From positions 310,001-374,000 of the forward strand of contig NW_023501060.1 of the NCBI RefSeq assembly GCF_014066305.1: DNA of 64,000 bases. The letters are read 5' to 3'. The first letter of the stretch is position 1, and each line of letters opens with the position of its first letter. A program made the translations under genes and the position numbers. A model generated the notes under the pieces. That model saw only the letters and a list, made by a program, of their open reading frames with translations. It ran no database searches and was not told the origin of the DNA. The DNA comes from Letharia columbiana (taxonomy: Eukaryota; Ascomycota; Lecanoromycetes; Lecanorales; Parmeliaceae). This document shows positions 1-64,000 of the stretch, piece by piece.

Positions 1-635
1 TTACCGAATCACAGAAGAAGGCTATTGCTACGAAGCTCAAATTATGCTTTGATGAGTTACGGCAGCTTCCATCTCCGGGCTACTTTGGAAGCCTTGGCAA
101 GCGTCCATTGCTTGATGATATCTTCTGGACCAGCCAAAAAAAATCCTCTATAAATGGGCCATTCGAAAACGAAGATGCCGTTAATGAAGCTATGGCGCAA
201 AAGTACACATTTGAGGTTTATGGCCGAACAAATTATGTTGCCGATTTCTACCGCCAGGCTCTGCCTCATGTACTTTGTGGACACGCGCCAACACTCACAC
301 ACGCCGACTTTCAGCGCAAAAATATCATTGTTCAAGTTGTCCCTCCAAAAGTCGGCTTGTGGAATGACTGTCAGCACCAACCCAACGGAATTCGGGATGC
401 TCCACCAAGAGATGGCCTTTGGACTGCGAAGCGCCCTGTTGAAGAAGAATTCAAGGTGACTATTATCGACTGGGAGAAGGCAGGCTGGTATCCAAGTTAC
501 TGGGAATATGGGACCGCTCTCTATGCCGTTGGAAGATGGGACGATGATTGGGGATTATTCTTGCGCGACATGTTGAGTCCTTATTATTCCGAAGCCCGCT
601 GGCTCCAGACGCTGCGCTTTGAGTTGTGGTCTTGA
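1..635 (+). CDS. Phosphotransferase (APH/choline-kinase-like) family protein, 5' end outside window
   Basis: The reading frame is open from the first bases of the window, so the N-terminal part of the gene lies to the left. The visible ~210 residues carry the two catalytic landmarks of the aminoglycoside phosphotransferase/kinase-like fold: HADFQRKN (the HxDxxxxN catalytic loop, around position 300) and IIDWEKAGWYPSYWEY (metal-binding IDWE followed by the aromatic stretch typical of fungal members, around position 465). Such fungal proteins are rarely characterised and are not antibiotic-resistance genes by default. About 38 residues separate the two motifs, longer than I expect for the family. 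The extra stretch (337-455) could be a lineage-specific insertion or an unrecognised in-frame intron. The frame ends at TGA 633-635. Confidence 0.8.
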   Translation, partial: TESQKKAIATKLKLCFDELRQLPSPGYFGSLGKRPLLDDIFWTSQKKSSINGPFENEDAVNEAMAQKYTFEVYGRTNYVADFYRQALPHVLCGHAPTLTHADFQRKNIIVQVVPPKVGLWNDCQHQPNGIRDAPPRDGLWTAKRPVEEEFKVTIIDWEKAGWYPSYWEYGTALYAVGRWDDDWGLFLRDMLSPYYSEARWLQTLRFELWS

Positions 636-1625
636 TGCCGGTTTGACCAACTTTCCTCGCCACGTCCAAGACGCTGTCACTCTGTAGCTCGTCTCGAACA
701 AAGTTCATACTGGTAATTACAGGGCTCTAGAAAGCGCTTGCATAAACTCGCAAGCTTTTCTCTTAAGTCTCTCGTCGAAATATCAGCTAAGAGGCTTCAG
801 GGGTTCGATGGTCAGCACACTCCGTCAATCCGCTAATATCATTCCATGAGGGAGCCGGTGAAAAACTTTCCGATAAAGAATACTGGAGGCCAGTAGTGAC
901 AGAAAACCAAGGTGTGATGCAGTAGAGCTCAGGTACAAGAATTCTTTGTCTCAGTGCATATGACCGCTGAAATGGTCATCCCCAACATGAATCCTTGGCC
1001 AGTTTTGAGGTTATTGAGATACTTTGTCTTATAAGAGACGCGTCCAACCATGCTGCAGAAGTTACGTGACGGCTCCCCTCAGTCCGTCGATCTATTTTCT
1101 GGGTCTCACCTCTTACAAAATCTTGAGTTTTTCACTCGGATCAAGATTGATCAAGAACGCAGTGATCGCTGTTTACTTGTGAATCTTGTTCCTCCCTCCT
1201 CCTCAGAACCCCAAGCTCCTGGCCTGCTAACCAGCAACTCATCATACGACGTGCTTTGCTTTGAGGCAAGCTGCTTTCTCAAAGTATCAGCCGGGAAAGC
1301 GAATTCGCGAGCTAATTTCGCCTGCACAGTAGCTAAAGACAGCCCTTTCGGTGGCATCGGTGGGGATTTCCCGGAAACGTCTACGCACGTAAGTCTCTTG
1401 CTCGACTCGGCCGTAGAATAGCGTCGATGATCTGCTCCTTGAAGCTTGAATAAACTTAGATATACGGGGTTATTCCCCACACAAGAACCGCTCGCACGGT
1501 CTGGTACCCTCATAAATGGTGTTGATCGTGGGATTTGGCCTCTTTCTTATCACATGATAGCGGTAATGTCGGACTAAGATAAAGCATGATGAAGAAAGCG
1601 ACCACAATAGAAGCCAAGCTGACCA
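636..1625. other. Intergenic, no supported gene
   Basis: About 1 kb between the phosphotransferase end and the 3' end of the membrane-protein gene. Overlapping short frames on both strands around 1050-1510 show no family motif or plausible splice extension. I see nothing functional beyond presumed 3' regions of both neighbours. Confidence 0.6.
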
Positions 1626-3905
1626 TCACATCACAAGCCAATTCAACAGAATCCACGCCCCGATGCTGGTCCAGCCAAACATCAACACCAGTATTCCCAA
1701 CGCAACACCAGTCTCCACCCTGCCCCCGGCTCCCTTGTATCCAACCGGACTCTGAACAGTTGCCGCATTATTCCCCATTAACCCTCCTGGAAGGGTGACA
1801 TTCGAACTCTCAAACCCCAGAGTGTCTCCTCCAGCTCCCAGAAAGGTCCAGAGTAGAGTAATCGTCAAGCTACAGACGAGCACAGCAACGACAGCGGCGA
1901 GGAATTTGCGCGACGACCAGCCTTCCACAAGCTCTAGTGCGATGCGCTCGTTGTTCACGGGCTCGATGTTGGAGTTTTCGGGGAGGGTAGTTACCCATTC
2001 GGCCCACTCGTGATGTCGCTTGCCCAACTTGGGCTTCTTGAATATTTCCAGCATGCGCGCTTCGGCTAGATGCTCGTCACTGTCTTGATGTCGAAAATGC
2101 ATTGGCTTCCCTTGTTTGGACACGAGTTCGGACGTGGAGCAGTACGCCAGAAGGTTCATGCTCCGCACTGTCCTCGCACTGGCCAGTCGGCGGAGAGAGC
2201 CTCGCATGCTATTATACTCCGAGCGGATGAGCTTGAACAACTTCTCGTCGTCAAAGTCCCGGCGCATTGTGGCTTTGATGGGCGGCTTTTTCTCATCGCC
2301 GTTGTCAACTAGTGCTATTTCTGGAGTTGTTGGGATGACAATCTTCTTGACTTTTGAGATGGAATCGCCGTGGCTGTACAGGACCAGTGTAAGAAGTGAT
2401 TTCGGCGCTTCGTCAGCTGTCGGCATCGTACCATGCTCAGAAGCATTGTATAGTGACGCTCCTCCTCCCTTGAAACCTGGAGGATATGGTGTGCTGACGA
2501 CGTCTTGCCTCAAAAACCTGTGTTCAGGCCTGATGTCTAATTGTAGAGGCAGCGGTGGGAAAGAGACACTTTTCTTTGGCTGCGGTGACGCCGCAGCCGG
2601 ATCATGTTTTGGGCTGACGGGATTCGATCTAAGCACGTCATGTGCAAAAGGGTTCATGGTGCGGAAAATGCCCAATCCCGCTTGATCTTCCTGGTGTTGA
2701 CTCGTTATGTCTTCTTGCTCCTGTTGTGGCATTCCTATGACCCCTTCCCTCTTGCTCGGTGTCCTAATTGGGAAAGCACCATCTCTCGATATTGGCTTCC
2801 TATCGAGTTCCAAACTCTCCCCAATCATTATCATCGCCTTCCCTCTCGACGGCCCTGGATTATTCCGTGCGAGCGGCGCAGTATGTAGCATCTCTTTCAA
2901 TCCGACCTTTTTTCTCGAGCCGTGCTTGACCATCACTGGTGTCCCAACAATTGCTTGCTGAGCATCGTCGATATGCGAATCTTCTTCGTCAGGCTCACCA
3001 TCGCTCGATCCATCGTAGAAGAAGGATCCCGGCGGCTGTACTGCGTCCTTGACCTCTTTCTCCTCGCTAGGGGTTAGGGAGCTTTTATCATACCCGCTTG
3101 GCCTCAGGGATTTCGGCATGCCATGTAAAAAAGGTAGGCGAAATCCACCGACCTCTCGGGGAGAATTCGACTCCTCAGATGTAGGATTTGTGCTCCGAAC
3201 AGGCGGTCTTGTTAGCAGGCTCCGACCAAAGGAGCGCCGGATGGTTGATTCTCTACTCGGAAGTGGCGAGATGCTTGGGTGGCGGTCGCTTTCAGTAGTT
3301 TGTTCAGCTGGACTTGGCAAATCCGTGGATATAGCCTGTCCAACGTTTCTCATCCCAATCCACGTACCCCTTCGGGAGACACTGTCGTCAACTTCTAGTG
3401 TTGAGAAGCGGTGGCTTTCGCCGCTGCTTTGGATGCTGACGTCACTTGGATACGGGTTGTGATGCGGTCGTACGCCCATTGTTGATCCTAACTCTGGCGT
3501 CGAAATTGCAAAACCGGTGCTTGAGGCTACGGCGATGGGCTGACTGATGCTCAAACCAGAGGATTGGCGGAATCCATCGCTTGGGCTTTGCGCAGACCGT
3601 TCCTTTTTGGAACGCTTGGAACGAAGAGATTTTGTTCCGAAGCGATCAAGCTTTTGATGATTTTCTTCTTCTTCCGAGGATGGTTCGTCAAAGCGATCGA
3701 TGGTACGATTGGCATTGTCCTCGTAAATCTCGGTATTGACGCTTCTTGTTGGGCTGGGCGGAGCGGCGACCACTTTAGCAGAATGGGCAGACAACGAGAG
3801 AATCGAAACCGGTCGGTTCTGATCGTCTGTGATGGGAGCTTTCGGGGAGGCAAGGGGCCGGTAGTGTTCGCCAGGGGTGTTGTCCTCTCCCGGCTCCATT
3901 GCCAT
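1626..3905 (-). CDS. Fungal membrane protein with long disordered N-terminus and two C-terminal TM segments
   Basis: A 759-residue protein if translation starts at the ATG at 3905 (MAMEPGED...). The frame stays open another 17 codons upstream but only to a TTG, so the ATG is preferred. A spliced upstream exon is not excluded. Residues 1 to ~480 are Ser/Pro/charged-rich and low complexity, probably disordered and cytosolic. A more ordered segment follows (~500-660). The C-terminus has two hydrophobic helices, one beginning FLAAVVAVLVCSLTITLLW and the second the last ~25 residues ending in NWLVM, separated by a short Gly/Asn loop. The order suggests a C-terminally anchored protein. I do not recognise a named family. 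It lies head-to-tail behind the TFIIIC gene on the same strand. Confidence 0.75.
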   Translation of the reverse strand: MAMEPGEDNTPGEHYRPLASPKAPITDDQNRPVSILSLSAHSAKVVAAPPSPTRSVNTEIYEDNANRTIDRFDEPSSEEEENHQKLDRFGTKSLRSKRSKKERSAQSPSDGFRQSSGLSISQPIAVASSTGFAISTPELGSTMGVRPHHNPYPSDVSIQSSGESHRFSTLEVDDSVSRRGTWIGMRNVGQAISTDLPSPAEQTTESDRHPSISPLPSRESTIRRSFGRSLLTRPPVRSTNPTSEESNSPREVGGFRLPFLHGMPKSLRPSGYDKSSLTPSEEKEVKDAVQPPGSFFYDGSSDGEPDEEDSHIDDAQQAIVGTPVMVKHGSRKKVGLKEMLHTAPLARNNPGPSRGKAMIMIGESLELDRKPISRDGAFPIRTPSKREGVIGMPQQEQEDITSQHQEDQAGLGIFRTMNPFAHDVLRSNPVSPKHDPAAASPQPKKSVSFPPLPLQLDIRPEHRFLRQDVVSTPYPPGFKGGGASLYNASEHGTMPTADEAPKSLLTLVLYSHGDSISKVKKIVIPTTPEIALVDNGDEKKPPIKATMRRDFDDEKLFKLIRSEYNSMRGSLRRLASARTVRSMNLLAYCSTSELVSKQGKPMHFRHQDSDEHLAEARMLEIFKKPKLGKRHHEWAEWVTTLPENSNIEPVNNERIALELVEGWSSRKFLAAVVAVLVCSLTITLLWTFLGAGGDTLGFESSNVTLPGGLMGNNAATVQSPVGYKGAGGRVETGVALGILVLMFGWTSIGAWILLNWLVM

Positions 3906-4419
3906 TGCAGTTGGAGTAACCGGTGCTCTGAAGAGCGCACAGAGGTTGACCAGCAAAGTGAGGATGCATTACAAGATTTGAGGTTGGTCATGACAGCGGA
4001 CAAAGCAATCTTCGGATCCTTGGCTGTTCCTTGTATGTACCCCGGATGCGTCTGCACGTAGCCGAGTCCGGCCATGTCGTCAGCGTCGCAGACTTGTGGG
4101 CGCAAGCTTCAATGGAGTAGTTATAATGGCATGAAGAGATTACTCGATGAACAAAGACAGCAGCGCCGTGAAAGTCAGGTACTGCGTTGCTCTGGTGGAA
4201 ATGAGTTTGACGCTTTGGGTAAGTCAAAATTGGAACAAACAAAAGTGAGACAAACAAACACCTAAGCGTGGAATGCTGATCGGAAGGCTACCCCTGAAAT
4301 GTCCCACACTAAAAGTTCTGGAGGTTGCATTTGACCATTTCCTATATGAGAAAGCCGTCATGACGGCATGTCGGCTGCGCTGCATTTGAAATGGGATTTG
4401 AGATCCCTACAATCACTAC
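3906..4419. other. Intergenic/5' region of membrane-protein gene
   Basis: About 0.5 kb between the ATG of the membrane-protein gene and the stop codon of the TFIIIC gene, both on the minus strand. It should hold the promoter and 5' UTR of the former and the 3' UTR of the latter. No clear element seen. Confidence 0.5.
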
Positions 4420-6337
4420 TCAACCGCAGAATTTGCCACCGCAGTAAGGGCAAGTATCGAACTTGTCAAAAAGCACAGAGGCGAGAGACTGCTTGACATT
4501 TCCACTATTTTCTTGCGCAGCGCCGATGTATCCGGCATTGCTGTCGCTAAGGTTGATATGACTCAGCCGTTGGGATGATTCCATATGTATTTCAGGATGA
4601 GACCGTTCATCGAAGAATTCACGTTTGCAGTTGATACAACGCTTGGTAATTTCTGGCTCAAGCAGCGGTAGAAGTGTAAGAGCGCACCTTGCTGCATGTC
4701 TTGTAAGGTATATTTAAGTAAAAGAGGAGGGGAACAAGCCTACCAAAATGATGTTTTTGTAGGCAATATGCCTTTGTGAAGCTATCGAAGGGTATGGTCC
4801 GTTGGCCATCTGGACAGAAGGGGCAGAGATCAAGGAGGGCTTTCTCTGGAGCGCGTGAGCTTGACTCGGCTTCTCCTCTCTCTTTGGTCATCTGCCTGAT
4901 AATATTTTTGAGCTCCTGGTCAGGGAGCTGATGTGCATTCTCCATGGCCAAGAGAGCGCGGCGTTCTGCCAGTAGAACGATGGTCGCACGGGATTCAATT
5001 AGATCCAAGACATCCACTGCGGCTTGAAGTCGCTGAAGTCGTTTGTCGTCGCTTAATAGCAAACTACCACAAAGTGCAGTGTACACAATTCTGAGATCGA
5101 TGTTATTCAAAGCTAGAGGTCTCTGCAGAATTTGGTCAAAATTTGTGTCCAGGACGGATTGTTGCGTCTTTACTACGTCTACTGCGGTAAGGCTTTGCCA
5201 AGCAAACACGCTCTTTGCGTTGCCGTTATCGTTGCCGGCGTCGAATAGAATTGTAGAAGTTCCTTCGAACGGCGCGGTATACTCGACCATCTTTGCTGGA
5301 TGAAGAGTAATGCAAGCCGCAACCAGATTATTGAATGAAGCCAAACCCCATGTCCTCACCATTACATGGCTACCGATATTATTGTCTAGCCCAAATTTCT
5401 CCTTTTCTGTTGCCATTCGAGCTTTGATGAGAGGTGTGACTATAGCTTGCGAGAACGTTTTGGCACCTCCGGTACGAGCTTCGCTTAGGCTCACAGTGAG
5501 AGATTCATGGTCCGTAACGTCATCAGGTCGTACGCGAGAATGAGGGTCCTGGTAGACAGATACGCTTGCATGGTGAAGGATCCCAGAAGTGCGGTACACG
5601 ACAGGGATATCGCCATCCCACGTGCCAAATTCAATGCGGTCAATGAAGTGATTCGTGTTCATGGCAAAGCTGAACAGAGATGGCCGCTCATTCGATGAAT
5701 TGGACATTGGAGTATTGTGGCGGTGGAGTACTTCAACGGTCCATGCGTGGGACTGTCCTGTGAAAGGGCTTGAGACCATGAGGATGTAGAGGCCGTTGCT
5801 GTCGTCTGCGATAGCAATAAGAGGTATTCCCCACTTGTTCTGTGAAAGAGGTGTCCGGCGGTCAACGTGCTGAGGATTCGTCGGAGCCCATGCCATGCTG
5901 CGGATCCTTTGCTGGAGACGATTCCCCGAGAAAAGAGCTTTATTGATGACCGAAACCCTCTTCCAGCTGTCTAGATCAGTAGGATTGGAGTCAGAGGCCC
6001 AGAAGGATAAGATCAAGTTCGAAGTCAGGACTGCAAGGACGGAGCGTCTGTGTTTTGCTAGACCGGGAGGCGACCATGCGAGAGCGGTGACGGTGGCTCT
6101 GGCTTGCTCCTCGCCAATGGACATATCTTTGAAGCTGGCCTGCTCTTGCCAAGGCCATTCTTTACTGGTGAAGTTGCTGACAGTGATGCGCAAATGTGTC
6201 CAAGGTTCGGAACTCCCATTTTGGGGAATGAGAAGGTAAACTTCCTCGCCGGCGGCAACTGCGAGCTCACCATCTGGAGACCAGGCTAGGCAGTCTTGCG
6301 ATGAAGGCCGCACGGGGATGTGGGCTAGGGGAAGCAT
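4420..6337 (-). CDS. TFIIIC subunit with N-terminal WD-like domain and C-terminal zinc finger (Tfc8/GTF3C4-like)
   Basis: Two exons, 6337-4744 and 4691-4420, joined over a 52-bp intron (4692-4743; GTAGGC donor, GCAG acceptor), give 621 residues. Without splicing the protein would stop early at 4658; splicing restores a cysteine-rich tail. The N-terminus (DCLAWSPDGELAVAAGEEVYLL) is the beta-propeller start of the TFIIIC 90-kDa subunit family. The C-terminus has LCPFC, HHFARCALTLLPLL, RCINC and CPYCGGKFCG, the paired zinc sites of the zf-TFIIIC domain. Known role of the family: part of the TFIIIC complex that binds A/B boxes of tRNA genes and recruits TFIIIB for RNA polymerase III. The assignment rests on these motifs; the exact yeast orthologue is inferred. 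Confidence 0.85.
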
Positions 6338-7284
6338 GGTGGTAAATTCTCTAGAGTACTAGGTTTCAGAGGCATGTGAGCTTTGACTTTAAGTAAAGGA
6401 ACTGCATAGTTGGAGAACAGTTTTGGCTCCCTTTACGAGCTATGACCCTCGTAGGCCGCTGTTTGATGGGCGCTGTACCCTCAAGTGTTGAGTCCTCCCT
6501 GGACCCGTGTCATAGAATGATTCAAGTTTTCCAGCTTGCTGGAACTCAAGATGATGTGAATCCCACGAATTCTTCGGCCTCTACGAACATATTTGGCAGG
6601 CTATCCGGTTACCAAGTCGTCAATTCGTCAAAACCTTCTTTCCTTGAGATTACAGAGCGTGCACATAGCACCTCCTCAAGCTTTGACGATCACTCAGAAG
6701 TTTTGTTGCAGCTCACCTCGCTTGATCAAAGTAACCAATGGACAGCGAGATTCCAGTTCCGGTTGTCATTGAAGCGCCGCTGCAAGCACTGGAGCTTTTT
6801 CGGGATTTCCGTGTCTCATTCAAAGCTAGCTCCGCCACGTCGCTTACGGCGCGAATATTGCCAAGTAACCGCGCCAGTCCCTGAGCTTCTTCAATGAGTT
6901 CTTCTAACACCAAATGGTGACTATGCATTTACCCGTGCCGTCCTGTCATGCGTGCCGCAAGGGAACTCAATGTCTAGCCTGTGGCAGATGCATGAACAAT
7001 CTGCGCTAGCATCTAAGATTCGTCTAGCAATTGCTACTAGTCTTGCCCTGCGTCTTGCAGTACTTCTCGCGCCATTAGAGTGAGAGATACATGATTCTAG
7101 CTATCCATGTTTGCGCCTGAGACCTGCTGATTCGGGCGCTCCGTGCCGTTGGCGATGTGAAGGGGTTCTCGAAAGCGATATGGGCGCGCTGTGCCCCCAA
7201 GAATGGACCTTCAGGTTTAGGTCAAAAGACGTACTATTATCGGAAGCAGAAACCCTCTGTACTTACCACAGAGATATCTACGAT
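6338..7284. other. Intergenic, no supported gene
   Basis: Contains the upstream region of the TFIIIC gene (minus) and of the secreted-protein gene (plus). A 151-codon open frame at 6442-6897 has no recognisable domain, no conserved-looking composition and overlaps frames on the other strand. I regard it as chance. Confidence 0.5.
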
Positions 7285-8000
7285 ATGTGCGCTGCCATGA
7301 TTACGAGATTGGCTACAGTTGCATCTCTGACAGCTCTAGTCCTGGCCTCTCCGATCCCAGACAACAGCGACATCAGTGGGTGCGTCAATTCATGGGACTC
7401 ATGGGGGATCGCCTGCCCCAATCTTGGTCATCACCTCTTTTGCGACAATCTGCCAGGAGTCCGCGCTGGGTCGTGAGTCAACCCACCCTCCCATCATTGC
7501 CAATTCAATCCTTCCCTCAAATGCATTGAAAGGCTAACCTTCCGTCAATCAGGGGAGCCTCCCAAACCCGTATGAAGCGTCGAAAACAATTTGAACCTCT
7601 CAATAAATCTCCTCACATTCTCCAGACACGCAAGAATGACGACGGTACAACCTATTGTCAAGCTCAGACCAATACCTTTGTCGTCGTCATATCCTTTAAC
7701 GCCGCTAACGCTGCGGTCTCATCCTTCCTCAGCGCCTGCCTCAACGCCGTCCAAACGATCATCAACAACGGCAATACCGGCCTGATACCAAATGAAGGGT
7801 GGTATGGGCCCTTAGGCCGCAATGGGGTCAGCATGACCGTTTGGAGTGAAAATGACTACCAGACCACGTATGGGGTACTGCATTCGACGATACAGGCGTT
7901 GATTGGTTGGATGTCGAGCAATGACAATACGTTTGGGACTGGGAGTTTTACGGTCTGGGATGGGGACCATCAGGTTGGGCACGGAAGTATCAATGGCTAG
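7285..8000 (+). CDS. Small secreted protein of unknown function
   Basis: Two exons, 7285-7472 and 7553-8000, separated by an 80-bp intron (GTGAGT...TCAG), encode 211 residues. The N-terminus (start 7285, or 7297 four codons on) is a classic signal peptide: charged MITR, then hydrophobic LATVASLTALVLA, with cleavage expected near SP-IPD. The mature part has cysteines in SGCVNSW, GIACPN, LFCDN, TYCQA and SACLN. It ends in a Gly/Asp-rich segment (WDGDHQVGHGSING) reminiscent of several uncharacterised fungal small secreted proteins. A second short intron (GTATGA...CCAG, 7568-7624) is possible, but removing it breaks the frame. I do not know the family. Size, secretion and cysteines make it effector-like only in form. 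Confidence 0.65.
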
Positions 8001-10305
8001 GAAGGGGGCTGTGACTCGAGTAGTCTCGCCCTACGGCTTGGTCAAAGTGACGAACAATCACATTGGTTGCAGGCCAGCTGTGAATGCCTAGGTGAAGACG
8101 CCAAAATTAATGGTAGTAAGAAGTATCTGGATCAGCCAGCAACACGTGGTATGCCATGATTCGTTGGAGCTATGAATGCCGGGCATCGCTCAGCACCCTG
8201 CCATGCTCTTTGGTGAGCTAAGCATAAAACCATGAATCGCTCCAGTACGTATAGAGAGCTACCACGTCGGCTGGGTATATAGCATCCACGAAACCGCCCT
8301 TGTTCAGCGCCAAATTCATGCCTGTAGCCCGTGGCCAACTCCGAATAGCCAGGCCCAGATAAGTTAGAGGCCGCTTAACAGATGCGGTTCCGCTTTTAAG
8401 GAAAATTCTTAGCAAGACAGAAGCTTGCCGCATGGCTCTTTCCGACAGATCTTTCGCCCGTCCTTCAGACGACAATGGCAGAGTCACGGTACGCAGGTAC
8501 TGGCTAGCGGCTGCATTTGCATAATTAATTTAATGATCTGTTCAAGTCGTTGATGCAAAGCTCTGCGCCACAAGATCTCAGCCTTGAACTAAAAAGGTTT
8601 GGCAAATTTGCAACGGCGCTCCGTTGCCATGTGGCGGTGTTCCGAGCGGTTATCCCAATATTCTCATCGCGACTGGATAGCGTGGCCCAAGTGACCCCTG
8701 CTCAGCACCAACATCACCACTACAATCTAGGGCGAATACAGCTCACCCCACGAACTCGTTTGCAGCTTCGAGCAATTTCTCACCAAAGTGCTGTAATGTC
8801 AACGGCTTTCCGCCTTGACCTCTGCTTGAGCAATCGATGAGATGAAGGTACACCTGACTTGGACGCCGTTGAGTGCGATAATTCAGCGCCACGAAGACGA
8901 AACCGCGACTAGCTCCGTTGAAGGATCATTAATGTGTGATGATTCCATGAGCCGCTCAGCTGATGTGTCCCAAATCCGCAGGGGGGGCTCTTATAGGGTA
9001 TTAATACCTACTTATAGAGCCCTATCTTTTGTGTTACCGCGATGACTGAACGACCCTGTGATTCTGACCTTGGTCCTGCAAAGCCTGCAGAACACATTTA
9101 TGGTGGGAAGAAACATCTTGACGAGACAGATTTCCTGGCTGTGATTGTTGTCCTATTACGCCTCGTTGCTGCAATTGTCTCCATTTCTCCACAGCTTATC
9201 GTCGTATGGAGATTCGGGCTGAAGAGGCAAGTGAGTCATAACCGTCCTCCTTGAGTACCTCTGGAGGTTCGAAATCTGCTTGCACAAATGCAAGATCCCC
9301 CAGCTCCAGATCTTGGCTTCCTCTGAAGCATAACGAATCTATACCTGAGCGACATTGCACCAAAGGTTTTTCTACTGTCTGATGCTCGCTTCGGCCATGC
9401 ATATATACAAAACTACGATAACCCTGCGAGACTCTGTCGTCCTTCCCCATACCGCTTGACTTTAAAGGGTCATTTTCTTAGCAACGACCGCTCTGCCCAC
9501 GGGACTGAGATCAACATATACCATCTTAATCCGAAAGAATATAAATCTTCAAGCAGCACCGCCTACAAAGGGTTATAGAGGGGTCACACAACTCTACCTT
9601 AAAAGATACAAAAGGACAATACGGTCTGGCCGCACCGGGACGAGTGGCGAACATTAGGAGCTACAATGGTGTTACTCCACCGATCAACGCTACTCTGCCT
9701 TTCCTGGAAGCTTCTATGAATGACCGTATTCCTCCACATCTTCCATCTTGCCATAGGCTTATGGCTTAAACATGCTGCTTCTTCTTGAAAAGTCCACAGC
9801 TTTCCTGTAAGCACGACCATTTCTGTCTCCGTGTAACCGTAGTCGACCCAAGCGGCATCCCCTGTGGACACCGTAAGGCCTGAAGTACTTTGCAAGGATA
9901 GCAGCCTCGAAAAGAAGTGCTGACATCTCAACTCTTCGTCAGCGATGCACCGATGGCCCGACTACGTCTCGTCTATTCAGACGAATCGGGTCCTCTGGAA
10001 GTTGAAGATGTGCTTGGTGGTGGGGGGGATGATGAGACTTTGTCGCACAGGTTGAGGTATAGGGGGCGGAGGATGGGGGATTGGGTTAGGGGGGTTGGAG
10101 GTGTGTTTGGGAGGGGTGGGGATCAGTATGAGATGTGTTCACTTGATAGGGGAGCATGTGCGTACTGTTTTCGTTTCATACGTTCTAAGGGTAGACTTTG
10201 AATGACTCGATGTAGCTTATGTATATATCGCTCTCTATAACCTACTCCTCTCGTTTATGCCTCCAGTAGATCTGTATTCTCGAGAGCTCTTCGTTTTGGA
10301 ATATG
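8001..10305. other. 2.3-kb gene-poor stretch
   Basis: No frame here shows a family motif, signal peptide or convincing splice chain. Frames of about 90-110 codons at 8218-8487 (minus), 9599-9931 (minus, only a TTG start) and 9917-10201 (plus) look like noise. A G-rich low-complexity tract lies at 10016-10125. I see nothing else to annotate. Confidence 0.5.
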
Positions 10306-10314
10306 AAAAAAAAA
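10306..10314 (-). terminator. RNA polymerase III terminator of tRNA-His
   Basis: A run of nine T on the minus strand begins 9 nt after the discriminator base of tRNA-His. Runs of four or more T terminate Pol III. Confidence 0.8.
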
Positions 10315-10323
10315 GGGGGAGAA

Positions 10324-10394
10324 TGCTGGCGCTCGGAATCGAACCGAGATCAATCCCGCCACAAGGGAGTATTCTGCCATTAAAATACGCCAGC
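10324..10394 (-). tRNA. tRNA-His (GTG)
   Basis: Reading the minus strand, a perfect 7-bp acceptor stem (GCTGGCG/CGCCAGC), a short D arm (TTTT-AATGGC-AGAA), an anticodon loop TTGTGGC giving GTG = His with T33, a 4-nt variable loop, and a perfect T arm CTCGG-TTCGATT-CCGAG (B box GGTTCGATTCC) fold into a complete cloverleaf of 71 nt including the discriminator A at 10324. There is no intron. The first base pair of the anticodon stem is mismatched. CCA is not encoded, as expected for a nuclear gene, and a T9 terminator follows. Confidence 0.9.
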
Positions 10395-10410
10395 TTGTCT
10401 TGAATTTGTG

Positions 10411-10447
10411 GATACTCACACCGTCCTAACCGTTAGACTATGCGAGC
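10411..10447 (-). pseudogene. tRNA 5'-half-like fragment upstream of tRNA-His
   Basis: On the minus strand GCTCGCA-TA-GTCT-AACGGTTA-GGAC forms a plausible acceptor 5' strand plus a complete D arm with an A-box-like sequence (TAGTCTAACGG), as in eukaryotic tRNA-Glu/Asp-type genes. The match stops after about 37 nt. No T arm or acceptor 3' strand follows; the tRNA-His begins 16 nt later. It looks like the 5' half of a tRNA gene fused ahead of tRNA-His. Confidence 0.45.
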
Positions 10448-10626
10448 TCGTTTGAATGATAATATGGCGCTTAGACTGATCCATATCGTGAATGTTGAGT
10501 CATAACTGAAGGCTTGGCGCATGCGGGAAAGGAAATGAGTCACCAAGAGGATCACAGACAATCTGCGAATTCATCTCGACCGCTGTTTCGACTCAGCAGT
10601 GAAGGTCGAGGGCCTTTATTAATTGG

Positions 10627-12036
10627 TCAAGTGGGGAAGAAGAGTGTCCCAGCAACTCGGTCCCACTCCTCATCCCATCTCAATTTCCCCTCCTCAACAG
10701 CGCCCTTTTTCAATCGCCTCAACAACTCCTCGTCCCCACCAAACAGTTCCATCAACACTTCCTGCAAGCCTTCTGCATCACTGAAGCTCTTCCCATTCAC
10801 CCCTTCATGCAGGAGCTCTGGCCACGCCTCGAAATCCCCCCACCCCACAACTGGCAACCCAGTCCCAAACATATCTACCACCTTCATCGGTAAATCCACA
10901 CCGCTGCTACTCGTGTGCAAACTCACGCCCAGGTCAGCTGATCCAAGTAGCTCAGCATAATCGGAAGTGCTAAGAAAAGCAGTTTCGATGGTCACCATCT
11001 CGAGTTTCTCTTCCGCTTTCAAGCTCTGTATGCGGGTTAGGAAGGCATCTTTTTGCGGGCCGTTGCCCGTTACTACGACCAATACCTCTGGGAGATGAGG
11101 ATGTGTGGTTATTGCCAAATCAGAGTAATTGGTGAGTGCCTCGAGAAGGACGGAAAAGTCTTCGTCAGGCGTCCAGGATGTTGAGCTGACTATGAGGCGC
11201 GATTTGCTCATTTTGATTTCGGAGACGAGGCGCTGGTAGTCTTGTAGCCTTTGGTCATCACCTGGACTGAGAAGATTCGGCAAGGTGGCGAGGAAGCTCG
11301 AGCGCTGCGCTTCGGTAAGGACTTGTAGGTGGGATGCTGGACGGTCGTGGAGAGGTAAGATCTTCGTTGTGATGCCATAATCTCGTTCTAGGACTCGTGC
11401 CATAGCATTAGTCACGCAGAAGTGGGCTTCGGCAGAGCGAGCGAACAGCTGTTCGTACAGGCGTGATATCTGGACAAGTGGATGCGTGCTCCCAAGTCTT
11501 AGGGCAAGGATGGAGTACCCGAAGTTGTGCCAATCGATTACGAGTCGTGTATGGCGAAGGAAGCAGACGACATACGCGACGATAAGAGTGGGTATCGAGG
11601 GAGGATTTTGAACAAGCATCCATCTGGAGGGTTTGGCCCTGTATCCGAGAGCAAGCCATAATGTCCAGATTTGAAAGAGTACTTTCAACGGCCCATATAC
11701 CAGGAAGAGTCGCCTGTCTTTCGTCTGGAGACAAGCGGGAGCAGGATGAAGGGCATGTACTCTGATTGCATTGGAATTTGCAAGTATATCAGGATGTAGG
11801 TCAGACTCCCGATATCCAATGAGGTCCACCTGTGCCCCATGTTTGGCTATGCTCAATGCATGATACTGCATTCGAGGACTTCTGCCAATGTCGCCCAGGA
11901 CTAGGATCTGGATCCTGTTGGCACTACGATCCTTGCCTATGATTCCACCGTATTGGGTTGGCAGATTGAATAAGACGAGGGAAGAAATGGCGAGGATTAT
12001 CACCAGCCCTAGAAGCCAGCTTTCCAAGTCGAACAT
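10627..12036 (-). CDS. ALG1: ALG1: chitobiosyldiphosphodolichol beta-1,4-mannosyltransferase
   Basis: 469 residues from the ATG at 12036 (MFDLESW...). The open frame reaches 12084 but only at a TTG. One N-terminal membrane helix (~residues 8-25) is followed by a GT-B glycosyltransferase (family GT33) with the N-terminal GDIGRSPRMQYHA loop at ~48-60, the WHNFGYS motif, and a C-terminal donor-binding half with SSTSWTPDEDF, GNGP and a DLGVSLHTSSSGVDLPMKVVDM stretch typical of Alg1. Known role: adds the first mannose to dolichol-PP-GlcNAc2 on the cytosolic face of the ER in N-glycan assembly, normally essential. Length is typical. Divergent from the zinc-transporter gene, sharing a 457-bp upstream region. 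Confidence 0.95.
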   Translation of the reverse strand: MFDLESWLLGLVIILAISSLVLFNLPTQYGGIIGKDRSANRIQILVLGDIGRSPRMQYHALSIAKHGAQVDLIGYRESDLHPDILANSNAIRVHALHPAPACLQTKDRRLFLVYGPLKVLFQIWTLWLALGYRAKPSRWMLVQNPPSIPTLIVAYVVCFLRHTRLVIDWHNFGYSILALRLGSTHPLVQISRLYEQLFARSAEAHFCVTNAMARVLERDYGITTKILPLHDRPASHLQVLTEAQRSSFLATLPNLLSPGDDQRLQDYQRLVSEIKMSKSRLIVSSTSWTPDEDFSVLLEALTNYSDLAITTHPHLPEVLVVVTGNGPQKDAFLTRIQSLKAEEKLEMVTIETAFLSTSDYAELLGSADLGVSLHTSSSGVDLPMKVVDMFGTGLPVVGWGDFEAWPELLHEGVNGKSFSDAEGLQEVLMELFGGDEELLRRLKKGAVEEGKLRWDEEWDRVAGTLFFPT

Positions 12037-12493
12037 GAGGGGCAGTTTCTGAAGAATAGTAGCAGAAGCAGAAACAGAGGTCAAAAATCGTCTGCATTTT
12101 AAAAATGAATGCCCCTGTTCATTGCATGGTCTTGTTCCAGAATAGTAGATTGCCTAATTGCCTGATTTGTAGGCCTTGGCGGGGGGGTTTTCCAGGGTCT
12201 CCAAATAGCCTTTGGCTCTAATTTAGACTTCAGGGTAAAGTACTCATCGTGAATGCTTGCGGGCCGACAATTTTCCTAGCTTCCCGACATTGTTGCCCCT
12301 GAAATGAGATTGAACCTTCCCCTAAACGGTCACACATTGTGATCCTGCAAACATCAATGTCACTAGCAGCGACATCATTCGGACCCTAGCAGAATCTGCT
12401 TGTTCCTCGACCGTGGCTTCCTATTCTTCACAATAAAATTTAGCAATGATACCCAGAGAGTAATGAGAATATCGCGAAGGAAGGTGCTTTGCA
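12037..12493. promoter_or_regulatory. Shared upstream region of ALG1 and MSC2-like genes
   Basis: 457 bp between two divergent start codons. It must contain both promoters. No specific factor site is clear. Confidence 0.5.
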
Positions 12494-15400
12494 ATGGCAA
12501 CTACCTACGCCCTCCCCGCCAGTAATAGCCATGCTGGGCATGGACATGGCCACTCGCACGGCAGGAAGTCTGCAACGGAGAGACTTCCTCTACAGCCTAC
12601 ATCGACCAACGGAGGACTTCACGCCAACAGCGCAGCTATCTCCTCCAACTTCCTCAAACCTCAGATGCAACATCAACCACACAAGTCAATAGACGTCTTC
12701 TACGATTCGAATCAGCAATCCTACAAATCGAACCAACAGCGGCCAAACAGCTTGCAGCTTCCTACGCCCACCTCCTTCTCCACTCCTACAATCGCCAGAT
12801 CTAAGAGCATGGAGAGACGGAAGAGTGTAGGGCTCCCAACACACTTGCGCCTAGAAAGAAATGGATATGGTTTTCCTCCTCCCAGCAGCCAGCAGTTCCC
12901 GAAAATAGATGAAGAAGTTGCAACAAGGTATACCTGCCCAGCCATGCATGGCCTTTGCCTGGACTTGGCTGACACTTAGTAGGTCAAAATGGATGACCCT
13001 CAGCGAGCTTCTCAATTCGATACTCGTGCCTCTACCATATGTCCTTGCCTCCCTAGCCTTCACATCGCTCGTCGCCCCGCGAGGTTCTTTCGATGGCCTA
13101 CCTCTATCAAGTTTCAAGGCCCCAAAGATCCCAGTCTTGCTGGAGATAAGCACTCTCACATCCTTGACGCTCGTGCTTGTTGGTTTCAGAGGCAAGCTCG
13201 GAATAATGTCAGCGACGGGATTGGATAAGAGGAAGAAATCTCTGACTGGGATGGAAGAGGTGCAAAAGACTCAGTGGATTCATATGGCTCGTAGGATTGC
13301 CGCAAGGTTCCTGACCGTGGGGTTGCCATTCTATGCCACATCAAAGCTTGGAGGCGCTCGTGTCTCTTTGGTCATGCTCACAGCGCTGGCATCGAATATC
13401 ATGACGGTTGATGAGGGAACTACAGATCTCACACGGGCGAAAGGCTGGAGTAGGCTGCTGACGCAACGACGGTGGACCCTGGCGTCAATTCTCCTACAGC
13501 TCCTATCAGATCTCACAGGATTCACCAATTCTTCGGCGGCTGTTGAGATTCTCCTGGGCTACATCACTCTTGGTATAACTGTCTTCGTTCTGCCACCTTG
13601 TTTTCTGTCCTCTAGGCCTAGGGTCTCTGTGGTTACCTCCACCGCTCCTGCATCGGAATCAAAAACTTCAGCAGTCCTTGCGACACCATGGGAAATACCC
13701 CCACAACTGGAAGACAGGTCTTCCAAAGTGCTTACAATGTCGCCGATGATATGTTCTCCGGAAGACGTCAACCTAACTTTCTATAGTGGTATTGTACTGG
13801 GAATATCGAGTGCCATATTTTTCGTCTTCTTTGGGCCAAGCGCTAGCACTGCGTCCGAACACCAGCTAGCCTGGACCTTGCTTTCTACATTCGCAACGGC
13901 TCTTGCTTTGACAACGGTAGACCCAAGAAGCCTACGAAGCAACAAGAAATTTGGCCCTGTTCTTGGGTCACTTCTATCCTCCTTCGTCTTAAACATGCTG
14001 TGCAGTGAGGCGTGGAGCTCGTTAGCTTATCAGTGCTTTTTCATTGGCATTTCCTTCGCGGCTACGAAATTTGATACCCCTAAGGCGTTTTCTGTTCCAT
14101 CACGTGCAGACCACCATCATCACCATCAGCCAACGAGGCTAAACATTCCAGAGCACGCCCAGATGTCAAGATTCTCCGAGTTTGTGTTTCGGCATATACC
14201 CCATTGGCCGTTGCTCCATAGTATCCTTGCTGAAAAAGATTCTCGGCGGATATTCTACTTTATGTGGTAAGTCAGATCCGGAATCTTCCTTCTGAGTGTA
14301 CCGCTGCTGACTATTAGTGTAGTCTGAACTTCGTTTTCATGATCGTTCAAACATTTTATGGAATAATGACCGGATCCTTGGGTCTACTGAGCGATAGTAT
14401 CCACATGTTCTTCGACTGCTTAGCACTTGTGGTGGGTCTATGCGCTGCAGTGATGAGCAAATGGCCCCCTAGCACCAGGTTCCCTTATGGATATGGCAAG
14501 ATGGATACCCTTGCTGGCTTCGCTAATGGCATTTTCTTGATGTGGGTCAGCTTTCCGACAGTTTAGTCCTCAACGCTAACCATGCATCAGGCTCATCAGC
14601 ATCGAGATCGTCTACGAGGCACTTGAGAGATTGGCTGGGGGCAACCAAATTCATAATCTTGGAGAGCTACTGACTGTCAGCACCCTCGGCCTGCTAGTGA
14701 ACATTATTGGCATGACCGCCTTCGGCCACGCACATCATGGGCATGGGCACTCGCACGGCGGACATGACCATTCAGATCATTCCAATGAAGGTCACCAGCA
14801 TGAAGACGGCCATCCACACCATGATCATTCTCATCATGACCATGCCCATCACGATCAATCTCATCCCGACCATGCTCATCACGATCATTCACATCACGAC
14901 CACACCCATAACGATCATTGCCATCACGATCACTCCCCTCCAAGACACGAACACCCTTCTCACAGCGCTCATGGCCATGACCACCTACATGATCATCTTC
15001 ACACAGGGCCAACCCCGAGTCCCTCGCTCTACCCCTCTGTACCATCAACTCCTTCCAAACCTCTTAATCCGGTCTCCCATGCTCACAGCCACGGTTCCCA
15101 TGGTCATGGGCACCATCATCACGGCAACGAAAACATGCACGGGATATTCTTGCACGTCATGGCCGACACTCTCGGCTCCGTCGCCGTAGTCATATCCACC
15201 ATCCTTATCCACTTCTACGGCTGGTCGGGCTTTGATCCTCTGGCTTCTTGCCTCATTGCTATCCTCATCTTCGCCTCCGCCATCCCTCTTGTTACGTCTT
15301 CTGCCCGCACCCTTCTGTTGACCATTCCGGATGATACCGAGTATGATTTACGAGAGGCTTTGGCAGGTTTGAGTAGTCTGAGAGGTGTCGTCGGCTACGC

Positions 15401-15596
15401 TGTACCCAAATTCTGGCTAGAAGAGGGTGAGAATCGGAAAGTTCTGGGAGTCATTCACGTTATTGCTGGCAAGGGCGCGGACTTGGAAGATGTGAAGGAG
15501 AGAGCAATTGCCTATCTAAAGAGCAGGCACATGGACGTAGTGGTCCAGGTGGAGCGAGAAGGGAGTGGCAGGTGTTGGTGTCAAGCTGTGAAGTGA
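12494..15596 (+). CDS. MSC2: MSC2-like endomembrane zinc transporter (cation diffusion facilitator)
   Basis: Four exons, 12494-12927, 12983-14266, 14323-14541 and 14591-15596, keep phase throughout and give 980 residues. The N-terminus is cytosolic with a small His cluster (GHGHGHSHG, ~16-24). A long multi-TM extension (~150-560) precedes the CDF core, as in yeast Msc2, fission-yeast Cis4 and ZnT5. The core has GLLSDSIHMFFDC with HxxxD zinc ligands (~residue 600), a His/Asp-rich loop of about 130 residues (14731-15125), and the second site HVMADTLGSVAVV. A short C-terminal cytosolic domain follows. Known role of the family: zinc import into the ER/secretory pathway, in yeast as a heteromer with Zrg17. 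The loop is long and almost pure HDH/HHDH repeats. Confidence 0.93.
14731..15125 (+). repeat. His-rich repeat encoding the zinc-binding loop
   Basis: Imperfect 9-24 bp repeats of CATCAC/GACCAT-type codons encode dozens of His-Asp-His motifs in the loop between two TM helices of the zinc transporter. The region is prone to length change. Confidence 0.8.
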
Positions 15597-16068
15597 ACAA
15601 GGTCGGGTTGAGAATTCGGAATAACGAGTCCACCAGTCAGCGTTTAATGATATCCAAAAGGCATGGTTTGCATATACGCACACCCACATGTCGTTGAGCA
15701 TAGATAGGGGTGTACAATAGCTCATTTCCCCAATGACTTGTGACGTCCGTGTCTGCGGACGCATGAGATTATCGCATGTCTTGAGCTTAAGAGCCATTCG
15801 CCTAAACGATACGAGTCTCCCTTTTTTCAGCCCCGATTCGGGTGTTGAAGAGGGACGAGAAGTTCTCAATTTCCGCCCTCCCTGTTATCCCATCAAAAGA
15901 CGGCACGTAGCAGGCTGAGCTCCGGTGATGGAATCAGGCGCGAAGGCGGACCCGAGGAACCTCGACTACATCTCACCACCAACCGCCTCCACGCATTCCT
16001 GGATCGATGCACGATTCGCCTCGTGTAGAACTGACCGTCCTAGGTCCAGCCATTCATCCTTGAGCGTG

Positions 16069-16129
<61 letters not shown>

Positions 16130-16607
16130 CCGGCCTTGCCTTGGCCGGGTGCGTGCGAACGAGAAGGGAAAAAGGCTCGAGCGAGCGAGCGAGTCGGAGG
16201 GCGGTCGGAGAAGAACAACGTCACGGTCTCCGGGGCCGCCACGTCGCCGGTTGATGTTTTAGTCGGCGGGCGGATGGGGAAGAGAAGGGACGAGAATGTG
16301 TGGACACTGTTTCCCGAGAGATGAACGATGGCGGGGGTGGTGTTTTTGGCCAATGGCGGATATTGGCGATGGTGTGTTTTTGGTTCGGAGGAGGACGGGG
16401 GTGTTTTCGTTGAGATTTTGCTCGGGTGGGTAGGGGTGTGTATTGAGGTTAGCGGTTCTAAATTTGTATCTGTTTTTTCCCTTTCTTCTTTCCATGCACT
16501 CTTTCTTCGTATTTCCTTCCTGCACTCAAGCTCGCAACCTTTCCAACTTCTCATGAGCTTTCGGGACAGCCTCCGTCCCATCCAGGTTAGGTCCGCAACG
16601 TGTGACC
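15597..16607. other. Intergenic with CTAT microsatellite
   Basis: About 1 kb between the zinc-transporter stop and the ATG of the repeat-protein gene. The main visible element is the tetranucleotide repeat at 16069-16129. CT-rich tracts near 16470-16560 would suit a fungal promoter/5' UTR. No gene seen. Confidence 0.6.
16069..16129 (+). repeat. (CTAT)n microsatellite, ~15 copies
   Basis: Uninterrupted CTAT tetranucleotide repeat, about 480 bp upstream of the next ATG. Confidence 0.95.
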
Positions 16608-18802
16608 ATGCCTTCATCTAAGCAGGTGAGTGAAGTATGTATTTCCCATCCTGACATCTTTGACGTTGGAATCCCAAGGGCAAGAAATCCCAGCAGCCGC
16701 CGTCCCAGCAGTCCCAAACGGAGCGGTCGACGCAAGGCACCTCTGCGAGCACGCGGCCGATGCAGCAGCCTCCACCAGAACCGCCGGTGCAAACACTCCC
16801 TACGCGCAAGCGGACGCGGGAACCTTCTCCGAAGCAGCTGGTGCAAGAGCAAGAGAACGCTAAGGGCAAGCAGGTCGAGCAGCCACTACAATTAAGTACC
16901 AAGGGAAAGCAACCGGAGCAGCCTCGGCCCCAGCAATCTGTTCAAGCCGACCCGAAGGGCAAGCAACCGGAGCGGTATCAACCGCAGCAACCTGTTCAAG
17001 CCGACCCGAAGGGCAAGCAGGTCGAGCAACCGGTACAAGCAAAAACTAAGGGGAAGCCACCGGAGCAGCCTCGATCCCAGCACTCTGTTCAAGCCGACCC
17101 GAAGGGCAAGCAAGTCGAGCAACCGGTACAAGCAAAAACCAAGGGAAAGCAACCGGAGCAGCCTCGGCCCCAGCAATCTGTTCAAGCCGACCCGAAGGGC
17201 AAGCAAGTCGAGCAACCGGTACAAGCCAGTTTTAAAAGCAAGCAGCCTCAACAAGCCTCGCCCGAACAATCGAAGCATCCCTCCGTCAAAGGCAAACAAC
17301 CTCAGAAATCATCGTCCGAGCAACAGCAGCAAGTCACATCTGCCCAGCAGCCTCGACCCAGGAAGGCCATCCTAGCCAACGCCAATCCAGTGTACCTAGG
17401 GAGCCCAAAGGTCTACATCGCCCGCATACCCTGGAACAGGAATGCCAAGCGAAGCACGATGCATCGGGTCGAAGTATCCCTGATCCCCGTCAGTTACTTC
17501 CGCCACCCGCAGACCTTATTCTTCAAGAACCTCCCCGATGTCGAGCGGTACTGGGGCTTCCTCAACGATGCCGCCACGACGGCGCAGAGAATCGTCAGGT
17601 TGGAGAAGGACGGCCAGCCTATGCCTTATTTCCTGCTCGTGTGCAGAGGGGAATATCCGAAAGTTACATCCCCACGGAACGACAATGCCCTTTTCGCGGC
17701 CATGCACGAGCCGATCTTCGGTGACGCCTTCGTGTTCAAATTGGAAGACCCAGAGGTTGACGAGGACGGTTATGCGAGATATGCGCATATTGAAAAGGAC
17801 GTTGGTAGCATTGACTGGCTTCCGGAGGCGATCAAGGACGCGGCTAGGAAGGTCGAATATGCCATGTCCCCTACAGCGAACCCCGGATTTCCAGATCTGG
17901 CGAACTATGCAGATCGGGAGACGATGATGGAGGACGTCCAGAAGATGTACCGTTGGATTGAGGCGATAAGGAAGGCCAATAGAAAGTACGAGAGTGCTAT
18001 GGCCGTTGACGCAATATCTGGATTGCCTGATCTTGAGAGGATGAAAGACGCGATTGTCAAATTGACGAAAAAGGTTGATGGTTGGAAAAGGCAGGGTATT
18101 TTACCCATTGACGGAGTTTCCGAGCCGTCATATTTCCAGACCGTGGAGGACTTCGTTCACAAGAAAGTGCCCGACGCTTTCAAAGCGTTTGAGGACAATG
18201 CTACCGTCGTCAACGCTGCCAGAAATGTGGATGGAGCTCTGTCCGCACAGAAGATTCCCGGATCCTCTGGCCTCGAGACGAGCAACGCTGTCAAAAGGGT
18301 GACGGACTCTTTTCATGCGACGAAGAAAGCTTATGGGGAACTGAAAGCTATCGCGAGTGTGAACTTTGCCAGAACCGTTGTCAACAATGAAGCTTCGAGA
18401 GCTCACGAAATACCCGCAGTGATTGATCTGAATGTGCTCGGACAGATGATCGACACCTTCCAGATGCAGGTTGCTATCTGGGAGAAGGACGGTGCTTTTT
18501 CCACTGACGCAAACTCCGATTTGGTAGACCGGAAGTTAATCGCTGAATTTCTCAAGAAGATCCAAGTTGCTGATCAAGCGATGAAAAAAGTTAGCGACAA
18601 GCTGAAGATTGCTAGGGCCGTCATTGAAGTTAACGATGTCTTCCAAGTGATAAGGGCCAAAGTCGAGAAACTGGAAGCCTTCACGAATGTGGAAGTTGCC
18701 GACACAGTCGACGCTGCTAGGACTTCCGATGCGAATCCCGAAATGCCGGATCTCCCAGGTCATCCAGGTACTTCGCGTTACAGAGTAGAACGCTTGGATT
18801 GA
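16608..18802 (+). CDS. Lys/Gln/Pro-rich tandem-repeat protein of unknown function
   Basis: A micro-exon of six codons (16608-16625, MPSSKQ) is spliced over 53 bp (GTGAGT...CCAAG) to a 2,124-bp exon (16679-18802), giving 713 residues. Splicing is supported because it extends the frame upstream with the same Gln/Ser/Pro-rich composition. Residues ~65-230 consist of 31-residue repeats with a KGKQVEQPVQAK core. The C-terminal ~450 residues are helical and contain degenerate repeats of about 75 residues recognisable by A-x(2)-V-x(3)-A...PDL (GFPDLANYADR, GLPDLERMKDA, EMPDLPGH). No signal peptide, TM segment or known enzymatic motif. The function is unknown. It is basic at the N-terminus, so nucleic-acid or scaffold binding is possible but unproven. 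Confidence 0.75.
16905..17230 (+). repeat. 93-bp in-frame tandem repeat
   Basis: Successive 93-bp units (31 codons) recur with few differences, for example from CTGTTCAAGCCGACCCGAAG at about 16993 to the same string at about 17086 and 17179. A shortened unit precedes them. The DNA copies are close enough for slippage or unequal crossing-over. Confidence 0.85.
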
Positions 18803-19084
18803 GTGGAGGGCTAGGGCGCCTCCAAAGCTGAAGATGGCAAACAGGGCGAAAAGTGGTCAGAGCCATAACATTTCTCCGTGTGCCTGTGACTAGCTCGCTG
18901 TAGTGTACTTAGAGAATACTTGAGAAGGGATGTAGCGACCTGCTCTCGGGCGTGTCTTAGTTCATAAGGGTATGACGTGTTTTTGAACTTCAGTTCCAGC
19001 AGGCAAAGCCTGAATTGACCCAACGCTGAGGTCTTTGGTAATAAACACGGCGAGGTTATGGTGGGGTTCTCCCCAATGGCTGCA

Positions 19085-21027
19085 TTATGATTCGGATATC
19101 CTTTGCCAGAAAAGGGGGCCGGCTCGGGGTGGATCTTTGCTTTGCAATGAAGGCGAGAAATGAAGCTGAGTAGTACAACACCGATGAGATGTCCACTCAA
19201 ACTTCAAGTTCAAGAGTTGTAGCATTAGCTTTGAAGAGCAATTTTCATACTGGAATTCTTGTATGCAAGCTTGCCGTGGTTGATTCGCGATCTTCGCGCG
19301 GCCCCTCATTGCGAGTAATATTTCAATATCGTACAATTTCGCAAGGCGCAAAAGTTGAGAATGCAGCCATTCCTGCTGGCTTTCGCTTATATATGGTCCC
19401 AATTGCAATGACTCCTTGAAAGGCCGGAATAAGTACCATCCTCCATATGCACTGGCAGTCTTTTCGTGCTCCTTCGAATCCAAGCGCCCTTTGAGTCCAG
19501 GATAAACCACATCAGCCTGGTAAAAAGGCGCAGGCTCAGTGCGACTACCGAGGCAGAATGGTATGCTAGCGCAAATGCCATTCATTAGCTTTTCTATCTC
19601 AGTGATGATTCGTGCACCAGTTTCACCACGATCGAGGCTACTGACGAGACGAAGCTGGGCAATGAGATGAAGGATTCTGAGACGAGCGACTCGCCAGTCG
19701 TTCCATGTGCTGCAGATCATAATGTCCGGGTAAATTTCACAGCTTCCTTCGTATATTCCAGCGTCGATCACTTCCTGCGGTATGGTGTCCTTGGAGACTC
19801 GAATAGGATGCCAGTGTAAGGGCAATGTCTCGGGCCAGGACGTAAGACAAGCATCTATGGATTGTGCTCTTTCCAGCAGCCCATCTGTACGATTCAATGA
19901 TTCGTCTCCATCGTCGCCTGAGCCGATGACCTTGGGAGGTGTGTGAACGGCATCAGCCAGGAGGCCTGCTACCTCGACTGACATGAGGTCCAATAAGATT
20001 GCAGGATTTCGAGGCATGTCATCAAGATCTTCGTCCCATATTCCAGAAGCCGTATCTATCGGATATGAGAAATGGATCGCTCGGAAAACCTGCCAGCTGT
20101 CAATTTACGCATTCATCGCAATCTGCAAGAGGCTTACAATGTTATTTCTGACTGCTATCAGTAACTTCTTGGAAAGTTTCGTCGTTTGATGAATGTTCTT
20201 TCGCCGTTGGATTAGTGCGGCGGCACCGTTAAAATGGGTTGCAGGCGAAATTCTGGAGTTCATGGCATTCGTTGAAGCTTGGTGTGGTCAGTGGCATAGC
20301 CTCGCATTGAATTTATTCAGCGGAGTAGCAAAGACTGCCTCTGCCCCCAACTTTGCATTCAGACTATTGGGCGTACCTCGTAGAAGCCAAGTAGACATAC
20401 TGCCACCAAAGTCTCATCAGTCATGCTCTCGACTGGATCCTGCAAAGCCACTCTGGTGGCTTCCAAAGCCTTTGTGTAAGAGAGAAATGCGTAGCGCTCC
20501 GCGATACGATTTTTGCGCTCCCATTTAGCAAATAGGATATTAGACGCCGCGGATATACACAGCGACAGGGGAGATTCTACGCGCAGACTGTTGAACAAGA
20601 AATCCTCGGTCAGCTGAAGTGTCTCGTCCATACAGAACGAATGTGGAGACGAAAAAGCATTGTGCGTTTGTTTCCTCCGGCTCGTAGAGGGGATGGGGCA
20701 CGGCAAAGGTGGTAGAAGGCTGAGGCCTGAAGGAATCCTCGGGCGTTTGGAACCTGCTCTTGTTTTCGTGCACTCGCCTGTTGACTCCAGCCTTTGCGGC
20801 TTCGTTCTGATGGCGCAGGACAAGATCCAGTCCTTCCAAGTAGCCGAAGCAGACACGTTTGGCTTTGACACATTTGCCGCAAGCAGGTCTTGCTTCATCG
20901 CACTGATCAACATCAACAAGGGCATTCTTGAGAGACGGAAGACAGAAGCGTCCAGGATTCGTTTGACCTTTACATGACACTGCTTGCACTGCTGACAAGC
21001 CCCACTGGGCTTTCCTGTATGCGGCAT
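19085..21027 (-). pseudogene. Zn2Cys6 transcription factor gene with frame breaks (pseudogene or sequence error)
   Basis: Exon 1 (21027-20968) begins MPHTGKPSGACQQCKQCHVK. Splicing a 65-nt intron (GTCAAA...TCAG) continues as CDEARPACGKCVKAKRVC, completing the CxxCx6C...CxxCx6C binuclear zinc cluster. Exon 2 (20902-20377) reads correctly to DTSADRGFL, then needs a +1 shift near 20590 to continue as NSLRVESPLSL...LLGFYE. Exon 3 (20277-20138, HFNGAAALIQRRKN) and exon 4 (20089-19085) are in phase with the original frame, so a second, compensating break is needed near the exon 2 end. The middle and C-terminal parts resemble the fungal-specific transcription factor region. Known role of the family: DNA-binding regulators, often of metabolite or nutrient genes. 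Target unknown. Either a decayed gene or two indel errors. Confidence 0.7.
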
Positions 21028-21553
21028 GGTTCAAGAGGATTCTGCGAAGGAGCGCACCGAAGAAGCCATGATTGGCCGCTGCTGTCTAGCAGCGCCTAGC
21101 AGATATCTGTATCTGCATCATACCTTGAGTGGAATGCAATGGTAGAAGACTAGTTAGAAGGTAGGACAAAGTCCCTCATGTCGACTTGTTGGCATTCATA
21201 ATAATAGGTTGGCGCTACGGAAAGTCCACCCCTTTGGGTTTAGCGTCGAAAGAACATATTTTCCTTGTATGATGTATCAGACATGGACTCGTGAAGTCGG
21301 GCTATGGCTGCGAAAAGTGCTCCCAAAGAGGTAATACTTGAGAATCTCTACTAACACAACCAAGGTGCGTCATCTCTTTCCTGTCGTTGCGTATAAGAAG
21401 CTGGATTCCTTTCATGGAAATCAGTATTTATCATCTCAGTCTATTGCATTCTCACATTGACAACTACTTGCAATATTCCGCAACCTCTGCTTCTCTCGCG
21501 ACTGTCTTCCTTCCACTTTTGCAACATCTGCTGCTCCCCTCTCCCTTGTCCAT
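21028..21553. promoter_or_regulatory. Divergent upstream region of Zn2Cys6 gene and RTA1 gene
   Basis: 526 bp between opposite starts. CT-rich sequence just ahead of 21554 resembles a fungal core promoter. No discrete site identified. Confidence 0.45.
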
Positions 21554-22573
21554 ATGTCCTCAAACGCCAACGTATACACCTGTGACGCCGTCACCACGAG
21601 ACGTCTTGTCCAAGACTCGATCTACGGTTACTTTCCCTCCCTCCCCGCCAACGCCTTCTTCCTCGCTCTCTTCATCATCCTCCTCATCACCCAACTCTAT
21701 CTCGGCATCAAATACAAAACATGGACATTCACGTTCGCTCTCTCCTGCGGCTGTCTCGTCGAAGCAGTCGGCTACGTCGGGCGCCTCATTCTTCACCATA
21801 ATCCATTCGCCAACAGTGGGTTCATCATGCAGCGCTGCTGTCTGATCATGGGCCCAGCTTGGCTAGCCGTGGGAATCTACTTGACTTTGAAGCATATCGT
21901 CAAAGCATTCGGACCGCAGTACACCTATCTTAAACCGAAGTACTACACTTGGCTCTTCATTGCCGGTGATTGCTTTGCTCTCAGTCTGCAGGCCGTTGGT
22001 GGAGGATTATCCGCTGGCGCCATTGGCAATTTCAATCAACTGAGCCTTGGAAGCAACATCGCAATCGCCGGCATTATCATGCAAGTAGTGACGCTCGCAA
22101 TCTTCGCCTCACTGGCGGGACTCTTCTTCTTCCGCCGACAGCTCGCCCGACGCAATGGAGTCCCAGAGAAGGAAGGAACACTAGTAAACCCTCAACTACA
22201 GACACTACGCTTCAAGCTCTTCGCCGGCGCAGTGATCATCGCCTTCTCAACCATTTTCACCCGATGTGTCTACAGGATTGCGGAGATGATGGGTGGATGG
22301 GGCAATCCACTCATGCAAGATCAGGCCGAATTCATCGCGCTGGACAGCGTGATGTGTTCTGTCGCAGCTATTGCATTGACGGTCTTCCACCCTGGCTTTT
22401 GCTTCCCGCAAATGGCGCAGTCCATCAGCTTTGGCCAAAGGAAGATACTTACCACTCTGGAGGACAATGGACCTAATAACTCTACGTCTTCTTCTTCTTC
22501 TTCTTCTTCTTCACCTGAAGTCGTCCTTGAGAAAGCTGATGTAGCAAAGCCGGGCGAGTTGTACTTTCGGTAG
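21554..22573 (+). CDS. RTA1-family seven-TM lipid-translocating exporter-like protein
   Basis: Single exon, 339 residues, seven hydrophobic segments starting with NAFFLALFIILLITQLYLG. Family landmarks include the CGCLVEAVGYVGRL segment after TM2, the APAWLAVGIY-like stretch (MGPAWLAVGIY), GDCFALSLQAVGGG in TM5 and the R-x(2)-YRIAEM(M)-GG motif before TM7. RTA1-like proteins sit in the plasma membrane or endomembranes. Yeast relatives (Rsb1, Rta1) are linked to sphingoid-base release or azole/7-aminocholesterol resistance. The C-terminus has a nine-to-ten-residue Ser run encoded by a TCT microsatellite (22488-22511) and acidic tail. Confidence 0.93.
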   Translation: MSSNANVYTCDAVTTRRLVQDSIYGYFPSLPANAFFLALFIILLITQLYLGIKYKTWTFTFALSCGCLVEAVGYVGRLILHHNPFANSGFIMQRCCLIMGPAWLAVGIYLTLKHIVKAFGPQYTYLKPKYYTWLFIAGDCFALSLQAVGGGLSAGAIGNFNQLSLGSNIAIAGIIMQVVTLAIFASLAGLFFFRRQLARRNGVPEKEGTLVNPQLQTLRFKLFAGAVIIAFSTIFTRCVYRIAEMMGGWGNPLMQDQAEFIALDSVMCSVAAIALTVFHPGFCFPQMAQSISFGQRKILTTLEDNGPNNSTSSSSSSSSSPEVVLEKADVAKPGELYFR

Positions 22574-25100
22574 AATTTGCGCGGAATGTGGATGAGTCTG
22601 ACTTTTTTGGCCGTCACGAACGCATTGTATTTATTCATATGTTGATGGCAACAAAATCACTCTCAATGCATCTCTTGACACGCTTCTGGCAACTTCGAGG
22701 CACTATGTGAGCTGATTTCTACGTGACAGGAAGTCTTGAAAGCTTAGTAAAGGCAAAGAACTGTTGGGGCAGGACCTCTTCTTCCTCCATGCTCGGACCT
22801 TCCGCAATGGCGACGAAACGACAACGAGAAAATACGCAAACATAAGCTAGAGAACACTCATGGTTTCTTTTAGACGAGTAGCCAACGCTTACTTACATCC
22901 TGTGCAGCCGCTTGGATCTGGTGAGAATCGCTGGCTGGCCTCTTTAAATTCGGTGGAGTCTGTATCAAGCCACCGCTCTGACTGAAAGCATCAAGTTGGC
23001 ATGAATTGGATGGATCGTCAAGCGCTTGTATAGAGCTTTGTCTTGAGCTATGAGTCAGCTCTATAGTCACGAAACAAAAAGCTCGAGCGTGGAAATATAG
23101 ATTGTACAGCGTGTGTGACAGGCCATAGCTCAGTATCTGGCGAGACTGTTGTTGAACATGTTTTTGTTTCTAGGAAGACAGGAGCGCGACAAACCACGAA
23201 GAAAATGAGAAGAAAATGAGATGTGCCGTATCAGACACAGTCCATGTTCTAGGCCTAGCTATCTACGATATTCGACCGACGAATCTAGGCAAATTTGTGG
23301 ATGTTACTAGAGAACGAAAACTTTCACCCAAAGTGTGTAGCGAAAGCGAGAATCTTCGGCTTCGTGGCCATTGCAGCAGCGGAAATAATCCTTGCTTCAG
23401 TCACTTGCTCACAGGGCAGCCATTATGTGCGTCTTCTATCGCCATGCACAAAGGCATGAGCTTTGCACTACTGATTAAGAGATTGAGACCTCGAACTTGG
23501 GGCTTTAGAAGCTGACTTCGTTCAAGTTGTACCTCATACTTACCATAGTCACGGGGGACGAGCGTCTTGATATTCTGACAGCAATGAGATCTGGGGGCAG
23601 CCGATGGCTGAAACGGTTGGCAGGGAACTTAGTTTCGGTTCGATCAGCAGACGGTACGAATCGTTTGACCACTGTAGTCGTACACCCGTCGCAACGAGGA
23701 TGTTTTGGCTTCTGAGCCGCCGTCCATATATATGCCTGTAAGGACTTTCAGCACGATTCGTTGATGGAGACAGTCAAGCCTGAGCAACGCCGCATGCTAG
23801 GACCTTTGAAACAGGAAGGAATGTCTCTAAAACCAACATCCATTTGGCGGCATTTGCTGTACTCAAGCACCGCATAATAGCTCGGTGCGACCGCTTTGAT
23901 TCGTCCAGGTCGCATCCGCCGAAACGTGTGGAGGACCATCTCTAAGCGGATGAAAAGCTCTGTTCAGGGCTAACATCCGTGTCATAAAAGGTGCGCCTGC
24001 ACACTCGAGTATTCAGTTACAAGAACGGTAGACAGCTCGGCCACCAAGTTGAACAGGTAGCAATCGCGACGGCGATGGATTCGGTGTGCTCGAAAGGGTA
24101 TAAAAGATGATGAAGCACAATCGACAAGTACACAACAACCCCCCCAGCCATAGCTATCCTAATCATTAACCCCCTCTGCACCCCTGAACCCCCGCCATAC
24201 GATTGTGGCAGTTGCAGATTATGACACTCCTATGATTTTGCATTTTGCAGCAAAGGGTATCTTGGTCATTCCATGCAGCGCACTTAGCAGCTGATCCTCA
24301 CCTCCATTTCAGTATTTGCGGGTATTTTTCCTGCTGTCTCTGCTGCAGGCACTTTGACTTCCCTAAGCTCGTAGAACGACACAATGGGCGGAAGGACAGC
24401 GAGCGGCATGAGGGATTAACTTTTCGCTTTTGCGATGAGGGCACATCGCATCTTTTTCCGGAGTATACGAAAGATGAAGTGAGATAATAAAGCTGATCTC
24501 TAGTGTTCGTTGGGAATTCGACGCCGAAAAACTTGAATCCCATATATAGATAACGGTGAGTCTCTCGCAATCGATTGCACTCAAGATGAACACACACAGA
24601 ATGCGAGTCCATCGCGAGTCAGGCTTGTATTCAGTCCACAATGAAACGCGGGCAAGCTGCGAGAAAAAGGCCAATTGAAGGAAGGATTCATGAACAGCCC
24701 CAGAGAACGCAGCAACCTACTGATGGTGCAGAGATTGCCAATCAGGCGAACGCCCTGGCCGACCAAATTTATTCTCGAGTAGTTCTATTAGCACATTATC
24801 GAACGTTTTGATCTGCTCCGTTCAGTTCACGCAACTGCCAACAATTCTGTTGGTCTAATAATAGACAGACCTCCGTAAATTTAGCGCAGGGTCCAAGTCG
24901 CTCGACCAATGAGATCAGACTGCGCCTCCCGGCTCAGAGGTTGGACCGACGTCCGTAACACAGCTGCCTGGACTCCTTCGTTCTTTCCTCCTACACAATC
25001 TGTTCATATTGCCTCTCCATCTCACCTCGAACAACGATATACTACCTCACACTCATCATTAGGCCCTATTGATCTCAAAGAAAGACGTCCCACCGCAGCC
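22574..25100. other. 2.5-kb intergenic stretch
   Basis: No supported gene. A TATA-like sequence (GGGTATAAAAG, about 24097) followed by C-rich sequence and ACA-rich leader looks like a core promoter, but the frame after it (about 24250-24487) has no ATG at its start and no motif. The last 190 bp (24910-25100) are CT-rich and likely 5' UTR of the next gene. Confidence 0.5.
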
Positions 25101-26334
25101 ATGACCGCTGGAATGGCTCATCATCTTGTCAGCCGCGCTATAGACGTCACCCAGCAGCACTACAACGGCAACGACGCAGAACAGACACTTTACAAGTTCC
25201 ACTGGGCCGCCGTGCTCATCTTCGCTACCGTTGCCCTCTACTTGGCCGTGATCTCCATGGTAAGTGGTCTAGCATCACCCTCCGTAGCGAACGACCGGCG
25301 AGGCTAACTTCCACCACCAGATCTCCTACACCTATGGCGACGTCGTAGCAACACTTACCATCATCGAGACTCCCACCGCCACAGCCTTCAAGACTGAATA
25401 CTCCGACTCCGATGAAATCGACGCACCTCTCATATCTCAAGACGAGAAATCCGAGAAGGCCAAGGTCATCGAATCCGACCTCTTCCTCGTCAAGCAAAAG
25501 CCCATCACATCCAAAATACGCACAACCATCAAGCACCTCCGCGCCCAAGCCGGTCCTCTAGCCCGTTTCCGTGGTCTCCACGTCTCAATCATCTATCACA
25601 TTCTGCACGGCGGCGTCGTCGGCTTCTTCAGCTCCCACGTCATCAGCCACCCTGTCGCTCGCCCCTTCATTGCCGTCTTCGCAAGCATCGCGCTTTGCCG
25701 TCTTCAGATGACCTGGACCCACATCGTCATCTCTAACCGTAGCAGCAAGAGCTGGTTCCGCCGCATCCCCTCCAGGACTGCTGTTAGGAACATCCTCATT
25801 CCCACCGCTGTCTTCGCCATCGCCGAACAAGCTACAATCTACGTGCCAGGCGCTCTTTTCCTCCTTGCTGCCCAGGCTTTCAATGAAGAGGCCCGTGAAA
25901 ATGTCGCTCGCGCGCAGAATATTGCCTTGCTGCAGATGTTCCTCATCGGTCTCATCGGCATTGGCATCTTCGTTCTTGTCGTCATCCCAGCCGACGTCAC
26001 ACTCAAGCGTGTCCAAGCTTCCATGCTGCCTGAGGAGGATGAGGCTATTGTCCCCTTCGACCGCACCTTCGGTGGCAAAGTCAAACCGGAGATTTTGGGC
26101 GGCAGCGGTGCCGTGTCGATGCTTGATGCTTGGAAGTCGTTTGACGGATCTGCAAGGATCAGGCTGATGAAGCTCTACCTCAAGGTCTTCCTCATCTCCG
26201 TCTTTACTACCATCATGTTCATCATGGTTTTGGTTGGAGAGCTCAGGTTGATCATGGGCGACAAATTCAATGGATTGGCTGGAAAGGCGCATGAGGGCCT
26301 CCAGCAAGTAAGAGCCGGAAGCCCCATGTTCTAG
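25101..26334 (+). CDS. Conserved fungal multi-pass membrane protein
   Basis: Exons 25101-25259 and 25321-26334 (61-bp intron, GTAAGT...CCAG) give 390 residues. The start at 25101 (MTAGMAHHLVSRA) is preferred over an in-frame ATG at 24909, whose leader is CT-rich UTR-like. A first TM helix (WAAVLIFATVALYLAVISM) is interrupted by the intron. Then comes an acidic soluble stretch with ISQDEKSEKAK, and four or five more TM helices from LHVSIIYHILHGG to the last VFLISVFTTIMFIMVLVGEL. Related fungal entries are often labelled ubiquitin carrier protein. I see no ubiquitin or E2 motif to justify that. It has no known biochemical role that I can support. Confidence 0.8.
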
Positions 26335-26975
26335 AAAAGTAAGGAAGGCAATACCTCCACGCTCTCTCGTCCTATTGGAGTTGCAGAAGAGGCTGAATGA
26401 TGATTGGTAGAGTTGAAGAGGGGGCGGTGTGATGAAATAGTAAAGGAGTTGGGACAGAATTGCGTATGAGGGAAAGGAGCACAGTCTTTTCAGTGTAGTC
26501 TAAGCACATGCAAGAGCGTTTGATTTTCTCATCATACATTCGACTGCACAACGAACCCCCTCCATCCACTCCCACCCCTATACCCATCCAACCCGCCATT
26601 AACCTCCCCCTCATCCAATCCCTCCACTATTCCTACCTACGTGGATCCCAAGTCCCCTTCTCCACCCCACCTCAGCAGCTCCTTCCGAAACCTCCTCCTC
26701 AACAACCTCAAGCCTGATCGATCCCACCTACAAGCCTCGCCCTTACCCACAAATCTAATATATCCAAATCGCAGCCTCTGCCTCCCCCATCAACGGCCTG
26801 CAACACCGAGACTACATACGCTCTACACCTCCATAGCCAAAAGCGTCACGTCGTTCGAATTCAAACCGTGACCCGCGAGGAGCCGTATACATATACGGCG
26901 TGGGGTTGAGCTGCCAATTTCCAAGAACCGGGCATGGAAGGGGGGGCGGGGGGTTGGGCGAAGTTGTTTTACATG

Positions 26976-26978
<3 letters not shown>

Positions 26979-27006
<28 letters not shown>
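26979..27006 (+). repeat. (GA)14 microsatellite
   Basis: Uninterrupted GA dinucleotides. Confidence 0.95.
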
Positions 27007-27010
<4 letters not shown>

Positions 27011-27087
27011 TGGATGCTACTTTAATGTACGCAGAAGACGAGGGTGATATGTTGCGGGTTCGGCCGCAACGGAACCGCCGCTCCAAT

Positions 27088-27272
27088 GCCGGGCACCCGG
27101 TACATGACGAATGATTGGCGGCGGGGTCTGTGGCCTTTGGGGGGGGAAGTGCCGACCATGGGGCCGGGATGCCGATGCCGATGCCGATGCCGGGTATCCG
27201 GTACATGACGATGGTTGGCGGCGGGGTCTGTGGCCTTTGGGGAAGGTTTTCGACCATGGGGTTGGGATGGCG
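27088..27272 (+). repeat. ~98-bp imperfect tandem duplication
   Basis: Two adjacent units each contain CCGGTACATGACGA, GGCGGCGGGGTCTGTGGCCT and CGACCATGGGG in the same order. The junction contains a (CCGATG)3-4 run that could have mediated the duplication. Confidence 0.85.
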
Positions 27273-27727
27273 AAGGGGGAGGGTGAAAGAGAAGGGGAGA
27301 GAGGAGGAGACAAGAGGATGAGAGAGCGTTGATGGATGAGGTCGCTCGCTGCGTTCATGATCGAGGGAATGGGGGGGAAGGTGATGGGTTGATTGCGCGG
27401 CTGGCTGGACTTTTTTTTTCATTGATGGGATGGAAGGAGATTCTGAATTGGTGAATGAGACGTACAAGAGATCCGCGCTAAGATTCCCGATTGTTTTTTT
27501 GAGGAGGCTAAAGGACGGAGGTCGGCACCAGGAGTCCACCGGTCCTGCTTCTTTCGGTCAACGAGGTGGGATTGCGTCGGCCGGGGAATTGAACAAAAGT
27601 CAGTTTCGTGTCCGACAAAAGGTATATGATTCATTACACCGCCCTGCAAATTGCGACTTCCTGATCCGCGGACCACATTTTGTCCGCTTGACTGCTGCTT
27701 ACCTCCCTTCTCTTCCAACCAACGACC

Positions 27728-29523
27728 CTAATAAGTCGCCTTGCTCGACTTCCGTATCCGCTCACCATACTTGTAGAAGATCCACGGGATCGGACACCCG
27801 GCCAGCGCGATGAATGCCAGCAAGCTGTTACCCCAGCCTATACCCAACGCCTGGTACATCTTCGGCCCGGCCAGAGGCAGCGTCGCGCCAAAGATTGATC
27901 TCATCACCGCATTCGCGGCGGTCGCACTGGCGGCGTATTCGGTGAATGCGTCCACCATGTAGGTCAGAGTGCATACCAGGGTGACGAGGAGTCCGATGCC
28001 GAAGAAGCCGGTGCCGATGATTGGTACGATCCAATGAATCGCATACCTCGCCGACCAGCCGTACAGAAAGAGGCCGATGGGCACAGTGAAGGCGGTCCAG
28101 ACCATCGGTATGAGTCGATACTCGGGCTTCAGTTCCCCACTGGCTGCTTTGGCCAAGAGGATCTTGTCTGAGAAAACACCAAAGATGACCAATCCGATGA
28201 TGTTTCCGACGCCGAGGCCGAGGTATACCAGTCCGGTTATCCCAATCGAGAAATGATAGTAGGTCCCAAACACCACGGGGAAGGTCGTGAAGAGCAGGTA
28301 GAGATAGCCGTACACGACGGCCATGAAAAGGGACAGGAGGAAGATGATCGGCGAGAAGACCAGCATCTTGATCGGACGTATGAGGGTATTGCGCCAGAGC
28401 TGGCGCGTTGTGAGACCCTGATCGAACACAGATCGCAGAGCCTTGTTTCCGGTCTTGAGCTGGAGAGCGCGCGTTTTGCGAGCCATGATCACGACACCGT
28501 AGGTCTCTCGCATGAAGACGAAGTTCATGAGCGTGATTGATCCCTCCTTGTTGCGTTTACAACCGTCAGTTGTGATGACCAAAGCCCATCGAAGGTACAG
28601 TCAAACATTAACCGAGATAGAACGACTCACAATCATCAGAAGCAACCACATAAGCCATCTCCATCCCTTGGCCCCTGTCAGAAAACCACCAGCGACCGGT
28701 CCAAAGATTGGTCCCAGCGTCGGGCCCAGAGCATATATACCCATGTACTTTCCACGCCGCTCCTGCGGGATGAGGTCTGAGATTGTGCCTCCACCAATCG
28801 CCAGTGGTGCCGATCCTGCGCAGCCTTGGAGGAATCGAAGACCGATGAGGCTATTCATGCTTGGGGCGAGTGCGCAGGCGACGGTGAAGGCTGCAAAGAT
28901 TGTGTTGCACGAGTGATATAGCGGCAACCTCCCATACATTTCAGACAATGGCGCTATCACCAACGGCCCAGCCGCAAAGCCGAGCAGGTATATTGAAACC
29001 ACAAGAGACCCAAGCTCCTCGTTCGTTGACCGGAATTCGGCCATGATCTGCGGTATTCCTGTAGCGAGGATGGAGGATCCCAAAGGGCTGCCGTCATAAG
29101 ATGTTCAGTGGTCCATCAAGTGAGATTGGTTTCCGTGGAGGTTCAGACTCACCTAATGAAAGTAATGGCGCTGACAAGGAAGATATGCGTCTTTACCTTC
29201 CACGCCGGCCAGTTCATTGGATTCTTCGGATCATCCGGACCATCCCAGTCGACAGTGTTGGAATCTCCGACTTGATCCTCATTCTTCTGGTCCCTGCCTG
29301 ATGTTTGAGAGCTTGCGGAAACATTGGCTTCCAGGTCGGCTTTTTTTGGGACAAGTTCAATTTGGTCAGTCGAGATATTATCGGCTTTTCGTTCACTGTG
29401 ATCCTGCAGTTCATTGAGCTCTATGTCGCCAGCTTCCGAGTCCAAATTGGATTTGGAGAAGACTGAGACTGAGCTGTCGTTGAAGCCTGTGACCGGAGCA
29501 CTGAAAGCCTTTGCGTCTTCCAT
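27728..29523 (-). CDS. MFS drug:H+ antiporter-type (DHA1) transporter
   Basis: Three exons, 29523-29153, 29087-28631 and 28546-27728, give 548 residues in phase. A ~105-residue cytosolic N-terminus is acidic and ends in DDPKNPMNWPAWKV, the usual run-in of fungal DHA1 proteins. Twelve TM helices follow, with SPLGSSILATGIPQ (TM1), SEMYGRLPLYH (motif A-like loop 2-3), RFLQGCAGSAPLAIGGG (TM4, motif B) and ALGPTLGPIFGPVAGGFL (motif C of antiporters, TM5). The central loop has FMRETYGVVIMARK. Expected role: proton-driven efflux of small hydrophobic compounds at the plasma membrane. It is divergent from the methyltransferase gene and 1.1 kb from it, so a role in exporting the product of the neighbouring PKS is plausible but inferred. 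Confidence 0.9.
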
Positions 29524-30641
29524 CTCGACCGCCAAAACACTTATTTTACGTGGTTGGCTTCAAGTTGGCCTGTGGCGAAAAAGAATTCGAAGCACAGCCG
29601 AGAGCCAATGGTCGCACCGTGCCAGCGCAAATATCTCGCGAAGAAAAAGTGGGCGATAGCATGTGCTACTGCTGCGACCCACAACTCCCACGTTCCTCCG
29701 ATCAGATCTATCCATGACGACACCACAACAAGGACAAGCTCATCTACCCAAAAGTCCGACCACAAAGGACAAGATCTTCCACGGGGTCCGTGTCCAAGCA
29801 TTCAAGCCACAATCACTCATGCATGCAGATTCGACTTGGTGAGATAAGAGGAGAGCCTATCGCTTTGCCTTGTGATATTGTATGTATTGTTTCCGTTCTT
29901 ACATGCATCCATCAAAGCGCGTATGTATGCATGACAGACAGATCATCAAGGCTTCGAGATTCAACACTGTCCAGCCAATATTCACGAGGCTTACAGGTGT
30001 CTTAATCCCGCCAATCCAGGGTTCAGAAATTTCGCAGTCGTAACCGAGCGGGTTGCTAGGTGGCTCGAGAAAAGTCGCCTAAAAGTCGGCTAAAAAGTCA
30101 ACTGAAAGACAAGGCCGAGTTGGGGCGATTGGCGAACCGGAAGAAATGGTTTCTTGACAGACATCGGAGCACGGGGAATTTAAAGCTTCGGCCCGTGAGC
30201 TTAACCCTCGGTGCCTACTATCGCGCCGAAAGCCGATAGTAGGACGCGCCAAGAAGCGCCAACACACCCCCAAGACACACGGGGGCATTTTTAAACGAAA
30301 GTTATTCTAGACGACATGTCTTGTTGGTAAGATTCTCCTTTGGGATAGTGCTTCTTATAATGGTGGTGTAGATGGCGGTGGTGATGGTGGCATTGGCGGT
30401 GTTGGTGGAGGTGATGATTATGAACACGATTGTGACCATGATGGTGCTGTATGACATACAAGGAACTGCGGGTTCGAGATGTCTTTCGTTCATCCCTTTT
30501 CTCCGCCGCTCAAAGCGCGATTTCTCGCATCCAATCTTCCCCTGCACAAGCCAAAGTAATTTGGTCTATTGGAAACTATAGGGTTATCTCCATTATCCCC
30601 GAATTCACGCCTGCGTGTTAGCCAGAAAGTTTTCTGTTACA
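29524..30641. promoter_or_regulatory. Divergent upstream region of MFS and methyltransferase genes
   Basis: 1.1 kb between two divergent starts. Contains a perfect inverted repeat at 30214-30243 and repeated AAGTCGSCTAAAAGTC-like motifs at 30071-30105, both candidate regulatory sites. A GGTGGTGATGG-rich stretch lies at 30360-30420. No gene seen. Confidence 0.5.
30214..30243. promoter_or_regulatory. Perfect 10-bp inverted repeat, 10-nt spacer
   Basis: Arms CCTACTATCG and CGATAGTAGG are exact reverse complements around CGCCGAAAGC. It lies 398 bp upstream of the methyltransferase ATG and 691 bp upstream of the MFS ATG. It could be a dimeric-factor site or simply a hairpin. Confidence 0.5.
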
Positions 30642-31850
30642 ATGACTTCCACTGCTCCTCTACCTCCCCCGCTGCACCGCCTTGACGACCAACCTGACAA
30701 TTTAATCGCTTCTTCCGACGTGAACTGGCTTTTGAACGGTACCATGGACCAGGAAGACGCCAAAATGCCACCTCAACCAGAGACCAATCTGGAGACCACC
30801 GCGACAAACGGCCATACGATCATCCCACCGCTCCAGCCCGAAAGTAAACCTGTGAAAGACAACAAAGCTGTTCCTTGGTAGGATTCAGTCTCTTTACCTC
30901 GGCGAATTCTTTTGCCCTGTATCTCATCAAACATTCCGTTTTTTTTGCTGAGGAAGCCAGGTACCATACCTCACTCGCAGAGATCGATCCCGTAACCCGC
31001 GACCTCCTGGAAAATTACAGCAAGATCCCCTCGGATCAAGTGAAGCCGCACGTATTTGCAATCGTACGTTTCCCTTCCTCTCCCACTCTCCATCCGCCAA
31101 ACCCCATCCATCTTTCCCCCACCATCACCACCGCCGCTAACGCCCGTTCTTCCCCCCTCCCTCCAGCGCGAAAAGGCCTGGGACGTCTACCCCTACCCCT
31201 GCATCGGGCAGTTCCTCTTCCTCAACCTCACCATCAACCTCTCGCCCTACTACCCGACCCTCGTCGCCCGCCTCCGCGACCCGGCCCACACCCTGCTGGA
31301 CCTGGGCTGCTGCTTCGCGCAGGACGTGCGCAAGCTCGTCGCGGACGGCGCCCGGGCCGAGAACCTCTACGGCGCGGACCTGCACGGCGAGTTCCTGGAG
31401 CTGGGCTACGCCCTCTTCCGCGACCGCCGCACCCTGCGCGCCACCTTCTTCCCGGCCGACGTCCTCGACCCGCGCGACCTGCCCCTGCGCGGCCTCGACG
31501 GCGAAATGGACGTCGTCCACCTCGGCCTCTTCCTCCACCACTTCGACTTCCCCGCCTGCGTCCGCGTCTGCGTCCGCGTCGTCCGCTTGCTCCGGCCCCG
31601 CGCCGGCAGCCTCGTCATGGGCGTCCAGGTCGGCGCCCTCGTCGCCGACGTGGTTCCCATCCCCATCCCTAGCGGCGGCGTCCTCTTCCGCCACGACCTC
31701 GCCAGCTTCGCCCGCCTGTGGGAGGAGGTGGGGAGGGTCACGGGCACGGAGTGGCGCGTCGAGGCCCGGTTGGAGCGCGCGAAGGGCTTCGGGGAGAAGT
31801 GGCAGATTGAGGGGACGAGGAGGTTGGGGTTTGAGGTTTGGAGGCTTTGA
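30642..31850 (+). CDS. SAM-dependent methyltransferase of the fungal secondary-metabolite type
   Basis: Three exons, 30642-30877, 30961-31063 and 31167-31850, yield 340 residues. Residues 1-78 are a poorly ordered N-terminus. Then WYHTSLAEIDPVTRDLLENYSKIPSDQV leads into REKAWDVYPYPCIGQFLFLNL, a hallmark of small fungal methyltransferases in polyketide and meroterpenoid clusters. SAM motif I is LLDLGCCFAQDVRKL, the acidic residue that binds ribose sits in LYGADLHGEFLELGY, and a later motif is VVHLGLFLHHFDF. It probably methylates a carboxylate or hydroxyl of a pathway intermediate; this is inference from the family. Exon 3 has almost exclusively G/C third positions, unlike exon 1 and the PKS. 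Convergent with the P450 gene. Confidence 0.85.
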
Positions 31851-32383
31851 GGGAGGGGGGGGGGGGGGAGGAAGGGGGGGGGGGGTTTGGTTCGTGTGTT
31901 GTATGTACCTTAACTTGCCTATTCGGGGCCATCCGCTGCGCGTGGGGGATGGGAGTCGGGATTCAACATCGCGCGCGCGAGAGGCGGGGGTTCGGGGCAC
32001 GTGTCGGGGTCGGGACGATTGCGATTGTGATTGTGATTGTGATTTTGATGGTGGAACATAATTGAGAAAAGTTGCTTGGGGAGAGTTTATCAATGAGCGA
32101 AAAGCCGGACATACATGCGCATCCGTAGTCCCTTTCTTTTTTTCTTCCCCCCGGGGCGAACTTTAGCGCAAGCGACCGGGAAAACGACCTATTTTTTATA
32201 AATATTTTTTCCCCCCCTGGACACTCGAATGCTACGTATGTATGCATGTTGCGTTGGCCGGGGGAAGGGGGGGTGGTTCGCGGTAAGCGGAACTATATAT
32301 GTGGGCGATAGCTTACGATTGCGTGCTCAAAGACTGGGATGTTCGATGCGTCCGCGGAGGCTACGGCGGAGTGTCGTGGGTGA

Positions 32384-32517
32384 GCTTCCGGGGTCAAAAG
32401 TTTCCCGATGGGCGGATCTACGATGACGGGGCGGGGGGATAGGGATGGGGAGGGAAAGCTTCCGGGTTCGAAAGGTCCCGATGGGCGGATCTACGATGAC
32501 GGGGCGGGGGGAATAGG
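32384..32517 (+). repeat. ~74-bp tandem duplication
   Basis: Two copies starting GCTTCCGGG at 32384 and 32458. A 36-bp core, from CCCGATGGGCGGATCTACGA on through the following GACGGGGCGGGGGGA, is identical. Confidence 0.9.
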
Positions 32518-32527
32518 TTAAAGGACA

Positions 32528-32590
32528 GGAAAGGAAAGGAAAGGAAAGGAAAGGAAAGGAAAGGAAAGGAAAGGAAAGGAAAGGAAAGGA
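32528..32590 (+). repeat. (GGAAA)n microsatellite, ~12 copies
   Basis: Uninterrupted GGAAA pentamers. Confidence 0.95.
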
Positions 32591-32782
32591 ACGGTGTCGT
32601 ACAAGCATCGAAAGTTATAGTGTGCCCGGATTTTCTATTTCGGTATGCTTAGTTTTTTGAAACGAGACGGGACAGCATCATCGATTGAAATTCACACCGC
32701 CGCTACGGTGCCGGCTGGCTGTTGAGCTGCGCTGTCGGAAAATCTTCCCCACCCCCACCCTCCGCGATGTGCGCAGCGGTCG

Positions 32783-32809
32783 TACATACATACATACATA
32801 CATACATAC
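32783..32809 (+). repeat. (TACA)n microsatellite, ~6 copies
   Basis: Six TACA tetramers just 3' of the P450 gene (which ends at 32861 on the minus strand). Confidence 0.9.
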
Positions 32810-32860
32810 GAAAAGAGCGTCTCTGGCTACGATTCTCTGCCCCATGAATCGGAATCGACG

Positions 32861-34647
32861 CTATTCCGGCTTCCCGACCGGGCGCAACCGCACCAGCAGG
32901 GGTTTCTTGTCCCACTGGATCCAGCTGTCCTGCTCGTCCCAGTCTTGGCAGTCGGCGGAGAGGTGCATGTCGAAGCTCCAGAGCATGCGGGCGAGGATGA
33001 GGCGCATTTCGAGGTAGGCGAGACTAAAAAAAATTGTTATTGGTGTCATTGGTTCCTTTCGTGCGGGGAAGGGTAAAGAGAGATGTGGATGAGTTGACTT
33101 ACTTCCTGCCGATGCAGCTACGGGGACCGAGAGAGAAGGGTTGGGAGGCTTCTTTGTTATCGGTCGCGAATTCCTTGTCGCCGAGCCAGCGTTCCGGGAT
33201 GAAGACGTCTGGATCTTTGAAGTTGGCTGTGCTGCGGTGAGCCGCGTGGGTGCTGACTTGGACGTAGGTCTGCATCCAAGGGGGTTTAGCAAGCGCTGTC
33301 AGATGGATGGATGGTCGTGACTTACGCCGCCCGGAACCCATTGGCCGCAGATCATGGCCCCTTGGCGTGGCGTGAGGCGGGGAAGCCCTTCCGGAAAGGG
33401 CGGATACATCCTCAGACCTTCGGAGACGATGGCGGCGAGGTATGGGAGCCGCTTCACCCTGTCAGGCTCAATGTCCTGTTCGCTGGTGAATGCGCCGCGG
33501 ATCTCGTCAACGGCTTTCTTCAGAGCCTCGGGGTGCTTGAGCAGCTGGAAAGTTATGCCTGCCAAACCGGACGCGGTACTCTCGCTCCCGGCGAGGACTA
33601 TGAGCGTAGAGTTTGCGTACAGCTCCTGGATTGGCATTGCCACTCCCTCTCTGCTTTTGATAATGTAAGACAGAAAATCCGGATGGTCTGACTTTGATGC
33701 GATTCGCCGGTCAACCTTGTCACAATTCAAGTTGAAAACTTTATCTTGTCGGGCTTTCATGGATTTTGGAATCATCAGCCTGACGATCTTGTCCAAAGGA
33801 CTTAACTGCTTGCTATGCTTTGATTAGTATTTTCCTGTCCTACAACATGGTCAATCACACTCATACCTGATATTGACAAAGGCAAAAGTCTTGAACGCAT
33901 TAAATACAAGCTCGACCCATTCCGTAAAGCGGGCAAGTTCAAGGCAGTTGAACGGCTCGCCAAACGAAAGATCTCCAATCAAGTCGAAAGTAGTCCAGAT
34001 GTACCATTCGAACAGGTCGACTGGTTTTGACCCTGTGTCCTTGACTCTGTCCCCTAATTTCTCGATCAGTTGTCCCGTGAAATGCTGCAAAATGTCCTGC
34101 TGCTCCGAAAGCGCCTTGTCGGAAAAGGCGGGCAGAAGAGTCCGGCGAACCCTACTGTGGGCATCTCCTTCGGAGGTCAAGATGGAGTGGACGCCATTGG
34201 TCGCTGGCTGAAAGAAAGCCGGATTCTTTCGGAAGCCTTCTCCTGGCTGACGATGACCGTAGATGGTTTTCAAGGCCTCTACACTGATATACGAGAGCTC
34301 CCCGGGCGCTGTTCGAACGACCGGCCCATATTGCTCATGCAGTTTTCTATGCTCAGGCACAAGAGTCCCCGAGAACATCCATTTGAGGTATGGGATCCGA
34401 GAAGCTGCGAGGAGCTTCGGACCCGGGTACTTTCTCAAAGGATGAAAGTAAAGATTATAGAGGACGTTTGCAGCGAAGTAAGCTATAGTCTGGTTACGTA
34501 TACATCAGTCTCCTGGCGATAAAAGGCTCAAGTGATTGACAACGTGAAACAAATCATACTCACGAGAAGACAAACTACAGCTGCACCAATTCCTACTTGA
34601 TCGAGAGAGATCACGGAGGATGATCCCAACATGTCCAGGAAAGTCAT
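32861..34647 (-). CDS. Cytochrome P450 monooxygenase
   Basis: Five exons, 34647-34564, 34489-33867, 33812-33326, 33269-33103 and 33023-32861, assemble to 507 residues with all phases matching. An N-terminal membrane anchor (VGIGAAVVCLLTIAYFAANVLYNLYF) is followed by HPLRKYPGPK, the Pro-rich hinge. I-helix AGSEST is at ~310-315 (usual AGxxTT; Ser-Glu replaces the common acid-Thr order), ExxR at E367-R370, PERW at 423-426, and the heme loop FSLGPRSCIGRNLAYLE with the proximal ligand Cys450. ER-bound, needs cytochrome P450 reductase. It resembles fungal cluster P450s of the benzoate-hydroxylase/CYP58-CYP65-like broad type. The substrate is unknown, probably the polyketide made next door. Divergent from the PKS gene across 4.9 kb. 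Confidence 0.93.
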
Positions 34648-35280
34648 GGTGCTTGTAAAATTCTTAATGACAAGACCTCCTCAAAGGCAAAGGCTTCGGC
34701 TTCGATTGGTGACCGTCAAAGTCGAAGATAAAGAAATCAGGGTGTTCAAGCAGGTAAGCTGCGATCTGAAAAAGTCCCCAAAAGATTCCCAAATGTCAAT
34801 GGAAACCAGACTGATGAAGGCTGGATGATGCAGTGACATTCGTGACGTTTGTGCGTCCTGATTATGGTCATGACCCAGACCCGAGCGGCTGACCAGAGGC
34901 ATAGGAGCTAGCGCATATGGTGCAACCCACATCTCATAGCTTGACAGAAGTCTGATGGTCGCAGCTGCAGTCCCGAACAGTTCTCAATCAAGACGCGAGA
35001 TGATCGGGGTCAGCAAGATGCTGGGCATGTCTAGCAGCGAGGCGGCCCGATACCAAATCTAGCCCGACTCATCGGTGAGGTTCGGAGTGACGTGTGATTT
35101 GTTACTTACTCTTCCAATCGTTTGGGGGGCCAATGGCAGAGCCATGGCCACCGTCTCCGATTCGGACCAATCAAAGCATGCGATAAGGTCGCAGATTTAT
35201 GCACTTGTGTTGTGAAGCAGAATGTATGCAGATCTGAGGCGTGGTTTTGGCAGGACGTCTGCAGGTCAGAAAAATGATTT

Positions 35281-35337
35281 TGTAGGTGGATGAATGTAGG
35301 TGGATGAATGTAGGTGGATGAACATAGGTGGATGTAT
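35281..35337 (+). repeat. 14-bp minisatellite, 4 copies
   Basis: GTAGGTGGATGAAT repeated, the last copy diverged (ATAGGTGGATGTAT). Confidence 0.9.
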
Positions 35338-37681
35338 GCAGGCCAGCAGTGCACTGAAATGCCCCAAAGAGTGGGAGCTGTCCGTGCGTCAATTCTTTCG
35401 CCCGCGTACGTGTATCCACGAGGCGAAACGGGGGCTTGTGGTTGATTGTCGTGGGCAGAGGGGGTGCGCCACAAGGTTGTCGCTTTGGGATGAGATCGAG
35501 AAGCTGACGGGGCGATAGGTTGCATGCGTACGGGTCAGAGGTGCGGTGGAATTGAAGCGTGAAGTTGAAAGTCTGTCAATCGATTCGTTGATTGATTAAT
35601 TAATTAATCCATCCGTTAATGCGTCTATTCATGTCGCTCGCGTATGGTATTAGATCAGATCGAGCAGGCCGCATGCGTGACATTGCCGAATAGAAGCTTG
35701 TGCATGCTTCAAATTGGGCTGCGCTGGAACAGTAAGATTATAGATGGTCATCTTACATGTTGCATTATGTTACATTACATGTATGTTATATTATGTTACA
35801 TTAAGTATCTTATCTGTTTGGAATTGGGATTGAAATCGGAACTGACGAAGGATGGAAAATTGATGGATGAGAGTTCGCCTAGCTTCTCCATTTGAGGCTA
35901 TCTTGCTGATCGCCCATACTCATAGTTTTTGACAGTGCCAGTAGCCTTGTACCGAACCCCGCTCAAGTAATGTAAGGTAACCCCACCCCACCCTCCGGAA
36001 CTTTTAAATCTAGGCAACCGTGGAGCATGGACCCCTGCAATCAAGAAGCTCCTGCAAGATCCCGTCGTCGAACTTTCAAGCACGAAGTCAATGTCAGCAC
36101 TAAGCACCGTAGCGCGCAGATCATTGAGACTGCCAACCTAATCAGAGAGGCGCGCTGAAACTTGATTTTGCGCTACAGACTAGCGGCGGGAAATATCGTG
36201 CGTGACATTCGGCACCGATGAAGGGATGAATCTTTGCCTTCCCCACCCTCCAATTGATTCGGTGTAGTTCAGATCCAGATAATATACCTAGCCTTTCCGA
36301 GCAGTTTTAGCCGCATTGTTCAGCCAACCTTTGAAGCTTCACTTTAATCCTTCGAGCACGTGATATCAAGCGAGCTGTTACTTTATCCGACATCCTGACG
36401 CGACATGTTTTGGCCTCGACGCACCCCGAGAATTTCCGTAAGAAACGATACACGTAACGTAAGCACGTGCGTTAGTATATCTCGACTACGGACACATTGG
36501 TAAGGAAATTATCAGAGAGGTCGTTTCGAAAAATCCCCTTCTGGCTTATTGCGGCGTCTTCGTAACCCACACGATGATCGACCCCCGATGGAATGCTATT
36601 CGCGAATCTGATGTGGTGTCAGCCACCCTGTATGTCAATTGCTGGGATGCTAAGCAACGACCTCCGCGCTGAGACTGTTGGCACGCCGTCTTCAGGGAAA
36701 AGGAGTCACACTGGAAGTTGACGACCGGATTTGACAGTGTGTCCCAACCTCTACAACCCGAAGGTTCGATGAGAGAATCGGAACGGTGACATCCTGCTGA
36801 CGGCCTTGACTGAGCATATGTAATCGTAATACGCATCGCGGTGTGCAGGAAACATTCAACCGTACCGTGTCCTTGATGTTATTGAGGTGTGACCCGATTT
36901 TGACGATAGCGGACCGCCTCTGGGTAGCCGAGCAAATAAACAACGAGTAGCGGACATTACAAAACTTGAATGTTTAGACGATCCACGTGAGTATTGCAGG
37001 GGAGCTGTATCTGTGGGGTGGTGAAGAGACGTACGATGTTGCATCATGATACACTTCTCTAGTGGAGGTAATATTTCGTGGTAAGGTCATATCTATGGGG
37101 CCCTTCCAGCCGGCGCCAATGTCTGCACGATCGGACCACACAGTCGTATCTGCATCCGGTCCTCTGCTGGGCTCAGATTGGTGGTGACCCCATTTTCTGC
37201 TTCACAGTGGCTGCTTGTCTGGCCCCTGACTCTCCTCTGGATCAACAAATCCACCCACAGATGTTGTCTTTGCTTGTAAAACTGTCGACACCCTCATTAA
37301 TGACACTGATTGTTGGGTTTGGCGTTCAGGGACGCCATGGCTGCCGTGGGTTGAGCATGTTGCAAAGGTTGCGGTAAGCCGGAGTCAAGAGGCGCTTCGG
37401 CCCAAGCCACTTAGACTTTGGTCCTCATCTCATTGTTCTCGACCGCGCTTTCGAGATGATCTTGGCATTTACGGGTGTGGTAGTCAATGGCAGCGTATGA
37501 GAAAGTGATTTGGTGGCTCGCGGCTCGGGGAGGAAGCGATACATCTAGAACGGAGATTCGATGATGTCATCACACGGCAGTACTTGCATGACACGACAAG
37601 TCAGGAAGCACGAAAGTTTGACGCATCTATTCATTGGGTTGTCGTGGATGAGATTCTGCAAGAACGTTCACGGAGACCCTG

Positions 37682-37973
37682 CATGGACGTGCGTAAAGAT
37701 CTGGCATGAAAGTGACTATGTTGAGATGTGCACAGAGCACACCAATTGAGGTTCCCAGCAGGAGAACCTTGAAGATCCTACATGGACGTGCATGAAGATC
37801 TGGCATGAAGTGATCGTGTCGAGATTGTCATGCTCGCGATCAAGATTGGTTACTTCCACACTTGATAAGCCTTCAGGGGACACACGATTCGGAATTTTCC
37901 ACCAGTGGGACGTCGAACCCCTGCTTGGACGTGCATGACATCTGGCATGAAGTGACTGTATTGAGATTGAGAT
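37682..37973 (+). repeat. Three diverged ~50-bp direct repeats
   Basis: Copies at 37682-37731, 37781-37830 and 37924-37973 share a GGACGTGCATGAAGATCTGG-like core followed by CATGAAGTGA...TTGAGATT. Spacing is about 100 and 143 bp. Confidence 0.8.
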
Positions 37974-39512
37974 GCTTGAAAACTATGAAATAGCAAGCAT
38001 TTGACGCACCAGAGGCAGATAAGCAGGCTCGCAGATGCGAACGTCCTAAAAGGTAGTTTCTCTTACCAGGGCGTAAGAGATCGTACGATTTGATCCGTAG
38101 ACATTGCGATGGGTGAAGTAAACGCTGCATTGGTCGTAGTTACAGAGTTGTACTTACCTCAGCTCATGAAGAAAAGGTACCGCAAACAGTGACGCGAGTC
38201 GGGAATTAGGCGCCGGAGCATCGGGGAAATCCCTTTCCGTCCGTGTTGATATCGAGGCGTTTCGTAAAATCCTAGATCCCTAAGGATGCAACGTTCACAA
38301 TTCACGATTCGGTCCGGCCCCTTGCCTTCTTTCAGCACCTGTGTGTGTTGGCTGTCAAATTTCAATCATGAAGGCGAATAATCGCAAAGCTCCAGTTCAG
38401 CTGTAGCTCTTAGCCCCTGCCGACTTCTTGGCATTGAGAGAGTGGTGCCACCCTCTTGGTATGGATTGCACTCCGCCCAACCCAAAAGAGAAGATAATGC
38501 AAAAGATGCATAACAGCTTGGATCATGATCAAACTTTGAACCGTGTTCAAGGTATTAGGTTTACTTACGCATTGCGGAAAGTAGTACTTTATCCCTTAAA
38601 CTTTGGGTACCACAGTTCGAACGAGACGCCAAGATATCTCGAAATTCAGATATCTTGTACCTCACTTCGTATCAACTGCAACAATACAACAATACCAAGT
38701 ATGATAGAGGCAGGGGTCCACAGGTACGAATGAGTAGCGCAATCTTCTCAATGCCGAAGAATGTCAAGCTTCCTGCCCTCACTCATTCTGCACCTCTCGA
38801 AGCTGCACCTACCCTCCCTACCCTTCTCTCCACTTTTCTCCTTTCACACGCACCTTCCTTCTTCCGCCTATCACGCTGGGTTGCTGGCGCATCTGATACG
38901 AACTGAGTTCAGCCGCTCCTAATATATTGACGTTAAGCCAGTGGACACTATGGACATGTCAAACGATGCTTCTAGCCCGATCTTTTCTCTCGTGAACTCG
39001 ACATCTTTCACAAGCCCAAGGCCTGAAAGCACCGGTTCGGCCGAGACTAGGCGGATTTGGGTCGGTCTCGAACCTTCCGAGAGTTGGGGGTGCGTCAATG
39101 GCGCGCTGTCATCCTCCTGGAGCAACCAAGACTTACTTCAGGACAGGCTGGATCGGGATCTTCCGAGGTCAGTGCGCTATTCGATCTTTCTACATGCATT
39201 AGTCTCAGCACCGGGATGTCCCTGGTGTTTGTCGATCTTCTTGGGGCCAACCAAACAATATCACAAGTTAACCTGATAACTTGTGTTGGCGTAGGAACGC
39301 CACGATAGGTCAAGGCTACCGAATCAGGCACCATCACCGAATCTCACGCGTCATTGACCGTATGCTTCTTAGACCAAAGCTCTATATACCCCTCTACACT
39401 GTTTCTGTAAATGCCTCGAGTATAATTTTCAACCTGAGCGTATCTCTGCTCTGATTCAACCTGATTCAAGGGACTTTCAACATCTCACTTGGAACAACCC
39501 ATCGCCCCAACG

Positions 39513-42500
39513 ATGGCCTCTACTCACGATGAGCTGCCTTCAATGGCGGTGTTCAGCCCGCAGAGCAAGGCGCCACAAGAGGCATATCTGGACGAATTAC
39601 GGTCGTATCTGTGCGGAAAGGCTGAACTTCGACCTTTACTTGACGCCATCGAAGATCTCCCGAATACGTGGTCCATCTTTGCCGACAACAACCCCGACAT
39701 TGCAGCTTTGAGCCAAGGCTTACGGTATACCCAGGCGTTGTCCGACTGGGTCAGGAATGGGAATTCATCAAGGATTGCCAATGTCATGTCTGGAATTTTG
39801 TCATTACCTCTGTTGACCATAATCCAAACGGTACAGTATTTCCAATTCCTTGAAGTCAAAAGGCTCCGCCACCATGACTTCATAGCGCGGCTTCGGGATA
39901 GAGGAGGAGTGCAAGGCTACTGTGGAGGACTCATGCCTGCTATTGCAATCGCCTGCTCTGCGAGCGAAGCCGAAGTAGCCATCAATGCCTCCAGAGCCAT
40001 GGGCATCGCACTAGGCGTTGGCGCTTATGGTGAGCTTGGAGACGACGAGAACATAGAGGGCCCAACTACAATAGTCGTCCGACTCAAATATCCGGGCCAA
40101 GCCCAGGAGATCATAGAGGACTTCATCGACGTGCGCTGCCCATACCAAACTATTTTGCGTGAATCTAGCTAAATCATTCACAGGCGCACATATCAGCCAT
40201 CACGGACCCAAAGACTGTCAGTATTGTTGGGACGTCCAAGTCACTTGCAGAAATCCAGGTCCGAGCAAAGGCTCGTGGGATGCAAACCCAAGCCATGCAT
40301 CTGCGAGGGAAAGTGCATAATCCGGAAAATGCCGATTTGGCACAGGAGCTATGCACACTTTGCGATAAGCACGAGAATCTTCTGCTGCCGGACGCTTCGC
40401 ATTTGAAATCTCCTTTGAGATCCAACAAGAACGGGGAGAAGATTCTGGAGGGGTCCCTCAATCATGAAGCAATTGAGACGATCCTGGCATCGTGCTGCCA
40501 ATGGTACGACCTTCTCAATGGCGTCTGCAGAGATTTGGAGAAGACCGGAACTCAAACCCATCTTTTTGCTGCGTTCGGGATTGGCGACTGTATTCCTTTG
40601 GCTCCATTCCATAAAGCAGGGCTGCAGATCACAAAACTGGATATTCTCTCCTTCATCAAAGCTTTAATGCCACCTGTTCTGCCAGTGTCTGACTTTGGTG
40701 TTCAGTATGCTTATCCGACAGATGCGGTTGCTGTCGTAGGTATGGCATGCCGCCTACCTGGTGCCAACAACATCGAAGAACTCTGGGATTTAATCTCGTC
40801 TGGCCGTTCGACTGTGGCACCGGTCCCGCAAGATCGGGTGGACATTGCGCATAGCTTTCGAGCTTTGCAAGACCCAAAGTGGGCCGCTAAGCAACAGTGG
40901 TGGGGCAATTTCATATCTGACATCGGCTGCTTCGACCACAGCTTCTTCCGCATGAGCCCACGAGAAGCGGCGTCAATGGATCCACAACAACGGATTCTTC
41001 TTGAGACAGCATATCAAGCAATGGAGTCGAGCGGGTACCTTGGATCGCACCGACGTGAAACGGGCGATCCTGTCGGAGTCTTCCTAGGAGCAAGTTTCGT
41101 TGAGTATCTGGACAACACTTCTGCAAACCCGCCCACCGCATACACCTCTACTGGGACAATCAGAGCGTTTCTATCCGGCAAGATAAGTTATCACTTTGGT
41201 TGGACCGGTCCTTCCGAGATTCTCGACACAGCATGCTCGTCTTCCCTAGTCGCCATCAACAGGGCTTGCAAAGCGATTCAGAATGATGAGTGCTCAATAG
41301 CACTTACTGGTGGTGTCAATCTTATCACTGGTGTTCACAACTACTTGGATCTTGCAAAAGCAGGCTTCCTCAGTCCAACTGGGCAATGTAAGCCATTTGA
41401 CAGCGGCGCAGATGGCTATTGTCGTTCAGAGGGTGTAGGACTTGTTGTTTTGAAGCGCTTGAACCAAGCCTTGACCGATCAAGACCAGATACTTGGCGTT
41501 ATCCCCGGCGCAAGCACCAATCAAGGTGGCTTAAGTCCATCACTCACAGTTCCGCACAGCGCTGCTCAGGTAAAGCTGTACCGGGGTATCCTCCATCAAG
41601 CGGGAATGAGACCGGAGCAGGTATCTTATTGCGAGGCCCACGGCACAGGCACCCAAGCAGGGGATCCATTAGAAGTAGCAAGTGTACGGGAAGTTTTCGG
41701 GAGCCCTGAAAGGCAAGATTACATGCAGTTGGGGTCGATAAAAGGCAACATTGGCCATTGCGAAACTGCTGCTGGAGTTGCCGGTCTTCTCAAGGCGCTG
41801 GTCATGGTCAACAAAGCCGCAATACCGCCTCTAGCTAGCCACAAGAGTTTGAATCCAAAGATTCCAGCTCTCGGGACCGACAGGCTTGCAATTTCAAGCA
41901 CTCTAGAAGCTTGGAAGGCTTCGCCGAGAGCCGCACTGGTGAATAGCTATGGTGCAGCTGGAAGCAATTCAGCTGTTCTGGTTTGCCAGGCTCCTGATAA
42001 TGATAGACAGCCTGCACGCTGGTCACCGCCCTTGGATTTTGCCTATCCAATCATACTGAGCGCTGTGTCCAAGGCCAGTCTGGTTGCCAATGCTGAGAAG
42101 CTAGCAACCTTTCTTGAGACTTCAAAGTGCACGATCGCTGATGTCGCGTTTACCCTCGTCGAAAAGCGCAAACGCCATCCAATACGATTCGTGTCGATGG
42201 CGTCGAATATGCCGGGGTTGGTCAAATCTCTACGATCGATACAGGACCCCTCGGACGCTCCGCAGCCAAGAAAGGTGGTGTTGACCTTTGCTGGTCAAAG
42301 CCGGCAATCTGTTGGGCTGAACAAAAATCTGTACGACTCATTCCCTCTCTTCCGGCAGCATTTGGATGCATGCAACGAGCTGTTACAGCAAAGTGGCTTT
42401 TCTTCCTGTATACCAGCAGTCTTTGACAAGGAGCCTGTTGGGGATATTGTGGCACTCCAGTGTGGGTTGTTCGCTGTTCAGTATGCATGCGCTATGGCTT

Positions 42501-45500
42501 GGATCGACAGCGGACTCCAAGTGGAAGCTGTAGTTGGTCACAGCTTTGGGGAATTGACAGCTTTGGCGGTGTCGGGTATCCTATCCCTCAAAGACGCTAT
42601 CAAGCTTGTTGCTACCCGAGCTGTATTGATGCAGTCAAAATGGGGCCCCCATAAAGGGACAATGCTTTTGGTGGGTGCAGCTGCTGAGGTTGTGCGAAAA
42701 ATAATCTCCGGAAGGCAAGATGTCGAAATTGCTTGCCACAATGCTCCAACAACCCAGATTGTCGTGGGCACGGAAAGTGCCATCTCAGAGGTCGAAAATC
42801 TTGTCAACCAGGATTCAGAGTATGGTGGCATCAAATGTAAACGCCTAGATGTTACGCATGGCTTCCACTCCCGCTTCACCGAACCACTGCTGAAGGATCT
42901 TTCTGCGGTGGCTAACTCGATGGCCTTCAGAGCGCCATCGATCCATTTAGAGTCCTGCACCTTTGAAGAGCTACCCCAAGTAGGACCCGAACGTATCGTC
43001 CGACACACTCGAGAGCCTGTCTTTTTCCACCAAGCTGTACGCCGCCTGGAGCAGCGATTTGGCTCATGTCTGTGGCTCGAAGCTGGCTTCGACTCTCCGA
43101 TCACAGCAATGATTAAGAGAGCCGTTGAGACCCCGGAGAAGCACCACTTTCAGGATCTGAAGACTCCGAGCGGAACAAACCCCACTGTCTTGCTTCCTAC
43201 CATAACAACCAAACTTTGGCAAGAGGGTGCCTCGACCTCCTTTTGGGGCTTCCGTCCTTTGCATGAAACACACGTCAAGCAAGTATGGTTGCCACCCTAC
43301 CAATTCGAACGAAGCTACCACTGGATGCCCTATACCGACCATGCTTTGGAGATGAGTGAAAACCAAGCTATCGGCGGCAAAGCAAAACCTGTGATGGAAA
43401 CGTCAAGTAAGCCCCTACAACTGGTCGAACCTCGGACGAAGCCCAAAGAAGAGGGTGAATATACCATTAATACACAAGCTCAACGCTACACCGGCATCGT
43501 TTCTGGACACGCCGTTCTCAACAAACCACTGTGCCCCGCAGCTATGTACATGGAATGCGCAGTGATGGCCGCTCAATTATCACTTGGCAAGACCGAGAGT
43601 CAGGGTCTTTGGTTTGAGGATCTGACCTTCGAAGCGCCTCTCGGAGTTGACCATGGTCGCGATGTTACTGTTGTCTTGAAAAAGGACGGTTCAGACAAGG
43701 CTTGGTCTTTTGTTGCCAGGAGCGTAAGCAAAACCAACCCAAGCCCCAAACCGACATTGCACGCCAAAGGAAAATTTGGTTTCTCTTCGAGCACTCGATT
43801 CGATCGGTATGACAGACTCATGACCGGCCGCATAGCGCAACTCAAGGAGCAGCCCGAAGTTGAGAAGCTGAAATCCAAAAGAGCTTACGAACTGTTTTCT
43901 CGAATTGTTGTGTACGCAGAGCTTCTGAAGGGAATATCGTCGATCACATTAGGGGAATCGGAAGCATTGGCAATGATCGATGTACCGCTCCATAGCAATA
44001 CCAATGACAGCTCTGCGACAGGAATTTGCGACACAATAGCGCTGGACACCTTCATTCAGGTGGCAGGTCTTTTGATCAATTCCAGTGCGCATTGTGCCGG
44101 GGATCAGGTTTTCGTTGCCACCGGTGTTGAGAATTTTTCGATGGGCGCGGCCTGCGACTTTGACAGGTCCAGGAAATGGACTGTGTATGCCATGTTTACA
44201 CCTGTGGGTGACGGGAAAGCGATGGGAGATGTTTTTGTCCTCACAAGAGATAACGCCGTGGTCATGACGGTCATGGGTGTACAATTCACTAGGCTTCCGG
44301 TCACAAGGTTAGACAAGCTGCTGGACTCTGCTAATCCTAAAGCTCGCGACGCGCCGGTCGCGAAACCGACTCAGCCAACTCAGCCACACTTCATAGATGC
44401 GACACCTGATACCTCTAGCCAGAAACAGAGCGATTCTGACAGTGATGAGGATGGTCTGCAGTCTGGAAGCAGTAGTAACACCTCTCTTGACAGCGATTCG
44501 GAGGGGCCTGATGATGATGGTAGTGTGAAGACACTGAAGTCTCTCATCGCATCGTACGTCGGGTTGGCCGAAGATGCCATTTCCGATGAGGCGAATATTG
44601 CGGACCTGGGAGTCGACTCCCTAGCTGCCACAGAGCTGGCCGATGAGGTCTCGAATACCTTCTCCACGGAAGTCGCTGGGGACGAAATTCAGATGATGAC
44701 ATTTGGCGAACTGTGTCAAAAGGTGGCACCCCGGAAAGCAAGCAGACCCTCCAAGGCGAGTAAACCGGCTCCAACCCAAATTTCAACAGTTGCGCCACTG
44801 CCAAGCGTCTTACCCGGCAAACCTGAAGGCTCGAAGCCTGTAGCAGAGGCTCTGTCAAGAGCAAATCCTGCACTATCCGATACCACTGTCGTTCAATCCG
44901 ATCCCATCCAAATCCTTCGAGAATGTGATCCCTTAATTGGCACATCTGCCGATAAACACGGCTTCACTGATTACTGGGACTCAGTCGCGCCAAAGCAGAA
45001 TCAGCTCGTCTTGACGTATATTGGTGAGGAACTCAGAAAACTGAATCTTGATCTCTGGATGGCTGAGGCTGGAGCGATCCTTCCAAGTATCGCATATCTT
45101 CCAAAGCACGAACAAGTTGTCCAGAGACTGTGGGATATTCTTGCCGATCATGGCATTGTGTATCCCTACGATTCCAAAATGATCCGGTCCAGCAAGCCTC
45201 TTTCAACAACACCATCCACAGATTTGCTCAAGGAAATCAATGCCTCGTTTCCGAAGTATGCCAACGAAAACACGCTTATGTCTGTCACGGCACCCTATTT
45301 CGCCGACGGATTGGCCGGGAAAACTGATCATATCGGCTTGCTCTTCGGGAACCAGTTCGGCCAGGAATGTCTCAACGACTTTTACAACAATTCGCCCCAG
45401 CTGGCAGTGATGACGAGTCATTTGCTTAACTTTTTCAACAAGCTTCTCGTAGATAATCCACCTGAAGGCCCACTTAGGATCCTTGAAGTTGGTGCCGGCT

Positions 45501-47309
45501 TCGGAGGTACCACAAGACGACTGGCAGAAATGCTAGAAAAGAATGGTCGACCCGTGGAGTACACATTCACCGATGTCTCTTCTTTACTAGTGAAGGAAGC
45601 ACGGAAGAAGTTTGCAAAGTATTCGTGGATGGACTTCCAGTCCTTGAACCTCGAGAAGGATCCTCCAGCCTCTCTCCAAGGCACGTACGACATTGTGATC
45701 GGGACTAATGTGGTGCATGCAACATCGAACATTGTGAACTCGACAAAGCGACTGAGGTCTCTTCTGAAGAAGGGTGGCTTTGTGGTCTTATCAGAAGTCA
45801 CCCGTATCGTGGACTGGTACGATCTAGTTTACGGACTCCTAGATGGATGGTGGGCATTCAAAGACTCTAGGACCTATCCATTGCAGCCTGCCGATGACTG
45901 GGTGAGAGACTTGCAACAGGCTGGTTTCGAAAGCGTCTCTTATTCGAAGGGGGACACTGAGGAGTCCAATACACAACAACTCATTATCGGCTCCACTAAG
46001 CCAAGCAAGGTACCAAGTACTAGCGAGTCCGTGAAAGCCCGACTAAGGCAAAGCTACAGAACTGAGACGATGCCCTTCAAGATCGTTGAAGATACGAAAA
46101 TCCTGGCGGACGTGTACTTCCCTGAGAGCCCGGCGCCCACAGAACCCATGCCAATAGGTAATCTCATCTAGTATGTTGTTATGTCATAAGCAGACGCTTA
46201 CTATTCACGAAGCCCTCATGATCCATGGTGGCGGTTACATGACACTTTCAAAACGTGCCATAAGACCCCATCAAACACAACTCCTCCTTGACAATGGCTA
46301 CCTTCCCGTCAGTATCGACTATCGACTATGCCCTGAAATCGATCTGATCGCCGGACCGATGACCGATGTCCGAGACGCCCTAGGCTGGTTGCGAACCAAG
46401 CTGCCCGAGATTGCCCAAGCTCGTGGGGTCGTTGTGGATCCGGCCCAAATCATCGCCATTGGTTGGTCGACTGGTGGTCATCTGGCCATGACCACGGCGT
46501 GGACATGTGAGGAGGTGGGACAAAAACCGCCTGCCGCGATCCTCTGCTTCTACGGTCCAACTGATTTCGAATCTGAAGGTGCGTGTCCATCCAATCTTGC
46601 CCTGCTTACGCATCCCGCTTCTCTTCAAATCTGGGGATGTGGTGTACTCCTACACCGTCGCTGACCACCATCGCAGAAATCGACCGCCCGCGCGCGGAGC
46701 AGTACCCTGAGCGAAGTATGTCTTTGGACAACATCCGCAAATCTCTATCAACAACACCCGTGAGTCCTCAATCTTTGTTTTCGATTTTCTCTTCCCGGAA
46801 GACCTCCCTATCACGAGCGACACCCGACCCTCGCTAACACCAATTCTCTCCGCCCGCAGATCACATCCTACGACTCCCCCACCGGCTCCGACGGCACCAA
46901 TCTCGGCTGGGTCCGGCCGGGCGACCCGCGCTCCGAGCTCGTCCTCTCCCTCTTCAAAGAAAGCCACGGCCTCCGCGTGATGCTCAACGGTCTCTCGTCC
47001 GCCGCGCTGGCCACCCCGCCCCCGCGGGCCAAAGTCCACGCCATCAGCCCCATGGCGCAGCTCAAAGCAGGACGCTACACCGTGCCGACGTTCGTGATCC
47101 ATTCGGACCGCGACGAGATCACGCCGTTCGCGGCCAGCGAGGCATTCGTGGCGGAACTGACGGCGAGGGGGGTCCGCGGTGGACTGGGTAGGGTGAAGGG
47201 AAAGGGACATATTCATGATTTGGCATTGAAACCTGGAGAGGACGGGTGGGAGGATGGCGTGGGTGTGGGTTATGATTTTGTTTTTCGGGTCGTCGGGAGG
47301 GGTGGGTGA
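39513..47309 (+). CDS. Non-reducing polyketide synthase, SAT-KS-AT-PT-ACP-CMeT-TE
   Basis: Five exons, 39513-40130, 40184-46157, 46213-46578, 46677-46759 and 46860-47309, give 2,496 residues with consistent phases. Domains and visible catalytic residues: starter-unit ACP transacylase (~1-370; GYCGG Cys137, VHNP His251); ketosynthase (~380-800; DTACSSS Cys557, EAHGTGT His692, GNIGHCE His731); acyltransferase (~900-1215; GHSFGE Ser993); product template (~1290-1600; SGHAVLNKPLCP His1315, DTIALDTF Asp1494); one ACP (~1650-1720; GVDSLAATE Ser1685); C-methyltransferase (~1800-2150; LEVGAGFGGTTRRL); C-terminal esterase-like release domain (~2170-2496; HGGGY ~2201, GWSTGG Ser2283, SDRDE Asp2432, GHIHD His2464). 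It should make a C-methylated aromatic polyketide from acetyl/malonyl-CoA and SAM. The architecture matches the group that includes 3,5-dimethylorsellinic-acid-type synthases. The exact product cannot be read from sequence. Confidence 0.96.
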
Positions 47310-48886
47310 GTGAGTGTGTAAGTCGTTCCTGAAGACATGGCATGTGCGGCCATTCAACATGGCTGCCTTGACACCTCGGGCGTTCGTCCCTGTTCCATAC
47401 TGTACTCGTCCCGGGTGGTTCTCGGCGTTCGGTGCTCGACTCACTGTACCTAATGTAATACCGGGCAGAGCCCACTTCGCTGTCATTCTGTACGTCGTCG
47501 TCTTCGACCTCGCTATTACGCTTCCCCTTCTCCCCAGTCAGAGTGCTTGGCACCGGAAGTCTTTCACACCACACACCCGAATTCGTACTGTAGCATAGAC
47601 ATCTCTCCACAAAATCATTCAAATGAGTTAGCCACGTCGCGAACAGTCGCATTTAATCACATTTGAAGCCATATTAAACTCAGCCATCCCTTCTAAACCG
47701 GGCTAATTATAATTCATACCCCGAAACTATGAATCTTCGAATCATACTTAATTCTGAATCATCCCTGGGGTATGTTCGTATTCTTTGTATGTTCGGTAAT
47801 TTGATTATGTAAAAATCGCGAAGGAGAAAATTCGCGACCTGGGCCATCCGACCATAGAAAAGAGGAAATACCGACAGTATTCAATGGGTGACCTACCAGC
47901 TTAAATATATAACTAGCTAGTTCAGGGGTGGCTGTCGCCCCGGGCCGGCTTTTTGCTTTCTAAATGGGCGTGGGGTGGGCTGTCGTGGGCTGTTTGGCCC
48001 TGCCTGTCTCATTTGTTGTGCTTTCACGTCTTCTGTGTCTGAGTTTGATTCGTTCCCGTTTTCCCTTTTGGTGTGGGGTTGTTGTTTGGGTTGTTCGGAG
48101 GATGTTTCGGTTTTCGGTAATTAACCCCTTCTAAACCTATTAGTAGCCTAGTAGCTATCGAATCGTAGCCTTCGCCGCCCCTCACTCGCCGTCGCAGCAA
48201 GAACTATCCCCCTATAGCTACGAGAGGTAGCCTAGACGTACTACTTCCGATTCCAATACTCTAAACGAGCTTATGGCGCTGATTTTAGCTACAAATAATC
48301 TTAAGTATTGAGAGAACAGCGGATCTCTTTGGCTACTTGCGAAGGCCTCCAGTAGAAATAAAGCATATGCCTGAGTAAGAGTACCAAGGGGAAGAGGTAT
48401 GACGATTGGGGGGGGGTTGAGGAACACACCAAGACTTCAGTATAGCTTCATTTTGTTACTTTGGTACCTACACTAACGATAGCAGTGTTATTGAATGACT
48501 TTCCGGAGAGATGTCTGATGCTACAGTACGTGACCTTATTGTAGAATGGTCCCTCGATGAAAAAGTCACGCAGTACAGGCATTCGAATTGCAGTTTTTAC
48601 CCGGTCTATAACACAGCCATGTACCAGTGTTGCACAGGGTTCCTTGTACCCCGGAAGCCCCTCGATAGGAAGCTCAAAGCGTGGCTTACAATCTAATCTC
48701 CTTCGTACCTCCCAGGAACTATAACTCCCGAGGCACCATGATTGTACGACCTCTGCGCGGTTGTCTCGCTCAGCAGCTCCGGTTGAGCGCCGCAACACTC
48801 AACCACCCCCCCCCCCGCGAGCGCAATCTTCGCGTCCGGATCCAGGCGTGGTCTTGGAGAGGCAGCGCACGCCATATCCCCCCAAA
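47310..48886. other. Intergenic, possibly containing a degraded repeat
   Basis: No supported gene. Around 48110-48440 base composition turns TA- and CTA-rich (TAGCCTAGTAGC...), suggesting a partly mutated repeat, but no family can be named. The rest appears to be plain 3' flank of the PKS gene. Confidence 0.4.
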
Positions 48887-49015
48887 AAATAAAAAAAAAA
48901 AAAAAAAAAAAAGGGGGAAAAGGGGGGGATGTGGCGTTTGGGGGGGGGCCCGGGGGGGGGGGTGGTTTTTGGGGGGGATAAAAAAAAAAAAAAAAAGGGG
49001 GGGGGGGGAAAAAAA
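48887..49015. other. Homopolymer A/G block, probable assembly artefact
   Basis: Runs of A and G with almost no C, directly abutting the start of the left long repeat. A similar block abuts the right copy. See finding. Confidence 0.7.
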
Positions 49016-49248
49016 ATAGCCATGGGCAAACATAGCCATGGGTAATATAGCCATGGGCAATAGTAGCCATGGGTGACATAGCCATTGGCAACAGTGGCCA
49101 TGGGTGACATAGCCATTGGCAACAGTAGCCATGGGTAACATAGCCATGGGGAACAGCCATATAGCCATGGCTATGGTGTGCCAGGGTAATCAGTTCACTT
49201 GGCGCATATGTGGAACTAACACGCCTGGAAGGCTGAGATGTATCCCCC
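49016..49248 (+). repeat. Left copy of long direct repeat (LTR part) with 15-bp minisatellite
   Basis: Begins with about ten units of ATAGCCATGGGYAAY, then a unique tail (GTGTGCCAGGGTAATCAGTT ... CGCCTGGAAGGCTGA). Matches the right copy with mostly C-to-T differences. Confidence 0.85.
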
Positions 49249-51080
49249 GAAGTGATCCGATTTACTATGGGCCACAAGCCGAAATCGGATGACTCGAAGG
49301 GACGAATCTCCAGTGATTTGGCAAGCGACTTTTTGCATTTATATCAGGCCCATGCCCACTGCATGAAGTTCTTTCCTTATATTCTATCTATCTATATATG
49401 CGATCTATTTATATAGTATTTATATATAGTCCTAGCTCTAATTATATTGGGTATAGCTTATTATATTACTAATAGATTATAAGCTCGAATAGTTATTAAT
49501 CGAGATTTTAGTCTTTCGCTATATCTATTTATCACCGCTATAGCTCTAAATACTAGAGAACGCAGCCGTCTCGAGAATTCCATCGAAGGATACTCGGGGG
49601 TAGAGCTGTAGTAGACTAGGGAATAAGATCGTTTATTCGCTAAATAGATAGCGTTATTAACTAAGGGCCTTTCTTATTTAAAAAGAAAAGAAAAGAAGGA
49701 AGAAGAGGAGAAAGAAGATCTTCTACTCGATTTAAATAATTTACTAATAGTCGATTTATTAAAGAAATTAAATAAGGGACTTATTAGTAAACTATACGTT
49801 AAAATAAAAGTTCTAAAGGATTTAAACTATTATCTATAAATCTAGAATTATTAATAGTTTTTCGAGGAATAAAATATCTTTAAAATAGTGTTAGAGGAAT
49901 TATTAATATCTATATAATTCGATAGAAAGCTAGTTAAACGATAAACTATTTTAGATAAATAAATCGCTATACTAATTAAAGATAATATTAATCGAAATTA
50001 GAAGAGTTATATCGCCTATCTTATTACTTTTAAGTTTATATAAAATAAGCTTCGTCGAATTTATGAAATAAGTAATAAAGAACATCTTCTAATTATATTA
50101 TAGAAGTTTTTTAAATATATTAAGTTAGTAGACTAGACGATTAATTAAATAATAATAGATTTATAAAACTTATAAAACGAAGTTATAAATTTAAATTCAG
50201 TTTATATATTATATAATCTTACTATAGCGACGATAATTATAAATACTTATTAGAAGAGTAAGTTTAATATAATTAAATATAACTTAAAGATTAACGATAA
50301 TCTTACTATCGAAATAATTATAGAATATCTACGAATTATAAAATAAGATAGATAGATTAAGAATAAAGGCTTATTTATATATAATAAACGAAAGGACTAG
50401 CTAGACTAAAGATCTTCTAGAAATATAAGTAAGATAGAATACTATAGCTGTGGGAAAATCGGGTATTATAAGAGAGAGTATTCGAATAAGAAGAATAAAA
50501 AGAATAAGAATTATAAAGCGAAGGATTTAGATAAGCGAAATCGTGAATTAAAGGATTAATTAAAGGATTTAAAGATATTTAAAGATAGTAAGCGAGGATA
50601 TTTAGATCGTACTATAGTAGTAGCGAAAAAATTAGATAGTAATAGTGATATTAGCGATATAAGTAATATATATAATCGAAAGAAAAGCTTATAAATAATT
50701 AGGGAAAAGCTAGAGCCTATAGATAATACACTATTAGTGAAGAATTTCTTTATAATAGTAGACTTTTTAGAAGATAGTAGCTAACTAATAGACTTCGAAG
50801 CGACTCGCTATATAATATTAAATAAGAAACTATTTATCGACTTATAGTCTTATTCGAAAGAAGTAGAATTCGATAATTAAGATAAGTTAATAGCGATAGA
50901 TAGAGAAATTATTCGAATTCGTATGAATAATTATATATAGATTATAATAGATGCTTTATATATTTCGAGAATAAATAATAATCTACTATCTATTATAGTA
51001 CTAAATCGAAAGGATTTTAAGATATAATTCGAAAATCTATATATTAGAATTATTAATATATTTATAAACGAGACGGTAGT

Positions 51081-51228
51081 TGTTAAGGAATCATTATGAT
51101 TTGACTCATATATGTGTGTGGTGTAAAAGATGTTGAGTATCTATGTACGGAGTAGTCTGCAGGCAGATATGTGCGGTGCCAAGCCTACGCTAGTGGCCCT
51201 ATGAGTATCCCTGAGGCATCTCATGACA
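51081..51228 (-). repeat. LTR (3' LTR in element orientation)
   Basis: 148 bp, TG...CA ends, identical by eye to 52275-52422. Confidence 0.95.
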
Positions 51229-51405
51229 ATTGCCCACAAAAAACAGAGAAATGCCATGTCCTCATGGCAAGAAGTATGCATGCATGATTTTTCGAAAAAC
51301 CGGAAAGGAGTGGAGACACCGTGCTAATTAGTGGTGTGCATCCCACGAAATCTCCTGCTGGAATGAAAACTTTTGAATAGTACCGGAGCAAGACATCGGA
51401 CGGTT

Positions 51406-52092
51406 TCAATTCGTCCAAATATGTATCGTCCGATCTTCCTCCTGCAGTGGCCCAATTGGCTGTGATCGTCGCAGTAGATCCTTCTCTTGTATCGTCAACT
51501 CAATGATATGCCATATCAATACGATATCGCCGAGGCACGCAGAGATAGCAGGCCAAATTGTAGTGTCATTCTCCGCTTGCTGAGTGGCGATTTGACGGGG
51601 GATTGTGGAGAGGTAAGCCGTGTTCTTGACGATGGTGGCCTTGTTGCCGCTTGGTTTCTCCGCCGTGTTCTCCGCCGTGTTCTCCGCAGTATTCTCCGCA
51701 TTTGCCTGTTGTAGTTCCTCCTCTTGTAGAGTATCAGACTGAGTGGCTGACTGAGTGGATGACTGAGTGGCTTGCTGAGTAGCTGACTGAGTGACTGGCT
51801 GTAGAGACCTTCTCGTATATTGCTGGCGAGTCTTCTGATTCCGGTGCTTCTTCTTCTGCTGTGTTGCACGGACGAATGGACACTCCGGTGATCGAGTAGC
51901 GTGGAAATCGAATGGATTATCACTATCCCAGTCACAAGGATCAAGACCGCATAGTGAGCACACCGTTAGATCCGGGGATGGAAAAGTAGGGTCGAATTCT
52001 CGATGAAAGCCAGCACGGGCTACGTCAGAGGCACTTGGATATACGTGTGGCCATGACGTGAATGAGGCAAGTCTTGCAGCGTATGAGTTCAT
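51406..52092 (-). CDS. BIR (IAP/survivin-type) domain protein encoded by LTR element
   Basis: 228 residues from ATG 52092. Residues ~7-74 match a BIR domain: RLASFTSWP, then a stretch of ~18, ARAGF, then the zinc ligands C45xxC48, H64 and C71, with the conserved W55 and D58-NP between them (CSLCG...CDWDSDNP...H...SPECPF). The C45-x2-C48-x15-H64-x6-C71 spacing is within the family's range. A basic linker (KKKHRNQK) and Gln/Thr/Ser-rich segment with TQSATQ and AENT repeats follow, then ~80 residues without recognised domain. In fungi the only well-known BIR protein is Bir1/survivin of the chromosomal passenger complex. A single BIR inside a mobile element suggests capture. Whether the protein is expressed or helps the element is unknown. 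Confidence 0.85.
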   Translation of the reverse strand: MNSYAARLASFTSWPHVYPSASDVARAGFHREFDPTFPSPDLTVCSLCGLDPCDWDSDNPFDFHATRSPECPFVRATQQKKKHRNQKTRQQYTRRSLQPVTQSATQQATQSSTQSATQSDTLQEEELQQANAENTAENTAENTAEKPSGNKATIVKNTAYLSTIPRQIATQQAENDTTIWPAISACLGDIVLIWHIIELTIQEKDLLRRSQPIGPLQEEDRTIHIWTN

Positions 52093-52254
52093 TGTGATAT
52101 CGACAGGCCTATTGAAAGGATCGATTTGGACGGTGTCAAAAGGTACTCGATGACTGCGAGTGTGTTGGAGGTCCGGCTTGGAGCGTCACACTATTAGGTG
52201 TTGATGTGGGCTTTGCGTAAACGTCTGATGACGCCTGGATATCCTATGAAGTAG

Positions 52255-52272
52255 GGCCAGGTGTTGCTACCA
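52255..52272 (-). other. Primer-binding-site-like sequence
   Basis: Minus strand reads TGGTAGCAACACCTGGCC, starting two bases inside the 5' LTR. The TGG start is expected for pairing with a tRNA CCA end. The primer tRNA is not identified. Confidence 0.6.
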
Positions 52273-52274
52273 AT

Positions 52275-52422
52275 TGTTAAGGAATCATTATGATTTGACT
52301 CATATATGTGTGTGGTGTAAAAGATGTTGAGTATCTATGTACGGAGTAGTCTGCAGGCAGATATGTGCGGTGCCAAGCCTACGCTAGTGGCCCTATGAGT
52401 ATCCCTGAGGCATCTCATGACA
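52275..52422 (-). repeat. LTR (5' LTR in element orientation)
   Basis: 148 bp, TG...CA ends, identical by eye to 51081-51228. Confidence 0.95.
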
Positions 52423-53333
52423 GTAGTAAGGGATTATGTGAGGAATAGCCTATATTAGTTAATCAAATCGATATTTAATAGAGTATTCGCTTTTAGAAAG
52501 TCGGGACCTTCTAATAAAAGTATATTTATATTTACGAAATAAGGATAAGTCGATTATTTTCGATTAATATATTAACGATTAAGTTATATCGAAGCGTATC
52601 GCCTAAAGAACTTATATTTCTATATAAGAGGTATAGAGGAAATAAAATTATCGGATAAATTTATAAGACTTATACTTAGCTAATTAAACTTATTTATAAG
52701 CTTCTAATTAGAGGCCGTAGTCTATATAAATTATTTAAAAAATAGATTATTATATGATAGTAGAGAGAGTAAGTTATTCTATAAACTATAGTTTAATAAG
52801 ATATCGAATATTACATCGTCGTCACGAATCGAAGAAATTAAAGATATACGGGATTCTTAAATAGAGGGAGAAATTTCTACTAACTCTTTAGAAAATACGA
52901 ATAATAGTGAAGATTCGAGATTAAGTAGTTTAAACGTATATTAAATTAAATCGAAATTTCCGCTAGACCTTTATAAAGCTAGAGAGACTCTTAATATCTT
53001 AAATAGTAAGAAAATAATAAACTAAGGGACGGTATCTGAGGTTAATATTTAATAATCTATTATATCTACACCTATCTCTAACCCTTCTAATTATACTAAA
53101 TAACGTCTTATATCTTAAACCGCTATCTATCTTAGAAGAATAAACTAAAGAATTATATTAAAAGTTTGCGTTATTTCTCTACTTTCTCTGCTTTCTCTAT
53201 AGAGATTTTTTCGAAGAGTGATATCAACTGTTTGCTCTATCATCTCTGTCTTCTCAGTGGCCAAATGAAGAGAGAGTGTTGATTTTGATGGCTTATGGCT
53301 ATTAGCCACAATGTGGCTGGGGGCTACAGCCAT

Positions 53334-53567
53334 ATAGCTATGGGCAAATATAGCCATGGGTAATATAGCTATGGGCAATAGTAGCCATGGGTGACATAGC
53401 CATTGGCAACAGTGGCCATGGGTGACATAGCTATTGGCAACAGTAGCCATGGGTAATATAGCCATGGGCAACAGCCATATAGCCATGGCTATGGTGTGCC
53501 AGGGTAATCAGTCTACTTGGCGCATATGTGGAACTAACACGCCTGGAAGGCTGAAATGGGACCCCCA
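53334..53567 (+). repeat. Right copy of long direct repeat (LTR part) with 15-bp minisatellite
   Basis: Same minisatellite and tail as the left copy, same orientation, ending where a homopolymer block begins. Confidence 0.85.
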
Positions 53568-53571
53568 AAAA

Positions 53572-53722
53572 AACCCATTTAAAAAAGGCCCAAAAAAAAA
53601 AAAAAAAAAACAAAAAAAAAAAAAACAAAAAAAAAGGGGAAGAAATATTTTAAAAAAAAAAAAAACCACACCCAAAAAAAAAAAAATTTTCTTTTTTTTA
53701 TAAAAAAAAAAAAAAAAAAAAA

Positions 53723-53800
<78 letters not shown>

Positions 53801-53804
53801 GGGG
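53572..53804. other. Homopolymer A (and terminal G) block, probable assembly artefact
   Basis: More than 200 bp almost entirely A, ending in a G run, directly after the right long repeat. Not plausible as an ordinary poly-A tail in both position and length. Confidence 0.7.
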
Positions 53805-54378
53805 CTTAGGCAGCGATGTGCGAATGCTTCCGCCGATGAAGCGCATTTGTTCTCTAAGCAAAAACCTGTTGTGGAGGATAGACGCGGTGAACCGAAAAAG
53901 GGGGCGGGGACTGTTCTTACTGATAGGTGGTGAGACTGGAGTACGTTTCTGACGGCTTGGCGCCAAGCTATCGGCAGAACTTTAAGACTGGACGTATAAC
54001 ATACTTACTCGAAATAAATAGGCGGTGTAAATTGAGAAATTTGACCGACAGAGAATATCTATTCAATGTGTTTCACGACCACAGCCTTCCCTTATCGTTC
54101 TCGTTGGTGCCTGACTAGCAGGTCACATAGGTGTGATAGACCTTTCATCCGAAATTGCAGCTGCCAAATAATACTACGGTTCGACTGTCCGATTCATATC
54201 ATCCCAGCTATATGCTCGCCACCAGGCACATATGACGACGCAATGGCCTCTTGCCAGATACCTCTCCAGTCTATGTACTTGCTACTAGCCACATGTGATG
54301 TTCCCACGATCAATGTCCATCTAAGCAACCTCCAGGATGGGGATTGCTGTCCTACCCATTCCGTGCTCGTAAACAATT
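53805..54378. other. Unannotated flank
   Basis: No gene motif seen between the A block and the tRNA-like sequence. Confidence 0.5.
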
Positions 54379-54449
54379 TAGGAATAGGTGGTTTGAACAC
54401 CTAACCTACCGTGTGTAAGACGGTTGCTCTACCATTGAGCTAATTTCCT
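54379..54449 (-). pseudogene. Mitochondrial-type tRNA-Val (TAC)-like sequence, defective acceptor
   Basis: On the minus strand: AGGAAAT, TA, D arm GCTC-AATGGTA-GAGC, anticodon arm ACCGT-CTTACAC-ACGGT (anticodon TAC = Val, T33 present), variable AGGTT, T arm AGGTG-TTCAAAC-CACCT, then ATTCCTA. D, anticodon and T stems are perfect, but the 3' acceptor strand lacks one T relative to the 7-base complement ATTTCCT. Sequence style (TTCAAAC loop, A/T-rich acceptor) is organellar, not like nuclear fungal tRNA-Val. Probably a nuclear copy of mitochondrial origin. Confidence 0.65.
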
Positions 54450-55690
54450 CATGTTTGTTTCGCGGTTGCGATCGCAATCTAAACATGAGATAAAAACATG
54501 AACTCATACCCGTTTCGTGCTCTATAGGATCCGTATATCCACGCAGTAGACGAGCCTACTGAGCTGTCGTGGTCGTTATTAAAATGTCCGAAGGCATACT
54601 GCGCGCCGACCAGTAAAACTAGAAATATGCCAATGCTCGATACAAGAAGGAGAGTAAATCAAGTTGACTAGTTGTGTAGTAGGCGTGAGGAAAACTCGCT
54701 GTTTCAGCTCGTCTGAGCTCTTTCCGATCGACGTGGTTGGCGGTGCTTATGATATCGCACGTGGTAGAGCAGTTAGCTGAGTTATAAAGATCTCCCTAAC
54801 TATGCTCATATTTATTTATACGTATCTTGGGACGGGTCTTTGATAGGTTTCGCTAACATCGTAAGGCGCTCTCAATAAGAGTGTAGAAATTCGTTTTCTT
54901 GAGATGTCGGATATGCGCTCCCCTCTCGGAAAATCAAAGCGTGCCTCTCGGTCAAGGTCATCCTTGGCCTGACGGGTTACCTCCAACTTCTGTTATAAAT
55001 ACTAGGCACTGGGGCTCTTGTCGTCGGTCGTGCATGTAGCTGACCCGATCTAGATATATCCGTGTCCCGCATCGATATAATATTGAGTTGAAAAGAAAGG
55101 GATTCTATCGAAAGTCCACTCTTCTCAACGGGATGATACTACTATCATGTTTTGCTTTAGGGGTAATGACTGAAGAAATAGCGAATTTCTTAGGCAAGAA
55201 CTCTTTTGTGGATGTGATTATTCGACGACATGTCGCTTGAAGTGAGCACTTTTCGATTGCTTTGACCACCTAATAGTGCGTAACCGTGGGTGCTATACCC
55301 ATCGTGTGTCAGCATAGAAAAGGTAGAGGTCCAGTTTAACAAGCAGTATAACAATGTATCGAGGTTAGGCTGGTCTGTAGCTGTTGGTATCTTATCCTGC
55401 ATTGGGGGTGGTTGTCACTTCAGGTCCGCTGAGATTGCAACTGAAATGTCAAAACTTTGCCAACACTTAGATCACTTCAGACTCGGAATGCACATTTTGG
55501 CTATACTATGTTCTTTGCTCCCCGCATCTTCTAGCGGTTTCGGCAGCGGTCTTCATTTATTCTACAAGGACGACATAAACAAGCAATCTCCTTGAAGTGA
55601 TTTGAGCGAAATTCCATCCACAACGCAAACGCTGGCATCAACCTGACTCGTAACCCAGGCGTTTCGCGTTTTCAAAGATAGTCCACAATC
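54450..55690. other. 1.2-kb intergenic stretch
   Basis: No coding signal with family support. The last ~120 bp before 55691 look like the 5' UTR of the following gene. I looked for further mitochondrial-type sequence beside the tRNA-like relic and did not recognise any. Confidence 0.45.
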
Positions 55691-56817
55691 ATGCCCGACC
55701 TCAAATTGCCTGAGGCGACTTGGGGCAGACCTCCTGGCCGCACCGCGAAGAGAAAGCGCCCGGACCCTGACTTCGACATCGCCATTGACACAGACAGTCA
55801 AGTTGATCGCTTCAAACGCCAAAATATCGGGAGTGATACCATCGATCTGACTCCATCCCATCGAATACCTGATGTCCTGGGGTCGCAAGAAACGGATCCT
55901 ACCTATTCAACCTCAACAAGAGAGGCTCAGCGGTCTCAGCTTCCAGCCCCTCTGCTAGATTTACTGTCCTCCCAACCCTTGCGAAAGCCATCAATATCAC
56001 CCTCTTCTCAACCAACTACACTGCCATCAGAGCCTCAGTCGCCCGATTTGCCCGCCTCCGCCATATCTGAGCTTGAAACCCTAAGTGCTGACAATCAACT
56101 CGACAAGCCCAACGACAAAGGCAAGGCCATCCAAAAATGGGATCCTAAGGTGTGGGACGAGAACGAATTCGACAGCGACGAGGAGAATATGAGCCTAGCA
56201 GTCACGATGAAACTAGCCAACGAGCTCTCCCTCTTGAAGTCGTTCCTTGGGATCTACAGAAAGTTCAACATCCATCTCGGCGGTAAGCAGAGCCCGTGCA
56301 CACCAATCATGCCTAATTTAATACATCCATGACTACTGACACAGAAAAAATGTTCCTAGACATTGTATCCGGTCCCCGCCATAAAGGTTTCCTCTTCCTC
56401 ATCTTTTCCACTGTCACTCGCCTCGAATCACACACCACGCACCTGCGCGCCCTCCGCAACGAAAAATTGCGCGGCAGCCCCACTCCAAGCACCATGGAAC
56501 TCATCGCCGAGAAGATCTTTCGCAAGTCCAGAACTCGCCGTGACTACCTGTGGGATATTATGGAGGAGAAGGTGGACATGACTAATGTTGTGGAGAGAGC
56601 CATATGGGTCAAAAAGAAAAAGGCAGTGTTGGGCGATGTTATGGGCGGGCTGGTGGAGTATTTGGAGGAATTGGGAGACGAGGAGGGGTGGAAGGAGAGA
56701 GAGGTGAGGGAGATGGGGGAGAGGTGGGAGAAGAGGTGGAGGGTGTATGGTGCGATGGACAGGGCGGATCTGAAGAAGGCGGGGTGGATTCTGGATGTTG
56801 GAAACCGAGATGGGTGA
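55691..56817 (+). CDS. Uncharacterised fungal protein, probably nuclear
   Basis: Exons 55691-56282 and 56345-56817 (62-bp intron, GTAAGC...ACAG) give 354 residues. The N-terminus has a basic patch (GRTAKRKRPDPDFD), possibly a nuclear localisation signal, then ~120 Ser/Pro-rich disordered residues. An acidic run (WDENEFDSDEENMS) precedes a helical C-terminal half that crosses the intron (ELSLLKSFLGIYRKFNIHLG / EKMFLDIVSGPRHKGFLFLIF) and ends with charged helices (GWKEREVREMGERWEKRWRVYG). No known domain is recognised. The intron position within a continuous helical segment and good phase support a real gene. Confidence 0.75.
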
Positions 56818-57233
56818 GAGATATTACGATGATTATCCTTGAGTGGCCGCAGTCGATGATGCAAGGTGCTAGAAAGGATTGGAGGCTAGAGAAGTGGACA
56901 AGTATGTTGTTTTCGTCCGGCGATATTGCCTTATCGTGGACTTCACTTGTCCAATGACGGGATGTACGACATGATGCAGAGAGCCTTTGGACAGATTGGA
57001 CAATGTGGGGGAATTCAGATAAAGCTGCATGTTTGTCCAACTAGCAATTGATATCAGAGAAACGTGATCTGGTCTCCTCCCCTAGTCGTTTGCTTCTCAA
57101 GCGTACTGATCTTGTGCATGCGCGAATGACATCAACAGGTTTGGATGTCACTTCTCGCATCTGGTACAAAAAATAATGCCTCGCTCCTTCCTCTCTCTTC
57201 CTCCCTTCCTTTCTTCAGTTCAAATTTTCCCAT
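56818..57233. other. Intergenic
   Basis: 416 bp; the last 60 bp before 57234 are CT-rich (CTTCCTCTCTCTTCCTCCCT), typical of a fungal core promoter. Nothing else seen. Confidence 0.5.
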
Positions 57234-58490
57234 ATGACTAGGAGACTTCCTTCTCGTCCAGGTCGTAACCCCAGAACAAGCAAGTTACCTGATATTATAT
57301 TCCGCCACGTCCTTGCCCCTACTTCTCTTACTCCCACAGCTGCCCGAGCAATGGAGAGAGTAGGGTACCCAGCCAACCACCGTCCCTCCTTTGGACCCCG
57401 ACGGTCCAGCAGTCACATCACCAGGCGTGATCCATCCGACTTCAACAACGATGGACACCGCACCCTCGCCGTGCGGCCAAGATACTCTGAACGAACCAAA
57501 AGCTCCGCGGGCTACGACTCCGGCATCCGTGGTGGCGTCATTTACTGCCCACCCACACGCCCGGGGCTGCGCCAGGGTCCCATGTCGGGCTCTTACATTG
57601 GAGATCCCTTCGCAGGACTCGATGAACTCCCTCGCCGAGCCGAAGTCTACGAAGTGCCTGTGTCGTACACCTCTGACCTCGACGGGATGCGAAGTAGATC
57701 CTCGACCCAGACTTCCCGACCGAGTTCCAGGGGGTCTGAATATGTGTACACCGAATACGAAGACGACGAGGAGAGGGAGCGAAAGCGGTTTTTGGGGACG
57801 GAGCTGTATGGCTATGTGATGGCCATGCGACTCAAGGACCGCCTTTTGGAGGTGCGTCAGGTCCTGCAGTTGTACAAGGACTTCGATCGTGCGAGTGGAA
57901 GTAAGTGTAGCTATCCCTAATGTCTTTTCAAGAAGCATCGTCACCAGGCGTATGGAGGCATTTCTCTTACCCGGAAGGCATCTAAAGAACCAGCAGTGAC
58001 ACGTTCCTCAGGTATCTTTGTGATCGAGACGCAGAGGGACTTCATCGAATTGATCCGCCAAGCGATCGAAGCTACCAGGGAAGTAGAAAAGCCATTGCGC
58101 AGATGGGCCGAAGCGGGGAAAAGCAAAACCGAAAGAGGATACTTCACCCACAAGCTTCTCGAGACAGCATCCGAAGTCATCAGACTCTGGCAAAAGCGTT
58201 TCGATTGGATCAGAACCCGCTCCGACGAGATGCTTTACGCGCACGGTGCAAAGGGTTCCAACACCCGACCGACGTACACCACGAGGAGGGAAAAGTGCTT
58301 GTCTTCTGTTGACGAGGCTTCGATGCTTCTCAGAGCGAGGGAGATGGATGAGATTATGGAAGGAGTACAGGAGTTGGGAGATAGATTGAAAGGGGAGTGG
58401 AGACGCGATGGGAAGTTGAAACCGGATGAGATGATAAAAAGGAAGGGTATGAAATGGGGGACGTTAGTTGGGACTGGGAGGACTTTGTAG
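57234..58490 (+). CDS. Uncharacterised fungal protein with helical C-terminal half
   Basis: Exons 57234-57900 and 58012-58490, joined over a 111-bp intron (GTAAGT...CTCAG), give 381 residues. The nearer acceptor at about 57947 leads to an in-frame stop, so the distal one is chosen. Residues 1-170 are basic, Arg/Ser/Pro-rich and probably disordered. From EYEDDEERERKRFLGTELYGYVMAMRLKDRLLEVRQVLQLYKDF onward the protein is alpha-helical with long charged helices (ETQRDFIELIRQAIEATREV). The start could instead be the ATG 39 codons downstream (MERVGYP). No family recognised. Confidence 0.75.
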
Positions 58491-60021
58491 CGATCTTTAC
58501 CGTAGCTCCGCTCGACCTCATGTCCGTCTTTGGACGTCTCGGTTTTTGCCTACTATGTCAATGAATCATGTCTTTGATCTACTCTCTTTACCAACTTGGC
58601 TAAACAGCAGCCCACAAGCAGAACTCTGTGTTCATCACAACTGACTGCAAACACCTCGTCGTTGACAAAATCTGCGTTGTCGACCGGATCTTCTCAAACC
58701 GAGCGGCATCATTTCGCCGGTACGAGGACAATCTGCGCGAACGGCGATGATGGTTGAGACTTTCATCCGAGTATATAGCCACGGCGACGGCTTAGCGTTT
58801 CAATCGTTCTTTCCTTCTGTACTGGTATCAGCGAAATCGTTCCATCTTTGGGAAAACACAAGCCGTGGCGGCAAATCCTGGAAAGGAGTCCAGCAGTCAT
58901 CGTATGGACTGATCTTATGATGATACAGGCTGAGACTCGACTCCGCGGCCCTGAAAAGAATTATGCCTCCGGTTCCACTCTGCCAGAGCGTAAATTCTTG
59001 AATGAAGACGATCAGCGCTGTCTTGGAGACAGCACTCACATAAACCTTTTTTCGCTCAGGGATCCCAGCGAAGGTTGCGCTCGTTGAAAGAGGTCCTCGA
59101 AAAAGCTACCCGTTCTCCAGGGAACACTCCAGAGAGAGAACTCTCGAGATTCTCATCATCAAATGGGCCATCCACCTGCCAGCATGGTAAAAGGCGCAAT
59201 TTATCCCAGCTAGGTTGACACTACGGCTAAGACTTGGTTGTTGGAGATGACGGCTGTAAGCGTTGGCGATGCCTCCTAACTTTCCAATTCCCCTGATTTT
59301 ACGCTGGAGCTGTGTTCGACCACGCAATGACCGATCGTTTCGTATCTTCAATCAGGACTCCCATGACTGCTGGGCAGACGTTATATTGAATGGCACGATA
59401 CAATGAGCGAAGCAAGGGATGGCGCTAAATGATCAGAACAGGCCCTGGAGGACTTGTTGGGCAATCTCTACATGTTGTTGGCGACGCTGATATATGAGTT
59501 GAATAGGGTCAATTTCAAACCGCAGCCGAAAGTTTTGTCAACGATGAGACTTAGGGATGGAAGAGGGGACGGGAATAACGGTTCATTGTGAAGGAGGCAA
59601 TGTTATAGGCTGAGCGAGAACTTCTGAGAGAGGAAAGGGACGTTACGAGGGCGGCCAAAGAGATTGGACCCCTGAGCCAATGAGAGGAGAACATATCAAG
59701 ATCGACAAGCCTTTATGTGAATACAGGAGGAGCACTAACATGGAGACAGTAGGTGACATGTTTAGCATCTTGCCCAATGCTACAAAGGAGACCGAGGATG
59801 AAGTCGAGAGATTCAAAGAGATATTTGTGGAAACATGCAAGACGGTCGAAAAGCTAGACGGAAGCTAGACCTGAGCGAGGGAGAACCATGACCGTCTCTG
59901 CGAGGAATCACACAGGGTAGACAGTGGCCAACGAGAGGGAAGATACCTTGGCTGGTTAGCGATCCTCGATGCTCTAGACTTGCAGGCTCTGGGCTCTATA
60001 TTCGTACAATAACCTATCAAA
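58491..60021. other. 1.5-kb interval, one weak coding trace
   Basis: A 62-codon frame at 59680-59868 has helical, acidic composition (TKETEDEVERFKEIFVETCK), and the preceding ~70 bp in another frame read ERELLREERDVTRAAKEIG, which also looks coding. Together they could be fragments of a small coiled-coil gene with an intron or frameshift, but I cannot build a convincing model. The remainder shows nothing. Confidence 0.35.
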
Positions 60022-60798
60022 TTACTTTCCAACATTCGTAAACCGCAAGTATGGCTTCACTACCCTAACCTCCCCAAACTTCTTCCTCGCATCCTCCGTG
60101 GATACGCTTGGCGGTACAATAACATCATCGCCAGGTATCCAGTCAATCGGTGTCGTGACACCCTTCCCATCGCCAGTTTGCAACGAATCGATCACCCGTA
60201 GTACTTCACTTGTATTCCTGCCCGTGCTGGCCGGGTACATCATTGTCAACCTAATCTTCTTCTGGGGATCGATCACGAAGACGCTCCTTATAGTAAACGC
60301 GATACCCTTCTCGTCTTTGTTCGTCACGTCTTGGGCGTCAACCATGTCGTATGTATATGCTATCTTGCGATCGGCATCTGCGATTATGGGGAACTGCAAC
60401 TTGGTCTTGGATGTCTCGTTAATGTCGGCAATCCAGCGGCCGTGGGAAGAGAGGTCGTTGACGGAGAGTCCAATCATCTTCACGCCTCTCCTGTCAAACT
60501 CGGGCTTCAGTTTCGCAAAAGCTCCAAGCTCCGTGGTGCAGACTGGGGTGAAGTCTGCTGGGTGAGAGAATAAGATGGCCCACTTTCCGCCGAGCCATGA
60601 GTGGAAGTCAATATCACCCTGTGTGGTTTTGGCGGAGAAATTGGGGGCTATGCTTCCTAACCGTAACCGTGGTTGCTCCTCGGTGGCTGTTGCAAGTCCT
60701 CGGCGGAGGAAGGGGGAGGTAGAGGGACGAGTAGCGCGAAGGGAAAAGTTCAGAGCTGTCAAAGAGCGGGGAGCTGAGCGAGTAAGGAATAATGCCAT
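60022..60798 (-). CDS. PRX1: Mitochondrial 1-Cys peroxiredoxin (Prx6 type)
   Basis: Single exon, 258 residues. The first ~35 residues are Arg/Ser/Ala-rich without acids (LTRSAPRSLTALNFSLRATR), a mitochondrial targeting sequence. The peroxidatic site is PADFTPVCTTELG with Cys87, in the PxxxTxxC motif. The Prx6-type C-terminal extension (VTTPIDWIPGDDVIVPP...YLRFTNV) identifies the 1-Cys class. Known role: reduces H2O2 and organic peroxides in mitochondria, with glutathione/thioredoxin regeneration in yeast Prx1. Length matches the family. It is divergent from the small gene at 61385. Confidence 0.95.
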   Translation of the reverse strand: MALFLTRSAPRSLTALNFSLRATRPSTSPFLRRGLATATEEQPRLRLGSIAPNFSAKTTQGDIDFHSWLGGKWAILFSHPADFTPVCTTELGAFAKLKPEFDRRGVKMIGLSVNDLSSHGRWIADINETSKTKLQFPIIADADRKIAYTYDMVDAQDVTNKDEKGIAFTIRSVFVIDPQKKIRLTMMYPASTGRNTSEVLRVIDSLQTGDGKGVTTPIDWIPGDDVIVPPSVSTEDARKKFGEVRVVKPYLRFTNVGK

Positions 60799-61384
60799 TG
60801 TGACTGATGTGTCTGGTACAGAAACAGTATTTGACCGTATTTGATATGGGGAGATGATGCTGGGGAAGATTTAAAAAGTTTGACGCTTAGAAATCTATCC
60901 TAGATGGCGTAATGCGGAATTCGCTCCGACAATCCTTGGCGACGGTCTTGGCAACGGTCTCTAAGTATACTTCTTCCTACCTCCAGATCAGTCTTCAGTA
61001 ACCCTGTGAATGTTCCTGAATCTGTTACTGGCGTATGATAAATTATCACACACGTGCTGCTTCGCTTGTCTCCAAGTTTGCACAAACAAGTCTTTGCCTA
61101 CTCTGTCCCTCTCTCCCTCTTTCTCCTCTCCTCCCTGTTCTTCTCGTCATCGAATCGTTTACAAAGTATCAGAACAATCTGTATCACTAAGGTATCCCAA
61201 GAATCCAACACCATAAACAGGTGTCCAAGGAAGCGCCAAGCTTCACAGGGTCCTGTTGCTTCGAGCCAGATTTCCCGGATCTATTGCACTTCGCGCATAC
61301 AGATTTCCCAATCCTTCTCCGATAACCTCAGATTAGCCAAACAAACCTCTCACAGCCTCACCAGCAATTGGCACCTCATCAACC
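60799..61384. promoter_or_regulatory. Shared upstream region of PRX1 and the small-protein gene
   Basis: 586 bp between divergent starts; a CT-rich segment (61100-61145) fits a core promoter for the plus-strand gene. Confidence 0.45.
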
Positions 61385-61603
61385 ATGCCTTCCTCCAGCA
61401 AACAGCCCAGCAGCTCAACCAGCAAATCTACCTCGGCAAGCGGCCAGTCGGGCAAAGGAGCAGGCAGTCAAGGAGGCACGGGCGTTTCTCCAAACTTCGC
61501 CCAGAGCTACGGCTTGAAGTTTCACGACCCGAAGGATTATGCGGAGGCTCAGGCTATTCAGCAAGCGTTTAGGGATCAGGATGCGAAGCAGGGCGGACGT
61601 TGA
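61385..61603 (+). CDS. Small Ser/Gly-rich protein, 72 residues
   Basis: The N-terminal 35 residues are Ser/Lys/Gly-rich and disordered. The second half (VSPNFAQSYGLKFHDPKDYAEAQAIQQAFRDQD) has the balanced composition and predicted helix of a real small domain. The ATG sits in an ACC-ATG context good for fungi. I do not recognise a family. The alternative is a chance frame, which I consider less likely given the composition. Confidence 0.6.
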   Translation: MPSSSKQPSSSTSKSTSASGQSGKGAGSQGGTGVSPNFAQSYGLKFHDPKDYAEAQAIQQAFRDQDAKQGGR

Positions 61604-61961
61604 ACAAAGGCACCATGGATATGCGGCCTTTGGTGATCAGTGACGTCTTATGGTGGGCTGGGCCGAATGAGGGAGGAGATGTTGTTGGACTGGCAAAGTT
61701 GGAAGACGCTGAGGACTTTGGTTGATACATTGGGTGTACAACCCAGTCAACAGTACAAAGAAAGTCATTCTCCCATGATCCCGGTCTGGGTTCACGCTCG
61801 TCTTCGACTCCTGATCTAAAACATTTGCATGCTCTGCGTATAAACATAATTCGTAACCCTTATACACATGATCTCCTCTCCTCGAGCCTCGAGCCTCGAC
61901 CCTCCTCAATCCTCCACAATCCATCCACCCATTATGTACAAACCCTTCCACTTATCCTCGC
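61604..61961. other. 3' intergenic region between convergent genes
   Basis: 358 bp between the stop of the small gene (plus) and the stop of UBC7 (minus). Nothing identified. Confidence 0.5.
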
Positions 61962-62583
61962 CTACTCCTCCCCCAAACTCGCCCTTACATTCGCCCTACA
62001 TCTCTTCCTAAATTCTTTCGTATCCTCTCTCCATAATCTCGCCGCCTCCACATTCGCCGGACTCTCATCATTCGGACTACTCAGCATACTGATCACGCTC
62101 AAGAGTATTGTTTCGGGCGTTTGAACCGGCGACCACCGTTCGCTGGCAGACTCGTACCCGTATGGATCGTTGGCAGGCGCATGGAGGATCGAGATGCAAA
62201 CGTCGCCGGAGGGATAGACTGTGTAGGACAGCACGGCTCAGCAGGGACTTCAGTAGTGAGGAAATACGACATACCGTTTGGGTGGAATATCGGTGTCTGG
62301 AACGTCATCTTGGGTGGCAGATGTGGGTATTCGGGTGGGAATATGAGATGAGCGCGGTAGAATCCTCCTGTATCTCTTCCATCAGCCTTCCCCTTACTCT
62401 TTCAACAGCAATATTCCGGTACGTACCGCCGTAGTACTTGCAGTCGTCGGAAATCATAAGCATGACCTCCCACTCGAAGACGTTACTCCCAATGAGACCG
62501 CAACTTATGCCGGGAATGTCCTTATCGCTTTGCATCAACTTGAGCTGGCGACTCAAGAGCCCGGAGGCTGCTGAGCTCACCAT
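61962..62583 (-). CDS. UBC7: Ubiquitin-conjugating enzyme E2, UBC7/UBE2G2 type
   Basis: Exons 62583-62427, 62367-62275 and 62218-61962 give 168 residues, the usual Ubc7 length. Visible core: GGGFYRAHLIFPPEYPHLPPKM, then FHPN (81-83) and the catalytic Cys91 in YPSGDVCISILH. The acidic insertion typical of Ubc7/UBE2G after the active site is present (ANDPYGYESASERWSPVQT). Known role: ER-associated degradation, with the membrane partner Cue1 and RING E3s such as Hrd1/Doa10. Introns are 59 and 56 bp. ATG 62583 (MVSSAASGLLSRQLK) gives the standard N-terminal helix. Confidence 0.95.
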
Positions 62584-62888
62584 GGCGGTGTGTTCGGAGC
62601 CCAGTAATATCGTGTTGAGGAGTTCAGCACCGGATTGAGAGGTTGATGGGGCATCATGCTCAAAGTAAGACAAGGAAGCGTCGGACCGAGATGCGGACTC
62701 GGGGGGTTGTCGGTTGCGCTAAATTCATGCAAGTTACCTAAGGAGCGCTTTCATAAATACGACACAGGATTTCGCTGTTAGTGTTCAAGCCGAATCTCAG
62801 ATGGAGCACTTCTCAATAGAAACAATGAGCCATCGTCCTGATCGATCACCTTTTCTGGTATTGCTACATCCACAACGCTCCATTCACA

Positions 62889-63345
62889 ATGACCTCCCTT
62901 ACCCCGAATCCCACACCCTTCCAAGCATGGCTCATCTCCCGCAATGCAGACACGCTCCTTGTTCACTCGGCTGTAGAGATCGAGTATATGATCAAAGACC
63001 CAAGCCATCACATCGAATATCTTCTACCCGATAATTACATCTCCTTGCTCGAAAACAGCTGCAAACGCTCACTATAGCACTATTCACTTTAGACTCCGTT
63101 GATGGACCAATGCTGGCGTGATACGCTGGTTTCCTCTGACGAACACGGAAGCGGTACAGCTACTCTTCAGCTTAGAAAGGGTCTGGGACCCCATCTTCTG
63201 GGTTCACGAGGGAACGGAGGAACACGAGGAGCCTTTGTTCGGCGCTTGTGCGTATTGGCCAGAGTTGAAAGAGGCCCTTGGGTATGAGGTTTGGACTGAC
63301 GAGCAGTTGGCCGAGTGGAAGCTGAAGAGCGGGTATGGTGCCTAG
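62889..63345 (+). pseudogene. Small gene in two frames (MTSLTPNPTPFQAWL... / ...WFPLTNTEAVQ), broken or mis-spliced
   Basis: The first frame (62889-63077) encodes a plausible N-terminal domain (FQAWLISRNADTLLVHSAVEIEYMIKDP). The second frame (about 63100-63345) encodes a plausible C-terminal one (VIRWFPLTNTEAVQLLFSLERVWDPIFWVHEG...YEVWTDEQLAEWKL). The junction (63070-63110) has stops in both frames and no GT-AG pair that restores phase. It may be a decayed gene, an indel error, or a non-canonical intron. No family recognised. Confidence 0.4.
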
Positions 63346-63648
63346 TTCACGGACAGCTCATCACGAGAAGCCGACTGAATTTGCTTTGCGTTATCCATAA
63401 ATGAAGATTAAAATACAAGTAAGCCCTCAAGATTGAGACTAAGGTGTGAATGCTGCGGGCCGGACAAAGCAACTCCGTCGAAAAATGGAAGACTGTCCAA
63501 TGCTAGCTATACAAGATATTAATTCCACCAGACATTATGACCACTCTGAAACTAATCACATGCACTTTGATTGCCAAAACAAGAATGGGTATCTTGTCAA
63601 ACTAAGGAGTCATAACACATGATGATCGCAGCGATTTCTCCGTTACTC
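63346..63648. other. 3' intergenic region
   Basis: 303 bp between the small gene and the 3' end of the surface-protein gene. No element seen. Confidence 0.5.
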
Positions 63649-64000
63649 CTAGATTAGCACACGTCTCAACACTAATCCCATCACGAAAGCGCTAACGAAA
63701 GCTGAAATATTTGGCATCAGGGCGGTTCCAAAGCTCTTCCTGGTTGCGGAAGCTGCAAGTCTTGTTGTAACAGTGGTGACCTCTGGTGCAACGGTGCTTC
63801 CTGGCACGGTAGTCAAAGCCTCGGCCATAACAGACCCAACGGTACTGCCGCCCGTGATTGTCAAGGCTGAGATTGTAGTCGAGATGACGGAAGGCGAAAC
63901 CGTTGTGCCAGGTATCGTGGTGGTATATGTGACCTCTTGACCTAATGCCGTTACCGGTATGGCACTACCAACTCCTGAGGCAGTGTCTTGTGTAGGCAGC
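63649..64000 (-). CDS. Ser/Thr-rich, probably GPI-anchored surface protein, C-terminal part
   Basis: The frame runs from the right edge to a stop at 63649, so the N-terminus lies beyond the window. About 116 residues are visible, rich in Thr/Val/Ser in short motifs (TVPGSTVAPEVTTVTT, TTIPGTTVSPS), typical of O-mannosylated cell-wall proteins. The end is ALMPNISAFVSAFVMGLVLRRVLI, a hydrophobic tail such as follows a GPI omega site, although the basic last residues could instead make it a plain membrane helix. Without the N-terminus the signal peptide and any catalytic domain cannot be judged. Confidence 0.65.
   Translation of the reverse strand, partial: LPTQDTASGVGSAIPVTALGQEVTYTTTIPGTTVSPSVISTTISALTITGGSTVGSVMAEALTTVPGSTVAPEVTTVTTRLAASATRKSFGTALMPNISAFVSAFVMGLVLRRVLI

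Follow-up and report, generated by a model that had tools for sequence, protein, structure and literature searches.

A short LTR retroelement of the lichen fungus Letharia columbiana encodes a BIR domain fused to a remnant of Gag

The window analysed here is a stretch of 64,000 nucleotides from the Letharia columbiana assembly, and its positions 51076–52427 are occupied by an LTR element of 1,342 bp together with the GTAGT duplications that flank it (Table 1). The element begins and ends with TG..CA, its two LTRs are identical over 148 bp, and a primer site adjoins the 5′ LTR. The LTR pair, the termini and the duplication had been read from the sequence in the original prediction and are all recovered by comparison or direct reading, whereas the adjoining sequence, described there as primer-site-like, can now be given as a match of 16 nt with an initiator tRNA-Met gene, the added CCA being counted. 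At five further matches to this primer site, outside the retrieved elements, ARAGORN finds no tRNA, even when introns are permitted at each of them; one yields a tRNA after the removal of three introns, three resemble related LTR elements (L065, L067 and L068), and the last (L069) is neither a tRNA nor an LTR element. No pol sequence (RT, RNase H, integrase) is present in the element, the sole long ORF being that of the BIR and the Gag remnant. Ahead of the 3′ LTR, a check for a purine-rich tract returns only a conserved T6-GTGGG stretch. The accompanying hairpin letters, CCATGAGGACATGG, are present in 17 of 17 LTR-paired elements compared, and a gag-only element of the same genome (L075) has CCACGAGGACGTGT at this place, a two-sided change that keeps an inner pair; in the wider listing of hairpins, the search pattern itself fixes part of the motif. 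The conserved 3′ end (hairpin and T6-GTGGG) is put forward as a candidate PPT or packaging signal.

Table 1. Features of the BIR element, in window positions.
Feature	Position	Strand	Basis or remark
Target site duplication GTAGT, left	51076..51080	.	Direct reading
3′ LTR, 148 bp	51081..51228	- (element reads on minus strand)	Identical to other LTR
Conserved 3′ end preceding 3′ LTR	51229..51273	-	Hairpin and T6-GTGGG stretch
Hairpin CCATGAGGACATGG	51254-51267		Within conserved 3′ end, 51229..51273
ORF, 228 codons: BIR, basic tail, Q/T repeats, Gag remnant	51406..52092	-	ORF list, Pfam
Gag remnant, residues 167-211	51460..51594	-	Aligns to Gag profile positions 174-216
Linker, Q/T-rich with AENT repeats	51655..51801	-	dN/dS resembles control frames
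Exchangeable N-terminal module, codons 1-97 (BIR and basic RNxxTRxQYxRRxLQ motif)	51802..52092	-	Homology breakpoints
BIR domain, residues 7-74	51871..52074	-	Pfam, phmmer; zinc ligands C45, C48, H64, C71
Primer binding site TGGTAGCAACACCTGG	52257..52272	-	16 nt complementary to initiator tRNA-Met 3′ end including CCA
5′ LTR, 148 bp	52275..52422	-	Identical to other LTR
Target site duplication GTAGT, right	52423..52427	.	Direct reading

Elsewhere in the genome the element recurs at near-whole length, in three copies at 98–99% identity and seven at 83–89%, which differ in their flanks and mostly also in their target duplications, so that the LTR pair is not a duplication made in assembly. The proposal of a young, non-autonomous element whose one long gene bears a BIR is supported, and the element is multicopy; 17 LTR-paired relatives were examined, 11 with a BIR and 6 without, and 5-bp target duplications are seen in all but one (16 of 17). 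Eleven of the 17 BIR matches in the genome belong to this LTR family, a stop or frameshift interrupts 6 of the 11 LTR-paired BIR copies, and zinc ligands are lost in some (L016). Related proteins are present in Letharia lupina, a scan of viral contigs found no relative of the element, and several copies stand in public records as ordinary hypothetical proteins. Both flanks were read for the 11 BIR and 6 non-BIR elements and are AT-rich (GC 0.01–0.39, against 0.46–0.49 in the elements and 0.498 in the window); as both kinds land in such DNA, the BIR does not set target choice, and its role as a target selector is rejected. Failure of the HMM search, lack of further copies and an assembly duplication had been named beforehand as grounds for abandoning the element, and none of the three was found.

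Against Pfam, the ORF scores BIR PF00653 at 39.5 bits (E 8.2e-10, cut-off 22.9), the check that the original prediction had called for, and its phmmer matches include survivin, NAIP, BIRC6 and IAP structures. The zinc ligands C45, C48, H64 and C71 (CxxC...H...C) do not vary across the ten proteins of alignment A3, nor does W55, and D58 is almost constant. Outside the BIR, a profile comparison identifies in the tail of the ORF a remnant of about 43 residues of a Ty3/gypsy-type Gag (20.2 bits), to which Pfam assigns no family; among 4,000 shuffled sequences the highest score against the same profile is 8.0 bits, and several full-length BIR-family proteins score at, below or little above that value. 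The predicted single ORF of 228 codons with a BIR therefore stands in length and domain, but is a fusion of the BIR to a Gag remnant. Sister elements retain the Gag N-terminus (L038: 24.2 bits; E 3.4e-5), and homology to elements with other heads (L022, L024) ends at the ATG and restarts at about codon 97. The same tail is preceded by at least four heads, the BIR plus at least three others in sister elements, and the N-terminal module, from codon 2 to about codon 97, is thus exchangeable between elements. The gag-only L075 has identical LTRs of 153 bp and an LTR/PBS region 76% alike to that of the BIR element. As Pfam finds no family in its Gag-like ORF, this was compared instead with long gag-pol ORFs, and part of a 2,335-aa ORF at C3 proved to be its homologue; this longer ORF has an LTR/PBS-like site upstream and RT and RNase H domains immediately downstream. 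The LTR of this gag-pol element differs from that of the BIR element, and its 3′ LTR was not found in the stretch read (L078).

A tree with Bir1 had been called for, and fungal Bir1 and survivin (BIRC5) share the BIR signature and zinc ligands with the element. In the tree, a 97/97 branch parts the element BIRs from the Bir1-like gene of this genome (C25:552 kb, a name that we give by resemblance), albeit with a short domain and long branches, and the element BIRs group with a small single-BIR host gene. The first BIR of the Bir1-like gene is also interrupted by a long insert that the element BIRs lack, and Bir1 is thus disfavoured as the donor. The C69 host gene, used as a protein query, matched only its own cluster. 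The survivin phosphate contacts are presumably not kept in the element BIR, and neither, presumably, is the XIAP groove tryptophan, the position of which we take to be occupied by R67.

The BIR codons give a dN/dS of 0.42 across nine lineages (95% 0.24–0.74) and 0.19 across the six less decayed ones (95% 0.08–0.40), against 0.88–2.38 in the other frames taken as controls. These ratios show the signature of purifying selection on the BIR, whereas the linker, with an interval of 0.41–1.04 in nine lineages that overlaps that of the BIR, shows no clear sign of constraint. The heads of L022 and L026 differ over 75 codons by 4 synonymous and 2 other changes, numbers too small for a conclusion. In the class with the Gag N-terminus, L029 compared with L038 and with L071 gives dS 0.049 and dN 0.188 over 31 codons, a comparison that took in three of five rows (L031 and L074 being left out). 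This excess of amino-acid over silent change speaks against heads being constrained in general, and such a rule was set aside.

Taken as a whole, the locus probably holds a non-autonomous LTR retroelement of the lichen fungus, a trans-mobilised derivative of gag-only elements that encodes a mini-Gag with a selected BIR head. With gag-only and gag-pol relatives present in the same genome, the most fitting reading of the BIR element is that of a parasite with a truncated Gag that is mobilised in trans. It would descend from gag-only, Ty3/gypsy-related elements that underwent an internal deletion, the BIR-plus-basic head taking the place of the Gag N-terminus and the tail keeping a short piece of Gag, and would be moved by the enzymes of a gag-pol relative as its probable helper. 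The prediction of a mobile element transducing a BIR gene thus stands as regards a BIR inside an LTR element; as BIR, basic tail, Q/T linker and Gag remnant form one ORF, the gene is not a freely transduced host gene. Since its codons appear to be kept by selection, the BIR would aid the spread of the element or be otherwise needed where it is made, most likely as a peptide- or chromatin-binding head on the mini-Gag. How it might do so we suggest only tentatively: the BIR groove may bind an N-terminal peptide (for instance a histone tail or the end of a processed protein) and thereby fasten the ribonucleoprotein or particle of the element to a host factor or to chromatin; the basic stretch may serve RNA binding or nuclear import, and the Gag piece may contact helper Gag. 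Against this overall reading stand the differing LTR of the C3 gag-pol element and the absence of a 3′ LTR from the stretch read for it, the like landing sites of BIR and non-BIR elements, the presumed loss of the survivin and XIAP contact residues, the interrupted or ligand-less BIR copies, the overlap of the BIR and linker intervals, and the low Gag-profile scores of several full-length proteins. The wider proposal is rather unlikely, namely that these LTR parasites form a modular class, with exchangeable heads at the Gag N-terminus, and that the selected BIR head reads an N-terminal peptide (e.g. a histone tail) as a survivin-like chromatin tether working through a coat-protein derivative and not through an integrase chromodomain.

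A distinctly unlikely alternative is that the BIR protein inhibits cell death, so that cells with an active element are protected and both survive together. In IAPs, BIR domains counteract apoptosis, and the BIR codons look constrained, but the tree separates the element BIRs from the Bir1-like gene, R67 lies at the presumed position of the XIAP groove tryptophan, and the fusion to Gag is left unexplained. The fungal BcBir1 is described as anti-apoptotic and as requiring both of its BIR domains (PMC3158057), and the element protein has one. Disfavoured, and quite improbable, is a BIR module that is inert cargo, a fragment of a host gene trapped by chance in a TRIM-like element. Many plant LTR elements are reported to carry captured genes (PMC3726574), and the interrupted BIR copies would suit such cargo; the BIR ratios of 0.17–0.42 against 0.88–3.03 in the control frames do not, nor does the retention of the zinc ligands in database proteins with a BIR 53% identical (39/74, P0050). 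It is very improbable that the BIR-Gag fusion acts against the helper element and persists because the host benefits, in the manner of domesticated gag genes, which are retained through such benefit. From its homology, the Gag piece could poison the assembly of helper Gag, but the element occurs as repeats with young insertions and not as one fixed gene, and heads are swapped from element to element. The chance of an assembly artefact or chance repeat is negligible: the assembly is reported to rest on whole-thallus long reads with three genotypes (PMC10512270), but the many copies have distinct flanks and duplications, and related proteins occur in L. lupina.

Among known systems, the TR-GAG elements of plants, which have terminal repeats and code for gag alone, have LTRs and a primer site in common with the BIR element, and the gag-only L075 fits their description. 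In the fungal BIR element, the gag-type part of the ORF comes to about 43 residues by profile and to none by Pfam, the rest being BIR, and the N-terminus of Gag is replaced by the BIR or, in sister elements, by other heads. TRIMs, to our knowledge, have no coding domain, whereas the BIR element, likewise 1.3 kb long with short LTRs of about 140–150 bp, has an ORF with a constrained BIR part (Pfam, dN/dS). At 1,342 bp, it falls within the TRIM length of under 2 kb (PMC6022998). Gag homology, the tRNA-iMet primer site and the 5-bp duplication are shared with Ty3/gypsy gag-pol elements, of which the protease, RT, RNase H and integrase are missing here. LTR elements with additional or transduced ORFs include maize Bs1 and, with its brtn gene, Botrytis Boty. 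In this group, which has been reviewed (PMC7264820), a foreign coding segment likewise lies inside an LTR element, but that of the BIR element shares its reading frame with a Gag remnant, belongs to a set of several exchangeable heads and exists in many copies. A search of the open-access literature found no report of such BIR-Gag LTR elements.

A domain of cell division and cell death thus stands in frame with a Gag remnant, apparently under selection within a mobile element, and sister elements bear other heads on the same chassis. This makes it testable what short LTR parasites gain from such a protein and how host domains get recruited. As copies stand as hypothetical proteins in public records, the elements also matter for the annotation of lichen fungi.

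The element at 51076–52427 on the minus strand bears the marks of a mobile LTR element. A GTAGT duplication that can be read in the sequence encloses both LTRs, and a primer site, TGGTAGCAACACCTGG, adjoins the 5′ LTR and is complementary over 16 nt, the added CCA included, to the 3′ end of the initiator tRNA-Met (gene at C10:345717–345944). The identical LTRs and target duplication of the original prediction are thereby borne out, and its sole long ORF is scored as BIR by Pfam (table) and matches survivin, NAIP, BIRC6 and IAP chains in a phmmer sequence search. The BIR-carrying LTR element is real, although its nature differs from that first proposed: a parasitic LTR chassis, on which heads can be exchanged, here carries a mini-Gag with a BIR head, in which the role of the BIR is putative.

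Features of the window element, N-terminal heads of its relatives (L, genomic loci; P, database proteins) and BIR matches in the genome
Feature	Location	Strand	Details
LTR (3′)	51081–51228	minus	identical to partner LTR over 148 bp
LTR (5′)	52275–52422	minus	identical to partner LTR over 148 bp
Sole long ORF	51406–52092	minus	BIR PF00653, 39.5 bits (cut-off 22.9)
Gag-only relative L075	C50:290275–291997		1.7-kb element; identical 153-bp LTRs, 390-aa ORF
Head, BIR			window copy and BIR-type elements
Head, MQEFLQ..			intact at two places, decayed at two
Head, MASNTF..			one place
Head, Gag-N type PGFSxxQV or PGISxxQL			L029, L031, L038, L071
Head, Gag-N type MSSNSQ..			P0057, L079; P0063 similar
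Head, another kind			L072/L073
BIR match ×2	C25:552 kb		gene read as Bir1
BIR match ×2	C25:181 kb		two-BIR gene
BIR match ×1	C69:47924–48127 (L050)		small single-BIR host gene, HO173_011276, P0138
BIR match ×1	C1		carries a stop

The initiator tRNA-Met gene (loci L070 and L066) is split by three introns of 50, 49 and 57 nt that look spliceosomal (GT...CTAAC...AG). Its 72-nt product was chosen among 45 three-intron splicings of 70–76 nt; ARAGORN identified at least 8 of these, which differ in their boundaries, as tRNA-Met(cat). In a genome search for an uninterrupted initiator gene, the exact anticodon-arm pattern had no match, and the D-arm pattern matched exactly at the C10 gene and with one mismatch at three other places. 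Introns of spliceosomal look would be very unusual in a tRNA gene. No such intron-split tRNA-Met gene appears in the titles or abstract starts among the literature matches listed, one of which, PMC3978253, reportedly deals with disrupted tRNA genes.

The copy number raised in the original prediction was addressed by a DNA search of the genome (52.2 Mb, 161 contigs) with the whole element, which, with 40 of the 558 candidates scored, gave at least 118 matching pieces. From 39 fetched places and the window, 17 LTR-paired elements were examined, 11 with a BIR (window copy, L009–L018) and six with other heads (L022, L024, L026, L029, L031, L038). A 5-bp target duplication flanks all but L009, that of L031 requiring the LTR edge to be shifted one base by eye and that of L038 being visible only when a changed dinucleotide is allowed at each end. 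The 15 LTR pairs of equal length differ at 0 to 10 bases, with zero differences in the window copy, L013 and L029. The ORF is open from BIR into tail in 5 of the 11 LTR-paired BIR copies (window, L009, L011, L013, L014), and the other six carry a stop or frameshift; L021 (LTR-paired, ∼90%) and L023, full of stops of C-to-T type, are older BIR copies. The segment of linker and Gag remnant is tandemly repeated several times in L033, L034, L036, L039, L040, L042, L043, L045 and L046, and a TGTTACGG-type LTR start follows the repeats in at least L033 and L034.

At the DNA level the window element is homologous to L022 over positions 1–333, of which 331–333 form the ATG, and again from 622, near codon 97. 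The edges are the same in L024, homology extends to 348 in L026, matches on contigs C72, C91 and C28 show the same break, and the leaders of L029 and L071 are more diverged. The right-hand joint of the head falls within Q/T repeats, at which template switching would be easy.

The remainder of the ORF retains a Gag segment. L075, found through a primer-site pattern search, is flanked by ACCGC at either side, has LTR and primer-site regions 76% alike to those of the window element over ∼140 bp, and has an ORF 98% identical to one at C108:34831–36000. No Pfam family matched this ORF. It matches a 2,335-aa ORF at C3:1386516 (39% identity, E 1.8e-61), with RVT_1 and RNase H domains downstream, as well as 2,197-, 1,250- and 1,096-aa ORFs elsewhere in the genome. 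Its matches beyond this genome include proteins of Usnea florida and of Imshaugia aleurites, together with P0133, in which an aspartyl protease domain is present. Because of these long ORFs and the domains at C3 and in P0133, the L075 ORF is read as a probable Gag, which makes L075 a probable gag-only element. With a profile built from eight L075-type Gags, the tail of the window ORF, excised and scored alone, reaches 20.2 bits over Gag positions 174–216, L038, whose N-terminus retains the Gag PGFSxxQV part, 24.2, L029 19.2 and P0020 18.2. Among 4,000 shuffles, 2,000 of the window tail and 2,000 of L071, the highest score is 8.0 bits. As the full-length BIR-type rows P0001, P0002, P0005, L013, L014 and P0050 score 3.5–12.6 bits in this segment, some of them at best-shuffle level, the Gag-remnant assignment rests on the former four. 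L079 looks like an intermediate: its 5′ end and Gag C-terminus are of L075 type and are joined to the same middle tail segment as in the window element.

The BIR is under constraint. NG86 was applied to columns aligned to the window ORF for 9 of 13 rows, leaving out near-copies of the window (L009–L011) and of L013 (L015). For BIR codons 1–78, dN/dS is 0.42 (0.24–0.74) over nine lineages, the conservative value, whose interval overlaps that of the linker; 0.19 (0.08–0.40) over six less decayed lineages, a set picked after the pairwise ratios were inspected and in which L012 and L017 each have one BIR stop; and 0.17 (0.06–0.39) over three lineages with open ORFs. The pairs are not independent. 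The two other frames give 0.88–3.03. BIR ratios of the window copy are 0.12–0.23 to L012, L013, L014, L015, L017 and L018, and 0.47–0.75 to the apparently more decayed L016, L019 and L020. The linker (0.51–0.65) lies within its control frames (0.50–1.86) and thus exhibits no clear constraint, and codons 151–227, which include the Gag remnant, are under weak constraint (0.53–0.62 versus 0.66–1.06).

A profile search finds 17 PF00653 matches in the genome, 11 in the window element's family. The ORFs that contain them are at most 361 aa long, and hence none of them is a gag-pol ORF. Descent from Bir1 is disfavoured: a 12-row tree unites the element-type BIRs at 97/97 with P0050 and with one host BIR, that of the C69 gene, which may be a donor, a cousin or a domesticated copy. 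Apart from them stand the two-BIR gene and the C25:552 kb gene that we take, by resemblance, to be Bir1. The tree is used solely against Bir1 as source, given the short domain, 5 of 9 forks open and a program warning of long branches. Pairwise, the window BIR is identical at 37/71 positions to the C69 gene (score 195) versus 34/67 to the Bir1-like gene (score 134); as a protein query, HO173_011276 matched its own cluster alone. The BIR head may also ride on a second chassis, as P0016 and P0017 (ENA contigs) combine a BIR and the same basic motif with another tail, GYIRxAEEMEATGQG.

The elements sit in AT-rich, RIP-like islands. In 400 bp read on each side of the 17 elements, GC is 0.01–0.39, versus 0.46–0.49 for the elements themselves and 0.498 for the window as a whole, and TA/AT is 0.98–1.39 versus 0.68 in the window. 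Such siting is more likely set by the integrase of a putative helper, a gag-pol relative, or by survival than by the BIR, since BIR and non-BIR elements have like flanks. In 1-kb steps, 49001–54000 forms an AT-rich island enclosing the element within an otherwise ∼0.5-GC window.

W55 and D58 of the window BIR align by phmmer to the tryptophan and the acid in the groove of survivin, and L50 and R67 replace its phosphate contacts, survivin numbering and residue roles being assumed here. These matches and changes allow, rather than demonstrate, peptide binding, in which the groove would hold an N-terminal peptide. The basic stretch RNxxTRxQYxRRxLQ, kept as far as P0050, may bind RNA or serve nuclear import. 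No BIR-carrying LTR element is described in the titles or abstract starts among the matches listed from an open-access library, which covers a minority of subscription papers and no bioRxiv preprints. With TR-GAG and TRIM defined as in PMC6022998, we class the element with gag-only/TRIM-like non-autonomous elements, as a variant of them that would be mobilised in trans.
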